This document shows positions 1 to 64,000 of a stretch of 64,000 bases of DNA, one piece after another (position 1 is the first letter of the stretch; each line of letters starts with the position of its first letter). The stretch is taken from contig JACRIW010000038.1 in NCBI GenBank assembly GCA_016215625.1, forward strand, positions 62,001 through 126,000. Reading direction: 5' to 3'. The notes under the pieces were generated by a model. It worked only from the letters and a program-made list of their open reading frames with translations. It did not search any database and had not been told where the DNA came from. This DNA is from Candidatus Eiseniibacteriota bacterium (lineage in GTDB: Bacteria > Eisenbacteria > RBG-16-71-46). A program made the translations under genes and the position numbers.

Positions 1-2
1 GC

Positions 3-1169
3 ATCAACGGCTCGGGCAAGCACTGCAACTGGTCCATGTCCACGGACCGCGGCGAGAACCTGCTCGATCCGGGCAAGACGCCGCACCAGAACCTGCGCTT
101 CCTCGCGTTCCTCGCCGTCTGCCTGAAGGCCGTGTACGACTCGTCGGTCGCGCTCCGCTTCTCGATCTCGGGCGCGAACAACGACCTTCGTCTCGGCGCG
201 AACGAGGCCCCTCCGGCGATCCTCAGCGTGTTCGTCGGCGACCAGCTCACGCAGATCATCGAGCGTGCGATGGCGGGCGAGGCATCGAAGGATCCCGAGC
301 ACTTCGTGCTCGAGATGGGCGTCGCGAAGCTGCCGGCGCTCGCGAAGGACAACACCGACCGCAACCGCACCTCGCCGTTCGCGTTCACGGGGAACAAGTT
401 CGAGTTCCGCGCCGTGGGCAGCTCGGCGAACACCGCGGTGCCCATGTCCGTCCTCAACGCCGCGGCCGCGTCGGCGCTCGCCGAGATGACCGCGCGCCTC
501 AAGAAGAAGCTCGACGCGAACCCCGGGCACCGCGACCAGGCCGTCGCCGAGCTGCTGCGCGAGGTGTTCACGGAGACCGCCGCCGTGCGCTTCGAGGGCA
601 ACGGCTACTCCGACGAGTGGAAGCACGAGGCGAAGAAGCGCGGACTGCCGAACCTCGTGGACACGCCCGCGGCGATCGCGGCGGTGCGCGAGAAGAAGGC
701 GCACCAGTTCCTCGTGGACACGGGCGTGCTTTCGGCCGTCGAGGTCGAGGCACGCATCAACGTGGCCATGGAGCGCTACCTGAAGCAGGTGACGCTCGAG
801 GCCGAGACGCTCGTCGAGATGGTCACCACGCAGGTCGTGCCCGCGGTCGAGCGCCAGCTCTCCGTCACGGCGTCCGCGTGGAAGGCCGTCACCGACGCCG
901 GCGTGGCGGCGAAGAACTCGCCTTACGCGTCGCGCGTCGCGGGCATCGCGAAGGGGCTGGACACGGTGCTCACCGGCTCCGCGAAGATCAGCGCGCTGCT
1001 CGGCGAGCTGTCGGGCGTGCACGACGAACTCGAGCACTGCAAGCGCCTGGGCGGCGAGATGCGTCCGCTCATGCAGTCCGTGCGCGAGGCGGCGGACGCG
1101 CTGGAGTCGCTCGTGGACGACGAGCTCTGGCCGCTGCCGAAGTACCGCGAGATGCTGTTCGTCAAGTAG
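3..1169 (+). CDS. glnN: Glutamine synthetase type III (GSIII/GlnN), C-terminal part; 5' end truncated by window edge
   Basis: Open frame from window start: INGSGKHCNWSMSTDRGENLLDPG..., NDLRLGANEAPPAI, DRNRTSPFAFTGNKFEFRAVGSS typical of GSIII. Confidence 0.9.
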   Translation: MNGSGKHCNWSMSTDRGENLLDPGKTPHQNLRFLAFLAVCLKAVYDSSVALRFSISGANNDLRLGANEAPPAILSVFVGDQLTQIIERAMAGEASKDPEHFVLEMGVAKLPALAKDNTDRNRTSPFAFTGNKFEFRAVGSSANTAVPMSVLNAAAASALAEMTARLKKKLDANPGHRDQAVAELLREVFTETAAVRFEGNGYSDEWKHEAKKRGLPNLVDTPAAIAAVREKKAHQFLVDTGVLSAVEVEARINVAMERYLKQVTLEAETLVEMVTTQVVPAVERQLSVTASAWKAVTDAGVAAKNSPYASRVAGIAKGLDTVLTGSAKISALLGELSGVHDELEHCKRLGGEMRPLMQSVREAADALESLVDDELWPLPKYREMLFVK

Positions 1170-1183
1170 GGCCCGTTCGCATG

Positions 1184-1213
1184 CGAGGCCGCCGGAGCGA
1201 TCCGGCGGCCTCG
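1184..1213 (+). terminator. Rho-independent-like hairpin after glnN: 13-bp perfect stem with GCGA (GNRA) tetraloop followed by TTTCGTT
   Basis: CGAGGCCGCCGGA-GCGA-TCCGGCGGCCTCG read directly. Confidence 0.85.
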
Positions 1214-1218
1214 TTTCG

Positions 1219-1248
1219 TTGGAGGGGGCAGGGGAGTTCGGCTAGATT
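1219..1248 (+). promoter_or_regulatory. Candidate sigma70-type promoter for uvrD/pcrA (TTGGAG-18-TAGATT)
   Basis: Spaced hexamers upstream of the start at 1293; same TAGATTGCG string as upstream of purD. Confidence 0.45.
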
Positions 1249-1292
1249 GCGTCCTCCTTCCGATCGGCACCCATCCTCCCCCGGAGCGACCG

Positions 1293-3629
1293 TTGGCCAC
1301 CGCCTACTCCCTCAACGAAGCGCAGCAGCAGGCCGTCGATCACGCGCAGGGCGCCGCGCTCGTCATCGCGGGCGCCGGCTCGGGCAAGACCCGCGTCCTC
1401 ACCGCGCGCATCGAGGCGCTGCTCGACCGCGGCGTGCCGCCGGAATCGATCCTCGCGTTCACGTTCACGAACCGCGCGGCGAAGGAGATGCGCGAGCGCA
1501 TCGAGAAGGCCGTCGGCCCGGACGCGAAGCGCCTCTGGGTCGGCACGTTCCACGCGACCGCCGTGCGGCTGCTGCGCCGCGAGTGCGCGACGCTCGGCCT
1601 GCCCGCGGGCTTCTCGATCTACGACCGCGAGGACCAGGAATCGCTCCTGCGCGGCATCCTCAAGGAGCTCGGGCTCTCGGACGCCGGCTTCAAGGTGGGC
1701 GTCGTGCTCGGACGCATCTCGGACTGCAAGAACGCGCTCGTCACGCCGGACGAATGCGAGCGCGCCGCGATGACGCCGTTCGACCGCTCGGTCGCGCAGT
1801 GCTACCGCAAGTACCAGGCGGGGCTGCGTGGCGCGGGGGCGCTCGACTTCGACGACCTGATCGCGGAATCCGTGCGGCTCTTCCTCGAGCACCCGGCGGC
1901 GGGCGAGCGCTGGAGCCGGCGCTTCTCGCAGATCCTCGTGGACGAGTACCAGGACACGAACCACGCGCAGTTCCGGCTCGTGCAGGCGCTCGCCGCCGCG
2001 CACGGCAACCTGTTCGTGGTGGGCGACGACGACCAGTCCATCTACGGCTGGCGCGGCGCCGACCTCGCGAACGTGCTCGACTTCGAGCGCGCGTTCCCGG
2101 GCGCGGTCACGATCCGGCTCGAGCAGAACTACCGTTCGACGCGCAACATCCTCGACGCCGCGAACGCCGTCGTCGCGAACAACCAGGCGCGCAAGGGCAA
2201 GACGCTGTGGTCGGAGCGCGAAGCGGGCGCGATGATCCGCTTCGCGCTGTGCGCGGACGAGGCCGACGAAGCGCGCCGCGTGCGGCGCTTCCTCGAGGCG
2301 AAGGTGTCGCTCGGGCGGCGGCTGCGCGACTGCGCGGTGCTGTACCGCACGAACGCCCAGTCGCGATCGCTCGAAACCGAGCTGCGCAGCGCCGGGATCG
2401 CGTACGAGATCGTCGGCGGCGTGTCGTTCTTCCAGCGCCGCGAAGTGAAGGACATGCTCGCGTACCTGCGGCTGCTCGTGAACCCGCAGGACACCGCGTC
2501 GTTCTACCGCATCTGGAACACGCCGCGCCGGGGCCTGGGTCCCGCCGTGCAGGCGCAGATCGAGGCGCGCATGGCGGCGGGCGTGCCCACGCCGCTCGAT
2601 GCGCTGCGCCAGCTGTCGAACGAAGGGGCGCTCAAGGGCGCGGCGAAGGCCGGTGCGCAGTCGCTGCTCGCGCTCTACGACGACCTGCGCGCGCATCCGG
2701 ACGAGCCGCTCGACCAGATGTTCATGCGGCTGCTCGAGAAGACCGCCTACCTCGCGCATCTCGAGGCGAACAGCGAGGACGACCTCGCCGACCGCCGCTC
2801 GAACGTCGAGGAACTCGGCGCTTCCGCCGCGGCCTTCGCGGCCGCGGGCCGGGGCGGGCTGCTCGAGTACCTGTCCGAGTGCTCGCTGCTCACCGACGCG
2901 GACCGCCTGAGCGAAACCACCGACCGCGTGCTCCTGCTCACCGCGCACAACGCGAAGGGGCTCGAGTTCGACGTCGTCACGGTCACGGGACTCGAAGAAG
3001 GACTGATGCCGCACGCGTCTTCGCTCGACGACCCGTCCGAGCTGGAAGAAGAGCGCCGCCTCTTCTACGTGGCGCTCACGCGCGCGCGCGACGAGGTCAT
3101 GCTCACGGCCGCCGCGTACCGGCGCCGCATCGACGGCGCGTGGGGCTCGCAGGTGTCGCGCTTCGTGGACGAGATCCCGCCGCACCTGCTCGAACGCGAG
3201 GAGGCGCAGTACCACAGCTGGAGCATGCCGCAGCGGCCCGCGAGCGGCCGCGCCGCGGGCGGACCCGCCGGCGCGCGCGGTGCGGGGGAGTCGCCGCAGC
3301 GCCGCACGTGGTCGAGCAGCGCGCGCGCGACGCGCTCGCGCGAAACGGAGGACCTCGGCGGCCGCACCTACCAGCAGGACGAGTTCTCGCAGATCTCGTT
3401 CGACGAGGAAGTGCCGGGCGTGGGACCGTCGCACGGCGTGAACGCCGCGGGCCGTGGCGAGACCGCGCGCCGCGCCGTGGGACGCCGCGTGCACCACGCG
3501 AAGTTCGGGCACGGCACCGTGCTCGAGGCCGAAGGGGAAGGTCCCGACATGAAACTCACCGTGCGTTTCACCGGTTCGATCAAGAAAGTGCTCGCACGCT
3601 TCGTCACCGGAGGCTCGGATGAAGATTGA
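1293..3629 (+). CDS. pcrA: UvrD/PcrA-type superfamily 1 ATP-dependent DNA helicase (TTG start)
   Basis: GAGSGKTRVLTARIEALL (Walker A), VDEYQDTNHAQ (Walker B), QNYRST, TAHNAKGLEF motifs. Confidence 0.93.
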   Translation: MATAYSLNEAQQQAVDHAQGAALVIAGAGSGKTRVLTARIEALLDRGVPPESILAFTFTNRAAKEMRERIEKAVGPDAKRLWVGTFHATAVRLLRRECATLGLPAGFSIYDREDQESLLRGILKELGLSDAGFKVGVVLGRISDCKNALVTPDECERAAMTPFDRSVAQCYRKYQAGLRGAGALDFDDLIAESVRLFLEHPAAGERWSRRFSQILVDEYQDTNHAQFRLVQALAAAHGNLFVVGDDDQSIYGWRGADLANVLDFERAFPGAVTIRLEQNYRSTRNILDAANAVVANNQARKGKTLWSEREAGAMIRFALCADEADEARRVRRFLEAKVSLGRRLRDCAVLYRTNAQSRSLETELRSAGIAYEIVGGVSFFQRREVKDMLAYLRLLVNPQDTASFYRIWNTPRRGLGPAVQAQIEARMAAGVPTPLDALRQLSNEGALKGAAKAGAQSLLALYDDLRAHPDEPLDQMFMRLLEKTAYLAHLEANSEDDLADRRSNVEELGASAAAFAAAGRGGLLEYLSECSLLTDADRLSETTDRVLLLTAHNAKGLEFDVVTVTGLEEGLMPHASSLDDPSELEEERRLFYVALTRARDEVMLTAAAYRRRIDGAWGSQVSRFVDEIPPHLLEREEAQYHSWSMPQRPASGRAAGGPAGARGAGESPQRRTWSSSARATRSRETEDLGGRTYQQDEFSQISFDEEVPGVGPSHGVNAAGRGETARRAVGRRVHHAKFGHGTVLEAEGEGPDMKLTVRFTGSIKKVLARFVTGGSDED

Positions 3630-3918
3630 GCGCGCGGAAGTCGAGCGCATCGCCGCACTCGCGCGGCTCGAACTCGACGAGGCGCGGCTGGACGAGACGG
3701 CCGCGCAGCTCTCGAAGGTGCTCGACTTCGTCGCGGCGCTGGACACGCTCGACCTGGACGGCTGCGAGGTCAGCGTGCTCGCGCCCGAGGGCCTGCCGCT
3801 GCGCGAGGACGTGCCCGGCACGCGCGGGCTCGACCCGTTCGCCGCGACCGCGGGGGCGCCCGAGAGCGAGGACGGCTGCTTCGTGGTGCCGCCCGTCGTG
3901 GAGAACGTGAACCCGTGA
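3619..3918 (+). CDS. gatC: Asp/Glu-tRNA(Asn/Gln) amidotransferase subunit C
   Basis: MKIERAEVERIAALARLELDE...QLSKVLDFVAALDTLD; immediately upstream of gatA. Confidence 0.92.
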   Translation: MKIERAEVERIAALARLELDEARLDETAAQLSKVLDFVAALDTLDLDGCEVSVLAPEGLPLREDVPGTRGLDPFAATAGAPESEDGCFVVPPVVENVNP

Positions 3919-5390
3919 GCACGCCGCTCTTCAAGCGTTCGGCCGCGTGGATCGCCGCGCAGGTGCGCGCGGGCGCGGTCACGCCCACCGAGGCGGTGGA
4001 CGCCGGCTGGGACGGCCCCGGCGCGCACTGGGAGCACGACGTGCACGCGGTCGTGCACACCGACCGCGAGGCGCGACAGTCGGGCGCCGACGCCGCGAGC
4101 ACGAAGGGCCCGCTCGCGGGCGTGCCCGTGCTCGTGAAGGACAACCTCTGCACGGTCGACTATCCGACCACGTGCTGCTCGCGCGTGCTCGCGGGCTGGC
4201 ACGCGCCGTACGACGCGACGGTCGTGGCGCGCCTGCGCGAAGCCGGCGCGGTGATCGTGGGCAAGGCGAACATGGACGAGTTCGCGATGGGCTCGTCCAC
4301 GGAGTTCAGCTGCTACGGCCCGACGCGCAATCCGTGGGACCTCTCACGCGTGAGCGGCGGTTCGAGCGGCGGCGCCGCGGCCGCGGTCGCGTACGGCCTC
4401 GTGCCGGTCGCGCTCGGCTCGGACACCGGCGGTTCGGTGCGCCAGCCCGCGGCCTTCTGCGGCGTGTACGGCCTCAAGCCCACGTATGGGCGGCTCTCGC
4501 GCTACGGGCTCGTCGCGTTCGGCAGCTCGCTCGACCAGGTCGGCGTCTTCGCGCGCCACGCGGGCGACGTCGCGCTCGTGTACGCCGCGCTCGCGGGGCA
4601 CGATCCGTACGACGCCACGTCGCGCCCGGACCCCGCGCCCGACGTGTCGGGGTGGGACACGGGCGTCGCGGGGCTGCGCTTCGGCTGGCCGGCGAACCTC
4701 TGGGCGCACGGCGTCGAGCCCGCGCTCGTGGACGCGCTCGAGCGCTCCGCCGCCGCGCTCGAACGCGCGGGCGCGGTGCGCGTGCCGGTCGAGCTGCTGC
4801 CCGGCGAGGCGGCCGTCGCGGCCTACTACCTGGTGGCGACCGCGGAGGCGAGCAGCAACCTCGCGCGTTTCGACGGCGTGCGTTACGGCCACCGCGCCGC
4901 GCGCGCGGCCGACGTGAAGTCGCTCTACGTGCGCAGCCGCAGCGAGGGTTTCGGCCCCGAGGTGCAGCGCCGCATCCTGCTCGGCACGTACGCGCTCTCG
5001 GCGGGCTACCACGACGCGTACTACCTGCGTGCGCAGAAGGCGCGCACGCGCTTCCGCGCCGACTACGCGCGCGCGTTCGCGCAGTGCGACTTCCTGCTGC
5101 TGCCCACGACACCGACGCTGCCGTTCAAGGTCGGCGAGAAGGTGGACGACCCGCTCGCGATGTACCTGAGCGACGTCTTCACGATCGGCGCGAACCTCGC
5201 GGGCATTCCGGGCTTGAGCGTGCCGATCGGCGTGACGGCGGAAGGACTGCCGACGGCGGTGCAGCTGCTCGGGCCCGAGGACGGCGAGCCCGTGCTGCTG
5301 CGCGCCGCGCGTGCGATCGAAGTGAACGGCGACGCCGCGAAGCTCCCGCGCACTCACGAAACGGAGGCGTCATGGCCTTCGAAGCGGTGA
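3915..5390 (+). CDS. gatA: Asp/Glu-tRNA(Asn/Gln) amidotransferase subunit A
   Basis: Amidase signature [34 protein letters not shown]. Confidence 0.95.
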
Positions 5391-6811
5391 TCGGTCTCGA
5401 GTGCCACATCCAGCTGCGCACCCGCACGAAGATGTTCTGCGAGTGCGAGGTGGTGTTCGGTGACGAGCCGAACTCGCACGTGTGCCCGGTGTGTCTCGGG
5501 CTGCCCGGGGCGCTGCCGCGCCCGAACGGAGGCGCGATCGCCATGGCGCTGCGTCTCGGGATCGCGCTCGGCTGCGACGTGCGCCGCGACAGCGTCTTCG
5601 CGCGGAAGAACTACTTCTATCCGGACATGCCGAAGAACTACCAGATCACGCAGTACGACCGGCCACTGTTCGAGCACGGCGCGCTGCCTGTGACGATGGA
5701 CGGTGAGCCTCGGTCCTTCGAGCTGACGCGTATTCACGTCGAAGAAGACGCGGGCAAGTCGTTCCATCCCGAGCGCCACGGCGACCGCAGCCTGTCGCGC
5801 GTCGAGTTCAACCGCGCCGGTACACCGCTGCTCGAGCTCGTGACCGAGCCCGTGCTGCGCTCGCCGGCCGAGTGCGCGGCGTTCCTGACGGCGCTGCGCA
5901 AGCTCGTGCGCGCGCTCGGCATCTCCGACGGAGACATGGAGAAGGGCCAGCTGCGTTGCGACGCGAACGTGAGCCTGCGCCCGGAGGGCGCAAGTCTTCT
6001 CGGTGTGAAGACCGAGCTGAAGAACCTGAACACGATCAAGGGCGTCGAGCGCGGCGTGGAGGCCGAGATCGAGCGCCAGCGCCGCGCGCTGGAAGCCGGC
6101 GAGCGCATCGTGCAGGCGACGCTGCTCTACGACGCCGACCACGACAAGCTGCAGATCATGCGCACGAAGGAAGAGGCGCACGACTACCGCTACCTGCCCG
6201 ATCCCGACCTGCCGGTGCTGCGCGTGAGCGAATTCGAAATCGCGCACTGCCGCGAGACGTTGCCCGAGCTGCCGTGGGCGCGCGAGGCGCGCTTCGTGTC
6301 GCAGTACGGCCTGCCGGCGTACGACGCCGCGGTGCTCTGCGATGCGCGCGAGCTGGCGGACTACTACGAAGCGTGCGCGGAAGGGCTCGACCCCAAGTTC
6401 GTGAGCAACTGGCTCATGACCGAGGTGCTGCGGATCCTCAAGGAGAAGCAGTGGGAGATCGCGCGCTGGGTGGAGCAGGTGCCGCCCGCGCGGATGCGCG
6501 ACTTCCTCGCACGCGCCCAGAAGCGCGAACTCCCGGGGCCGCTCGCGAAGCAGTGCATCGGCTGGCTCGCGGACGAGCGCGGAAGCGTGGACGAGCTGCT
6601 GCAGCGCCACGGCGTCGAGGTGAAGGGCACGGCGGAGGCGCTGCGCCCGATCGTGCGGGCGGTGATCGCGGAGAACCCCGGGCCGGTCGCGGAGTATCGT
6701 TCGGGCAAGCAGGTGACGTTCGGGTTCCTCGTCGGCCAGGTGATGAAGAAGAGCGGCGGCCAGGCCGTGCCGCAGCTCGTGCAGCAGCTGCTGCGCGAGG
6801 AACTCGGCTGA
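5372..6811 (+). CDS. gatB: Asp/Glu-tRNA(Asn/Gln) amidotransferase subunit B
   Basis: [39 protein letters not shown]; overlaps 3' end of gatA. Confidence 0.95.
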   Translation: MAFEAVIGLECHIQLRTRTKMFCECEVVFGDEPNSHVCPVCLGLPGALPRPNGGAIAMALRLGIALGCDVRRDSVFARKNYFYPDMPKNYQITQYDRPLFEHGALPVTMDGEPRSFELTRIHVEEDAGKSFHPERHGDRSLSRVEFNRAGTPLLELVTEPVLRSPAECAAFLTALRKLVRALGISDGDMEKGQLRCDANVSLRPEGASLLGVKTELKNLNTIKGVERGVEAEIERQRRALEAGERIVQATLLYDADHDKLQIMRTKEEAHDYRYLPDPDLPVLRVSEFEIAHCRETLPELPWAREARFVSQYGLPAYDAAVLCDARELADYYEACAEGLDPKFVSNWLMTEVLRILKEKQWEIARWVEQVPPARMRDFLARAQKRELPGPLAKQCIGWLADERGSVDELLQRHGVEVKGTAEALRPIVRAVIAENPGPVAEYRSGKQVTFGFLVGQVMKKSGGQAVPQLVQQLLREELG

Positions 6812-6828
6812 ACCCACCGGAGGACGCC

Positions 6829-7485
6829 ATGGCGTTTCGCGCCGAGGTGCGTCGTGCGTTGTCGCAGAGCGTCGGACTGTCGCTGGCGCAGGCCTTCGCC
6901 GCGCCCAAAGTGACCGTGATCGTCGCGGACGCGGCCGTGTCGGAGCGCGACGTCGTCGCGTTGTCCGAGCTCGCCGAGGCGCTCGTGCGTGTGGGCACGT
7001 CCCGCGGGCGGTGCATGCTGCTCCTGTCGCATGCGGGACCGGCGGCCCCGGCGCCTGCCGTGAAATCCCACGCGAAGCAGCTGCGCGCCACGCTCGGCAT
7101 GCCGGTCGTCGTGCACGACACGACCGAGAAGTCGGACTGGATCCCGGGCGAACTGGACGGGGTGGGGGCGTGCGCGCTCGACGACGAACTGCGTGAGGCC
7201 GAGGCGATCGTGCTCGTCGGGCGGTGGAGCCGCCGGAAGGACGGCGCGGTGCATGGTGGCCCGGCGCTGCTGCTGCCGGGTCTCGCGGACCCGGCGACGC
7301 GGGCGCGCTGGTCCGCGCTCGCCGATGGCGGCGCCCGCGACGCCGCGACGCGCGCCGTGACCGCACTCGTGCCCGTGGACTACGCGCTGATCTGGGACGC
7401 GTCGGACCCGCCGCGCGTGCGCGCGGGCTCGGGCGCGGAGCTGTTCGCCGCGCTCGAAGCGGAAGGCTGGCCGCTTCCGGAGTGA
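6829..7485 (+). CDS. Hypothetical protein, possibly a truncated LarA/DUF2088-like domain
   Basis: 219-aa ORF with SD-like GGAGG upstream; ALSELAEALVRVG...MLLLSHAG...VVVHDTTEKSDWIPG resembles the LarA N-domain fold pattern (weak). Confidence 0.5.
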   Translation: MAFRAEVRRALSQSVGLSLAQAFAAPKVTVIVADAAVSERDVVALSELAEALVRVGTSRGRCMLLLSHAGPAAPAPAVKSHAKQLRATLGMPVVVHDTTEKSDWIPGELDGVGACALDDELREAEAIVLVGRWSRRKDGAVHGGPALLLPGLADPATRARWSALADGGARDAATRAVTALVPVDYALIWDASDPPRVRAGSGAELFAALEAEGWPLPE

Positions 7486-7514
7486 GCGCGCTGGCCGCGT
7501 GCGCGAGCGTCGGC

Positions 7515-7520
7515 TAGATT
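7515..7520 (+). promoter_or_regulatory. -10 element TAGATT, 6 nt before the purD ATG (possible leaderless start)
   Basis: GGCTAGATTGCGCGCATG; no SD before ATG. Confidence 0.45.
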
Positions 7521-7526
7521 GCGCGC

Positions 7527-8852
7527 ATGGCGATCTCCCGCATTCTCGTCGTGGGTTCGGGCGGACGCGAGCACGCGCTCGCGTGGCGCCTCGCGCGTGA
7601 CGCGCACGCGCCTCGCTTGATCGTGACGCCCGGCAACGACGGCATGGCGCGCGCGTTAGAGCGCCTCGACGTGAGCGACACCGACGCGGCTGGCATCGTG
7701 CGTGCCGCGCGCGACGCGCGCGTGGACCTCGTGGTCGTCGGTCCGGAGTCCGCGCTCGCCGCCGGTGTGTCCGACGCGCTCGTGGAAGCCGGCACCCCGT
7801 GCTTCGGCGCATCGCGCGCCGCGGCGCGGCTCGAGTCGAGCAAGTGGTTCGCAAAGGAAGTCATGCGCGAGGCGGGCGTGCCGACCGCGCGCGCGTTCGC
7901 GTGCGAGAGCGAGACGGAAGCCTTCGCCGCGCTCGAGACGCTGGGCGCGCCGCACGTGGTGAAGGCCGACGGCCTCGCCGCGGGCAAGGGCGTGCTCGTC
8001 ACGTCCGATCTCGCCGAAGCGCGCGCGTTCGTGCGCGACTGTCTCGGCGGCGGGCGCTTCGGCGCACAGGCGCGCGTCGTGATCGAGGAGTTCCTCGTGG
8101 GCGAGGAGGCCTCGATCATCGCGATCTGCGACGGCGAGCGTCACGTGCTGCTGCCGCCCGCGCGGGACCACAAGCGCGCGTTCGACGGCGACGCCGGACC
8201 GAACACCGGCGGCATGGGCGCGGTGGCGCCGCCCACGGCCGTGGATGCCGAGGTCGAACGAATCACGAGCGAGCAGGTGGTGACTCCCATGCTGCGTGCG
8301 ATGGCGGCGCGCGGCACGCCGTATCGTGGCGCGCTCTACTGCGGCCTCATGCTGAAGCCGGTGGGCACGGCCGCAAGCGAGCGCGTGCGTGTGGTGGAGT
8401 TCAATGCCCGCTTCGGCGATCCGGAGACACAGGTCATGCTCCCGCTCGTCGAGGGTGATTTCGCGGCACTGCTCGCGAGCGCCGCCCGCGGCGCTCTGGA
8501 GCCGCGGCACATCGGGCGCGCGACGGGTGCCGCCGTCACGATCGCGCTCGTGGACGAAGGCTATCCCGAGCGCGCGCTCGGCACCGGCACGATCGAAGGG
8601 CTCGACGCGCTCGAAGGACGCGACGGCCTGTTCGTCTTCCACGCCGGCACACGGCGCGAAGGCGACGGCTGGCGCGTGAAGGGCGGCCGCGCGGCGTACG
8701 TGACCGCGACGGGCGAGGACGCCGCGACGGCGCGCGAGCGCGCGTACGCGGCGTGTGCGACACTCCGCGGCGCGCACTGGCGCATGCGGAGCGACATCGG
8801 CGCGGGACCGGGAGTCCCCGCCGCGACGCAGCACGGCATGGGAGGGCAGTGA
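7527..8852 (+). CDS. purD: Phosphoribosylamine--glycine ligase
   Basis: VVGSGGREHALAWRL, GPESALAAGVSDALVEAGTPCFG, KADGLAAGKGVLVT. Confidence 0.95.
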   Translation: MAISRILVVGSGGREHALAWRLARDAHAPRLIVTPGNDGMARALERLDVSDTDAAGIVRAARDARVDLVVVGPESALAAGVSDALVEAGTPCFGASRAAARLESSKWFAKEVMREAGVPTARAFACESETEAFAALETLGAPHVVKADGLAAGKGVLVTSDLAEARAFVRDCLGGGRFGAQARVVIEEFLVGEEASIIAICDGERHVLLPPARDHKRAFDGDAGPNTGGMGAVAPPTAVDAEVERITSEQVVTPMLRAMAARGTPYRGALYCGLMLKPVGTAASERVRVVEFNARFGDPETQVMLPLVEGDFAALLASAARGALEPRHIGRATGAAVTIALVDEGYPERALGTGTIEGLDALEGRDGLFVFHAGTRREGDGWRVKGGRAAYVTATGEDAATARERAYAACATLRGAHWRMRSDIGAGPGVPAATQHGMGGQ

Positions 8853-8856
8853 CCCG

Positions 8857-9363
8857 ATGGCGACCCGAAAGACGAACACGAAGTCGAAGGCGCTCGTGGG
8901 CATCGTGATGGGCAGCGAGTCGGACCGGCCGGTGATGGAAGAGGCGGCGAAGGTGCTCGCCGACTTCGGCGTCGGTTCGGAAGTCGTGGTGCGTTCGGCG
9001 CACCGCACTCCGGACGCGGCGGCGAAATGGGCGCGCACCGCGCGCACGCGCGGACTGCGCGTGCTCATCGCGGGAGCCGGTGGCGCCGCGCACCTCGCCG
9101 GCGCGATGGCCGCGCACTCACGGCTTCCCGTGCTCGGCGTGCCGCTCGCCTCGTCCCCGCTCGGCGGTTTCGACGCGCTGCTCTCCACCGTGCAGATGCC
9201 GCCCGGCGTGCCGGTGGGCACGCTCGGCGTCGGCGGCTGGGGCGCGCGCAACGCCGCGCATCTGGCGCTCCGCATTCTCGCGGTCTCCGACGCGGCGCTC
9301 GCGCGCCGGCTCGAGGACCACGCCGCGGCGATGGCGCGCGGCGGCAGCCCGAAGAAGAAGTAG
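8857..9363 (+). CDS. purE: N5-carboxyaminoimidazole ribonucleotide mutase
   Basis: VGIVMGSESDRPVMEEAAKVL, RSAHRTPD, GAGGAAHLAGAMAA, LLSTVQMPPGVPVGT. Confidence 0.92.
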   Translation: MATRKTNTKSKALVGIVMGSESDRPVMEEAAKVLADFGVGSEVVVRSAHRTPDAAAKWARTARTRGLRVLIAGAGGAAHLAGAMAAHSRLPVLGVPLASSPLGGFDALLSTVQMPPGVPVGTLGVGGWGARNAAHLALRILAVSDAALARRLEDHAAAMARGGSPKKK

Positions 9364-9399
9364 TCGAACGAAGCGACGATTCCCGAGGAGAAACCGAAG

Positions 9400-10056
9400 A
9401 TGGACATCCTGCGCGTGGACACCGACCAGCCCGAACGCCGCACGCTCGACCACGCGGCGGAGGCCGTGCTGCGTGGCGGCGTCATCGCGTTCCCGACCGA
9501 CACCCTGTACGGGCTCGGTTGTTCGCTGTTCGACGTGTCCGCAGTCGACATGGTCGCGCGGCTCAAGCGCCGTCCCCCGAGCATGGCGGTGATCTCGTTG
9601 ATTCCCGACGCCGAGCAGGCGTGGGGACTCGCGGTCGCGATCTCGCCGCTCGCCGAGCGCCTGATGAAGGCGTACTGGCCCGGCCCGCTCTCGATCATCT
9701 TCCATGCGTCCGGACTCGTGCCCGAGCCCGTCCAGGGCAAGGGCGGCACGATCGCGCTGCGCTGCCCGAAGGACACGCTCTCGCACGCGCTGCTCGGGCG
9801 CATCGGCGGCCCGGTCGTCTCCTCGAGCGCGAACCTTTCCGGGCAGCCGCCCGCGGAGACCGCGGAAGAGGTCGTGAAGTATTTCGGGAACCAGCTCGAT
9901 CTCATCCTCGACGGCGGTCCGCGCCGCGGGGGACTGCCCTCCACGCTCGTGGACGTGACCGGCCCGAAGGCGAAGCTTCTTCGCCGCGGTGCGCTGGACG
10001 TGACATCGGTGCTCGGGGACTACGAAGACCTGACTTCTCCACGGGCCGGCGGTTGA
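9400..10056 (+). CDS. tsaC: L-threonylcarbamoyladenylate synthase (Sua5/YwlC/TsaC)
   Basis: GGVIAFPTDTLYGLGCSLFD, YWPGPLSIIF, ALRCPKD, SSSANLSGQP. Confidence 0.92.
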   Translation: MDILRVDTDQPERRTLDHAAEAVLRGGVIAFPTDTLYGLGCSLFDVSAVDMVARLKRRPPSMAVISLIPDAEQAWGLAVAISPLAERLMKAYWPGPLSIIFHASGLVPEPVQGKGGTIALRCPKDTLSHALLGRIGGPVVSSSANLSGQPPAETAEEVVKYFGNQLDLILDGGPRRGGLPSTLVDVTGPKAKLLRRGALDVTSVLGDYEDLTSPRAGG

Positions 10057-10082
10057 CGGCCCGGAAACCGCACTCCTAGACT
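10053..10082 (+). promoter_or_regulatory. Candidate promoter TTGACG-18-TAGACT upstream of the YwlE-like gene (ATG 7 nt after -10)
   Basis: Hexamers read directly; -35 overlaps the stop codon of the sua5 gene. Confidence 0.55.
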
Positions 10083-10089
10083 GCCCCGC

Positions 10090-10584
10090 ATGCCGCCTGA
10101 TGAGAACATCGTCCGCGTGCTGTTCGTCTGCACGGGCAACACCTGCCGGAGCCCCCTCGCGGCCGCCGCGCTCCTCGCCGAGCTCGGTGACGACGCCGCG
10201 CGAGCACAGGTGGTCTCGGCGGGCACGGCGGCTGCGGAAGGGCAGCCGGCCAGCGCGCTTTCGCGCGCGGTCGCGGAGGCCGAGGGCATCGACCTCTCGC
10301 GGCACCGGTCGCGCCGTGCGGTCGCTCCGCTCGTGCGCGCCGCGGATTTCGTGTTCGTGATGGAGCCGCTGCACCGGGTCGCGATCGAGGCGCTCGGCGC
10401 CCCTCGCGAACGGGTGCACCTGCTGAGCGAGTATCCGGCCCCCGGGGAGCCCGGGATGCCGGTGAGTGATCCATTCGGAGCGTCGAAAGAAGCCTATGAA
10501 GAGTGCTGGCGGCGCATCCGCCACCACGTCCGGCGTCTCACGCCGGCCGTGCGGCAGGCGCTGAACGCACGTAACGCCTCATAG
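10090..10584 (+). CDS. Low-molecular-weight phosphatase, YwlE-like (candidate protein-arginine phosphatase)
   Basis: [16 protein letters not shown]-loop and [14 protein letters not shown] general-acid segment; synteny with sua5/ywlC, rpiB/ywlF and glyA. Confidence 0.88.
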
Positions 10585-10624
10585 AGAAACCGGAACGCGG
10601 CGTCCGCCGCACGAGGTAATCGCC

Positions 10625-11566
10625 ATGGCCATGAAGAAGAGCGACAAGATCTGGATGAACGGCACGTTCGTCCCGTGGGACGACGCGAAGGTCCACGTGC
10701 TGTCGCACGTCCTGCACTACGGCTCGAGCGTCTTCGAGGGCATCCGCGCCTACGAGACCAAGAATGGCCCGGCCATCTTCCGCCTCGGTGAGCACATCGA
10801 GCGCCTGATGATGTCGAGCAAGATCTACCGCATGGAAGTGCCGTACAGCGCGGAGCAGATCGAGACGGCGTGCCTCGAGACCGTCGCGGTGAACAACCTC
10901 AAGGAGTGCTACATCCGGCCGCTGGTGTACCGCGGCTACTCGCACGTGGGCGTGGATCCGCGCGGCACCCCGATCGAGGTGATGATCGCGGCGTACCCGT
11001 GGGGCAAGTACCTCGGCGAGGAAGCGCTCACGAAGGGCGCCTCGGTGAAGATCGGCACGTGGGCGCGCATGGCGCCGAACACGCTGCCCGCGATGGCGAA
11101 GGCCGGCGGCAACTACCTCAACTCGCAGCTGCTCAAGCTCGAGGCGGTCGAGGACGGTTACGACGAGGCGATCGCGCTCGACGTGCAGGGCTACGTGAGC
11201 GAAGGCTCGGGCGAGAACCTCTTCGCCGTGTACAAGAACGAGATCATCACCCCTCCGGTGAGCTCGAGCATCCTCTCGGGCATCACGCGCGACAGCGTCA
11301 TGCGCCTGGCGACGGACATGGGCTACAAGGTCCGCGAAGCCGTCATCCCGCGCGAGATGCTGTACATCGTGGACGAGCTGTTCTTCACCGGTACGGCCGT
11401 CGAAGTGACGCCGGTCTCGGCCGTCGACCGCATCAAGGTCGGCTCGGGCGAGCGCGGCCCGGTGACGAAGGCGCTGCAGGACGCGTTCTTCGGCATCGTG
11501 AAGGGCGACCTGCCGGACCGTTACGGCTGGCTGTCCATGGTGCCGCAGTCGGCCGCGAAGCGCTGA
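10625..11566 (+). CDS. ilvE: Branched-chain amino acid aminotransferase
   Basis: [60 protein letters not shown]. Confidence 0.94.
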
Positions 11567-11570
11567 TCCG

Positions 11571-12029
11571 ATGAAGCTCGCGGTGGGCAGCGATCACGCC
11601 GGGTTCCCGCTCAAGGAACTCGTGAAGGCCGAGCTCGTGAAGCTCGGGCACGAGGTCGTGGACGTGGGCACGCACTCCGGCACGGAGTCCGTGGACTATC
11701 CCGACTTCTCCTTCGCCGTGGCCGAAGCGGTCGCGGCGAAGACGGCGGACCTCGGCGTGGTCGTCTGCGCCACCGGCATCGGCGCCAGCATCGCCGCCAA
11801 CAAGGTCGTGGGGGTGCGCGCCTCCGTCGTGACGAGCGACGAGACCGCGCGCCTGACCCGGCAGGACAACGATTCCAACGTGCTCGCCCTCGGGGCCAAG
11901 ACCGCACCCAGCGCCGAGGACGCATTGCGCTGGCTGCGCGTCTGGCTCGACACACCGTTCGCGGGAGGCCGCCACGAGCGGCGCGTGAACAAGATCCGCG
12001 ACTACGAGAGCCGCGCCTCACATCCTTGA
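11571..12029 (+). CDS. rpiB: Ribose-5-phosphate isomerase B
   Basis: [52 protein letters not shown]. Confidence 0.93.
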
Positions 12030-12040
12030 CGGAGATTCCC

Positions 12041-13315
12041 GTGTCCCATCTGCAGTCGCAGGATCCCGAAGTCGCGAAGGCCATCGCGGCCGAACGCGGC
12101 CGCCAGGGCAGTTTCCTCGAGCTGATCGCCTCCGAGAACTTCGTCAGCGACGCCGTGCTCGAGGCGCAGGGTTCGGTGCTCACGAACAAGTACGCCGAAG
12201 GCCTGCCGGGCAAGCGCTACTACGGCGGCTGCGAGTTCGTGGACGTCGCCGAGAACCTGGCGCGCGACCGCGTGAAGCAGCTCTTCGGCGCCGACCACGC
12301 CAACGTGCAGCCGCACTCCGGCGCCTCCGCCAACCTCGGCGCCTACTTCGCCGCTTCCGAACCCGGTGACGTGCTGCTCGGCATGAGCCTCGCGCACGGC
12401 GGCCACCTCACGCACGGCCACGCCGTGTCGGTGTCGGGCAAGCTCTGGAAGGCGTACCAGTACGGCGTGCGAGCGGAAGACGGCCGCATCGACTACGACG
12501 AGGTCGAGCGTCTCGCGAAGGAACACCGCCCGCGCATGCTCGTCGCGGGCGCGAGCGCCTATCCGCGCCAGATCGACTTCCCGCGCTTCGCGGCGATCGC
12601 GAAGGAAGTGGGGGCGATGCTCATGGTGGACATGGCGCACATCGCCGGGCTCGTCGCCGCGGGGCTGCACCCGAGCCCGGTGCCGTACGCCGACTTCGTG
12701 ATGAGCACGACGCACAAGACGCTGCGCGGCCCGCGCGGCGGCATCATCCTGTGCAGGGCCGAGCACGCCGAAAGACTGGACAAGTCGATCTTCCCGGGTA
12801 TGCAGGGCGGCCCGCTCATGCACGTCATCGCCGCGAAGGCCGTGTGCTTCGGCGAAGCGCTCACGCCCGGTTTCAAGGCCTACCAGCAGCGCGTCGTGGA
12901 CAACGCGCGCGTGCTTGGCGAAACGCTCGTGGCGAACGGCTACGACCTCGTTTCGGGCGGCACCGACAACCACCTGCTCCTCGTGGACCTGCGCAAGCGC
13001 GGGATGACGGGCAAGGTGGCCGAGGAGGCGCTGCACAAGGCCGAGATGACCGTGAACAAGAATGCCGTCCCGAACGACCCGCAGAAGCCGTGGGTCACGA
13101 GCGGCATCCGGATCGGCACGCCCGCGCTCACGACGCGCGGCATGGGTACCGACGAGATGAAGCTCATCGGCGGCTGGATGGCCCGGGTGCTCGACAAGCC
13201 GGGCGACGAGGCGGTCGCGAAGGAAGTGCGTTCGCAGGTGCTCGAGCTGACGGCGGGCTACCCGCTGTTCAGCTGGGAGCCGGTGCGCCGTGGCGCTCCG
13301 GCCCGTGCAAGCTGA
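12041..13315 (+). CDS. glyA: Serine hydroxymethyltransferase (GTG start at 12041 preferred; TTG at 12026 possible)
   Basis: [54 protein letters not shown]. Confidence 0.95.
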
Positions 13316-13344
13316 CGAGCGGACCACTCCAAGATGCAACGCGA

Positions 13345-13370
13345 AAGGGCGCCCCGCAGGGGGCGCCCTT
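13345..13370 (+). terminator. Terminator hairpin after glyA: 11-bp stem, GCAG loop
   Basis: AAGGGCGCCCC-GCAG-GGGGCGCCCTT followed by CGTCTTC. Confidence 0.8.
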
Positions 13371-13478
13371 CGTCTTCACACCGCGTTGCCGAGTTTCGGC
13401 CGGTGGCACCGATGCTGCAGTCCCCGAAGGCGCCAGCAGGGGCAACGTCGCCCGTCCACACACCTCAGGGGCTGCATC

Positions 13479-13877
13479 GTGCAATCGACGTGGATCCATC
13501 GGGTCATTTCGCGCTTCGGGCCACTCTTCGTGCCGGGGCGAACGCTGCATCGCCGGGCGCTCCTGCTCGCGGCCGCCGGGGACGCGGTGGGGGCCGAGGC
13601 CGCCTTCGCGGCGGCCGCCGCGAGCTACCGCCGCACGTGGAACGTCGGCGCCCTCGCGCGACTGCGCGTGCACGAGCGCATGGTGCAGGCCCGCCTGGCC
13701 GGCGACCCGGCGCGTGAGGCCGAGATGCTCCTCGGCATCGTGCGCGGGCTGAACAAGCTCGACCAGCTCGAGTCGCTGGAGGAGCCGTTCGAGCTGCGCG
13801 ACGCGCGGGCCGTGCTGTCGGACTGGCTCGCGGACACGCGTTCCGGCGCACCGGAACTGCACGAGCACGCCGCGTAG
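13479..13877 (+). CDS. Hypothetical protein, helical/TPR-like (GTG start inferred)
   Basis: RRALLLAAAGDAVGAEAAFAAAAASYRRTWNVGALARLRVHERMVQARLAGD; start codon uncertain. Confidence 0.5.
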   Translation: MQSTWIHRVISRFGPLFVPGRTLHRRALLLAAAGDAVGAEAAFAAAAASYRRTWNVGALARLRVHERMVQARLAGDPAREAEMLLGIVRGLNKLDQLESLEEPFELRDARAVLSDWLADTRSGAPELHEHAA

Positions 13878-13910
13878 CCTCCCGGGCGGGGGAGGCCGGC
13901 CCGAGCCGCG

Positions 13911-13939
13911 CTGGACCGCTCGCGCGCCTTCGCTATACT
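13911..13939 (+). promoter_or_regulatory. Candidate promoter CTGGAC-17-TATACT upstream of the moxR/bat operon
   Basis: Hexamers and spacing read directly. Confidence 0.5.
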
Positions 13940-13999
13940 GCCGCGCCGATCGCGGCCGATGTGGCCCGCGCCGAGTTCACCGTTTCCGGGAAGGAACGC

Positions 14000-14982
<983 letters not shown>

Positions 14983-14983
<1 letters not shown>

Positions 14984-15867
14984 TGGCGACCGCGGAACTG
15001 CTTCGCAAGGTCCGCCGCCTCGAGATCCGCAGCCGCCGCCTGGTCGAGGACCTGTTCTCGGGCAACTCCGAGAGCGTCTTCAAGGGGCGCGGTGTCGAGT
15101 TCGAGGAAGTGCGGCCCTACGTGCCCGGCGACGAGGTGCGCGACATCGACTGGAACGTGACGGCCCGCCTCGGCGCGCCGTACGTGAAGCGTTTCGTCGA
15201 GGAGCGCGAACTGACCGTGATGCTCGTCGTGGACATCTCGCGCTCGATGCACTTCGGCACTTCGGCGGTGGCCAAGCGCGAGCTGGCGGCGGAGCTGTGC
15301 GCGGTGCTCGGTTTCGCGGCGATGCGCAACAACGACCGGGTCGGGCTCGTGCTCGCGGGCGGCGACGTCGAGCACTTCGTGCGCCCCGCGCGCGGCCGCA
15401 CGCACCTGCTGCGCATGCTGCGCGACCTCCTGAACACGGAGCCCGAGACGCCCGGCACTCGGCTCGGGCACGCGGCGCGCTTCCTCACGCGCACGCTGCG
15501 CCGGCGCGGGCTCGTGTTCTGGATCTCGGACTTCGAGGACACGCTCGACCCGCGGGACTGGCGCGTGCTCTCGCGCCGCCACGAACTCACGGCGCTCGCG
15601 CTGCGCGACCCGCGCGACGAACAGCTGCCGCGTGCGGGCTGGGTGACGTTCGAGGACCTCGAATCCGGCGAGCGCCGGCTCGTGGACACGCACTCGGAAG
15701 CCGTGCGCCGCGCCTACCAGCAGCGCGCGCGCGAGCGTCGGCGCGCCGCCGACGCCGCGCTCGCGAAGGCGCAGTGTCCCGTGGTCGAGATCCGCACCGA
15801 CCGCCCCTACTTTCCGGCGCTCATGCGGCACTTCGGCTCGCGCCACATGCGCAAGGGTGTCGCGTGA
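14983..15867 (+). CDS. DUF58 domain protein (VWA-like)
   Basis: LFSGNSESVFKGRGVEFEEVRPYVPGDEVRDIDWNVTARLGAPYVKRFVEERELTVMLVVDISRSM. Confidence 0.93.
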
Positions 15868-16928
15868 GCACGCTCCTCGCGCTCGCGATCTCGACGCTGC
15901 TCGGGCTGTTCCCGCCCGGGCACGCCGACAAGGTCGAGGCGGGTCGTCACGACACGGTCCGGGTCGGGATGCCGGACTCGCTCCGGCGCGGCTCGCGCGC
16001 GAGCGTGGCGCTCGTCCGGCGTTTTCCCGCGCGCACGATGGTCGCGCCCGCGCCGGCGAAGCTCGGCCAGCAGCTCGTCTTCCGCGCCGCGGTGATCGTT
16101 CCCGCGGAAGCGAAGGTGCAGTTCGAGGTGCCGGAGCCCGGCGGGGACTTCACGTGGGGCAAGCCGGTCGCGTCCAAGCGCCGGCTCGTCTACGGCGCGC
16201 ACCTCGACCTGTACGGCGAATGGGCCGACAGCGTCTCGGTGGAGATCCCGCTGCAGGTGTTCGCGACGGGGCAGGTCGTCGTGCCCGGGGTCGGCGTTTC
16301 GATCGACCAGACGAAGCGCGGCGGGCAGAAGCTGCGCCTTCGCACGCCGGCCGTGCGATTGCTCGTCCTGCCGACCGTGACGGCGGCCGACAGCGCGCAG
16401 GGGCTCAAGCCCGTGCGCGGACCGCTCGGCGCACCCTGGTGGGAGCAGGTGCCGTGGACGCTGGTGTTCCTCGGCGTGCTCGCGCTCGCGGCGCTGGCTT
16501 TCGCGTTCCGCTGGTGGCGCTCGCGCGCTCGCAGACCGGCGAGCGCCGCACCCGCGGCGGCGGCGCGTGCGCCGGTGCACGACCCGTCCGCGGAGGCGCT
16601 CGCGGAGCTGGCGAAGCTGCGTGCGCGGCGCCTGCCGGAAGCGGGACTGTTCGGCGAGCATTCGGTCGCCCTCACGCGCATCCTGCGCCGATACCTCGAA
16701 GCGACGCTCGGCTCTCCGCGTCCCGGCGACACGAGCACGGAACTGCTCGCGCGCCTGGGCGGCGGCCAGCTCGATCCGTCGGACCTCGTGCGGCTGGAGC
16801 TGCTGCTCTCGCTCTGGGACCGCGTGAAGTTCGCGCGCGCCCCGCTCGACCGTTCCGAGGCCGAGCGCTGCGAGAGCGCGGTCGAGGCGCTCGTGCGCCG
16901 CGGCCCCGGCCGCAAGGAGGTCGCGTGA
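15864..16928 (+). CDS. Bat-operon membrane protein, DUF4381/BatD-N-like
   Basis: Signal-like N-terminus, beta-rich domain, TM WTLVFLGVLALAALAFAFRWW, C-terminal helical domain; GTGA overlap with the DUF58 gene. Confidence 0.65.
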   Translation: MSTLLALAISTLLGLFPPGHADKVEAGRHDTVRVGMPDSLRRGSRASVALVRRFPARTMVAPAPAKLGQQLVFRAAVIVPAEAKVQFEVPEPGGDFTWGKPVASKRRLVYGAHLDLYGEWADSVSVEIPLQVFATGQVVVPGVGVSIDQTKRGGQKLRLRTPAVRLLVLPTVTAADSAQGLKPVRGPLGAPWWEQVPWTLVFLGVLALAALAFAFRWWRSRARRPASAAPAAAARAPVHDPSAEALAELAKLRARRLPEAGLFGEHSVALTRILRRYLEATLGSPRPGDTSTELLARLGGGQLDPSDLVRLELLLSLWDRVKFARAPLDRSEAERCESAVEALVRRGPGRKEVA

Positions 16929-17869
16929 TCCGCTTCGAGACCCCGTGGCTCCTGCTCGCGCTGCTCCTGCTGCCCGCGCTCGCGCTGTGGCGCTGGCGCC
17001 GGCCGGGCACGCAACCGGCCGCGGTCCTCTGGGGCACGCTCGCGGGCTTCGGCCGGCCGGGCGCCATGGCGTGGCTCGTGCTCGGCGTGCGGCTGTTGCC
17101 GTGGATCGCGCTCGCGCTCGCGCTGCTCGCCGCCGCGCGCCCGCAGCGCGGCATGCAGCAGTCGGAGGTGGACTCGCGCGGTGTGGACATCGTGCTCGCG
17201 ATGGACGTGTCGCAGAGCATGGTGATCGAGCGCATGGGGCTGCGCTCGCGCATGGACGTCGCACTGGAGACGGCGCGCGACTTCGTGCGCGGCCGCCCGC
17301 ACGACCGGCTCGGCGTCGTCGGGTTCTCGGGCGTGGCGTACACGCTGTGCCCGCTCACGCTCGACCACGCCACGCTGCTCGAACTGCTCGCCGGCATCGA
17401 CGGGCGCCAGCCCACCGACGGCACCGCGATCGGCATGGGACTCGCGACGGCCGTGCAGCGCCTGCGCGACAGCCGCTCGCCGAGCAAGGTGATCGTGCTG
17501 CTCACCGACGGCGAGAACAACCGCGGCGCGATCGATCCGCGCACCGCGGCCGAACTCGCGCGCGCGATGGGTGTGAAGGTGTACACGGTGCTCGTCGGCC
17601 AGCAGGCGTCGGTGATCGGGGCGGGCGGCGACGTCGTCGCGCCGCTCGTCGAGATCGCCGAGCGGACGGGCGGACGGTTCTACTCGGCGGGCGACGCCGC
17701 GGCCCTCGGCGGGATCTACGCCGCCATCGACCGCCTGGAACGCGCGCCCATCCGCGCGGTCGTGTATCACGAGTACCAGGATCTCGGACCCGCGCTGCTG
17801 GCGATCGCGAGTGTGCTCATGGCCCTCTTCAGCCTGTCGAACGCCACCTGGGCGTTCCGGGCACCGTGA
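16925..17869 (+). CDS. batA: VWA domain membrane protein, BatA-like
   Basis: VDIVLAMDVSQSM MIDAS, LLTDGENN, flanking TM segments. Confidence 0.9.
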   Translation: MIRFETPWLLLALLLLPALALWRWRRPGTQPAAVLWGTLAGFGRPGAMAWLVLGVRLLPWIALALALLAAARPQRGMQQSEVDSRGVDIVLAMDVSQSMVIERMGLRSRMDVALETARDFVRGRPHDRLGVVGFSGVAYTLCPLTLDHATLLELLAGIDGRQPTDGTAIGMGLATAVQRLRDSRSPSKVIVLLTDGENNRGAIDPRTAAELARAMGVKVYTVLVGQQASVIGAGGDVVAPLVEIAERTGGRFYSAGDAAALGGIYAAIDRLERAPIRAVVYHEYQDLGPALLAIASVLMALFSLSNATWAFRAP

Positions 17870-17879
17870 GGGCGCGCGC

Positions 17880-19634
17880 ATGATCTTCACGAACCCGCAC
17901 TGGCTGTGGGCGCTCGCGCTGCTGCCGCTCGTGCTGTTCTTCGAGTGGCGCGCCGTGGTGCGCGCACGCCGGGCGACGATCGCGCTCGCCGGGCCGCGCG
18001 CGAACCATCCGCTCCTCGCGCAGGCGCTGCCGTGGTCGCGCCGCGCGGGACTCGCGCTGCGCACCGCGGCGATCGCGGCGCTGCTGCTCGGCGCCGCCGG
18101 CCCGCAGTGGGGGCGCGAGACGGTCAAGCACGAATCGCGCGGCTCCGACGTCATGTTCGTGCTCGACGTCTCCGCGAGCATGGACGCGCGCGACGTGCCG
18201 CCCTCGCGCATGGACGAGGCCCGGCGCGAAGCGCTGGGGCTGCTCGAGCGCATTCCCGGCAGCCGGGTCGGCGTCGTGCTGTTCGCGGGAGAGGCGGCAC
18301 GCGTGTGCCCGCTCACGCTCGACCATTCGGCGGTGCGGCTCGTGCTGGAGAGCACGAACAGCGCGGCGCTGAGCGAGCCCGGCACCGACCTGCGCGAAGG
18401 GCTCGAGCGCGCGCTCGGCGCCTTCGGCGCGGGCCGGCGTGAGGAGCAGGGGATCGTGCTGTGGACCGACGGAGAGGACCTCGAGGGCGGCTCGAAGGAC
18501 GTGATCGAGCGCATGCGCCGCAGCGGCGTGCGCGTGTTCGCCGTCGGTGTCGGCACGCCCGCGGGCGACGTGGTGCCGGAGTTCGACGAGGAAGGGCGCG
18601 CCGTGGACGTGAAGCGCGACGAGCGTGGCGAAGTGGTGCGCAGCAAGCTCGACGACGCGACGTTGCGCGAACTCGCGCGCGCCACGCACGGCGCCTATTT
18701 CGGCGCCGCGCGCGTCGGCGGGGAACTGCAGCGACTCGCCGGGCTCGTCGGTTCGCTCGCGCAGGCCCGGCGCGGCACCCGACTCGTCGAGCGTCCGGTG
18801 GCGCGCTTCGGCTGGTTCGCGCTGGCCGCCGCGGCGCTGCTGGCCGTGGACTTCGCGCGCGCGCGCAGCCGCCGCGCGGCGGCGGGCGCGGGGGCGGGCC
18901 CGGGGGCGAAGCGCGCCACGCAGAAGCAGGCACGGACCACCGTGGGGGCGGCCGCGGCGGTGTTGCTGCTGCTCGCGCCGTGGCCGGCGGCGCACGCGCA
19001 GAGTGCGTGGGCGCGAGGCGACCGGGCCTTCCGCGACGGCCGCTGGAGCGCGGCCGAGTCGCTGTACGCGCAGCGTGCGAAGCGGGGCGGGCCCGCCAAG
19101 GTCCGCGTCAATCTCGCGACCGCGCAGGCCATGAACGGGCGTGGCGAGGCGGCCGAACTCGCGCTCTCGCGGCTCGCCGCGGATTCCGGACGCGTGGGAC
19201 GCGCGGCGGGCTACAACCTCGGCACCGTGCTCGGCAAGCGCAAGGAGTACGACCGTGCGCTGCAGGAACTGCGGCGCGTGCTCGAACGAGACCCGAACGA
19301 CGCCGACGCGCGCTGGAACTACGAGATGCTCAAGCGCGAGAAGGAGAAGTCGGCCGGCCAGCAGTCGCCGAAGCCGGACGAACAGCAGCCCGACCCGCAG
19401 CCGCAACCCGCGGCCTCCGGTGCGAAGCAGCCGCAGGGGCAGGGCGCGGCGCCGCAGCCTCCTCCCGGCACGTCCCAGCCGCCGCCTCCGCAGCAGGGAC
19501 CGGGCGGGGCTGCCGGCATGACGAAGCAGCAGGCCGAGGCGCTGCTCGGATCGCTGCAGGAGCTCGAGCGCATCGACCGGCAGCGCGCCCAGCGAGCGCA
19601 GGGCGGCGGGCGCCGGAAGGGGAAGGACTGGTGA
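17880..19634 (+). CDS. batB: VWA + TPR protein, BatB/BatC-like, with Q/P-rich C-terminal tail
   Basis: DVMFVLDVSASMDARD MIDAS; C-terminal TPR-like repeats and QQPDPQPQPAAS...QPPPPQQGP tail. Confidence 0.87.
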   Translation: MIFTNPHWLWALALLPLVLFFEWRAVVRARRATIALAGPRANHPLLAQALPWSRRAGLALRTAAIAALLLGAAGPQWGRETVKHESRGSDVMFVLDVSASMDARDVPPSRMDEARREALGLLERIPGSRVGVVLFAGEAARVCPLTLDHSAVRLVLESTNSAALSEPGTDLREGLERALGAFGAGRREEQGIVLWTDGEDLEGGSKDVIERMRRSGVRVFAVGVGTPAGDVVPEFDEEGRAVDVKRDERGEVVRSKLDDATLRELARATHGAYFGAARVGGELQRLAGLVGSLAQARRGTRLVERPVARFGWFALAAAALLAVDFARARSRRAAAGAGAGPGAKRATQKQARTTVGAAAAVLLLLAPWPAAHAQSAWARGDRAFRDGRWSAAESLYAQRAKRGGPAKVRVNLATAQAMNGRGEAAELALSRLAADSGRVGRAAGYNLGTVLGKRKEYDRALQELRRVLERDPNDADARWNYEMLKREKEKSAGQQSPKPDEQQPDPQPQPAASGAKQPQGQGAAPQPPPGTSQPPPPQQGPGGAAGMTKQQAEALLGSLQELERIDRQRAQRAQGGGRRKGKDW

Positions 19635-21895
19635 GGGCGATCGCGACACTCGCATGGCACGGTGCCCTCGCGGTGGCGCTCGCGTGCGCGCTCGCCGCGG
19701 CTCCGGCCTCGGCGCAGACGCGGGTGAGCGCGGCGCTGCGCTCGACTTCGATCGAGCAGGGCGAGAGCACGCTGCTCACGATCACCGTGCAGGAGCCGCA
19801 GGGCACGCCCGAAGTCGCGCCGCTCGTGCTCGCGCGCGGGCTGGCGGGCGCCGGCCCCGCGGTCGCGCGCAACTACGCGCTCGTCAACGGCGTCAGCTCG
19901 AGCACCGTGCAGTACACCTACGAGCTTCGCGGTGACGATGCGGGGCGCTATTCGCTCGGACCGTTCCGCGTCCGCATGGCCGGGCGCGACTACGTCACCC
20001 GTCCGCTCGTGCTCGTCGTCCGCCGAGCGTCGGACCTGCCCGCGCGGCTGTACGTCGAGGTGCAGCCGCGCGAACCCTACGTGGGGCAGCTCGTGCAGGT
20101 GGCCGAGCGGCTCGTCCAGTTCGAGGAGCTGGGTGACGCGGGCGACAAGGCGCCACCGCCCATGCCGGGGTTCTGGGCCGAACGCTTCTCGGATCTCTTC
20201 GAGTATCGCGGGCGCATGGACGGCCGTCCCGTCGGGGTGGTGGAGAGCCGGGCGCGCATCTACCCGCTCGCCGCCGGGTACGCGACGATCGGCCGCGCGC
20301 ACATCGCGGTCTCGACCGGCGGCACGAGCGTGGACCCGCTCACCGGCCAGCTCGCGGGCGGCCGCATCCTCGTGCTCCACAGCGACTCGCTGACCGTGCG
20401 CGTGAAGCCGCTGCCGGAGGGCGCGCCCGCCGGGTTCGCGAAGGCGATCGGCGCGTTCGGCGTGAGCTGGGCGCTCGATCGCGGCCACGCCTCGCAGGAC
20501 CAGGCGCTGCAGTTGCAGCTCGACGTGCGCGGCATCGGCAACCTGCCGCTGCTGCCGACCCCGGCGATCGCACTCGAGGACTTCGAGGTGTTCGCGAGCA
20601 CGGTGGACGACAGTTTCGCCCCTCCGGGCGACCTCTCGGCCGGGCGCCGCCGCTTCCAGTGGACGCTCGTGCCGCGCCGCGCGGGGCTGTTGCGCGTGCC
20701 GCCCGTGCCGTTCGCATGGTTCGATCCCGCGGCGGGGAGCTATCGCTCCGCGCTGCTGCCGGAACTTTCGGTGGAAGTGCTCGCCGCCGCCGGTGCGACG
20801 GCGGCCGCGAGCGCGGCGGCGCTTCCTCCCGCGATCGCCGCGCAGCAGCCGCGCCCGGGCGCGCGCGGCGCGTGGGCGTGGGCATTCGCGCTCGCGGGAG
20901 CGTGCGTCGGCTTCGCGCTGCGCACGCTGCGCGGTGGCGAGGAGCGCGATCCGCTCGCGGCCGAGCGGGCGCGGCAGGGCGAGTTCCTGCGCGCGGTCGG
21001 CTTCGCGCGCGGCGGCGACTTCTGGCGCGCGGCGGACGAGGCCGTCACGTGGGCCGAAACGCACGGCCAGCAGGTGCTGCGCCTGCGCGAGGAGATCGCG
21101 GCCGCGCGCTACGGCGGGGCCGCACCGCCCGAGGACGGCGTGCGCGCTCGCGTGGTCGAGCGCGTCTCGGAGGCGCTGCCGCCGCTGCGCAAGGGCGTGC
21201 CCGCGCCCGTGCGCGCGGCCGTCGCGCTCGCGCTGGGACTCGTCCTCGTGTTTCTCGGCGCGCCCCGCGGCCCCGAGCCGCGGCAGGTGGCCGCGGCGCT
21301 GCGCGCCGACCAGTTCGCGCGCGAACATCGCATCGGCGACGCGGAGCAGGGTTGGCGCAACACCTGGCGTGAGGCGCCGGGGGATGCGGCGATCGCGGCC
21401 CGTCTCGCGCACGCGGCGCTGCAGCGCGGGGACGTGGGCGAGGCCGCGGTGTGGGTGATGCGCGGCCGGCGCGACGAGCCTCGGCAGGGCGGGCTCGATC
21501 AGGTGGCCGCGCGCGTGCGCGACGCGGGCGGCCTCGTCGGCGCGCCGGAGCAGCCGCTGCCGCTGCGCTCGCTCGAATGGGCGGCGATCGCGTTCGCGCT
21601 CGCGCTCGGCGCGGCGCTCGAGTGGCCGCGCCGCTGGAGCGTCGCCGCGCTCGGCCTGCTGGCGCTCGCGGCGGCCGGCGTGCCCGAGTGGGAGCACTTC
21701 GGCGAACGCTCCGGCCGCTGGGCCGTCGTCGTCCGCGCGACGCCGCTCGCCGGCGCGGACGTCGACCTCGAGGCGGGGCAGGTCGTGCGCACGCTCGGGC
21801 GGCGGGGCGCGCTCGCACACGTGCGCGCCGGCCACGGTCTCGCGGGAGACGTCCCGGCGGATGCGCTGCGCGATCCGGCGGAGCACGTGCGATGA
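19631..21895 (+). CDS. batD: BatD-like protein with C-terminal SH3-like domain
   Basis: Signal peptide; TRVSAALRSTSIEQGESTLLTITVQ, FRVRMAGRDYVTRPLVLVV; position in bat operon. Confidence 0.82.
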   Translation: MRAIATLAWHGALAVALACALAAAPASAQTRVSAALRSTSIEQGESTLLTITVQEPQGTPEVAPLVLARGLAGAGPAVARNYALVNGVSSSTVQYTYELRGDDAGRYSLGPFRVRMAGRDYVTRPLVLVVRRASDLPARLYVEVQPREPYVGQLVQVAERLVQFEELGDAGDKAPPPMPGFWAERFSDLFEYRGRMDGRPVGVVESRARIYPLAAGYATIGRAHIAVSTGGTSVDPLTGQLAGGRILVLHSDSLTVRVKPLPEGAPAGFAKAIGAFGVSWALDRGHASQDQALQLQLDVRGIGNLPLLPTPAIALEDFEVFASTVDDSFAPPGDLSAGRRRFQWTLVPRRAGLLRVPPVPFAWFDPAAGSYRSALLPELSVEVLAAAGATAAASAAALPPAIAAQQPRPGARGAWAWAFALAGACVGFALRTLRGGEERDPLAAERARQGEFLRAVGFARGGDFWRAADEAVTWAETHGQQVLRLREEIAAARYGGAAPPEDGVRARVVERVSEALPPLRKGVPAPVRAAVALALGLVLVFLGAPRGPEPRQVAAALRADQFAREHRIGDAEQGWRNTWREAPGDAAIAARLAHAALQRGDVGEAAVWVMRGRRDEPRQGGLDQVAARVRDAGGLVGAPEQPLPLRSLEWAAIAFALALGAALEWPRRWSVAALGLLALAAAGVPEWEHFGERSGRWAVVVRATPLAGADVDLEAGQVVRTLGRRGALAHVRAGHGLAGDVPADALRDPAEHVR

Positions 21896-22449
21896 ACGCG
21901 CGCGCCCTGCTGCTCTTCGTCGCGCTGGCGTGGGCGTGGCAGCCGTTCGACGACGCGGTACGCGACGTCGTGCAGGCTTCGCGGCGGCCGTGGCTCGAAG
22001 CGCCGATGCATGCGGTCACGAACGGCGCTCGGCCGCTGCTGGTCGCGGGCGTGGTGGCGGGGATGCTTTCCGGCGCGGCCGGACGCGCGGCGGTGCTCGA
22101 GGCCGTGGTCGCGCTCGTGCCGGTCAATCTCACGGTCGAGGTCACCAAGTACGCGACGAACCGCGTGCGGCCCAACGGTGACCACAAGCGCCGCAACTCG
22201 GCGTTTCCCTCGAGTCATGCGGCCAACGCGTTCGCCGTGGCGGTGCTCCTCACCCGGCGCTGGAAGCGCGCCGCCGTACCCGCATTCGTGTTCGCGGCGC
22301 TCGTGGCGTACTCGCGCGTCTACCTCAACAAGCACTGGGCGGTGGACGTGATCGCGGGGGCGGCACTGGGAGCGGTTCTGGCGCACGTCACGATCACCGC
22401 GTGGCGGGCCCGGCTCGCGGCACGCGAAAGCGGGCGCGCCGCGGCCTGA
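21892..22449 (+). CDS. PAP2-family phosphatase
   Basis: KYATNRVRPN, FPSSHAANA, SRVYLNKHWAVDVIAG motifs. Confidence 0.92.
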   Translation: MNARALLLFVALAWAWQPFDDAVRDVVQASRRPWLEAPMHAVTNGARPLLVAGVVAGMLSGAAGRAAVLEAVVALVPVNLTVEVTKYATNRVRPNGDHKRRNSAFPSSHAANAFAVAVLLTRRWKRAAVPAFVFAALVAYSRVYLNKHWAVDVIAGAALGAVLAHVTITAWRARLAARESGRAAA

Positions 22450-22570
22450 AGCGGGGACGGGCCGGGACGGTTCCCGCGCGTGCGTCCGTGCTCCCGCGGG
22501 GAATCCTTTCTGTGACGATCGCTCGGGAGCGCGGGTGTACGCTGCGGCCGGTCGCGGGAGGGACTAGACC

Positions 22571-23035
22571 ATGGTGACGGCAGAACGGACTCCGGTCGCC
22601 GGTATCCCACTCGACGTCGTGGAACTGCGGCTCAAGCGCCGCGAATCGGCATGGACGCAGATGGTGACCACTGCTCACGCCATCGGTGCCGTCGCCGAAC
22701 CCGAAGTCGTGCTGGCCGCACTGGCGCACCGCGAACGCTGGGGCTCGACGGCCCTCGGCAAGGGCTGCGCCCTCGCCGGCATCCGCTCGTTCGGCGTGAG
22801 GCGAGCGCACCTCGTGCTCGGGCGCTCCGAACGCGGCGTCGACTGGGGCGCGGGGGACGACGGTCTCGTGCACCTCGTGGTCCTCGCACTCGCGCCACAC
22901 TCGCTCGCCGATTCCGCATACCTCGACGAGCTCGCGCGTCTCGCGCAGGCGCTGCGCCTCCAGAAGGTGCGCGCGAAGCTCGCCGACGCCGACCCCGCCA
23001 CCGCGCTGGCGCTGCTCGAGGGGAGGCCCGTGTGA
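22571..23035 (+). CDS. PTS EIIA(Ntr/Fru)-type domain protein lacking the conserved phospho-histidine
   Basis: ALAHRERWGSTALGKGCALAGIRSFGVRRAHLVLG aligns with REKMGSTGIGNGIAIPHGK of PtsN. Confidence 0.75.
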   Translation: MVTAERTPVAGIPLDVVELRLKRRESAWTQMVTTAHAIGAVAEPEVVLAALAHRERWGSTALGKGCALAGIRSFGVRRAHLVLGRSERGVDWGAGDDGLVHLVVLALAPHSLADSAYLDELARLAQALRLQKVRAKLADADPATALALLEGRPV

Positions 23036-23373
23036 CCAGTTCGGCCGCGGTGCTCGTGCTGCAGGACCTCGACCAGCTGCTCGCGCTCGCCCGGGATCCG
23101 GAAGCGGTCGCGCGGATGAAGCGCATGGGCTTCCGGTTCGACGGTGCGGACGGGCTGCTCGCCGAACGGGCGCGCCTCGAACGGGACGTCGAACGGCGAT
23201 GGTGGCTGGCGTACGAGCGTTCGCACGCCCGCTACGGTCGCGGCCTGACCGCGGTGCAGGGCAAGGTGTGCCAGGGCTGCTTCGTCACCTTGCCCATCTC
23301 GGCCGCACCGCCGGCGGGCGAAGTCGCGCTGCACCAGTGCCAGAGCTGCGGACGGCTGCTCTTCTGGCGTTGA
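23032..23373 (+). CDS. C4-type zinc-ribbon protein (zf-RING_7/CT398-like, short coiled coil)
   Basis: VCQGCFVTLP...HQCQSCGRLLFW. Confidence 0.75.
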   Translation: MTSSAAVLVLQDLDQLLALARDPEAVARMKRMGFRFDGADGLLAERARLERDVERRWWLAYERSHARYGRGLTAVQGKVCQGCFVTLPISAAPPAGEVALHQCQSCGRLLFWR

Positions 23374-23381
23374 GGCCGCTC

Positions 23382-23411
23382 TTGCGGGTCCGGCCCGCGA
23401 CGGGATAGCGT
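23382..23411 (+). promoter_or_regulatory. Candidate promoter TTGCGG-18-TAGCGT
   Basis: Hexamers upstream of uORF/lipoprotein. Confidence 0.35.
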
Positions 23412-23462
23412 GCGACGCATGACGCGCACCGGGGTCCTGCAGGCCGGGAACGAGGGAGAGGC

Positions 23463-23882
23463 ATGAACGTACGACGTCTCGTGACGTGGGTGATGCTCGT
23501 GGCGTACGCCGGCGCGAACGGCTGCACCGCGCTGCGCGAGGTGCCGCGCGCGGAACTCGCGGCGAAGCCCGAGCGCAAGGGCGTGCACGTGCTCACGCGC
23601 GACAGCCTCGCGTACGACTTCGACTACGCCACGTTCGGCCCCGACTCGCTCACGGGTTATCGCGACCGCAACGATCTCGAGGGGGTCGTGACCGAGACCG
23701 CGGTGCATCGCATCGCGCTCGACGACGTCGAGCAGCTGCGCGCGCGCCGGATCGACTGGTATCGCACCGGCCTCGTCTACGGTGGCGCGCTCGTCGCGGT
23801 GGTCGCGGCGGGCCTCACGCTCACCGTGCTCAAGAAGGACGATCCCGTTCCCGTGAGCGGCGGCCCGCGCGGCACCGACTAG
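23463..23882 (+). CDS. Small putative lipoprotein/membrane protein
   Basis: N-terminal hydrophobic segment ending AGANGC; TM TGLVYGGALVAVVAAGLTLTVL. Confidence 0.65.
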   Translation: MNVRRLVTWVMLVAYAGANGCTALREVPRAELAAKPERKGVHVLTRDSLAYDFDYATFGPDSLTGYRDRNDLEGVVTETAVHRIALDDVEQLRARRIDWYRTGLVYGGALVAVVAAGLTLTVLKKDDPVPVSGGPRGTD

Positions 23883-24253
23883 TCCCGGCGTTCCCCCGGT
23901 AGCGCGGCGCCGAGCGCGGCGCCCAGCGCGTCGGCGGCCAGGTCCACGAGATCGAAGCGGTCGTGCCGTGCGTCGCGGACTTCCTTGAGCACGCCGGCCG
24001 AGAGCGACAGCGCGAAGGCTTCGCCGCGCGGCCGTCCCGCCGTGCGCGCCGCTCCCGCGAGCACGAACGACAGCGACGCGTGCTGCAGGCGGTCGCGTCG
24101 CACGAGGCCCGTCTGCCAGCGGCGGTCGGCCGCGGAGGGGAACGCGATCGTGCTGTCCGGGCGCGGACCTTCGGTTCCGGCCCACGCGGACGAGGACGCG
24201 CCCGCGCCGAGCAGCGCCGCGAGCACCCACGGGCGGATCGGGAGCATGTGCAT
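23879..24253 (-). CDS. YfiM/DUF2279-like exported protein
   Basis: Signal peptide MHMLPIRPWVLAALLGAGASSSAWA; DRLQHASLSFVLAGAARTAG...SAGVLKEVRDARHDRFDLVDLAADALGAALG. Confidence 0.7.
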   Translation of the reverse strand: MHMLPIRPWVLAALLGAGASSSAWAGTEGPRPDSTIAFPSAADRRWQTGLVRRDRLQHASLSFVLAGAARTAGRPRGEAFALSLSAGVLKEVRDARHDRFDLVDLAADALGAALGAALPGERRD

Positions 24254-24320
24254 GCGCGCATGATGCCGCATGCACGCGCGATTCGCGCGGGCGAACTGGG
24301 CGCGGGAGGGGGTGCGGTGC

Positions 24321-24350
24321 TTGACACTCTTTCGAAGCCAAACGTATCCT
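24321..24350 (+). promoter_or_regulatory. Promoter TTGACA-18-TATCCT upstream of the polyprenyl synthase gene
   Basis: Consensus -35 and near-consensus -10. Confidence 0.75.
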
Positions 24351-24398
24351 GCGGCCCGCCTTTTTGTGTTCCATCCACTCCCACCCCTCGCGTCCTTC

Positions 24399-25391
24399 AT
24401 GACCGTCGACACCCAAATCCTCGCCGTGCAGCGGCCGGTCCGGCGTCAGCTGGACACGGTGCAGAAGCACCTGCGCGGCCTGTTCAAGACGCCCATCCCG
24501 ATCCTCAACGAGGTGGGCGGTCATGTGCTGGCGACGCGCGGCAAGAAGATCCGGCCGACGCTGCTCCTGCTCACGGCCGGACTGCGGGGGACGATCACGC
24601 CGGACGCCATCATCGGGGCGACGGTGGTCGAGCTGGTGCATGCGGCCGCGCTCATCCACGACGACTCCGTGGACCGCAGCCACCTGCGCCGCGGCATGCC
24701 GACCGTGAACGGGCTGTGGACGGACGAGATGGCGATCATCATGGGCGACTACCTGTTCGCCCAGTCCATGTCGCTGCTCGTCGAGCACAAGCTGAACGAG
24801 GCCATGGGTGTGCTCGCCCGCTGCGTGACCGATCTGTCGTGCGGTGAGGCGCTCGAGTTCCAGCACGCGTTCGATCTCGACGTGACCGAGGCGGAGTACG
24901 AGGAGCTGATCCGTGCCAAGACGGGTTCGCTCTTCGGCGCTTCGACCGAAGTCGGCGTGACGCTCTCGGTGACCGGCCGCGACATGAAGCGCCGGCTCGC
25001 GTTCCGGAGCTTCGGCGAGAAGGTCGGCGTCGCGTTCCAGATCGTGGACGACCTCTTCGACTACCTCAGCGAGCCCGAAGTCGCCGGCAAGCCGGTCGGC
25101 TACGACCTCGCCGAGGGCAAGGTCACCCTGCCGCTCATCGCGGCGCTCCGCCAGGCCACCGAAGCCGACCGCCGCAAGCTGCGCGCGCTGGCCGGCCGCA
25201 AGAAGTGGACGACGGGGCAGTGGTCGCAGCTGCGCGACCTGATCGAAAAGACGGGCGGCTTCGAGTACTCGCGCGTGCGCGCGCAGGCTCTCGCCGACGA
25301 GGCGCGCGGCGTGCTCGCGCGCGAGAAGCCCTCGCCCGCGCGCAAAGCGCTCGATGCGGCGATCGACTACGCCGTCAAGCGCGTCCATTAG
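24399..25391 (+). CDS. ispB: Polyprenyl (trans-prenyl) diphosphate synthase
   Basis: GKKIRPTLLLL, ALIHDDSVDRSHLRRGMPTVN, GVAFQIVDDLFDY. Confidence 0.92.
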   Translation: MTVDTQILAVQRPVRRQLDTVQKHLRGLFKTPIPILNEVGGHVLATRGKKIRPTLLLLTAGLRGTITPDAIIGATVVELVHAAALIHDDSVDRSHLRRGMPTVNGLWTDEMAIIMGDYLFAQSMSLLVEHKLNEAMGVLARCVTDLSCGEALEFQHAFDLDVTEAEYEELIRAKTGSLFGASTEVGVTLSVTGRDMKRRLAFRSFGEKVGVAFQIVDDLFDYLSEPEVAGKPVGYDLAEGKVTLPLIAALRQATEADRRKLRALAGRKKWTTGQWSQLRDLIEKTGGFEYSRVRAQALADEARGVLAREKPSPARKALDAAIDYAVKRVH

Positions 25392-25421
25392 GCGCCGCGG
25401 CCCTTCCACCGAGCCCAATCC

Positions 25422-25802
25422 ATGACCACGCGTCCGAAGTCCGCGTCCCAGACCCTGCCCGCCCTCACGCTCATGCGCATGGCGGCCGAGGCGGCGCAGA
25501 GCAAGAAGGCCGAGCAGATCGTCGGCCTCGACCTCACGTCGCTCGAGGGAGTGTCGGACTACTTCCTGATCTGCTCCGGCTCGAGCGAGCCGCAGGTGAA
25601 GGCGATCTCCGAGGCGATCGAGGAGAAGCTGCGCCTGGCGGGCGCGAAGTACTGGCACATCGAAGGACTCGAGAGCAAGCGCTGGGTGCTCATGGACTAC
25701 GTGGACGTGGTGGTGCACATCTTCCACGAGAAGACCCGCGAGTATTACCTGCTCGAGCGGCTGTGGGGCGACGCCGGGAGCGTGGACCTTGGTCTGGACT
25801 GA
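25422..25802 (+). CDS. rsfS: Ribosome silencing factor RsfS
   Basis: LDLTSLEGVSDYFLICSGSSEPQVKAISEAIEEKL...HIFHEKTREYYLLERLWGDA. Confidence 0.94.
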   Translation: MTTRPKSASQTLPALTLMRMAAEAAQSKKAEQIVGLDLTSLEGVSDYFLICSGSSEPQVKAISEAIEEKLRLAGAKYWHIEGLESKRWVLMDYVDVVVHIFHEKTREYYLLERLWGDAGSVDLGLD

Positions 25803-27525
25803 ACTGAGAGCGGCCGTCGCCGCGGCGCTGGACGCCGCCGGCCTCGCCACACCCGAGCGCCTCGCGCGGCTCGACTTCGCCATACCCCGCGATCCCGCTC
25901 ACGGCGACTGGACCACGAACTTCTGCATGCTCGTCGCGAAGGAAGCCGGCATGCCGCCGCGCGCGATCGCCGACGCGATCGTGAAGCACTTCCCGGCGGA
26001 CCACCCGGTGATCGGCGCGGTCGAAGTGGCGGGGGCGGGCTTCCTGAACTTCCGCTACCGCGACTCGTTCACGGCCTCGCTGCCCGCGCGCATCCTCGCG
26101 GAGGGTGAAGCGTTCGGGCGTTCGGACTTCGGCGCGGGCGAGAAGATCCTCGTCGAGTTCGTGAGCGCCAACCCGACCGGCCCGATGAACATCGTGAGCG
26201 CGCGCGCGGCCGCGGTCGGCGCGGCGATCGTCGCGGTGCTCAACGCCGCCGGCTGGGAAGCGGCCAGCGAGTTCTACGTCAACGACGCCGGCAACCAGGT
26301 GGACCTGCTCGGCGCCTCGCTGAAGGCGCGCTTCCGCGCGCGGATCGGCGAGGACGGCACGCTGCCCGAGGGCGGCTACCAGGGCGAGTACCTCGCGACG
26401 CTCGCGGCCGAACTCCCGGAGGCCGAGGCGCGCGCCGCGCTCGCGTCCGGCGACGCGGCGTGGTGGCGGGCGCAGGCCCTAGAACGAATGATCGCCTGGC
26501 AGCAGCGCGACCTCGCGCGCTACGGCGTGACGTTCGACCGCTGGTTCCGCGAGTCCACGCTGCACGAGTCCGGCGCGGTGGACGAGACGAAGCGCGCCCT
26601 CGACGCGCGCGGCGTGACGTACCAGTCGGTCAAGCCGCTCGGCGTGTCCGAGGCGGCGCAGGCGCGCGTGGACTCCGAGGAAGGCGCCTCCGCGGGCGAC
26701 GCCCCGGCCACGTGGCTCAAGACGCACGACCACGGCGACGACATGGACCGCGTGATCGTGCGCGCGGACGGCCGCCCGACCTACCTGCTGCCCGACATCG
26801 CCTACCCCCGGGACAAGCGCGCGCGCGGCTACCGCCGTGCGATCAACCTGTGGGGGCCGGACCATCACGCCTACGTGACGACGCTCACGTCGGCGCTCGC
26901 GGCGCTCGGCCTCGAGGACGACTTCCTCAAGGTGCAGATCGTGCAGTACGTGAAGCTCATGCAGGGCGACGAGGAAGTGAAGATGAGCAAGCGTCTCGGC
27001 CAGTTCGAGACGCTCGCCGACCTCGTCGACGAAGTGGGCGCCGACTGCGCGCGCTTCTTCTTCCTGCAGCTGTCGAGCAACGCGCACCTGAAGTTCGACA
27101 TGCAGAAGGCGAAGGAGAAGAACGACACGAATCCCGCCTACTACGTCCAGTACGCGCACGCGCGCTGCTGCTCGCCCGCCCGCAAGGGCGCCGAGCGCGG
27201 CCTCGCCGCGGAAACGGGCGCTCCGGGGCCGCTGACGGCCGCGGAGGAGGTGGCGCTCGTGCGCAAGCTCTCGACGTTCCCCGAAGTGGTGCGCGGCGCG
27301 GCGGCTGCGCGCGAACCGCACCGCGTGCCGACCTATCTCATGGAACTGTCGGCCGAACTTCACCGCTACTACCACAACTGCCCGGTGCTGAAGGCGGAGC
27401 CCGAGGTCGCGCGGCATCGGCTGCGCGTCCACGACGCCGTCCGGCAGGTGCTGCGCAACGGCCTCGCGCTCATGGGTGTGTCCGCGCCCGAGAGACTCGA
27501 ACGCGAGGAGGAGGCCGAATCATGA
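25789..27525 (+). CDS. argS: Arginyl-tRNA synthetase (TTG start; HIGH motif reads NIVS)
   Basis: FVSANPTGPMNIVSARAAAVG, FYVNDAGNQVDLLG, VKMSKRLGQFETLADLVDEVGAD. Confidence 0.92.
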   Translation: MVWTELRAAVAAALDAAGLATPERLARLDFAIPRDPAHGDWTTNFCMLVAKEAGMPPRAIADAIVKHFPADHPVIGAVEVAGAGFLNFRYRDSFTASLPARILAEGEAFGRSDFGAGEKILVEFVSANPTGPMNIVSARAAAVGAAIVAVLNAAGWEAASEFYVNDAGNQVDLLGASLKARFRARIGEDGTLPEGGYQGEYLATLAAELPEAEARAALASGDAAWWRAQALERMIAWQQRDLARYGVTFDRWFRESTLHESGAVDETKRALDARGVTYQSVKPLGVSEAAQARVDSEEGASAGDAPATWLKTHDHGDDMDRVIVRADGRPTYLLPDIAYPRDKRARGYRRAINLWGPDHHAYVTTLTSALAALGLEDDFLKVQIVQYVKLMQGDEEVKMSKRLGQFETLADLVDEVGADCARFFFLQLSSNAHLKFDMQKAKEKNDTNPAYYVQYAHARCCSPARKGAERGLAAETGAPGPLTAAEEVALVRKLSTFPEVVRGAAAAREPHRVPTYLMELSAELHRYYHNCPVLKAEPEVARHRLRVHDAVRQVLRNGLALMGVSAPERLEREEEAES

Positions 27526-28451
27526 CCGCACCGCATCGCATTCTCGTCGTCGGTTCCGTCGCGCTCGATTCCATCAAGACGCCCTACGGCGAGGTGGAGG
27601 ACGCGCTCGGCGGATCGGCGTCGTACTTCTCGTTCTCGGCGAGCCACTTCGCGCCCGTGTCCGTGGTCGCGGTCGTCGGCGACGACTTCCCGCAGGAGCA
27701 CCGCGACAAGTTCGACGCGCGCGGCGTGGACCTCTCGGGCCTCGAGACCGCGAAGGGCGGCACGTTCCGCTGGCGCGGCGAGTACATGGCCGAGCTCGGG
27801 CACGCGCACACGCTCGAGACCCAGCTCAACGTGTTCGCCGACTTCCATCCGAAGGTCGGCGCGAACCACCAGAAGGCGCCGTTCGTCTTCCTCGCGAACA
27901 TCGACCCCGAGCTGCAGCTCGAGGTGCTGTCGCAGATCAAGAAGCCCCTGCTCACGCTGTCCGACACCATGAACTACTGGATCGCGCGCAAACCCGACCG
28001 GGTGTTCGAGGTGCTGCGGCGCGTGGACGTGGCGCTCCTGAACGAGGAGGAGGCCCGCGCGCTCGCCGGCGAGACCCACCTCGCGAAGGCGGCCGAGAAG
28101 CTGCTCGAGCAGGGGGCGAACGCCGTGATCATCAAGAAGGGCGAGCACGGCGCGCTCTACCACTCGCGCGAGGAGCGCTTCATCACGCCGGCCTACCCGG
28201 TCACGGCGCTCTGCGACCCGACGGGCGCCGGCGACTCGTTCGCGGGCGGTTTCATCGGCATGCTCGCGCGCTTCGGGCGCACGGACGGCGAGGCGCTGCG
28301 CCAGGCGATGGCCTGCGGCACGGCCATGGCCTCGCTGGCGATCGAGTCGTTCAGCCCCGCCCGGCTGATCGAGACGGAGACGGCCGAGATCGAGGGACGC
28401 GTGCGGTCGCTGCACGGCATGGTGCACTACGACCTGTTCCCGATGTTCTGA
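27522..28451 (+). CDS. PfkB-family sugar kinase
   Basis: GSVALDSIKTPYGE, ALGGSASYFSFSAS, DPTGAGDSFAGGFIG. Confidence 0.9.
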   Translation: MTAPHRILVVGSVALDSIKTPYGEVEDALGGSASYFSFSASHFAPVSVVAVVGDDFPQEHRDKFDARGVDLSGLETAKGGTFRWRGEYMAELGHAHTLETQLNVFADFHPKVGANHQKAPFVFLANIDPELQLEVLSQIKKPLLTLSDTMNYWIARKPDRVFEVLRRVDVALLNEEEARALAGETHLAKAAEKLLEQGANAVIIKKGEHGALYHSREERFITPAYPVTALCDPTGAGDSFAGGFIGMLARFGRTDGEALRQAMACGTAMASLAIESFSPARLIETETAEIEGRVRSLHGMVHYDLFPMF

Positions 28452-28469
28452 ACGCCCCACTGCAGGCGA

Positions 28470-28512
28470 ATGCCCCATCCGCATGTGACATCGGTCCTTG
28501 CGGATGGGGCAT
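28470..28512. repeat. 14-bp perfect inverted repeat, 15-nt spacer
   Basis: ATGCCCCATCCGCA ... TGCGGATGGGGCAT. Confidence 0.9.
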
Positions 28513-28570
28513 CGTGCGTCTAGGCTGCCACGCAGCAGTTCCGCTTCGAGGGGGGAAGGATCTCATCGTC

Positions 28571-29338
28571 ATGAACGTCACCAGCACCACGCTCGCCTCG
28601 AAGGCCGAGGCCGCCATCCGGCGGCTCCGGGAGATCGAGGGCGTGAGCGTGCACGCGGATGGAGACGCCATCCGGGAAGTGCACGTCCTCACCAGTTCCG
28701 AGCGGCCCGCCAAGAACATCGTCCGCGACGTCCAGACCGTGCTGAAGACCCGGCTCGGCGTGACGATCGACCACCGTGTGGTCTCCGTCGCCCAGGCCAG
28801 CCCGGGCAGCGGGGCGGAGTTCGCCGCCGAACCCGAGCTCGCCGCCTCCGGCGCGCGTGCCGCAGCGCCCGCACCCGCGAGCGCCCCGGCCCCCGAGCCC
28901 GAGGTCGTGCGCGAGGAACGCATCCGTTTCGAGAGCGTCAACCTGTTCGTGTCCGGCCCGCGCACGCAGGCGCAGGTCGAGCTGCGCTGGAAGGGGCTGC
29001 CGCGCATCGGCAGCGCGTCGGGCTGGAGCGCCCGCGACGAGTCGCACCGCCTCGTCGCCCAGGCGACCGCCACGGCGGCGCAGGAGTTTCTCGCCGATCC
29101 CATGGCGATCGGCGTGCAGGGAGTGGAGTTCGTCGAGATCGGGCGGCATCGCACGGTGATCGTGATGCTGTCCCTGCTCGCGAACCGGCAGGAAAAAGTG
29201 GTGACGGGCAGCTGCCTCGTCGAGCAGGATACGCCGCAGGCGGTCGTCCTCGCGACGCTCGCCGCCCTGAACCGAGTGCTCGGCGGGTTGCGTGTGAAGG
29301 AACCCACCGAGTACGTGCTGCGCCCGACGACCAATTGA
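28571..29338 (+). CDS. Conserved two-domain hypothetical protein
   Basis: IREVHVLTSSERPAKNIVRDVQTVLKTRLGVTIDHRVVSVAQ N-domain; VVTGSCLVEQDTPQAVVLATLAALNR C-domain. Confidence 0.7.
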   Translation: MNVTSTTLASKAEAAIRRLREIEGVSVHADGDAIREVHVLTSSERPAKNIVRDVQTVLKTRLGVTIDHRVVSVAQASPGSGAEFAAEPELAASGARAAAPAPASAPAPEPEVVREERIRFESVNLFVSGPRTQAQVELRWKGLPRIGSASGWSARDESHRLVAQATATAAQEFLADPMAIGVQGVEFVEIGRHRTVIVMLSLLANRQEKVVTGSCLVEQDTPQAVVLATLAALNRVLGGLRVKEPTEYVLRPTTN

Positions 29339-29343
29339 AAACC

Positions 29344-29364
29344 GCGCCGGCCTCGTGCCGGCGC
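29344..29364 (+). terminator. Hairpin just after stop codon (8-bp GC stem, CTCGT loop, no U-tract)
   Basis: GCGCCGGC-CTCGT-GCCGGCGC. Confidence 0.5.
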
Positions 29365-29494
29365 TCGAGACGACGAGACCGGCGACCCACACGGAGGCGA
29401 GCGAAGCGGAGCACACACCGACAGCGAAGCGGACCCATCTGCGGGACTCACGTACCCCTCGCAGAATCCCGATCCGAAAAGGAGGTGGGTCTCA

Positions 29495-29545
29495 ATGGAC
29501 TTCATCTACGAACTGATCGAGTTCCTCGGTCGCGCTGGCTGGTAA
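29495..29545 (+). CDS. Candidate 16-aa microprotein MDFIYELIEFLGRAGW
   Basis: ATG preceded by AAAAGGAGGTGGGTCTCA (AGGAGGT, 8-nt spacing); missed by the ORF track because of length. Confidence 0.5.
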   Translation: MDFIYELIEFLGRAGW

Positions 29546-29554
29546 TGCACCGTA

Positions 29555-29572
29555 GGTCCTGATTCCAGGACC
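29555..29572 (+). terminator. Hairpin 9 nt after sORF stop (7-bp stem GGTCCTG/CAGGACC, ATTC loop)
   Basis: Read directly; weak T tract (ATTTCT) follows. Confidence 0.5.
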
Positions 29573-29644
29573 GGATTTCTCCGCAGTCGTCGCCGGTCTC
29601 TCGCTTTTCACGCCCCGTCACACGGCCCCCGGTATTCACCGACC

Positions 29645-30973
29645 TTGAGCGAAACGCCGTCCATCCGGCACCCGTTCCTGTTCCGCGCCTACTACGCCGC
29701 CGTCGTGCTCGGCGCCGTGGCGCTGGTGGCGTCGCAATTTCCCGCGGCCGCTCCCGTGCGCCCGGACCTGTGGGTCCTCGCGGGCGCCTTCGCCGTCCTC
29801 GCCGTGAGCGAGTGGAGCCCGATGGCGCTGCCGGGCGGGGGATTCGCCACCGCCAGCACGATCGTCGCGCTGCCGCTGCTCCTCGTCGTGGGCCCGTTCT
29901 GGGTGTCCGCCGTGGACGCCGCCGTCAACCTCGTCGTGCACGGCGTGCTGCGCCGCCGCGGGGCGGACCGCGTGCTGCACAACATGGCGATCTACACGCT
30001 CGGCTACTTCGCGACGGCCGCCGCGTTCACCACCACGGGCGGCACGCTCGGCGACGTGCGGTTCCCCGCGCACGCCTGGCCGTTGCTCGCGGCTTGCGCC
30101 ACCTACTTCGTCGTGAACTCGGGCTGCGTTTCGATCGTGATCGGGCTCACCGCGGGCCCGAGTCCGTGGCGCGTCTGGCAGCGCAACTTCCAGCAGGGGA
30201 TCCTGCACCACCTGTCGTTCGTGGCGCTCGGCGCGCTCGTGGCCGTGGTGTGGTTCGCGGCGGGACCGTGGGGCATCGGGCTCTTCGCCGTGCCGTTCCT
30301 CGTCTCGCGCTACTCGTTCCGCGTGCACCTCGAACTGCGCTCCGACCTCAAGGAGTTCGTGCGCGCGCTCACCGAGGTGCTCGAAGAGGTCGATCCGTAC
30401 ACGCGGCACCACTCGGTGCGCGTGTCGCAGTACGCCGTGCGCCTCGCGCGCGGGCTCAAGCGCCCCGAGTCCGAGGTGGACGAGATCGAGTACGCCGCGC
30501 TCGTGCACGACCTCGGCAAGATCGGTCCGCAGCACCAGTACATCCTGCAGAAGCCCGGCTCGCTCTCGCACGAGGAACAGCGCACGCTGCGCGCCCACCC
30601 CGCGGCCGGCGCCGAGATCGTCGCCAAGGTGCGCGCGCTGCGCCGCGCCTCGGAGATCGTGCTCTCGCACCACGAGCGTCCCGACGGGCTCGGCTACCCG
30701 TTCGGGCTGCGCTCGATCGACGTGCCGGTCGGCGCGCGCATCCTCAACGTCGCCGACGCGTTCGACGCGATGACCTCCGACCGCCCGTACCGCCGCGCGC
30801 TGCCGATGGACGCGGCGCTGCGCGAGCTCGAGCGCGGCGCGGGCACCCAGTTCGACGCGCAGGTGGTGAAGTGCCTGCTCGCGCTGCACCGCGTGGGCGA
30901 GTTCCCGCTCATCCCGAGCCCGAGCAGCGAGGACCTCCAGCTGCTGCGCCTCAAGACGAAGGTGGGAGGCTGA
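29645..30973 (+). CDS. Membrane-anchored HD-GYP domain protein (c-di-GMP phosphodiesterase type); TTG start
   Basis: Multiple N-terminal TM segments; YTRHHSVRVSQYAVRLARGL, VHDLGKIGP, SHHERPDGLGYP. Confidence 0.9.
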   Translation: MSETPSIRHPFLFRAYYAAVVLGAVALVASQFPAAAPVRPDLWVLAGAFAVLAVSEWSPMALPGGGFATASTIVALPLLLVVGPFWVSAVDAAVNLVVHGVLRRRGADRVLHNMAIYTLGYFATAAAFTTTGGTLGDVRFPAHAWPLLAACATYFVVNSGCVSIVIGLTAGPSPWRVWQRNFQQGILHHLSFVALGALVAVVWFAAGPWGIGLFAVPFLVSRYSFRVHLELRSDLKEFVRALTEVLEEVDPYTRHHSVRVSQYAVRLARGLKRPESEVDEIEYAALVHDLGKIGPQHQYILQKPGSLSHEEQRTLRAHPAAGAEIVAKVRALRRASEIVLSHHERPDGLGYPFGLRSIDVPVGARILNVADAFDAMTSDRPYRRALPMDAALRELERGAGTQFDAQVVKCLLALHRVGEFPLIPSPSSEDLQLLRLKTKVGG

Positions 30974-31989
30974 TGCGCTACTCGGACGCCGGCGTGGACA
31001 TCTCGCGTTCCGACGCGATCAAGGACGAAGTCGTCGCCGAGATCCGCAGCACCTGGGGCGAATCCGTGCGCCCGCTGGTCGGCGGGTTCGCGGGCGTGAT
31101 GCGCTATCCCGGCGCGGCCCCGATGGTGGCCGCGACGATGGACGGCGTCGGCACGAAGCTGCATCTCGCGATGCGCGCGGGCCGGCTGGACGACGCCGCG
31201 GCCGACCTCGTCTACCACGGCGCGAACGACCTGCTCGTGCACGGCGCGAAGCCGCTCGCGTTCCTCGACTACGTCGCGCAGGCGAAGCTGGACCCCGAGG
31301 CCGTGCTCGCGGTCGTGCGCGGGCTCTCGCGCGCCTGCCGCGAAGTGGGCGCCGCGCTGCTCGGCGGCGAGACCGCGGAGATGCCCGACACGTACCTGCC
31401 CGAGGTGATCGACGTCGCCGGCTGCATGCTCGGCGTCGTGGACGACGCCCTGCTGCTCGACGGCAGCCGCGTGCGCGCCGGGGACGCCGTGCTCGGGATC
31501 GCGGGCTCGGGACTGCACACGAACGGCTATTCGCTCGCGCGCAAGGTGCTCGCCGCGTCCGGCCTGGCGCTGACCGACGCGCTGCCGGGTGGCGCGGGCG
31601 AGAGCGTCGGCGAGGCGCTGCTGCAGCCGCACCGCTGGTACGGCCGCGCGCTGCTGCCGCTCGCCGCGGCGGGCCGCGTGCGCGCGATGGCGCACGTGAC
31701 CGGCGGCGGCATCTCGGGAAATCTCGTGCGCGTGCTGCCCGAAGGCTGCCGCGCGCACGTGCGCATGACCTGGCCCGAGCCCGCGGTGTTCCGCTGGCTG
31801 CGCGAGGCCGGCGGCGTGCCGATCGAGGATGCGCGCACCGCGCTCAACCTCGGCGTCGGCATGGTGGTGGTGACCGCGCCCGGCGACGAAGCCGGCGTGC
31901 TCGATAACCTGGCCGCCGCGGGCGAGACCGCCTGGCGGATCGGCGAGGTGGCCGCGGGAGAGCGCGGCGTGGAGTGGACGGCCCCCTGA
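30973..31989 (+). CDS. purM: Phosphoribosylformylglycinamidine cyclo-ligase (AIR synthetase)
   Basis: MRYSDAGVDISRSDAIKD, ATMDGVGTKLHLAM, GAALLGGETAEMPDTY, GIAGSGLHTNGYSLAR. Confidence 0.95.
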   Translation: MRYSDAGVDISRSDAIKDEVVAEIRSTWGESVRPLVGGFAGVMRYPGAAPMVAATMDGVGTKLHLAMRAGRLDDAAADLVYHGANDLLVHGAKPLAFLDYVAQAKLDPEAVLAVVRGLSRACREVGAALLGGETAEMPDTYLPEVIDVAGCMLGVVDDALLLDGSRVRAGDAVLGIAGSGLHTNGYSLARKVLAASGLALTDALPGGAGESVGEALLQPHRWYGRALLPLAAAGRVRAMAHVTGGGISGNLVRVLPEGCRAHVRMTWPEPAVFRWLREAGGVPIEDARTALNLGVGMVVVTAPGDEAGVLDNLAAAGETAWRIGEVAAGERGVEWTAP

Positions 31990-32011
31990 GTGGTGCACAC
32001 GCCCCCGAGGC

Positions 32012-33079
32012 GTGGAGGTGGCGGTGGAAGGGCGGACGGAACGGGGACGGGAGCGCGCGCGCCGGGGCGGCGCCGCGGGCGCCGGGAGCGCCGGGAGTTT
32101 CACGAGGCTCGAGCCCGTGGAGCTGGTGGGGGAATCGCCCGCCTGGCGCGAACTGGTCGAGCAGGTGCCGAAGGTGGCGCGCAGCGGGCTGCCCGTGCTG
32201 CTGCTCGGCGAGACCGGCACGGGCAAGGAACTCGTGGCGCGGGCCATCCATCTCGCGAGCGAGCGCTCCGGCGCGGAGTTCGTCGCGCACAACTGCGGGG
32301 CGACGCCGGACACCCTGATCGAGAGCGAACTGTTCGGGCACGTGCGCGGCTCGTTCACGGGTGCCTCGGGCGATCGCGAAGGGCTGTTCGACGCGGCGCA
32401 GGGCGGGACGCTGTTCCTCGACGAGATCGGGGACGCGAGCGCGCTGCTGCAGACGAAGCTGCTGCGCGTGCTGCAGGAGGGCGAGGCGCGCCGCGTGGGC
32501 GAGACGCGCGTGCGGCGCGTGGACGTGCGCGTCATCGCGGCCACGCACCGCGCGCTCGACAAGGTGGTGGGCGCCGGCGCGTTCCGCTCCGACCTGTACT
32601 TCCGGCTCGGCGCGGTGCGGCTGCGGCTGCCGGCGCTGCGCGAGCGCGGGCGCGACGTGCTGCTGCTCGCGCGCCACTTCCTCGCGCAGGCCGCGGCGCG
32701 CGAGCGCACGCACCCGCCGGCGCTGGAGCCGGGGCTCGCCGAGCGGCTGCTCACGTACCGCTGGCCGGGCAACGTGCGCGAGCTGGCGAACGCCTGCCAC
32801 TACGCGGTGCGCGTCGCGGGCGCGCGCCATCTCGTGAGCGAGGCGCACTGGCCGGAGACCCCGTTCGCCGAGAGCGTGGCGGAGCACGACGGCCTGCACG
32901 CCGAGACGCGGGCGCTCGAGGAGCGGCGGCTGCGCGAGGCGCTGCGGCGCACGCACGGCAACAAGACCCAGGCGGCGCGCGCGCTCGGGCTGAGCCGGCA
33001 GGGGCTGATCAAGAAACTCCAGCGCATGGGGCTCGCGCGCGTCCCGGCTTCGCTTGACGATGGCGAGGGCGCTGTCTAG
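32012..33079 (+). CDS. Sigma-54-dependent activator (AAA+ and Fis-type HTH, no receiver domain)
   Basis: LLGETGTGKELVARAIH, ESELFGHVRGSFTGAS, WPGNVREL, NKTQAARALGLSRQGLIKKLQRM. Confidence 0.92.
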   Translation: MEVAVEGRTERGRERARRGGAAGAGSAGSFTRLEPVELVGESPAWRELVEQVPKVARSGLPVLLLGETGTGKELVARAIHLASERSGAEFVAHNCGATPDTLIESELFGHVRGSFTGASGDREGLFDAAQGGTLFLDEIGDASALLQTKLLRVLQEGEARRVGETRVRRVDVRVIAATHRALDKVVGAGAFRSDLYFRLGAVRLRLPALRERGRDVLLLARHFLAQAAARERTHPPALEPGLAERLLTYRWPGNVRELANACHYAVRVAGARHLVSEAHWPETPFAESVAEHDGLHAETRALEERRLREALRRTHGNKTQAARALGLSRQGLIKKLQRMGLARVPASLDDGEGAV

Positions 33080-33082
33080 CGT
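33054..33082 (+). promoter_or_regulatory. Candidate promoter TTGACG-17-TAGCGT
   Basis: Overlaps 3' end of the sigma-54 activator gene, upstream of the Gfo/Idh/MocA gene. Confidence 0.45.
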
Positions 33083-33165
33083 GCGTGCGCACTCGGAAGG
33101 CGGGTCCATGGTGGGACCCCTCGCGCCGCACCGCGGCGCCGGAAGTGATCCACACGGGAGGTCGC

Positions 33166-34179
33166 GTGCCCAAGAAGGCTCTGAAGATCGGACTCATCGG
33201 CGTCGGCGCGGCCGCGCAGGTGAACCATATCCCCGCGCTCATGAAGATCGAGGGGCTCGAACTCGTGGCGCTCTGCGACCGCGATCCCGAGAAGGCCCAG
33301 CGTGTCGCGCAGAAGTTCGGTATCCCGCGCGCGGTCGGCCGCACCGAGGACCTGCTCGACGACGACACGATCGACGCGGTGGACATCTGCACCCCGAACT
33401 ACCTGCACGCGCCGATGGCGATCGCCGCGCTCGAATCGGGCAAGCACGTGCTGTGCGAGCGCCCGCTCGCGCGCAGCAGCGAGGAAGCCGCCGCGATGGT
33501 GAAGGCCGCGAAGAAGGCGGACCGGCATCTCATGTGCGCGGTGCAGCACCGCTTCCGTCCCGACGCGCAGTTGCTGCGCAAGTTCGTGGACAAGGGCGAC
33601 CTCGGCGACATCTTCCTCGCGAAGGCCGGCTGGCTGCGCCAGAAGACCGAGTGGGACTCGGACGAGTGGCGCCGCCAGAAGCGCGAGTCCGGCGGCGGCG
33701 TGGTGCTCGACCTCGGCTTCCAGATGCTCGACCTGTCGCTCTGGGTGCTCGGCTCGCACAAGGTGACCTCGGTCACGGCGAGCGTGCACCGCACGAAGAA
33801 GGGCGACGTCGAGGACAGCGCGACCGCGTTCTTCCGGCTCGAGTCGGGCGCGACGCTCACGCTCGAACTGTCGTGGGGCCTGCTCATGGAGAAGGACTTC
33901 GCCTACCTGAACCTGTTCGGTTCGGGCGGCGCGGCCCTGCTCAACCCGTTCCGTGTCCACAAGGGCATGCACGGCACGCTCGTCAACGTCACGCCCGCGC
34001 TCGAGACTCCGAAGAACCAGTACAAGCAGTCCATGGAGGCCCAGGTCGAGCACTTCGTCGAAACGCTGCGCACGGGCAAGAAGCCCATGGGCAGCGCGGA
34101 CGAGGTGCTGGCCGTGATGCAGCTGATGGACGCCGTGTACAAGAGCGCCGAGCTGGGCAAGGAGGTCAAGGTCGGGTGA
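33166..34179 (+). CDS. Gfo/Idh/MocA family oxidoreductase (ERP instead of EKP)
   Basis: KIGLIGVGAAAQVNHIPAL, DICTPNYLHAPMAIAALESGKHVLCERPLA; GTG start with GGGAGG SD. Confidence 0.85.
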   Translation: MPKKALKIGLIGVGAAAQVNHIPALMKIEGLELVALCDRDPEKAQRVAQKFGIPRAVGRTEDLLDDDTIDAVDICTPNYLHAPMAIAALESGKHVLCERPLARSSEEAAAMVKAAKKADRHLMCAVQHRFRPDAQLLRKFVDKGDLGDIFLAKAGWLRQKTEWDSDEWRRQKRESGGGVVLDLGFQMLDLSLWVLGSHKVTSVTASVHRTKKGDVEDSATAFFRLESGATLTLELSWGLLMEKDFAYLNLFGSGGAALLNPFRVHKGMHGTLVNVTPALETPKNQYKQSMEAQVEHFVETLRTGKKPMGSADEVLAVMQLMDAVYKSAELGKEVKVG

Positions 34180-35723
34180 GCCGTTCCCGATCGGACCTGT
34201 GGCTTTCCGCCGCGTCGGGCCTCGCGCTCGGCGCGGCGTTTCTTCCGTGGTCCGGCGGCGCGCTCGCGTGGGCCGCGTTCGTGCCGCTGCTCTTCGCGCT
34301 CGAACGCCGCGTCGCCGCGGGCGAGTCGCTCCGCGCGTGCTTCCGGCTCGGCTACGCGGGCGGGTTCGCGTTCTTCCTCGTCGGCACGCACTGGATCGGG
34401 CTGCTCTCCGACGTCGCGATGACGGTGCCCGTGCTCAAGTACGCGGGCTGGGTGCTCTCGGCCGCGTACCTCGGGCTCTTCTGGGGCGCGGCCGCGGCGG
34501 TGGCCGCATGGCTCGCGCGCCGCTCCGGTATCGCGGCACGGTGGACGTTCGCCGTGGCCCTGATGCTGATCGAGTGGGTGCGGGGCGCCGGCGACATCGG
34601 CTTCCCGTGGTTCCAGCCCGGGTACACGCAGTACGCGACGAGCGCGCTCGGGCTCGCCGCCGCGGGCGGCGTCTTCGCGGTGACGGCGTGGGTGCTGCTC
34701 GTGAACGCGTGCGTGCTCGGCGCGACGCGCGACCGCACGCCGCGCGACTTCGTGTGGCTCGCGCTCGTGCTCGCGGGCGGGCTCGGCGCGGGCGCGTGGC
34801 TGCGCGGTGCCCCGATCGCGACGGACGGAACGCGGCCGCGCGTCGCGCTCGTGCAGGGCAACATCCCCGGCGAGGAGAAGTGGTCGGGCCGGCACCAGGA
34901 GGAGATCCTCGCGCGCTTCCTCGCGCTCTCCGACAGCGCGTTCGCCGCGCCGCCGGAAGGCGGCGCCACGGCGAGGCCCGTGATGGTCGTGTGGCCCGAG
35001 ACCGCGACGGGTTCGTACCTGCGCAAGCAGCTCGCGCAGTCCATCGCGGTGGCGCGCTGGGCGTCTCGCACCGGCGCCGCGGTGTTCGCGGGCTACGCCG
35101 ACTACAGCTACGACGCGGACGGCAAGCCGCAGCCCTGGAACGCCGCGGGGATCTGGAATCCGGACGGCCGGTTGTCGCCCACCTACGCGAAGCGCCACCT
35201 CGTGCCCTTCGGTGAGCGCATGCCGTTCCAGTGGCTCGTGCCGGCGCTCGGCCGCGTGGATTTCGGCCAGGCCGAGTGGGCGCAGGGGACGGGGCCGGTC
35301 GTGTTCGACGGCCAGACGGGGAAGTTCTCCGCGCTCATCTGCTTCGAGTCCATCTTTCCCGAGCTCGCGCGCGCGGACGTGAACGCGGGTTCGCGCTGCC
35401 TCGTGATCGTGACGACCGACGAGTGGTTCGGGCGCAGCGCCGCGGTGTTCCAGCACGCGGCGATGGCGCGGTTCCGCGCGGTCGAGAACGGCGTGCCCGT
35501 GCTGCGCTGCGCGAACACCGGGCTCACGCAGGTCATCGACGCGCGCGGCGCCGTGGTCGCGGAGGCGCCCGCGTTCCGCGCGGCGGTGCTCACCGCCGCG
35601 GTGCCCCCGCCGCGCGAGGGCCGCACGCCCTATTCGCGCACGGGGGACTGGCCGGTCGCGGTCGCGGCGATCGCCGCCGTGGCGATCGCCGCGTCGCGAC
35701 GGGGCGTCAGTCGATCGGCTTGA
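34176..35723 (+). CDS. lnt: Apolipoprotein N-acyltransferase
   Basis: VVWPETATGSYL, YAKRHLVPFGERMPF, ALICFESIFPE; multi-TM N-terminus. Confidence 0.94.
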   Translation: MSRSRSDLWLSAASGLALGAAFLPWSGGALAWAAFVPLLFALERRVAAGESLRACFRLGYAGGFAFFLVGTHWIGLLSDVAMTVPVLKYAGWVLSAAYLGLFWGAAAAVAAWLARRSGIAARWTFAVALMLIEWVRGAGDIGFPWFQPGYTQYATSALGLAAAGGVFAVTAWVLLVNACVLGATRDRTPRDFVWLALVLAGGLGAGAWLRGAPIATDGTRPRVALVQGNIPGEEKWSGRHQEEILARFLALSDSAFAAPPEGGATARPVMVVWPETATGSYLRKQLAQSIAVARWASRTGAAVFAGYADYSYDADGKPQPWNAAGIWNPDGRLSPTYAKRHLVPFGERMPFQWLVPALGRVDFGQAEWAQGTGPVVFDGQTGKFSALICFESIFPELARADVNAGSRCLVIVTTDEWFGRSAAVFQHAAMARFRAVENGVPVLRCANTGLTQVIDARGAVVAEAPAFRAAVLTAAVPPPREGRTPYSRTGDWPVAVAAIAAVAIAASRRGVSRSA

Positions 35724-36543
35724 CCTCGCCGGACGCGAGATCGTAGTACGCCGTCACGATGCGCAGGTGGCCCTTCTCGACGGCGTCGCGGAGGATGGCG
35801 CTGTTCGCGAGGATCTGCGCCGCCGAGTGACGGGCGTTCGCGCGCACCCCGCGCTCCACGAGTTCCGCACCCTCGAAGCAGGACGTGAGCTTCTGCACCG
35901 TGGGCCGGATCTCCTGCACGAGCGCGACGAGGTTCTGCGACGGCAGCTCGTCGTTGCTGCAGGCCGCCTTCACCGCGCCGCACGAGCCGTGCCCGAGCAC
36001 GACGATCAGTTTCGCGTGCAGGTGCTCGACCGCGTACTCCATCGAGCCGAGCACGATCGGGTCGACGATGTTGCCGGCCGTGCGCACGACGAACAGGTCG
36101 CCGAGCGACTGGTCGAACAGCAGCTCGGGGCCGACGCGGCTGTCGGCGCACGCGAGCACGATCGCGTCCGGGTGCTGGCCGCCGACGAGCGCCGCGCGCT
36201 GCGCGACGACGCCGCGCGTGCGCGTGCGGCCGCTCACGAAGCGGCGGTTGCCCGCGAGCAGCCGCGCCCACACGTCGGCGTCGCCTTCGTCGGGATGTCC
36301 CGCCGGCGCGGCGTGCGCGGCGGCGCCGGGAGCGGCGTGACCGGAGGCCGGAGCGCCGTGACCGGACGCGGGCTCGGTGGCGGTCGCCGAGCCGAGCTGC
36401 GTGGCGACGCGCTGCTGGATGCGCTGCTTGGTTTCGATCGCACGGTGCACCTGGTCCGGCGTGGTCTCCGCGTGCGGAGCGATCGGCGCCTGGGCCAGGG
36501 CGAGGGCCGCGAGCACGGCGACGAGCAGGGGAATGCGCTTCAT
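35707..36543 (-). CDS. Secreted beta-class carbonic anhydrase with His/Ala/Pro-rich linker
   Basis: Signal peptide MKRIPLLVAVLAALALAQAPIAPHAE; VLACADSRVGPELLFDQ, GHGSCGAVKAA zinc-site motifs. Confidence 0.9.
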   Translation of the reverse strand: MKRIPLLVAVLAALALAQAPIAPHAETTPDQVHRAIETKQRIQQRVATQLGSATATEPASGHGAPASGHAAPGAAAHAAPAGHPDEGDADVWARLLAGNRRFVSGRTRTRGVVAQRAALVGGQHPDAIVLACADSRVGPELLFDQSLGDLFVVRTAGNIVDPIVLGSMEYAVEHLHAKLIVVLGHGSCGAVKAACSNDELPSQNLVALVQEIRPTVQKLTSCFEGAELVERGVRANARHSAAQILANSAILRDAVEKGHLRIVTAYYDLASGEVKPID

Positions 36544-36662
36544 GGCGACTCCTCGTGGGACGGACGTATTCAGGGGGCCTGGCGCGCGGGGCACCGGCGG
36601 CCGCCGGCGCGCACACCTCGACGCCTCCCAGTTTCGGCAGCGAAGGCGCGGGCTTGAGAGCG

Positions 36663-36692
36663 TTGACACCCGCCGCGAGCGGCGACTATCTT
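36663..36692 (+). promoter_or_regulatory. Promoter TTGACA-18-TATCTT upstream of asd
   Basis: Consensus -35, near-consensus -10. Confidence 0.75.
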
Positions 36693-36805
36693 GCGGCCTC
36701 GCTTCGTGTTCACGCTTTCCGCCATGCGGAGCGCCGGGCCCTCCGGCATCCGTTGCCCGTCCCTGGCCCCGTCCGCGCCGTGACGCCGACCACCGGGAGA
36801 CTCTC

Positions 36806-37822
36806 GTGCCACGCATCGTTGCCATTCTGGGAGCGACCGGACAGGTCGGTCGCACCATGCTCGCGCTTCTCGAGGAGCGCGCCTTCCCGTGCGACGGCGT
36901 GAAGCTGCTCGCCAGCCCTTCGAGCGCCGGACGCACGCTCACGTTCCGCGGCGCCGAGGTCCCCGTCGAGCCGGTCGGACCGGGAGCGTTCGACGGTTGC
37001 GAGTTCGCGCTCTTCGGCGTGAAGAACCCGATCGCGCAGCAGTGGTCCGGCCCCGCGCGCGAAGCGGGCGCCACGGTGATCGACAACAGCAGCGCCTACC
37101 GCTACGTGGACGACGTGCCGCTCGTCGTGCCGGAGGTGAACGGCGCGCTGCTCGCCGCGCGCCCGACGCTGATCGCGAACCCGAACTGCTCGGCGGCGCC
37201 GGTGGTGCTCGCGCTCGCCGCGCTGCGGCCGCTCGGCACGCTGAAGAAGCTGCTCGTCTCGACCTACCAGTCGGTCTCCGGCGCCGGCAGCGCCGCGCTC
37301 GACGACCTCGAGGCCGGCGTGAAGGCGGGGTGGGGCGGCGCGACGCCGCCGCGGCTCGCGGACGGCCGGCCGCCCTTCGCGTTCAACTGCATCCCGCACA
37401 TCGACCGCTTCGAGGACAACGGCTACACGCGCGAGGAGATGAAGGTCGTGTGGGAGACCCGCAAGATCCTCGGCCTGCCGGACCTGCCCGTCACCGTGAC
37501 CGCCGTGCGCGTGCCCGTGCGCATCGGGCACAGCGCCGCGGTGCACGCGTGGTTCGACCGGCCGGTCTCGCCCGACGATGCGCGCGCGGCGTGGGCCGCG
37601 TTCCCCGGCATCGAGGTGCAGGACGATCCCGCGCACCTGCGCTACCCGTTGCCGCTCGACGTCGCGGGCCGCGATCCGGTCGTGGTCGGGCGCGCGCGCG
37701 TGGACCTCATGGAGCCGAACGGGCTCGCGTTCTTCTACGTGTCGGACAACCTGCGCAAGGGCGCGGCCCTCAACGCCGTCCAGATCGCGGAAGCCTGCCT
37801 GGCGGCCCGGAAGCACTCGTGA
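36806..37822 (+). CDS. asd: Aspartate-semialdehyde dehydrogenase (GTG start)
   Basis: VAILGATGQVGRTMLALLEER, IANPNCSAAPVVLAL, STYQSVSGAG. Confidence 0.95.
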   Translation: MPRIVAILGATGQVGRTMLALLEERAFPCDGVKLLASPSSAGRTLTFRGAEVPVEPVGPGAFDGCEFALFGVKNPIAQQWSGPAREAGATVIDNSSAYRYVDDVPLVVPEVNGALLAARPTLIANPNCSAAPVVLALAALRPLGTLKKLLVSTYQSVSGAGSAALDDLEAGVKAGWGGATPPRLADGRPPFAFNCIPHIDRFEDNGYTREEMKVVWETRKILGLPDLPVTVTAVRVPVRIGHSAAVHAWFDRPVSPDDARAAWAAFPGIEVQDDPAHLRYPLPLDVAGRDPVVVGRARVDLMEPNGLAFFYVSDNLRKGAALNAVQIAEACLAARKHS

Positions 37823-38601
37823 TCGAAGCACGCACGTTCCGCCTGACGGTCGCGTACGACGGAACGGATTTCCACGGCTGGCAGCGCCAGCCGGAGCTGC
37901 GCACCGTGCAGGGTGAACTGGAGCGCGCGTTGAACGAAGTGCTGGGAGACGATGCCGCGCCGCTCGAGACGGGCGGCGGGCCGGTCACCGTGAACGGCGC
38001 CGGGCGCACCGACGCCGGCGTGCACGCGCGCGGGCAGGTCGCCTCGTTCCGCGCGCGCACGGTGTATCCCGGGCACGCGATCGGACCCATGGCGCAGAAG
38101 CGCCTGCCGCGCGACGTGCGCATCGTGCGCTCGGAGGAGGCCGCGCCGGGGTTCCACGCGCGCCACAGCGCGCGGGCGCGGCGCTACGAGTACCGCATGC
38201 TCGACCAGCACGATCCGATGTTCGGGCGCTTCGCGTGGTTCCCCGCGCGGCGCTACTCGGGCGACGGGCTCGAGCGCTCGGCCACCGCGCTCGCGGGCGT
38301 GCACGACTGCACGAGCGTGGGCGCGAAGGGCAGTTCGCCCGTGTCGCCCGTGTGCCGGATCGATCACGCGGTGTGGCGGCGCTGGGAGCGCGGCTGGCTG
38401 TTCGACGTGCAGGCCGACCATTTCCTGTACCACATGGTGCGCAATCTCGTGGGCACCGCGCTGTGGGTGAGCAACGACGCGGATCCCGCGGGCCGCATGG
38501 CGGCGATCCTCGCGTCGCGCCGCCGGAGCGACGCGGGGCCGACGGTGTCGCCCCGGGGGCTGAGCCTCGAGGGCGTGACGTACGAAGGGGAGGAGTCGTG
38601 A
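37819..38601 (+). CDS. truA: tRNA pseudouridine synthase A
   Basis: LTVAYDGTDFHGWQRQP, NGAGRTDAGVHARGQVASF. Confidence 0.94.
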   Translation: MIEARTFRLTVAYDGTDFHGWQRQPELRTVQGELERALNEVLGDDAAPLETGGGPVTVNGAGRTDAGVHARGQVASFRARTVYPGHAIGPMAQKRLPRDVRIVRSEEAAPGFHARHSARARRYEYRMLDQHDPMFGRFAWFPARRYSGDGLERSATALAGVHDCTSVGAKGSSPVSPVCRIDHAVWRRWERGWLFDVQADHFLYHMVRNLVGTALWVSNDADPAGRMAAILASRRRSDAGPTVSPRGLSLEGVTYEGEES

Positions 38602-39749
38602 GCATGAAACGCATGGCGGTGTTGGGAGTGTTCGCGGGCGGCCTGCTGCTCGGTGCCGTGGTGATGGCGGCCGTGGGCGGCGGCGCGAATCGCGACGGCG
38701 CGCCCCGGCGCGCGAAGCCCGTGGCGATCGACGACTCGCGGCGCACGGCGATCGTCACCGCGGCCGAGCGCGTGAGCCCGGCCGTCGTCTCCGTGAGCGT
38801 CGTGACGACGCGCGTGGTGCGCAGCGACCCGTTCGGTGGCGCGTTCCACGACGAGTTCTTCGACCGGTTCTTCCCGCGCAACGAGTACCGCCAGAAGGTG
38901 CCGGGGCTCGGCTCGGGCGTGATCGTGGACGCGAGCGGGCTCGTGCTCACGAACTCGCACGTCGTGCGCGGCGCCGACGAGATCAAGGTGAACCTGCCCG
39001 ACGGGCGGCAGTTCCCGGCGAAGCTGCTCGGGGATTCCGAGGTGTACGACCTCGCGGTGCTGCGCATCGAGGGAGACAAGCTTCCCGTCGCGCCGATGGG
39101 CGACTCCGACGCGCTGCTCGTCGGGGAGTGGGCGATCGCGATCGGCAACCCGTTCGGCTTCCTGCTCGACGGTTCGGAGCCCACGGTGACCGCCGGCGTG
39201 GTGAGCGCGACGAAGCGCGACATCAAGGGCGAGGCGACCGAATCGGGGATCTACAAGAACATGATCCAGACCGACGCGGCCATCAATCCCGGCAACAGCG
39301 GCGGCGCGCTCGTGAACGGCATGGGCGAGCTGATCGGCATCAACACGTTCATCCTCACGCAGGGCGGCGGTTCGATCGGCCTCGGCTTCGCGATCCCGAT
39401 CAACATGGCGAAGAAAATCCTCGACGAGATCCGCCAGTACGGGCGCGTGCGCTCGGCGTGGCCCGGCATGCAGGTGCAGCAGGTGACCGAGATGATGGCG
39501 CGCCGGCTCGGCTGGACGGACGCCTCCGGTCTCGTGGTCTCGCGCGTGGACCCGCGCGGACCGGCCGCGCGCGCGGGCGTGCAGGTGGGCGACCGCATCC
39601 GCACCGTGAACGGCCGCGTGACCGACGACGTGGACGACGCGCAGAGCGGCATCTACGGCGCGCAGGTCGGGGACGTGCTCGCGCTCGAGGTCGAGCGCGA
39701 CGGGAAACGGCTCAAGTTCCGCATCGTCCTCGAGGAGGCGCCGCGCTGA
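38598..39749 (+). CDS. htrA: HtrA/Deg-type trypsin-like serine protease with one PDZ domain
   Basis: VLTNSHVVRGA, DLAVLRI, DAAINPGNSGGALVN catalytic triad; C-terminal PDZ. Confidence 0.93.
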   Translation: MSMKRMAVLGVFAGGLLLGAVVMAAVGGGANRDGAPRRAKPVAIDDSRRTAIVTAAERVSPAVVSVSVVTTRVVRSDPFGGAFHDEFFDRFFPRNEYRQKVPGLGSGVIVDASGLVLTNSHVVRGADEIKVNLPDGRQFPAKLLGDSEVYDLAVLRIEGDKLPVAPMGDSDALLVGEWAIAIGNPFGFLLDGSEPTVTAGVVSATKRDIKGEATESGIYKNMIQTDAAINPGNSGGALVNGMGELIGINTFILTQGGGSIGLGFAIPINMAKKILDEIRQYGRVRSAWPGMQVQQVTEMMARRLGWTDASGLVVSRVDPRGPAARAGVQVGDRIRTVNGRVTDDVDDAQSGIYGAQVGDVLALEVERDGKRLKFRIVLEEAPR

Positions 39750-39750
39750 C

Positions 39751-41052
39751 ATGATCGACCGCTATTGCCGGCCCGAGATGGCCGCGCTCTGGAGCGACGC
39801 GCAGCGCCTCGCCACGTGGCTCGACGTCGAGCTCGCGGCGACCGAAGCGCGCGAGAAGCGCGGGGACGTGCCCGCGGGCACGACGGAACGCATCCGCTCG
39901 CGCGCGCGCGTGAACCCGGCGCGCATGCTCGAGATCGAAGCCGAGGTGCACCACGACGTCATCGCGTTCCTCTCGATGATCGCGGAGACGGCGGGCGACG
40001 ACGCGCGTCACCTGCACGCCGGCATGACGTCGAGCGATCTCGTGGACACCGCGCTCGCGCTGCAGCTGCAGCGCGCGGGGCGCGTGCTCGCGACCGAGGT
40101 GCACCGCCTGCGGCGCGCCGCGTGGGCGCTCGCGCAGCGTCACCGGCGCACGCCGATGGTGGGCCGCAGCCACGGCGTGCACGCCGAGCCCATCACCTTC
40201 GGGCTCAAGGCGCTGATCTGGTCCGAGGAGCTCGGGCGCGGGCTCGACCGCCTGCAGGCCGCGCTCGCGGGCTGCGCGGTGGGCAAGTTCAGCGGCGCGG
40301 TCGGCACGCTCGTGCACCTCGACGCCGAGATCGAGGAGACGGCGCTGCGCGCGCTCGGGCTCGAGCCCGAGCCGGTCGCCAACCAGGTCGTGCAGCGCGA
40401 CCGGCACGCGGCGCTGCTGTGCGCGATCGCCGTGCTCGGAGGCACGCTGGAGAAGATCGCGCTCGAGGTCCGGCACCTCATGCGCACGGAAGTGCGCGAG
40501 GCCGAGGAGCCGTTCACGGAGAAGCAGAAGGGCTCCTCGGCGATGCCGCACAAGCGCAATCCCGTGCGCTGCGAGCGCGTGTGCGGCATGGCGCGCCTGC
40601 TGCGCGGCTACGCGCTGGCGGGGCTCGAGAACCAGGCGCTCTGGCACGAGCGCGACATCAGCCACTCGTCGGTCGAGCGTGTCGCGTTCGCGGACGCGTT
40701 CCTCGTGGCGCACTTCATGACGCACGACCTGTGCTGGGTGCTCGAGGGACTGCGCGTGAACGAGGGGCGCATGCTCGCCAACCTCGAGTCGGGCGGCGGC
40801 CTCGTGCATTCACAGCGCGTGCTGCTCGCGCTCACCGAGTCCGGGCTCGCACGCGACGACGCCTACCGGATCGTGAAGCGCCACGCGCTCGCCGCCGCCG
40901 ACGGCGGCACGCCGTTCCGCGACGGGCTCGCGGGCGACCCGGAGGTGAGCGCGCGGCTCGACGCCGCGACGCTCGCCGGATGTTTCGAACTGTCCCACTA
41001 CCTGCGCAGCGTGGACGCGATCTTCGCGCGCGCCGAGGAACCCCTCGCATGA
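39751..41052 (+). CDS. purB: Adenylosuccinate lyase
   Basis: DDARHLHAGMTSSDLVDTALALQL, KQKGSSAMPHKRNPVRCE. Confidence 0.95.
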   Translation: MIDRYCRPEMAALWSDAQRLATWLDVELAATEAREKRGDVPAGTTERIRSRARVNPARMLEIEAEVHHDVIAFLSMIAETAGDDARHLHAGMTSSDLVDTALALQLQRAGRVLATEVHRLRRAAWALAQRHRRTPMVGRSHGVHAEPITFGLKALIWSEELGRGLDRLQAALAGCAVGKFSGAVGTLVHLDAEIEETALRALGLEPEPVANQVVQRDRHAALLCAIAVLGGTLEKIALEVRHLMRTEVREAEEPFTEKQKGSSAMPHKRNPVRCERVCGMARLLRGYALAGLENQALWHERDISHSSVERVAFADAFLVAHFMTHDLCWVLEGLRVNEGRMLANLESGGGLVHSQRVLLALTESGLARDDAYRIVKRHALAAADGGTPFRDGLAGDPEVSARLDAATLAGCFELSHYLRSVDAIFARAEEPLA

Positions 41053-43400
41053 CGACGCTCACCGCCGCCACCGGCGCCTGGACCACGGACGAGTCGCGCG
41101 ACCCGGCCGCCGTCTCGCGCGCGCTGCGGGCGCGCGGCGTCGCACTCGAGGCGGAGGAGGTCACGCTGCTCGAACGGCTGCTCGGCCGCCCGCCGCGCTG
41201 GGCCGAGGCCGTGCTGTTCGGCATCCTCTGGAGCGAGCACTGCTCGTACAAGTCCACGCGTCACCTGCTCAAGCGCCTGCCCACGCGCGCGCCGCAGGTC
41301 GTGATCGGGCCGGGCGAGGACGCGGGCGTCGTGTCGCTTCCGGCGCCGTGCGACGACCTCGTGCTCGTGCTCGGGCACGAGAGCCACAACCATCCGAGCC
41401 AGGTGCTGCCGGTCGAGGGCGCCGCCACGGGCATCGGCGGCATCGTGCGCGACATCGTGTGCATGGGTGCGGAGGTGGTGGGCGTGATGGACTCGCTGCG
41501 CTTCGGCGACCCCGCCGGTTCCGTGCACGCGCGCGACGTCATGCGCGGCGTGGTGCAGGGCATCGCGGACTACGGCAATGCGCTCGGCGTGCCGAACCTG
41601 GGCGGCGACACGGTGTTCGACTCGGGCTACGACACGAACTGCCTCGTGAACGCCATGGCCATCGGGCTCGCGCCCGCGGACGGCGTGCTGCGGAGCCGAG
41701 TGCCGCAGGGGCCGGGGCCGTGGGTGTTCGTGCTGGTGGGCAAGCCGACCGACGAGAGCGGCTTCGGCGGCGCGGCGTTCGCCTCGGGCGAACTCGGCGC
41801 CGACGACCAGCGCGGGGCCGTGCAGCTGCCGGACCCGTTCCTCAAACGCGTGCTCAACGTCGCGACCTACGAGGTGTTCCGCCGGGTGCGCGCGGCCGGC
41901 GTGCCGTGCGGCTTCAAGGACCTCGGCGCGGGCGGCATCGCCTGCGCGACGAGCGAACTGGCCGCGGCCGGCGGATGCGGCGCGGAGATCCGCCTCGACG
42001 ACGCGCACCGCGTCGCGCGGCCGCTGCCGCCCGAGGTGCTGCTCTGCGCGGAGACGCAGGAGCGCTACTGCTGGGTCGTGCCCGAGGCGTTCGCGCCCGA
42101 GCTCGTGCGGCTCTACGAGGAGGAGTTCGCGCTCGGCCAGGTGATGCCCGGCGCAGGCGCGCGCGTGATCGGCCGCGCGATTCCCGAGAAGCGCTACCGC
42201 GTCGAGTGGCAGGGCGAAGTCCTCGTGGACTGCGAGGTGGACGCGATCACCACCGGCCGCAAGGCCGAGCGTCCTTCGCGGCCGCGCGTGCGCGCCGAGG
42301 CGAAGCCGCGCCGGCGCCGGGCCGCCGATGTGCGCGGCGCGCTGCTCACGCTGCTCGGCGGCGAACATCTCGGCTCGCGCGAATACCTCTACCGGCACTA
42401 CGACTCCGAGGTGCAGGGCCGCACGTGGCTGCGCCCCGGCGAGGGCGACGCGGCCGTGCTGCGCGCGCACCCCGAGCGCCCGCTCGGGCTCGCATTCGCG
42501 GTCGGCGGGAATCCGCACTGGTGCGCCGGCGATCCCGATCTCGGCGCCCGGCACGCGGTGGCCGAGGCGGCGCGCAACTGCGCCGTGGTCGGCGCGCGTC
42601 CCTGGGCGCTCACGGACTGCCTCAACTTCGGGCATCCCGAGGATCCGGAGGTGATGGGCGACCTCGAGGCGAGCCTCGACGGTCTCGCCGCCGCGGCGCA
42701 CGCGCTCGGGGGTCTCGCCGCGCCGGGCTCGCCGCTTCCTTACGTGAGCGGCAACGTCTCGCTCTACAACCAGGTCGGGCGCGACGCGATCCCGCCCTCG
42801 CCGATCGTGATGTGCGCGGGCGTGCTCGACGACGCGGGGCAGGCGCTGGGACTCGCGCCCACGAGCGCGGGGCACGTGATCGTGCTCGTGGGCGAGCCGC
42901 GCGAGGGGCTCGAGGGTTCGACCTACCGCCGCGAAGTGCTGCGCGAGCGCGGCGGCCCGCCGCCGCCGCTGTCGCTCGAACACGAAGCGCGCCTGCAGGC
43001 CTTCGCGGTCGAAGTGGCGCGCGGGCGCTGGGCCGCCGCGGCGCACGACGTCTCGGACGGCGGTCTCGGCGTGGCGCTCGCCGAGATGCTGCTCGCCGCG
43101 GCGCCGGAGGCGAACCTCGGCATGGACGCGCAGCTCGACGTGCTCGGCGTGGAGCCCGCGGTGGCGCTCTTCTGCGAGCGCCCCGCGATCGTGTACGCGC
43201 TGCCCTTCGAGCGGCTGCCGCGCTTCTCGCAGGCGGCGCGCGACCACGCACTGCAGACCTGGCCGATCGGCTCGGTGAGCGCGCACGGCCAGCTCCGGAT
43301 GCTGCTGCCCGGCGAGCAGCGCGTGGCGTGGACGGTCGCCGAACTTCGCGACGCATCCCAGCGCGCGCTGGCGCGGCGCTGGAACGAGGAGGGCGCGTGA
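41049..43400 (+). CDS. purL: Phosphoribosylformylglycinamidine synthase II (small-type PurL, 783 aa)
   Basis: ILWSEHCSYKSTRHLL, LVLGHESHNHPSQVLPVEGAATGIGGIVRDI. Confidence 0.94.
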   Translation: MTTLTAATGAWTTDESRDPAAVSRALRARGVALEAEEVTLLERLLGRPPRWAEAVLFGILWSEHCSYKSTRHLLKRLPTRAPQVVIGPGEDAGVVSLPAPCDDLVLVLGHESHNHPSQVLPVEGAATGIGGIVRDIVCMGAEVVGVMDSLRFGDPAGSVHARDVMRGVVQGIADYGNALGVPNLGGDTVFDSGYDTNCLVNAMAIGLAPADGVLRSRVPQGPGPWVFVLVGKPTDESGFGGAAFASGELGADDQRGAVQLPDPFLKRVLNVATYEVFRRVRAAGVPCGFKDLGAGGIACATSELAAAGGCGAEIRLDDAHRVARPLPPEVLLCAETQERYCWVVPEAFAPELVRLYEEEFALGQVMPGAGARVIGRAIPEKRYRVEWQGEVLVDCEVDAITTGRKAERPSRPRVRAEAKPRRRRAADVRGALLTLLGGEHLGSREYLYRHYDSEVQGRTWLRPGEGDAAVLRAHPERPLGLAFAVGGNPHWCAGDPDLGARHAVAEAARNCAVVGARPWALTDCLNFGHPEDPEVMGDLEASLDGLAAAAHALGGLAAPGSPLPYVSGNVSLYNQVGRDAIPPSPIVMCAGVLDDAGQALGLAPTSAGHVIVLVGEPREGLEGSTYRREVLRERGGPPPPLSLEHEARLQAFAVEVARGRWAAAAHDVSDGGLGVALAEMLLAAAPEANLGMDAQLDVLGVEPAVALFCERPAIVYALPFERLPRFSQAARDHALQTWPIGSVSAHGQLRMLLPGEQRVAWTVAELRDASQRALARRWNEEGA

Positions 43401-44218
43401 GCACGCACGTGGTGGCGGTGATGCAGTTCCCGGGCGTGAACTGCGAGGCCGAAACGCTCCGCGCGCTCGCGCGGGCGGGGCTCGAGGGCGAAGTCTTCCG
43501 GTGGACGCGCCCGGCTTCGGAACTCGGCCGGTACGGGGCGTTCGTGTTGCCGGGGGGCTTTTCGTACCAGGATCGCGTGCGCGCCGGCGCGCTCGCCGCG
43601 CGCGACCCGCTGCTCGGCGCGCTCGCCGAGCTGGCGGACGAGGGCCGGCCGGTGCTCGGCATCTGCAACGGCGCACAGGTCCTCGTCGAGGCCGGGCTCG
43701 TGCCGGGGCGCGGCAAGGTCGAGCTCGCGCTCGCTCGCAACCGCATGCCGCGCCGCTCCGGGTACTACTCGCGCTGGGTGTACTGCCGGGTCGAGCCGTC
43801 GCCGTGCGTGTTCACGCGCGCCCTGCCGCCCGGCACGCTCGTGCCGCTGCCGGTGGCGCACGGCGAGGGGCGCTTCACGGCGTCCTCGCGCACGGCGATG
43901 CCGAGACTGCTCGCCGCGGGGCAGGTGCCGTTGCGCTATGCGAGCGCCGCGGGCGAGCTGGCCGAGGAGTTCCCGGCGCTGCCCAACGGGGCGGAGCTTT
44001 CGGCCGCGGGCGTGTGCAACGCGGCGGGCAACGTGCTCGCGATGATGCCGCACCCCGAGCGCGCGCTGGAGCTCGGCGCGCTCGCGCGCGGCGTCGCGGG
44101 CGCGTGGAGCGAGCGGCGGCTGGCCTGCGTGCAGGGCGGGGGCGATCTCGCGCGCGAGGACGGCCCGGGAGCGGTGTTCTTCCGCGGCCTCGCCGCGCAC
44201 CTGATGGAGGCCGTGTGA
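43397..44218 (+). CDS. purQ: Phosphoribosylformylglycinamidine synthase I (glutaminase)
   Basis: VMQFPGVNCEAETLRAL, LPGGFSYQDRVRAGALAA, LGICNGAQVLVEAGL. Confidence 0.94.
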   Translation: MSTHVVAVMQFPGVNCEAETLRALARAGLEGEVFRWTRPASELGRYGAFVLPGGFSYQDRVRAGALAARDPLLGALAELADEGRPVLGICNGAQVLVEAGLVPGRGKVELALARNRMPRRSGYYSRWVYCRVEPSPCVFTRALPPGTLVPLPVAHGEGRFTASSRTAMPRLLAAGQVPLRYASAAGELAEEFPALPNGAELSAAGVCNAAGNVLAMMPHPERALELGALARGVAGAWSERRLACVQGGGDLAREDGPGAVFFRGLAAHLMEAV

Positions 44219-44808
44219 GCACGCTCGTGAAGGAGTGCGCGCTGCTGTTCGTCGAGCTGCGGGCCGCCGATCCGGAGGCGACCTCCGCGTTGCAGGTCGC
44301 CCGTGCGCACCTCGTCGAGGGGGCGGCGCTCGTGGGGCTGCGGCGCTGGCGTGTGTTCGAGCTGCGCGGTGAACTGCCGGATCCGCCCGAGCTCGAGGCG
44401 CGCGTGCATCGTTCGACCCAGTTCTACAACCCCGCCAAGGAACGCGGTACGCTCCTCGCCGAAGGACACGGCGGATCGCCCGCGGCGGCGGACGAGGCGC
44501 TCGTGCTCGTGTTCGACCGCGGCGGAGAGCGCCGGCCGGCGGCGGAACGCTGGTGGCGCCACGACGGCGGCGCGAAGGTCGAGGTGCGCGAGGGCACGGC
44601 GTGGGCGCTCCGCTTCGAGGGCGGGCCGGCGTCGGCGGCGCAGGTCGAGGGCGTGGCCGTGACGAAGTCTCGTGCGAGCGGACTGCTCTGCAATCCCCAT
44701 TCACAGGAGTGGCGGTGGCTGCCGGCCGGTGAGCGGCCGCCTCTGGACTGGATCTCACGCAGGAAGACCGCCCGCGCGGGACGCGGGCCGGGAGGGAATG
44801 CGCCATGA
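44215..44808 (+). CDS. Divergent PurS-like protein with C-terminal extension (hypothesis)
   Basis: Position purL-purQ-X-purF; DPEATSALQVARAHLVEGAALVGLRRWRVFELRGEL...FYNPAKE pattern resembles PurS. Confidence 0.55.
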   Translation: MSTLVKECALLFVELRAADPEATSALQVARAHLVEGAALVGLRRWRVFELRGELPDPPELEARVHRSTQFYNPAKERGTLLAEGHGGSPAAADEALVLVFDRGGERRPAAERWWRHDGGAKVEVREGTAWALRFEGGPASAAQVEGVAVTKSRASGLLCNPHSQEWRWLPAGERPPLDWISRRKTARAGRGPGGNAP

Positions 44809-46244
44809 CGAGCTGGTCCCCGGACAAGTGCTGGAACGAGGAGTGCGGCGTGTTCGCGGTGGTGGGTGTGCCGCGCGCGTCGGAGATCACCGCGCTCGGG
44901 CTGCACGCGCTGCAGCACCGCGGCCAGGAAGCGACCGGCATCGTCTCGTGCGACGACCGCGGCGACTTCCACGTGCGCAAGGGCATCGGCCTCGTGTCCG
45001 ACGTGTACGACTCGGGCAACCTGAACGACCTGCCCGGGCAGCTCGCGATCGGCCACAACCGCTATTCGACCGCGGGCGGCCTGACGCTCGAGAACACGCA
45101 GCCGCTGCGCGTCGTGTACCGCGGCGGCCCGCTCGCGCTCGCGCACAACGGCAACCTCACGAATGCCGCGGCGGTGCGCCAGTCGCTCGAGGAATCGGGC
45201 TCGATCTTCCAGACGACGCTCGACACGGAAGTGTTCCTGCACCTCGTCGCGCTCGCGCCCACCGACGACGTCGAGGCCGCGCTCACCGAGGCCGCGCGCA
45301 CGGTCACCGGCGCGTACTCGATCGTGGTGCTCGCGCGCGGCAAAGTGATCGCGCTGCGCGACCCGCACGGGTTCCGTCCGCTCTGCGTGGGACGGCTCGG
45401 TGACGGCTACGTCGTGGCGAGCGAGACGTGCGCACTCGATCTCGTCGGGGCCGACTTCATCCGCGAGGTCGAGCCGGGCGAGATGATCACGATCGATCCG
45501 CAGGGCATGCGCGCGCGCCGCGCCGTGCCGGCAGCCGAGCCCGCACAGCACTGCATCTTCGAGCACATCTACTTCTCGCGGCCCGACAGCCGCGTCTTCG
45601 GCGCGACCGTCGACCAGGTGCGCCGCAAGCTCGGGCACCAGCTCGCGCGCGAGCATCCCGTGGACGCGGACGTCGTGATCGCGGTGCCGGACTCGAGCAA
45701 CTCGATCGCGCTCGGCTTCGCCGAGGAGTCGGGCACGCGTTTCGAACTGGGGCTCATCCGCAACCACTACGTCGGCCGGACGTTCATCCAGCCGCAGCAG
45801 GCCGGGCGCGATTTCGGCGTGCGCGTGAAGTTCAATCCCGTGCGCGAGGTGCTCGACGGCAAGCGCGTCGTGGTCGTGGACGACTCGATCGTGCGCGGCA
45901 CGACGAGCCGCAAGCTCGTGCGGCTCCTGCGTCGCTCGGGCGCGCGCGAGGTGCACTTCCGGGTCGGGTCGCCGCCGGTCACGCATCCGTGCTTCTACGG
46001 CATCGACACGCCGAGCCGGCGCGAACTGATCGGCGCGCTCAAGACGGTCGAGGAGATCCGCGAATACCTCGGCGTGGATTCGCTCGGCTACCTGTCGCTC
46101 GACGGCATGCTCGCGTGCGAGAGCGAGCCGCGGCGCTTCTGCCGGGCGTGCTTCGACGGGCGCTATCCGGTCGCGGTCGAGGCGGGGGCGGGCAAGCTGG
46201 CGATCGAGCAGCTGCGGCGCACGCCGTCCGGCTCGGGCTCCTGA
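44805..46244 (+). CDS. purF: Amidophosphoribosyltransferase
   Basis: EECGVFAVVGVP, HALQHRGQEATGIVSCD, VVVVDDSIVRGTTSRKLV, FCRACFDGRYPV. Confidence 0.95.
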   Translation: MTSWSPDKCWNEECGVFAVVGVPRASEITALGLHALQHRGQEATGIVSCDDRGDFHVRKGIGLVSDVYDSGNLNDLPGQLAIGHNRYSTAGGLTLENTQPLRVVYRGGPLALAHNGNLTNAAAVRQSLEESGSIFQTTLDTEVFLHLVALAPTDDVEAALTEAARTVTGAYSIVVLARGKVIALRDPHGFRPLCVGRLGDGYVVASETCALDLVGADFIREVEPGEMITIDPQGMRARRAVPAAEPAQHCIFEHIYFSRPDSRVFGATVDQVRRKLGHQLAREHPVDADVVIAVPDSSNSIALGFAEESGTRFELGLIRNHYVGRTFIQPQQAGRDFGVRVKFNPVREVLDGKRVVVVDDSIVRGTTSRKLVRLLRRSGAREVHFRVGSPPVTHPCFYGIDTPSRRELIGALKTVEEIREYLGVDSLGYLSLDGMLACESEPRRFCRACFDGRYPVAVEAGAGKLAIEQLRRTPSGSGS

Positions 46245-46276
46245 GCGGTCGCGGCGGTTCCGGCGGTGCCGGCGCG

Positions 46277-46306
46277 TTGACAGCCTCGCGGGACGCTCCC
46301 TAGATT
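46277..46306 (+). promoter_or_regulatory. Promoter TTGACA-18-TAGATT upstream of lysS
   Basis: Consensus -35 and -10 like those before asd and ispB. Confidence 0.7.
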
Positions 46307-46367
46307 CGCGCATACCGCGCGCCGCGAGGGACGCGCCGCGCACCACTTCATCGCCCGGAAAGCCCCC

Positions 46368-47915
46368 ATGTCGCTCCAGTTGCTGATGGACCAGCGCCGC
46401 GCCCGCATCGCGGAGTGGCGCGCGATCGGCGTCGAGCCGTACGCCTACCGCTACGACGTGACCCACTTCGCGACCGACCTGCTCGCCCGCGGCGAAGCCG
46501 TGACGACGGAGTACGGGGACGTCGTGCGCATCGCCGGGCGGCTGGTCACGAAGCGCGGTCAGGGCAAGGCGGGCTTCGCGCACCTGCTCGACAAGACGGG
46601 ACGCATCCAGGTCTACGCGAAGAGCGACCTGATGGGTGAGCAGTACCGGCGCTTCGAGCTCGCGCAGGTCGGGGACTGGCTCGGCATCGAGGGCGCGCTG
46701 TTCCGGACGCGCACCGGCGAGATCACCGTGCGCGCCGACAAGATCGAGCTGCTCGCGAAGTCCATCCGTCCGCTGCCCGAGAAGTGGCACGGGCTGACCG
46801 ATCCCGAGACGCGCTTCCGCCAGCGCTACGCCGACCTCTTCACCAACGTCGAGGTGCGCGAGATCTTCCGCCGCCGCGCGAAGCTGACGAGCGGCATCCG
46901 CGCGTTCCTCGACGCGCGCGACTACCTCGAAGTCGAGACGCCCGTGCTGCAGCCGCTCTACGGCGGCGCGTTCGCGCGGCCGTTCGTGACGAAGCACAAC
47001 GCGCTCGACATCGATCTCTACCTGCGCATCTCGAACGAGCTGTACCTCAAGCGGCTGATCGTCGGCGGCCTCGACCGCGTGTACGAGTTCTCGCGCGACT
47101 TCCGCAACGAGGGCATGGACCGGTCGCACAATCCCGAGTTCACGCTGCTCGAGTTCTACCAGGCGTTCGCGGACATCCACGACATGATGGAGCTCACGCA
47201 GGCGATGGTCTGCGACGCGCTCCAGAACGCGTGCGGCACGTTGAAGATCCCGTACCAGGGCCGCACGCTCGACTTCACGCCCCCGTGGCCGCGCGTCTCG
47301 ATGCTCGACTCGGTCTCCGAAAAGGTGGGCGAGTCCGTGCACGCGCTCGACGAAGCCGTGCTGCGCCGGCACTGCGAGAAGCACGGCCTGCACGCCCGCG
47401 AGGGCACCGGCGCGGGCGGCATGCTCGACGAGCTGTTCTCGGCGCTCGTCCAGCCCGAGCTGCAGAACGCGGCGTTCGTCGTCGACTTCCCGGTCGTGAC
47501 CTCGCCGCTCGCGCGCGTGAGCCGCACGAACCCGGCGGTCGTCGAACGCTTCGAACTGTTCGCCGCGGGCATGGAGCTGGCCAACGCGTTCAGCGAGCAG
47601 AACGACCCGGACGCGCAGCAGCGGGCGTTCGAGGCCCAGCTCGAGGCGAAGGCGCGCGGGGATGAAGAGGCGCAGGTGATGGACGAGGACTACCTGCGTG
47701 CGCTGCAGTACGGCATGCCGCCGACCGGCGGCGTCGGCATCGGCATCGACCGCCTCGTGATGCTCGCGACCGACTCGCGCAGCATCCGCGACGTCGTGCT
47801 GTTCCCGCAGCTGCGTCCCGAGGAAGGTCGGCCGGTCGCGGACGACCGCGACGAGGAGCCGGAGGCGCCGGAGGCGCCGGAAGCACCGAAGGCTCCGGAG
47901 CCGCCGAAGGCGTGA
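46368..47915 (+). CDS. lysS: Class II lysyl-tRNA synthetase with acidic/Pro C-terminal tail
   Basis: RFRQRYADLFTNVEVREIFRRRAKL, FVTKHNALDIDLYLRISNELYLKRLIVGGLDRVYEFSRDFRNEGMD, GIGIDRLVML. Confidence 0.95.
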   Translation: MSLQLLMDQRRARIAEWRAIGVEPYAYRYDVTHFATDLLARGEAVTTEYGDVVRIAGRLVTKRGQGKAGFAHLLDKTGRIQVYAKSDLMGEQYRRFELAQVGDWLGIEGALFRTRTGEITVRADKIELLAKSIRPLPEKWHGLTDPETRFRQRYADLFTNVEVREIFRRRAKLTSGIRAFLDARDYLEVETPVLQPLYGGAFARPFVTKHNALDIDLYLRISNELYLKRLIVGGLDRVYEFSRDFRNEGMDRSHNPEFTLLEFYQAFADIHDMMELTQAMVCDALQNACGTLKIPYQGRTLDFTPPWPRVSMLDSVSEKVGESVHALDEAVLRRHCEKHGLHAREGTGAGGMLDELFSALVQPELQNAAFVVDFPVVTSPLARVSRTNPAVVERFELFAAGMELANAFSEQNDPDAQQRAFEAQLEAKARGDEEAQVMDEDYLRALQYGMPPTGGVGIGIDRLVMLATDSRSIRDVVLFPQLRPEEGRPVADDRDEEPEAPEAPEAPKAPEPPKA

Positions 47916-49150
47916 AGCTCCCCCTGTGGATCGCGGCGCGCTACCTGCGCAGCCGGCCGAGGACGGGCTTCATCACGCTGCTCACGGGCATCTCCATCGC
48001 GGGCGTCGCGGTCGGCGTGACCGCGCTGCTCACCGTGCTCGCGGTCATGAACGGCTTCGAGAGCGAGGTGCAGACGCGCATCTCCGGGACCGACGCGCAC
48101 GTCGTGCTGCTCGGCGAGAACACGTCGGGCGTCCCGAACGGCGAGTCGCTCGCCGCGAAGCTCGCGGCGCAGCCGGGCGTCGAAGGCGTCGCCGCCTTCA
48201 CGTACGCGAAGGCGATGGCGTTCCGCGATGGCGCGTCCGAGGGCATGGTCGTCAAGGGCGTGGACCTCGCGGCCGAGCGCACGGTGACCACGATCGGCCG
48301 GCACATCGTGCCGGCGCTCGATTCGATTCCCGCCGTCACGCTGGGAGGTGAGCCCGGCATCGTGCTCGGATCGGAGCTCGCGGCGCGGCTCGGCGCGGGC
48401 ATCGGCGACGTCGTGCTGCTCGCGACGCTGCAGGGGGACGCGAACTCGGCGTTCGGCTATGCGCCCAAGCTGCGGCCGTTCCGCGTCGTGGGGCAGTTCA
48501 CCTCCGGGCTCTACAACTACGACTCGAGCCTCGGCTTCACGTCGATCGCGACGTCGCAGAAGTTCTTCGACCTCGGCCAGAACGTCACCGGTGTCGAGGT
48601 GAAGCTCACCGACATGTTCACCGCGCCCGAGGCGGCCGTGCGGCTGCTGCGCGCCGCGGACCAGGCGGGGCTGCGCGCGAACAACTGGATCGAGCTGAAC
48701 CGGAACCTGTTCACGTGGATGAAGCTCGAGAAGGCGGTCATGTTCGTCATCCTCGGGCTCATCGTGCTCGTCGCGGCGTTCAACATCGTGAGCACGCTGT
48801 TCATGGTCGTGCTCGAGAAGCGCCGCGACATCGGCGTGCTCAAGTCGCTCGGCGCCACCCCGGAGGTCGTCCTGCAGATCTTCCTCGTCGAAGGTTTGCT
48901 CATCGGCGGGCTCGGGACGCTCGCGGGCACGATCCTCGGGGCGGGCCTCATCTACGTCCTGAAGCGCTGGCCGTTCGTCCACCTGCCCGGGGACGTGTAC
49001 TTCATCGAAACACTTCCGGTGCGTCCTGAAGCAGGGGACTTCGCCGCCGTCATTCTGGCCGCCATCGCCCTGTGTCTGGCCGCCGCCTGGTATCCGGCCT
49101 GGCAGGCGTCCCGGCTCGACCCGGTCGCGGCCATCCGCCGGCAGACCTGA
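47912..49150 (+). CDS. lolC: Lipoprotein-releasing ABC transporter permease LolC/LolE family
   Basis: ARYLRSRPRTGFITLLTGISIAGVAVGVTALLTVLAVMNGFESEVQ; DIGVLKSLGATPEVVLQIFLVEG. Confidence 0.9.
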   Translation: MKLPLWIAARYLRSRPRTGFITLLTGISIAGVAVGVTALLTVLAVMNGFESEVQTRISGTDAHVVLLGENTSGVPNGESLAAKLAAQPGVEGVAAFTYAKAMAFRDGASEGMVVKGVDLAAERTVTTIGRHIVPALDSIPAVTLGGEPGIVLGSELAARLGAGIGDVVLLATLQGDANSAFGYAPKLRPFRVVGQFTSGLYNYDSSLGFTSIATSQKFFDLGQNVTGVEVKLTDMFTAPEAAVRLLRAADQAGLRANNWIELNRNLFTWMKLEKAVMFVILGLIVLVAAFNIVSTLFMVVLEKRRDIGVLKSLGATPEVVLQIFLVEGLLIGGLGTLAGTILGAGLIYVLKRWPFVHLPGDVYFIETLPVRPEAGDFAAVILAAIALCLAAAWYPAWQASRLDPVAAIRRQT

Positions 49151-49176
49151 GAACCCTTCGCAAGTGAGGCGCTCAA

Positions 49177-49881
<705 letters not shown>

Positions 49882-49895
49882 TCGAGAGGGAACGG

Positions 49896-50438
49896 ATGCT
49901 CTGCCAGATCTGCGGGAAGAACCCCGCGACGGTGCACTTCACGGAGATCCACGACAACAAGATGTCGGAGATCCACGTGTGCGAACGTTGCGCCGAGGAG
50001 AAGGGCATGGCCGCGTCCGCCTCGCAGCACAAGTTCGAGATCGCGGACCTGCTCGCCGGCATGGTGGACGCGATGACGCGCACGGACGAAGAGCGCGTCG
50101 GCCACGTGCAGTGCCCTCGGTGCGGCCTGCAGTATTCGAGCTTCAAGGAAACCGGCCGTCTCGGCTGCTCGGAGTGCTACGCCGCGTTCCAGTTCCAGCT
50201 GCGGCCGCTGCTGCGCCGCATCCACGGCGACACGCGTCACCGCGGCAAGACGCCCGCGCACGGCAGCGCCGGCGCCGAGCGCTCGCGCCAGATCCAGCGC
50301 CTGCACGACGATCTGCAGCGCGCGGTCGAGAGCGAGGAGTTCGAGAAGGCGGCGCAGATCCGCGACGAGATCCGCAAGCTCGAGGCCGAGCTTCAGGCCG
50401 AGCGAGCGTCCACCCCGAGCGTGGAGCGTCCGTCGTGA
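49896..50438 (+). CDS. mcsA: McsA-like protein (four CxxC-type zinc motifs and UvrB/C motif)
   Basis: MLCQICGKNPATVHFTEI...HVCERCAEEKG, CPRCGLQYSSFKETGRLGCSECY, LQRAVESEEFEKAAQIRDEIRKLE; directly upstream of mcsB. Confidence 0.9.
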   Translation: MLCQICGKNPATVHFTEIHDNKMSEIHVCERCAEEKGMAASASQHKFEIADLLAGMVDAMTRTDEERVGHVQCPRCGLQYSSFKETGRLGCSECYAAFQFQLRPLLRRIHGDTRHRGKTPAHGSAGAERSRQIQRLHDDLQRAVESEEFEKAAQIRDEIRKLEAELQAERASTPSVERPS

Positions 50439-51526
50439 GCGCGACCCCGCGCGACTTCGCGCAGCTGTTCGACACGACCAGCCCGTGGCTCACGGGTTCC
50501 GGTCCGCACTCCGAAATGGTGCTTTCCACGCGCATCCGTCTCGCGCGCAATCTTTCCGAGGTGCCGTTCACGCACCGCGCCCGCGAGGAGCAGCTCTACG
50601 GCGTGCTCGCCTCGGTGTCGGCGGCGGCGCAGAGCTCGCGTTCGTTCCACGACGGGCTGCTGCTCCGCATGAACGAGTGCTCGCCGATCGAGCGCCAGGT
50701 GCTCGTCGAGCGCCACCTCGTGAGCCACGAACTCGGTGACGGCGCCCGGCCGCGCGGCATCCTCGTCGCGCCCGACCAGCGCCTGAGCCTCATGATCAAC
50801 GAAGAGGACCATCTCCGGCTGCAGTCGCTGACACCCGGCTTCCAGCTCGCGGAAGCCTGGTCGCTCGCCGACCGCGCGGACGACGAACTCAACCAGTCGC
50901 TCGAGTTCGCGTTCTCGGAGGAGATCGGCTACCTCACGAGCTGCCCGACGAACGCCGGCACCGGCCTGCGCGCGTCGGTGCTCATCCACCTGCCCGCGCT
51001 CGTGCTTCTCGAGGAGATCCAGCGCGTCCTCAAGAGCATCATGCAGGTCGGACTCAACGTGCGCGGCCTGTACGGCGAGCACAGCGAGGTGATGGGCAAC
51101 CTGTTCCAGATCTCGAACCAGACCACGCTCGGCCGCAGCGAGCGCGACTCCATCGACAGCCTCGAGCGCGTCACGCGCCAGATCATCGAGACCGAGGAGC
51201 GCGCGCGCGAGCGCATGCTGCGCGACGCCCGCGTGCAGATCGAGGACAAGGTGTGGCGTGCGTACGGCACGCTGCGCTACTGCCGTTCGATCCACGCCCG
51301 TGAGGTCATCAATCTCTGCTCCGCCGTGCGTCTCGGCGTCGCGATGGAACTGCCGGGCCTGTGCCCGCTGCGCACGCTGAACGAACTGCTCGTGCTCACG
51401 CAGCCGGCGCACCTGCAGCGCATCCACGGAGCCGAACTTTCGCCCGCCGATCGCAACATCGTCCGCGCCCAGCTCGTGCGCGAGCGGCTCGCCGCCGCCG
51501 ACCACGGGACCGGGACGAATCCTTAG
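50435..51526 (+). CDS. mcsB: Protein-arginine kinase McsB
   Basis: VLSTRIRLARNLSEVPF, LTSCPTNAGTGLRASVLIHLPAL, GEHSEVMGNLFQISNQTTLG. Confidence 0.94.
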   Translation: MSATPRDFAQLFDTTSPWLTGSGPHSEMVLSTRIRLARNLSEVPFTHRAREEQLYGVLASVSAAAQSSRSFHDGLLLRMNECSPIERQVLVERHLVSHELGDGARPRGILVAPDQRLSLMINEEDHLRLQSLTPGFQLAEAWSLADRADDELNQSLEFAFSEEIGYLTSCPTNAGTGLRASVLIHLPALVLLEEIQRVLKSIMQVGLNVRGLYGEHSEVMGNLFQISNQTTLGRSERDSIDSLERVTRQIIETEERARERMLRDARVQIEDKVWRAYGTLRYCRSIHAREVINLCSAVRLGVAMELPGLCPLRTLNELLVLTQPAHLQRIHGAELSPADRNIVRAQLVRERLAAADHGTGTNP

Positions 51527-51576
51527 GGACAAGGAGGAAGGCCTTCGCCGCGTCGTGCGGCGGAGCCGAGCACACC

Positions 51577-54048
<2,472 letters not shown>

Positions 54049-54067
54049 TTCCGGACGCTTCACGAGA

Positions 54068-54097
54068 CGCCGGGGTCCTTCGGGACCCCGGCGTTTT
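54068..54097 (+). terminator. Strong intrinsic terminator after clpC: 11-bp stem, TTCG tetraloop, TTTT
   Basis: CGCCGGGGTCC-TTCG-GGACCCCGGCG-TTTT. Confidence 0.92.
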
Positions 54098-54174
54098 CGC
54101 GTCCGGGGAAGGGGAACGCCGGTCAAGCTTCGGTGTAGGAACGACTACGGCCCGGCGGCGGGGGCTCCCCGTGG

Positions 54175-54203
54175 CTGGACATTGGGGCCTCGCTGGCTAT
54201 GAT
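54175..54203 (+). promoter_or_regulatory. Candidate promoter CTGGAC-17-TATGAT for the bamA/lpx operon
   Basis: Hexamers between the clpC terminator and bamA. Confidence 0.5.
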
Positions 54204-54328
54204 TCGGCCGAGACTCCCCGATGACCCAAGGCCACCCCGACTCCGGCTCGCGCGCGCAGGGACGCGAAGACGCGGCGTGGCAGGACGGATTCCTGTGCCG
54301 TGGCCCGAGGGCCCAAGGAGCTGATCGA

Positions 54329-56728
54329 GTGCCTCTTCGCCTGACCCGGTGGGTCCCGCGCTTCTGCGGGTTCGCCGCCATCCTTCTCGCAGTGCTGTTC
54401 TCGTCGTTCGGGATCGCGTGGGCGCAGGACGGGGCCGACGCGCGACCGGGCGCCCCCGCCGTCGGCCGCATCTTCGTGACGGGCAACGTCCACGTCGACA
54501 GCGCGCGCATCGTCCGGACGTTCGACGTGCCCCCGGGCACGCGCTTCTCGTCCGACCTCGTCCGCCGCGGCACGCGCAAGCTCACCGCGCTCGGACTCTT
54601 CAGCAACGTCCAGCTGCTCAAGAACGAGCACGACGGGGTGGTGGACCTCACCATCGTCGTGACCGAACGGCCGCGCCTGGCCGCGGTGCGCTTCTCGGGC
54701 AACAAGAAGCGCGAGGACGTGGACCTCGAGAAGAAGCTCTTCCTGCACGCGGGCGAGACGTTTTCGTTCGTGCAGGCGAACCTGCAGGTGGACTCGCTCG
54801 CCGAGTACTACCGCAGCGAAGGCTTCCCGCGCGCGAAGATCACCGCGAAGGCGGACACGTTGTTCGACCGCAACGAGGTGAACCTCACGTTCGAGATCGT
54901 CGAGGGCGAGAAACTGCGCATCGGCGACATCGTCTTCGAGGGGCGCACGGCGTTCCCCGCGAAGCGCCTGCGCAAGGCCATGAAGACCAAGACGAAGGGA
55001 CTCTTCGGCGGCGGCGAGCTGAAGGACGAGACCTTCGCCGAGGACCGGGAGAAGCTCGAGACCTGGTACCAGAACCACGGCTACCGGGACATGCAGGTCG
55101 CGGGCTTCGAGGTCGTGCCGGGCGCGGACCCGAAGCGCGTCACGCTCAAGGTGACCTTGTCCGAGGGCCGGCCGTACACGTTCGGCACCTCGCGCTGGGA
55201 AGGGGCGCGCACGCTCGACTCGACGTTCCTCGCGCGCGCCTGGAAGGACCGCAAGGCGGCCCCGTACGACCGCTCGCGCGTCGAACGCGCCCGCGGTGAC
55301 GTGCTGGGCGAATACGCCGAGCACGGCCTGCTCTACGTGGACATGGAGCCCGAAGAGACGGTGCGCGACTCGATCGTGGACGTGACGTTCCGCGTGCGCG
55401 AGGGGTCGCCCTCCTTCGTGCGGCGCGTGACCATCCTCGGCAACAAGGGCACCCGCGAGCACGTGCTGCGCCGCGAGCTCGACGTGCACGAAGGCGACCG
55501 CTTCCGCCGTTCGGCGCTGATCCGCAGCCAGGGCGACATGATGCGGCTCCAGCTGTTCGAGGAAGTGATGCCGGACATCTCGCCGGCCGAGAGCACCGAC
55601 GTCGACGTGATCTTCCGCGTGAAGGAGAAGCAGGTCGGCACGGCGTCCGCCGGCGCGGGCTACACGGGCGAGGCCGGCCTCACGGGCTTCCTCGAGCTCG
55701 GTCACAGCAACGTGCTCGGCAACGGCCAGTCGCTCGCGCTGCACCTCGAGCGCGGCGGCCGCAGCGACCGCCGGCGCGAGGACTACTCGCTCAGCTTCAC
55801 CGAGCCGTGGTTCCGGGATTCCCCGACGCTGCTCGGCTATTCCGTCTACAGCACCACGCGCGAGCTGCTCGAGTACGACCAGCGGCGCCGCGGCGGTTCC
55901 GTGCGCATCGGCCGGCCGTTGCCGTGGCCCGACTACTCGCGCGGATCGGTCTCGTACACGCTCGAGAACATGCGCATCACGAACGTGGACTCGAGCCTGA
56001 CGATCGCGGGCGTGAGCACGAACACCGACCTGCTCACGAGCACGCTCGAGTTCAACTTCATGCGCAACAGCACGGACAACCCGTTCTACCCGACGCGCGG
56101 CACCCGCTTCACGGCGAGCGAGGAGTTCACGGGCGGGCCGTTCGGCGGCGAGCTGCACTACTTCCGCCATCGTTACGAGGGCCGGGTCTACACGCGCAGC
56201 GCCCTCAAGAGCGTCACGAGCATGCTGCGCCTGCGGCTCGGCAGCGTCGGGCAGTACACGTGGCGCAGCGACGTGATTCCCGACTACGCGCGCTTCCGGC
56301 TCGGCGGCGGCAACACGCTCGACCCCCTGCGCGGCTACCAGGACTACCAGGTCGTGCCGAACCGCGGGTACTACTGGAGCCGGTACAACCGCATCATCTC
56401 GAGTTCGACCGGCGCGGACTCCACGATCCGTGACTCCTCGTACGTGCGCAGCCGCTATCCCGGCGGGCGCTACATGGCGTTGTTCACCCTCGAGCAGCAG
56501 TTCCCGATCGTCCACCCGCTGCACGCGCTGCTGTTCGTGGACGCGGGCAACACGTGGGACGAGCTGAAGTTCGTCAAGCCCCGTGATTTCAAGGTCGGCG
56601 CCGGCTTCGGCCTGCGGATGGAGATCCCCATCCTCGGCAACGTCGGGTTCGACTACGGCTATGGCTTCCACCGCGACGACGGGCCGAAATGGCAGGGACA
56701 CTTCCTGCTCGGCAACGTCGGGTTCTGA
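54329..56728 (+). CDS. bamA: Outer membrane protein assembly factor BamA (Omp85); GTG start inferred
   Basis: AAGGAG SD; signal peptide LTRWVPRFCGFAAILLAVLFSSFGIAWA; POTRA repeats; C-terminal barrel ending GHFLLGNVGF. Confidence 0.93.
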   Translation: MPLRLTRWVPRFCGFAAILLAVLFSSFGIAWAQDGADARPGAPAVGRIFVTGNVHVDSARIVRTFDVPPGTRFSSDLVRRGTRKLTALGLFSNVQLLKNEHDGVVDLTIVVTERPRLAAVRFSGNKKREDVDLEKKLFLHAGETFSFVQANLQVDSLAEYYRSEGFPRAKITAKADTLFDRNEVNLTFEIVEGEKLRIGDIVFEGRTAFPAKRLRKAMKTKTKGLFGGGELKDETFAEDREKLETWYQNHGYRDMQVAGFEVVPGADPKRVTLKVTLSEGRPYTFGTSRWEGARTLDSTFLARAWKDRKAAPYDRSRVERARGDVLGEYAEHGLLYVDMEPEETVRDSIVDVTFRVREGSPSFVRRVTILGNKGTREHVLRRELDVHEGDRFRRSALIRSQGDMMRLQLFEEVMPDISPAESTDVDVIFRVKEKQVGTASAGAGYTGEAGLTGFLELGHSNVLGNGQSLALHLERGGRSDRRREDYSLSFTEPWFRDSPTLLGYSVYSTTRELLEYDQRRRGGSVRIGRPLPWPDYSRGSVSYTLENMRITNVDSSLTIAGVSTNTDLLTSTLEFNFMRNSTDNPFYPTRGTRFTASEEFTGGPFGGELHYFRHRYEGRVYTRSALKSVTSMLRLRLGSVGQYTWRSDVIPDYARFRLGGGNTLDPLRGYQDYQVVPNRGYYWSRYNRIISSSTGADSTIRDSSYVRSRYPGGRYMALFTLEQQFPIVHPLHALLFVDAGNTWDELKFVKPRDFKVGAGFGLRMEIPILGNVGFDYGYGFHRDDGPKWQGHFLLGNVGF

Positions 56729-56737
56729 CGAGGTCGC

Positions 56738-57280
56738 ATGCGATTTCCCGCCCGAGTGCTCGCCTTCGCCTGTGCGCTGTTGACGGCCGCCACCGCGGTC
56801 TTCGCGGCCGACCTGTCCGTGGGTTACATCGACTCGTCCCGCATCTTCATGGAGTACAAGGACGCGCAGGACGCCCAGCAGCGCTTCGACCGCCAGGTGC
56901 AGGGCTGGCGCGACGAGGCCACCGAGAAGGAGAAGGTGGTCACGCAGTTGCGCGCGGAACTGCGCGACCAGGGCCCGATCCTTTCGGCGCTCAAGCGGCA
57001 GGAGAAGGAGACGGCGCTGCAGCGCGCCGTGACGGAGTACGAGAACTTCATCCAGGAGATCTGGGGGCCGAACGGCCGTGCGTCGCAGGAGAACGAGCGC
57101 GCGACGGGCGAGGTGGTCCAGCAGATTCGCGCGGCCGTGGAGAAGGTCGCGGGGCAGAAGGGCCTGACGATGGTGTTCGATTCCACCAGCGGCGTGCTCG
57201 TGTACGCCGACCGTACGCTCGACATCACCGCGGACGTGCTCGCCGAACTCGCGGCGCGCACCGCGGGCACGACACGCTAG
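56738..57280 (+). CDS. skp: OmpH/Skp family periplasmic chaperone
   Basis: Signal peptide; VGYIDSSRIFMEYKDAQDAQQRFDRQVQGW...GLTMVFDSTSGVLVYADRTLDIT. Confidence 0.88.
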   Translation: MRFPARVLAFACALLTAATAVFAADLSVGYIDSSRIFMEYKDAQDAQQRFDRQVQGWRDEATEKEKVVTQLRAELRDQGPILSALKRQEKETALQRAVTEYENFIQEIWGPNGRASQENERATGEVVQQIRAAVEKVAGQKGLTMVFDSTSGVLVYADRTLDITADVLAELAARTAGTTR

Positions 57281-57292
57281 GAGCGTCCCCCC

Positions 57293-58345
57293 ATGCAGAC
57301 GCGCACGCTGGCCGAGCTGGCCGAGGAGCTGGGCGGCACCGTCGTGGGCGATCCCGCGACCGTCGTCAAGGGCGTCGCCGGGATCCGTGAGGCCCAGTCC
57401 GGCGACATCACGTTCATCGCGAACTCGCGCTACGACGCCTACCTGCACGAGACGAAGGCTTCCGCCGTGATCTGCGGGCGCGAGACCCGGGAATCCACCG
57501 TGCCGCTGCTGCAGGTGGACAACCCGTACCTCGCGTTCCAGAAGGTCGTGAAGCACTTCCGGCCGGAGCTGTACAAGCCGCTCGCCGGCGTGCATCCGAG
57601 CGCGGTGGTCTCGCCCGCCGCGACGCTCGGCACGAACGTCTCGGTCGGCGCGCACTGCGTCGTCGAGGCGGGCGCCAAGGTCGGCGCGAACACGGTCCTC
57701 ATGCCGGGCTGCTACGTCGGCGTGCAGGCCGCGATCGGGGACGACTGCATGATCTATCCGCGCGTCGTGATCCGCGAGGAATGCGTGATCGGCGACCGCT
57801 GCATCATTCATCCGGGCGCGGTCATCGGCGCCGACGGGTTCGGGTTCGCCTTCGACTCGGGGCGCTACCACAAGGTGCCGCAGGTGGGCACCGTGATCGT
57901 GGGCAACGACGTCGAGATCGGTGCGAACGCGACCATCGATCGCGCGACCACGCACGCGACGCGGATCGGCGACGGCACGAAGATCGACAACCTCGTCCAG
58001 ATCGGCCACAACGTCGTGACCGGCCAGCACTGCATCGTGGTGGCGCAGGTCGGCATCTCGGGCAGCACGGAGCTCGAGGACTACGTCACGATCGGCGGCC
58101 AGGCCGGTGTCATCGGTCACGTGCGGCTCGGCAAGGGCTCCATGATCGGCGGGCAGAGCGGCGTGACGAAATCCGTTCCGCCCGGTGCGAAGGTTTCGGG
58201 GTATCCGGCGATCGCGCTGGGCATCTGGCGGCGCATGAACGCCTACATCCAGCGGCTTCCGCAGCTCTTCGATCGCACGAAGCAGATCGAGGAGCGGCTG
58301 GACCGCCTCGAGCAGAACACCCAGGAAGGGGAGACGGTGCGTTGA
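57293..58345 (+). CDS. lpxD: UDP-3-O-acylglucosamine N-acyltransferase
   Basis: Left-handed beta-helix hexapeptides; GADGFGFAFDSGRYHKVPQVGTVIVGNDVEIGANATIDRAT. Confidence 0.94.
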   Translation: MQTRTLAELAEELGGTVVGDPATVVKGVAGIREAQSGDITFIANSRYDAYLHETKASAVICGRETRESTVPLLQVDNPYLAFQKVVKHFRPELYKPLAGVHPSAVVSPAATLGTNVSVGAHCVVEAGAKVGANTVLMPGCYVGVQAAIGDDCMIYPRVVIREECVIGDRCIIHPGAVIGADGFGFAFDSGRYHKVPQVGTVIVGNDVEIGANATIDRATTHATRIGDGTKIDNLVQIGHNVVTGQHCIVVAQVGISGSTELEDYVTIGGQAGVIGHVRLGKGSMIGGQSGVTKSVPPGAKVSGYPAIALGIWRRMNAYIQRLPQLFDRTKQIEERLDRLEQNTQEGETVR

Positions 58346-59664
58346 AAGGTCGCATGCAGCGGACGATCGCCGGGCCGGCGCAGATCGAGGGCGTCGGCCT
58401 GCACACGGGTGAGAAGGGGATCATGAAGTTCCTGCCGGCTCCGGCCGGCCACGGCGTGCGGTTCGTGCGCGTGGACCTGCCGGGAAGCCCCGAGGTGCAG
58501 GTGCGTCCCGAGAACGCGCACTTCGATCCGGGCGCCGGACGGCGCACGATCCTCCAGCAGGACGGCGTGCAGATCCACACGATGGAGCACGTGCTGTCGG
58601 CCGTCGCCGGCATCGGCATCGACAACCTGCGCATCGAGGTCTCGAGCATGGAAGTGCCCGAGGGGCACGACGGCTCGGCGGCCCCGATCGCGCGTGCGCT
58701 CATGTCGGCGGGCGTCGTGGACCAGGACAAGCCGGTGCGTCATCTCAAGGTGACGAAGCCGGTGAGCTGGTCGCACAAGGGCGTCGAGCTTTCGGCCGTG
58801 CCGTACCGCGGCTGCAAGCTGACCTTCACGATCGAGTACGACCACCCGCTCATCGGCGTGCAGGAACTCTCGGTGGACGTCACGCCCGAGGTCTACCTCG
58901 AGCAGATCGCTCCGGCGCGCACGTTCGTGCTCGAGCGCGACCTCGAGGTCCTGCGCGAGGCCGGCTGGATCAAGGGCGGCCGGCTCGAGAGCGCGATCGT
59001 CGTCGGCGCGGACCGCGTGCTCAACGAGGAGCCCCTGCGCTTCCCGGACGAGTTCGTGCGTCACAAGATCCTCGACCTGCTCGGCGACCTGTTCATCCTC
59101 GGCGGCCCGCTCCTCGGGCACGTGACGGCGAAGCGTTCCGGCCATCACGGCCACGTCGAGTTCGTGAAGCACCTCAAGGAGACGCTGCCGCTTCCCGGGC
59201 GGCGCCCCGGCGGGCCGCCCGACGAGTGGGACATCACGTCCATCATGGACATCCTTCCGCACCGCTATCCGTTCCTGCTCGTGGACCGGATCACGTCGCT
59301 CGAGGAAGGGCAGTCCATCGAGGGCTACAAGAACGTCACGATCAACGAGCCGTTCTTCCAGGGTCACTTCCCGGGGCAGCCGGTGATGCCCGGCGTGCTC
59401 ATCATCGAGGCCATGGCGCAGTGCGGCGGGCTGCTCATGCTGAACTCGGTGGACGACCCGAACGACAAGCTCATGTTCTTCATGGGCATCGACGGCGCAC
59501 GCTTCCGCGTGCCCGTGACGCCGGGCGACCAGCTGCGGTTCAAGCTCACGCTGCTGAAGCTGCGCGGGCGCACCTCGAAGATGCGCGGCGAGGCCTACGT
59601 GGACGGTCAGCTCGTGGCCGAGGCCGAGCTCATGGCCTCGATCGTCGATCGGCGGCAGTCGTGA
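58342..59664 (+). CDS. lpxC/fabZ: Bifunctional LpxC-FabZ fusion (UDP-3-O-acyl-GlcNAc deacetylase and 3-hydroxyacyl-ACP dehydratase)
   Basis: RTIAGPAQIEGVGLHTGE, HTMEHVLSAVAG, RHKILDLLGDL (LpxC), then MDILPHRYPFLLVDRI, NEPFFQGHFPGQPVMPGVLIIEAMAQ (FabZ) in one frame. Confidence 0.95.
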   Translation: MKGRMQRTIAGPAQIEGVGLHTGEKGIMKFLPAPAGHGVRFVRVDLPGSPEVQVRPENAHFDPGAGRRTILQQDGVQIHTMEHVLSAVAGIGIDNLRIEVSSMEVPEGHDGSAAPIARALMSAGVVDQDKPVRHLKVTKPVSWSHKGVELSAVPYRGCKLTFTIEYDHPLIGVQELSVDVTPEVYLEQIAPARTFVLERDLEVLREAGWIKGGRLESAIVVGADRVLNEEPLRFPDEFVRHKILDLLGDLFILGGPLLGHVTAKRSGHHGHVEFVKHLKETLPLPGRRPGGPPDEWDITSIMDILPHRYPFLLVDRITSLEEGQSIEGYKNVTINEPFFQGHFPGQPVMPGVLIIEAMAQCGGLLMLNSVDDPNDKLMFFMGIDGARFRVPVTPGDQLRFKLTLLKLRGRTSKMRGEAYVDGQLVAEAELMASIVDRRQS

Positions 59665-60437
59665 GCGCGCAGGTCCATCCGGCCGCGTTCGTCGAGAAGG
59701 GCGCGCGGCTGGGCGAGGGCGTCGTGGTCGGTCCCGGTGCGGTGATCGGTCCGCACGTCGTGATCGGCGAGGGCACGCGCGTCGACTCGCACGCGCTCGT
59801 GACCGGCTGGACCACGATCGGTCGCCACTGCCACATCCACCACGGCGCCGTGCTCGGCTCGCCGCCGCAGGACCTCAAATACACGAGCGAGCCGTCCTTC
59901 CTCGTGGTCGGCGACCACACGGTCTGCCGCGAGTACATGACCGCGAACCTCGCGACCGAGCCGGGCTTCACGACGCGCATCGGCAGCCACTGCCTGCTCA
60001 TGGCGTACTCGCACGTCGCGCACAACTGCCACGTCGGCGACCGCGTGATCCTCGCGAACGCCGTCCAGATGGCGGGCTACGTGAACGTGGACGACTGGGC
60101 GATCGTCGGCGGTGGCACCGTCGTGCACCAGTTCACGCGCATCGGCCGGCACGCCATGATCGGCGGCGGCTCACGCGTCTCGCAGGACGTCGTGCCGTTC
60201 GTCAAGACGGCCGGCAGCCCGCCGCGCAACGCGGGCATGAACACGATCGGGCTCTCGCGACGCGGCTTCTCGAAGGACGTGTGCGACGCGCTCGACCGCT
60301 GCTACCGGATCTTCTTCCGGAGCGGCGCGACCGCGGCGAAGGCCGTGGCCGACATCCGCGCGGAACTCCCCGGGCTGCCCGACGTGGAGCACTTCGTGCG
60401 TTTCTGCGAAACATCCGTGCGCGGTGTGACGCGCTAG
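59661..60437 (+). CDS. lpxA: UDP-N-acetylglucosamine acyltransferase
   Basis: Hexapeptide repeats; QDLKYTSEPSFLVVGD, YSHVAHNCHVGDRVILANAVQMAGYVNVDDWAIVGGGTVVHQF. Confidence 0.93.
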   Translation: MSAQVHPAAFVEKGARLGEGVVVGPGAVIGPHVVIGEGTRVDSHALVTGWTTIGRHCHIHHGAVLGSPPQDLKYTSEPSFLVVGDHTVCREYMTANLATEPGFTTRIGSHCLLMAYSHVAHNCHVGDRVILANAVQMAGYVNVDDWAIVGGGTVVHQFTRIGRHAMIGGGSRVSQDVVPFVKTAGSPPRNAGMNTIGLSRRGFSKDVCDALDRCYRIFFRSGATAAKAVADIRAELPGLPDVEHFVRFCETSVRGVTR

Positions 60438-60446
60438 GGAGGCGGC

Positions 60447-61430
60447 ATGGAAGCGGTTCGCGCCGGTGTGTGGGGCGTCGGGGTGTGGGGAGAGAAGCAC
60501 GCGCGGGTCTATTCGAGCGTGCCCGAGGCGTCGTTCGTCGGCGTCTACGACCAGTCGCCCGAACGCGCGAAGGCGGTGGCCGCGCAGTACGGCGGGCGAG
60601 CGTTCGAGACGCCGGAGGCGCTGCTCGCCGAGTGCGAGGCCGTTTCGGTCGCGACGCCGACGGTGGCGCACCGGGACGCGACCGAACGTGCGCTCGCGGC
60701 GGGCTGCCACGTGCTCGTCGAGAAGCCGATGGCCGTCACGGTCGCCGACTGCGACGCGATGATCGCCGCGGCCGCGGCCGCGAAGCGCACGCTCCAGGTC
60801 GGGCAGGTCGAGCGCTTCAATCCCGCGCTGCTTGCGGCGAAGCCGTTCGTGAAGCGCCCGAAGTTCATCGAAGGGCACCGCATGGCCGCGTTCCAGCCGC
60901 GCTCGCTCGACATCGACGTGGTCGGCGACCTCATGATCCACGACATCGACGCGGTGCTCTACCTCACGGGCCGCACGCCCTCGCAGATCTCCGCGGTCGG
61001 CGTGGCCGTGCTGTCGGGCAACGAGGACATCGCGAACGCCCGCCTCGAGTTCGAGGACGGCTGCGTCGCGAACCTGACCGCGAGCCGCGTGTCGGTCGAA
61101 CGCCTCCGGCGGATCCGCTTCTTCCAGCAGGACGCGTACGTGTCGGTGGACCTGTTCGACAAGTCCGGCGAGGCGTTCGTGATCAAGGACCCGGGCTCCT
61201 TCAAGCCGGGACAGGCCGACCCCTTCGCGCTGCTCGCAGGCATCGAGCGCACGAAGCTCGACGTGCCCGCGGGCGAGCCGCTCACGTTCGAACTGCAGGC
61301 GTTCCTGCGTTCGCTGCGCGGTGCGGGCGAGGGCGCGGCTTCGGCGCGCGCCGGACGGGACGCGCTCTTCGTCGCCGAAGAAGTGCGCGAAGCCATGCGG
61401 CGCCGGGCGCTGCAATGGGCGGGGCGCTGA
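60447..61430 (+). CDS. Gfo/Idh/MocA family oxidoreductase between lpxA and lpxB (GnnA-like candidate)
   Basis: GVWGVGVWGEKHARVYSSVPEASFVGVYD, HVLVEKPMAVTVADCDAMI. Confidence 0.88.
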   Translation: MEAVRAGVWGVGVWGEKHARVYSSVPEASFVGVYDQSPERAKAVAAQYGGRAFETPEALLAECEAVSVATPTVAHRDATERALAAGCHVLVEKPMAVTVADCDAMIAAAAAAKRTLQVGQVERFNPALLAAKPFVKRPKFIEGHRMAAFQPRSLDIDVVGDLMIHDIDAVLYLTGRTPSQISAVGVAVLSGNEDIANARLEFEDGCVANLTASRVSVERLRRIRFFQQDAYVSVDLFDKSGEAFVIKDPGSFKPGQADPFALLAGIERTKLDVPAGEPLTFELQAFLRSLRGAGEGAASARAGRDALFVAEEVREAMRRRALQWAGR

Positions 61431-62569
61431 CGCAGCCCGCCGGAGCCCCGCCGCGCCGCATCCTGATCGTGGCCGGGGAGGCGTCCGGCGATCATCACGC
61501 GGCCGCGCTCGTGCGCGAACTGCGCGCGCGCGCCGCGGTGGACGTCTGCGGCGTCGCCGGACCGCGCATGCGCGCCGAAGGCGTGCGGGCGATCGTGCCG
61601 CAGGAGAGCCTCGCCGTGATCGGCTTTTCGGGCGTGCTCGCGAAGCTGCCCGAGCTCTTCGCCGCGCGCGGGGCGATCCTGCGCGAGATGCGGTCGTTCG
61701 CGCCGCACGTGGTCGTGCTCGTGGACTATCCGGGATTCAACCTGCGGCTGGGACCGCAGCTGAAGCGTTTCGGCGCGAAGCTGTTCCATTACATCGCGCC
61801 ACAGGTGTGGGCGTGGCATCCGGAGCGCGCGGCCGAGATGGCCGCGTGGGTGGACCGGCTCGCCGTCGTGTTCCCGTTCGAGGAGGCGATCTTCCGCGAC
61901 GCGGGCGTGGACACGCGCTTCGTCGGGCACCCGCTGCTCGACGCGCTCGAGCCCGAAGTGGACGAGCGCACGCTGCGCGCCGAGCTCGGCATCGGCGCGG
62001 ACGCGCCGATCGTCGGGCTGCTGCCCGGCAGCCGGCGGGGCGAACTGGGGCACCACCTCGCGCCGATGCTCGAAGCCGCGCGCGTGCTCGTCGCCCGGGT
62101 GCCGAAGGCCGTGCCTGTGGTCGCGCTCGCGGAAGGCTTCAGCACGTCGGAGAAGGCGTTCGCGCGTTTCCCCGAGGTGAAGGCGCTGCGCGGCCGCACG
62201 CGCGCGATCCAGAAGTGCGCGGCGTGCTGCGCGGTCGCCTCGGGCACCGCGACGCTCGAGACCGCGCTCTTCGGCACCCCGCTCGCCATCGTCTACCGCG
62301 TGAACGCGCTCAACTGGGCGATCGCACGGCGCGTCGTGAAGCTGCCGCGCATCGGCCTGCCGAACATCGTCGCCGGCGCCGAGGTCGCACCGGAGCTGCT
62401 GCAGGCGGACTTCACGCCCGCGCGCCTCGCGGACCTGCTGGGCGGCTGGCTCGAACGCCCTGCGGAACTGGCCGCCCGCCGCGCCGCGCTCGCCGTGGTG
62501 CGCGAACGGCTCGGGGGCCCCGGCGCTTCCGCGCGCACCGCCGAGGCGGTGCTGGAGCTGATCGCGTGA
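61415..62569 (+). CDS. lpxB: Lipid-A-disaccharide synthase
   Basis: ILIVAGEASGDHHAAALVREL, VVVLVDYPGFNLRLG, YIAPQVWAWHPERAAEMA. Confidence 0.95.
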   Translation: MGGALTQPAGAPPRRILIVAGEASGDHHAAALVRELRARAAVDVCGVAGPRMRAEGVRAIVPQESLAVIGFSGVLAKLPELFAARGAILREMRSFAPHVVVLVDYPGFNLRLGPQLKRFGAKLFHYIAPQVWAWHPERAAEMAAWVDRLAVVFPFEEAIFRDAGVDTRFVGHPLLDALEPEVDERTLRAELGIGADAPIVGLLPGSRRGELGHHLAPMLEAARVLVARVPKAVPVVALAEGFSTSEKAFARFPEVKALRGRTRAIQKCAACCAVASGTATLETALFGTPLAIVYRVNALNWAIARRVVKLPRIGLPNIVAGAEVAPELLQADFTPARLADLLGGWLERPAELAARRAALAVVRERLGGPGASARTAEAVLELIA

Positions 62570-63225
62570 GCCGCGGCGGGTATCCGTGGTGGCTCGAGCC
62601 CGCGGCCGCGGCCGGGGCGTTCGTGCTGAGGCTGCTCGGGCGCACGTGGCGCGTGGACCAGCGCGACGATCCCGAGTTCGTGCGCGCGCGCGACTCGGGC
62701 GAGGCGTTCGTGTACGCGTTCTGGCATGCACGGCTCCTGCCGCTCGCGTTCACGCACCGCCACGAAGGCATCGTGGTGCTCGTCAGCCGGCACCGCGACG
62801 GCCAGCTCATCACACGCGTGATCGAGCACCTGGGTTTCCGCACCGCGCGCGGCTCGAGCACGCGCGGAGGCGAGGCCGGTGTGCGCGAGATGCTCGCGGC
62901 CGGCGGGCGCGGTGAGGCCATCGCCATCACCCCGGACGGCCCGCGCGGCCCGGCGGAGGAATTGAAGGACGGACTCGTGTACGTGGCCCAACGGCTCGGA
63001 CGGCGCATCGTGCCGATCGGGACGTCGTCGGCCTCGTCCTGGGTGTTCCGATCGTGGGACCGATTCCGCGTCCCGCGGCCGTTCGCGCGCGTCGCGATCC
63101 GGCACGCGGCGCCGCTGAAGGCCCGGCTCGAGGGCGAGAGCGACGAGGAGGCGCGTGCGCGCGTGCAGGCGGCGCTCGACGAAGTCACGCGTGAAGTCCG
63201 CGGCCGCAGCGGGGAGGGCGCATGA
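62566..63225 (+). CDS. DUF374 lysophospholipid acyltransferase-like protein
   Basis: YAFWHARLLPLAFTHRHEGIVVLVSRHRDGQLITRVIEHLGFRTARGSSTRGG, ITPDGPRGP. Confidence 0.9.
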   Translation: MSRGGYPWWLEPAAAAGAFVLRLLGRTWRVDQRDDPEFVRARDSGEAFVYAFWHARLLPLAFTHRHEGIVVLVSRHRDGQLITRVIEHLGFRTARGSSTRGGEAGVREMLAAGGRGEAIAITPDGPRGPAEELKDGLVYVAQRLGRRIVPIGTSSASSWVFRSWDRFRVPRPFARVAIRHAAPLKARLEGESDEEARARVQAALDEVTREVRGRSGEGA

Positions 63226-64000
63226 GCCTCGCGTGGACCGCGTACCGCGTGCTCGCGCCCGTGCTCGGCGCCGTCGCGCCGTCGGCCGGCATGTTCGCAT
63301 CGCCGAACGAGCAGCCGTTCTGGAAGGAGCGCATGGGCGCGGCGTCGCTGCCCGGCGGGTGCCACGCCTGGGTGCATGCGGCGTCGCTCGGCGAGGCCGC
63401 GGCGGTGCCGCCGCTGCTGCGCGAACTGCGCCGCAGCGTGCCGGACGCGCGGTTCTGGCTCACCGCGACCTCGCGCGGCGGCCGCGCGAAACTGCGGCAG
63501 ATCGAGCGCACCGTGTCCCTCGCGCCGATCGACTCGCCGCAGGCCGTGCGCCGCTTCGTGGAAGGCGTCGCGCCGGAACGGCTGCTGCTCGTCGAGACCG
63601 AACTGTGGCCGCACTGGCTGTTGCGCGCGCGCGCCGAGGAGATCCCGGTCGCGGTCGTGAGCGCGCGGCTCAGCGAGCGATCGGTCGGGCGCTATCGCGG
63701 GTTGGGGGCCGGCATGCGCGAACTGGTCGGCGGTCTCGCCGCCGTGCTCTGCCAGACCGAAGAGGACCGGCGGCGCTGGCTCGAGATCGGTGCGGCGCGC
63801 GACCGCGTGCGCGTGGTGGGCAACCTCAAGAGCGACGGATTGCCCGAGCCCGCGGCCGATCGGGCCACGGCACGCGCCGCGATGGGCGCCGAGCCGGCGC
63901 GGCCGCTGTTCGTGCTCGGCAGCCTGCGTCCGGGAGAAGGCCGCCAGCTCGCGCGCGCGTGGATGGCGCTGCCCGAGGACGTGCGTGCGGGGTGGACGGT
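63222..64000 (+). CDS. waaA: 3-deoxy-D-manno-octulosonic acid transferase (3' truncated by window edge)
   Basis: WKERMGA, HAWVHAASLGEAAAVPPLLREL, LVETELWPHWLLRA, VSARLSERSVGRYR. Confidence 0.92.
   Translation, partial: MSLAWTAYRVLAPVLGAVAPSAGMFASPNEQPFWKERMGAASLPGGCHAWVHAASLGEAAAVPPLLRELRRSVPDARFWLTATSRGGRAKLRQIERTVSLAPIDSPQAVRRFVEGVAPERLLLVETELWPHWLLRARAEEIPVAVVSARLSERSVGRYRGLGAGMRELVGGLAAVLCQTEEDRRRWLEIGAARDRVRVVGNLKSDGLPEPAADRATARAAMGAEPARPLFVLGSLRPGEGRQLARAWMALPEDVRAGWT

Follow-up and report, generated by a model that had tools for sequence, protein, structure and literature searches.

The phospho-arginine system, in which McsB acts as the writer, ClpC as the reader and YwlE as the eraser, is described for Gram-positive bacteria in the papers found. 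A 64-kb stretch of DNA (hereafter the window) from a Candidatus Eisenbacteria genome (contig 4; genome size 4.2 Mb, completeness 93%) carries a gene for a small phosphatase. An earlier note made from the DNA letters had assigned this gene to the family of the Bacillus arginine phosphatase YwlE, and that assignment holds. Very probably it is a YwlE orthologue that would erase McsB marks before the marked proteins are degraded by ClpC with ClpP.

The phosphatase gene and its product

The open reading frame starts at ATG and encodes 164 amino acids; gaps of 33 bases and 40 bases separate it from sua5 and ilvE, respectively (Table 1). The sole Pfam match of the protein is LMWPc (PF01451; residues 10-150, 82.6 bits against a cut-off of 23.2), and both hallmarks of that family, CX4CR(S/T) and the DP acid loop, are present. 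Its key residues are the catalytic Cys14, Thr18 at the P-loop position termed PX5, Arg20 and the general acid Asp127; the Cys14 to Arg20 loop residues and Asp127-Pro128 are invariant across relatives in the alignment. Identity with the B. subtilis and G. stearothermophilus YwlE proteins is 31-34%. Cys7, Thr11, Arg13, Asp118, Pro119 and Phe120 of the B. subtilis enzyme all have equivalents in the window protein. Close relatives (59-76% identity) come from Candidatus Eisenbacteria metagenome-assembled genomes. One orthologue, 76% identical, lies on a contig titled Chloroflexi (L003, JANYJI010000121.1), which may be a mislabelled Eisenbacteria bin.

Table 1. Features of the window, with coordinates counted from its first base
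Feature	Position	Strand	Evidence
sua5/ywlC, L-threonylcarbamoyladenylate synthase	9400..10056	+	TIGR00057 179 bits, above cut-off; PF01300
YwlE-type low-molecular-weight phosphatase	10090..10584	+	open reading frame; PF01451; PDB matches; trees; invariant columns
P-loop CTGNTCRS, residues 14-21	10129..10152	+	sequence, alignment, pattern match G000:C4:72129-72151
Acid loop SDPFGAS with general acid Asp127	10465..10485	+	aligned to Asp118-Pro119-Phe120 of B. subtilis YwlE
ilvE, branched-chain amino acid transaminase	10625..11566	+	TIGR01122 436 bits, above cut-off
rpiB/ywlF, ribose-5-phosphate isomerase B	11571..12029	+	TIGR01120 152 bits, above cut-off; PRK05571
glyA, serine hydroxymethyltransferase	12026..13315	+	PRK00011 631 bits
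mcsA, arginine kinase activator	49896..50438	+	NF053706 E=1.7e-52, 177.9 bits against cut-off 210; UVR motif
mcsB, protein arginine kinase (writer)	50444..51526, start approximate	+	NF002194 422 bits against cut-off 385
clpC, unfoldase, expected reader of phospho-arginine marks	51577..54048	+	two Clp_N repeats, AAA+ domains, UVR motif; start MHDKFTERV

The P-loop that the earlier note had picked out, CTGNTCRS, was confirmed: a degenerate DNA pattern for it matches the source genome once and is present in 37 of the 47 Eisenbacteria genomes. The motif is not a chance match, since the reversed control pattern matched none of the 47. The only other PF01451 gene of the source genome (L002:1450-1899, on contig 49) is ArsC-like, has the loop LHNSSRS and adjoins an aquaporin-type channel gene, which leaves the window gene as the single candidate of this genome for a low-molecular-weight protein tyrosine phosphatase (LMW-PTP) family member. 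That the window gene itself encodes a member of the thioredoxin-coupled arsenate reductase family is suggested by weak NCBIfam matches (28-29 bits against cut-offs of 174-215) but is extremely improbable, given a P-loop and DP general acid of the low-molecular-weight phosphatase type and the separate ArsC-like gene.

Family placement

In a sequence search of the PDB, the top match of the window protein is G. stearothermophilus YwlE (4pic, E=1.6e-15). T. tengcongensis YwlE-RpiB follows at 1.7e-14 and the B. subtilis enzyme at about 8e-14, with Wzb-type proteins ranking below (2e-12 to 7e-8). This ranking is discriminating, because a truly classical paralogue, the second LMW-PTP of the relative G024 (CMGNICRS, DPYYGG), reverses it and places YwlE close to the end of the list.

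Trees combined reference proteins with the syntenic orthologue from each of the 47 Eisenbacteria genomes. The largest, of 68 rows, included ten classical PTPs, five of them from the Wzb/Etp/AmsI group (E. coli Wzb and Etp among these); ArsC, whose long branch had blurred the backbone, was left out when the tree was rebuilt. The classical PTPs (Wzb/Etp/AmsI/YfkJ-type) split with support of 100/98 from the Eisenbacteria and Planctomycetota proteins and the YwlE references of Bacillus, Geobacillus and Thermoanaerobacter. The phylogeny that the earlier note had proposed as a check thus puts the window protein with YwlE. Branching on the YwlE side is poorly resolved, down to the exact sister group, so that the tree supports the description "YwlE-type, syntenic orthologue" and nothing finer.

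The main competing reading, that of a classical Wzb/Etp-type tyrosine phosphatase counteracting a BY-kinase and regulating the export of exopolysaccharide, is improbable. The fold is shared, and a Foldseek search with the predicted model (pLDDT 86, pTM 0.84; confident in the core, low around residues 110-130, before and at the acid loop) places V. vulnificus Wzb (7dhd) marginally above YwlE. The two scores are almost alike, and the fold is accordingly taken as neutral rather than as support. Among NCBIfam models, none for YwlE matches the window protein, and those for classical phosphatases match below threshold (Etp-type, 55 bits against a cut-off of 247; Wzb, 49 bits against 243), as do those for ArsC. 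Against this reading, constraining the window protein among the ten classical PTPs costs 40 log-likelihood units and is rejected (p-AU 0.0156), so the protein does not fall among Wzb and Etp, the placement that the earlier note had named as refuting its reading. Moreover, the window protein has CTGNTCRS and DPFG where classical enzymes have C(V/I/T/M/L)GNICRS and DPY. Finally, E. coli wzb and etp adjoin wzc and etk, whereas the window gene has housekeeping neighbours and no adjoining BY-kinase gene.

Gene neighbourhood

The order sua5, phosphatase gene, ilvE, rpiB and glyA is as the earlier note gave it, with all five genes on the same strand, and resembles the B. subtilis order of sua5 (ywlC), ywlE, rpiB (ywlF) and glyA. 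A longer cluster, purD-purE-sua5-ywlE-ilvE-rpiB-glyA-moxR, recurs phylum-wide among the 47 Eisenbacteria genomes, with ilvE or rpiB lost in several families. A Pirellulaceae genome has sua5-ywlE-rpiB. Additionally, some of these neighbours are found fused to the phosphatase: one Eisenbacteria genome (G010) encodes a YwlE-RpiB fusion (L016:967-1944, minus strand), and several McsB-bearing Planctomycetota encode Sua5-phosphatase fusions, commonly with Ser at PX5 (L115:653-1708, minus strand, in which both PF01300 and PF01451 were confirmed, and similar proteins in L116-L130). The kept link to sua5, fusions included, might stem from a function connected with t6A synthesis or simply from operon history.

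McsA, McsB and ClpC

The mcsA-mcsB-clpC genes lie about 39-44 kb downstream of the ywlE-type gene. The best PDB matches of the window McsB are McsB structures (E to 3e-98), and a profile search found it in single copy in the source genome. The earlier note's distance of about 40 kb holds for the window and its family. The ywlE-mcsB distance is 40-45 kb in four other genomes (G020, G024, G025 and G037) and about 950 kb in G013; proximity is therefore family history. Towards the C-terminus of McsB (encoded at about 51455-51500), the Firmicutes ERD stretch is DRN in the window and ERN in most relatives; the Arg-Asp pair of ERD is part of a phospho-arginine-binding regulatory site in Firmicutes McsB.

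Across the phylum, 45 of 47 genomes have McsB, and of the two without a match one (G030) is only 65% complete. Distant families contributed 19 further Eisenbacteria loci with McsB, where ClpC adjoins in every case and McsA in 18, the lone exception (G006) being a locus that ends at a contig edge. The Pirellulaceae genome has McsA-McsB, without ClpC in the stretch examined. B. subtilis carries both McsB and CtsR. CtsR (PF05848) was matched in 0 of the 47 Eisenbacteria genomes in a search that gave no match in the B. subtilis control either; the McsB search likewise gave no match in that control, and the control genome set was treated as uninformative, not as a sign that the searches had failed.

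The arginine-marking genes are thus near-universal in Eisenbacteria, a phylum for which a limited literature search gave no paper on McsB or ClpC. The conserved phosphatase gene, together with the full set of arginine-marking genes, suggests that an uncultured, double-membraned phylum operates a way of marking proteins that is mostly known from Gram-positive bacteria. Furthermore, since these genes are near-universal and CtsR was not found, the system may be able to serve quality control independently of regulation by CtsR.

Variation at the specificity residue

Thr at PX5 steers YwlE towards phospho-arginine and Ile towards phospho-tyrosine, according to work by Fuhrmann and colleagues cited in PMC8001253, and the T11I variant of PtpB hydrolyzes pNPP faster (PMC8001253). 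The earlier note had taken this Thr as the determinant of phospho-arginine specificity. Thr is indeed present in the window protein, in all 20 members of its own family and in 38 of 47 syntenic orthologues across the phylum, but it is no clean marker. The remaining nine orthologues have Ile (G001, locus L025; G002, L019; G004, L053; G006, L021; G012, L030; G016, L017), Val (G003, L039, read from a contig that starts inside the P-loop; G005, L020) or Gln (G011, L018), and McsB is present in all nine genomes. PX5 Thr alone is therefore an imperfect predictor. McsA and ClpC are also present in these genomes where the contig allows. Their McsB proteins all have the CPTN motif, and eight of nine have NEEDH (NDEDH in G001); the G005 copy contains one in-frame TGA, explained perhaps by a sequencing error, perhaps by genuine damage to the gene.

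Given the well-supported branches of the tree, the PX5 residue must have changed at least twice. The nearest solved structures to the Ile-type protein of G002 are still YwlE-RpiB and YwlE, so this is a changed YwlE and not a replaced gene. The acid loop varies as well. The segment was called YwlE-like in the earlier note, and its DPF does align with that of B. subtilis; this Phe occurs in 19 of the 20 proteins of the window protein's own family but is limited to that family, the position elsewhere in the phylum being Ile, Leu, Val, Ala, Met, Cys or Tyr.

It is conceivable, though held with less than even confidence, that the non-Thr lineages either retain phospho-arginine specificity without Thr or have an eraser that drifted to another substrate, with phospho-arginine left unerased or erased otherwise. 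If so, the window protein, with its Thr, would serve as the reference for a natural PX5 series. The Thr, Ile, Val, Gln and Ser orthologues form a natural set for testing the Thr/Ile rule, which now rests on few engineered mutants.

Distribution across phyla

The CTGNTCRS pattern is found in 84 of 201 Planctomycetota and 2 of 248 Actinomycetota genomes, as against the 37 of 47 in Eisenbacteria; one of the two Actinomycetota matches contains no true CRS loop (Cys or Trp in place of Ser). McsB is present in 191 of the 201 Planctomycetota, near-universal in that sample, and in 35 of the 248 Actinomycetota genomes. Pooled over the three phyla, the association of Thr with McsB is very strong but confounded by phylum (119/271 with McsB against 4/225 without), and inside Planctomycetota it is weak (83/191 against 1/10, p=0.048), so that phylum membership explains most of it. 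Thirty McsB-bearing Planctomycetota genomes without CTGNTCRS were sampled for the Sua5-fused phosphatase. In the readable proteins PX5 is mostly Ser, with some Met, Arg, or Thr in CSGNTCRS; Ser retains the PX5 hydroxyl, which is absent from Ile and Val.

These distributions also bear on whether a phosphatase of the YwlE lineage might serve a mainly local role, in Sua5/t6A synthesis or metabolite dephosphorylation, and not act on McsB products. Adjacency to sua5 is wider than proximity to mcsB, as seen in the sua5-ywlE pairs of Eisenbacteria, the Planctomycetota fusions and the distant mcsB of G013, and orthologues persist despite an altered PX5. Adjacency alone, however, is no proof of a biochemical connection. 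Moreover, Actinomycetota, most of which have no McsB, almost never carry CTGNTCRS, and YwlE of B. subtilis targets McsB and McsB products (PMC8370763). A mainly local role is accordingly considered very unlikely.

Proposed function

For the preferred reading, a YwlE-type eraser of McsB marks, the observations cover the identity of the protein, its family placement, the conserved gene cluster and the co-occurrence with McsA, McsB and ClpC; by homology, specificity for phospho-arginine and the eraser role are then most likely. By the same homology, Cys14 would attack the phosphate of phospho-arginine, forming a phospho-cysteine intermediate, while Arg20 and the P-loop backbone would hold the phosphate. 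Asp127 would act as the general acid that protonates the leaving guanidine, after which water would free the phosphate, and Thr18 at PX5 would tune the pocket towards phospho-arginine. By analogy with Bacillus (PMC8370763), marks set by McsA-activated McsB could be reversed on proteins and on McsB itself, and their removal would rescue proteins ahead of degradation by ClpC and ClpP.

Comparison with known systems

Three groups of phosphatases offer likenesses to the window protein, and a fourth provides the contrast. The YwlE proteins of B. subtilis and G. stearothermophilus (1zgg, 4kk3, 4pic) are alike in P-loop, acid loop and fold, in their sua5, rpiB and glyA neighbours and in the presence of McsA, McsB and ClpC in the genome. 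Unlike Bacillus, the window host belongs to a diderm candidate phylum in which CtsR was not found, ilvE is inserted before rpiB, and mcsAB-clpC lies 40 kb off.

T. tengcongensis YwlE-RpiB (4egs) is likewise a CTGNTCRS phosphatase tied to RpiB, and G010 has the same type of fusion. Its acid loop is DPYG, whereas the window has DPFG and separate genes with ilvE between them. S. aureus PtpB, likened here by description, shares the PX5 Thr and has reported phospho-arginine phosphatase activity (PMC8001253). The Wzb/Etp/AmsI tyrosine phosphatases share the PF01451 fold and the catalytic Cys, Arg and Asp, but they differ from the window protein in having PX5 Ile, a DPY loop, kinase and polysaccharide-export neighbours and a separate branch of the tree.
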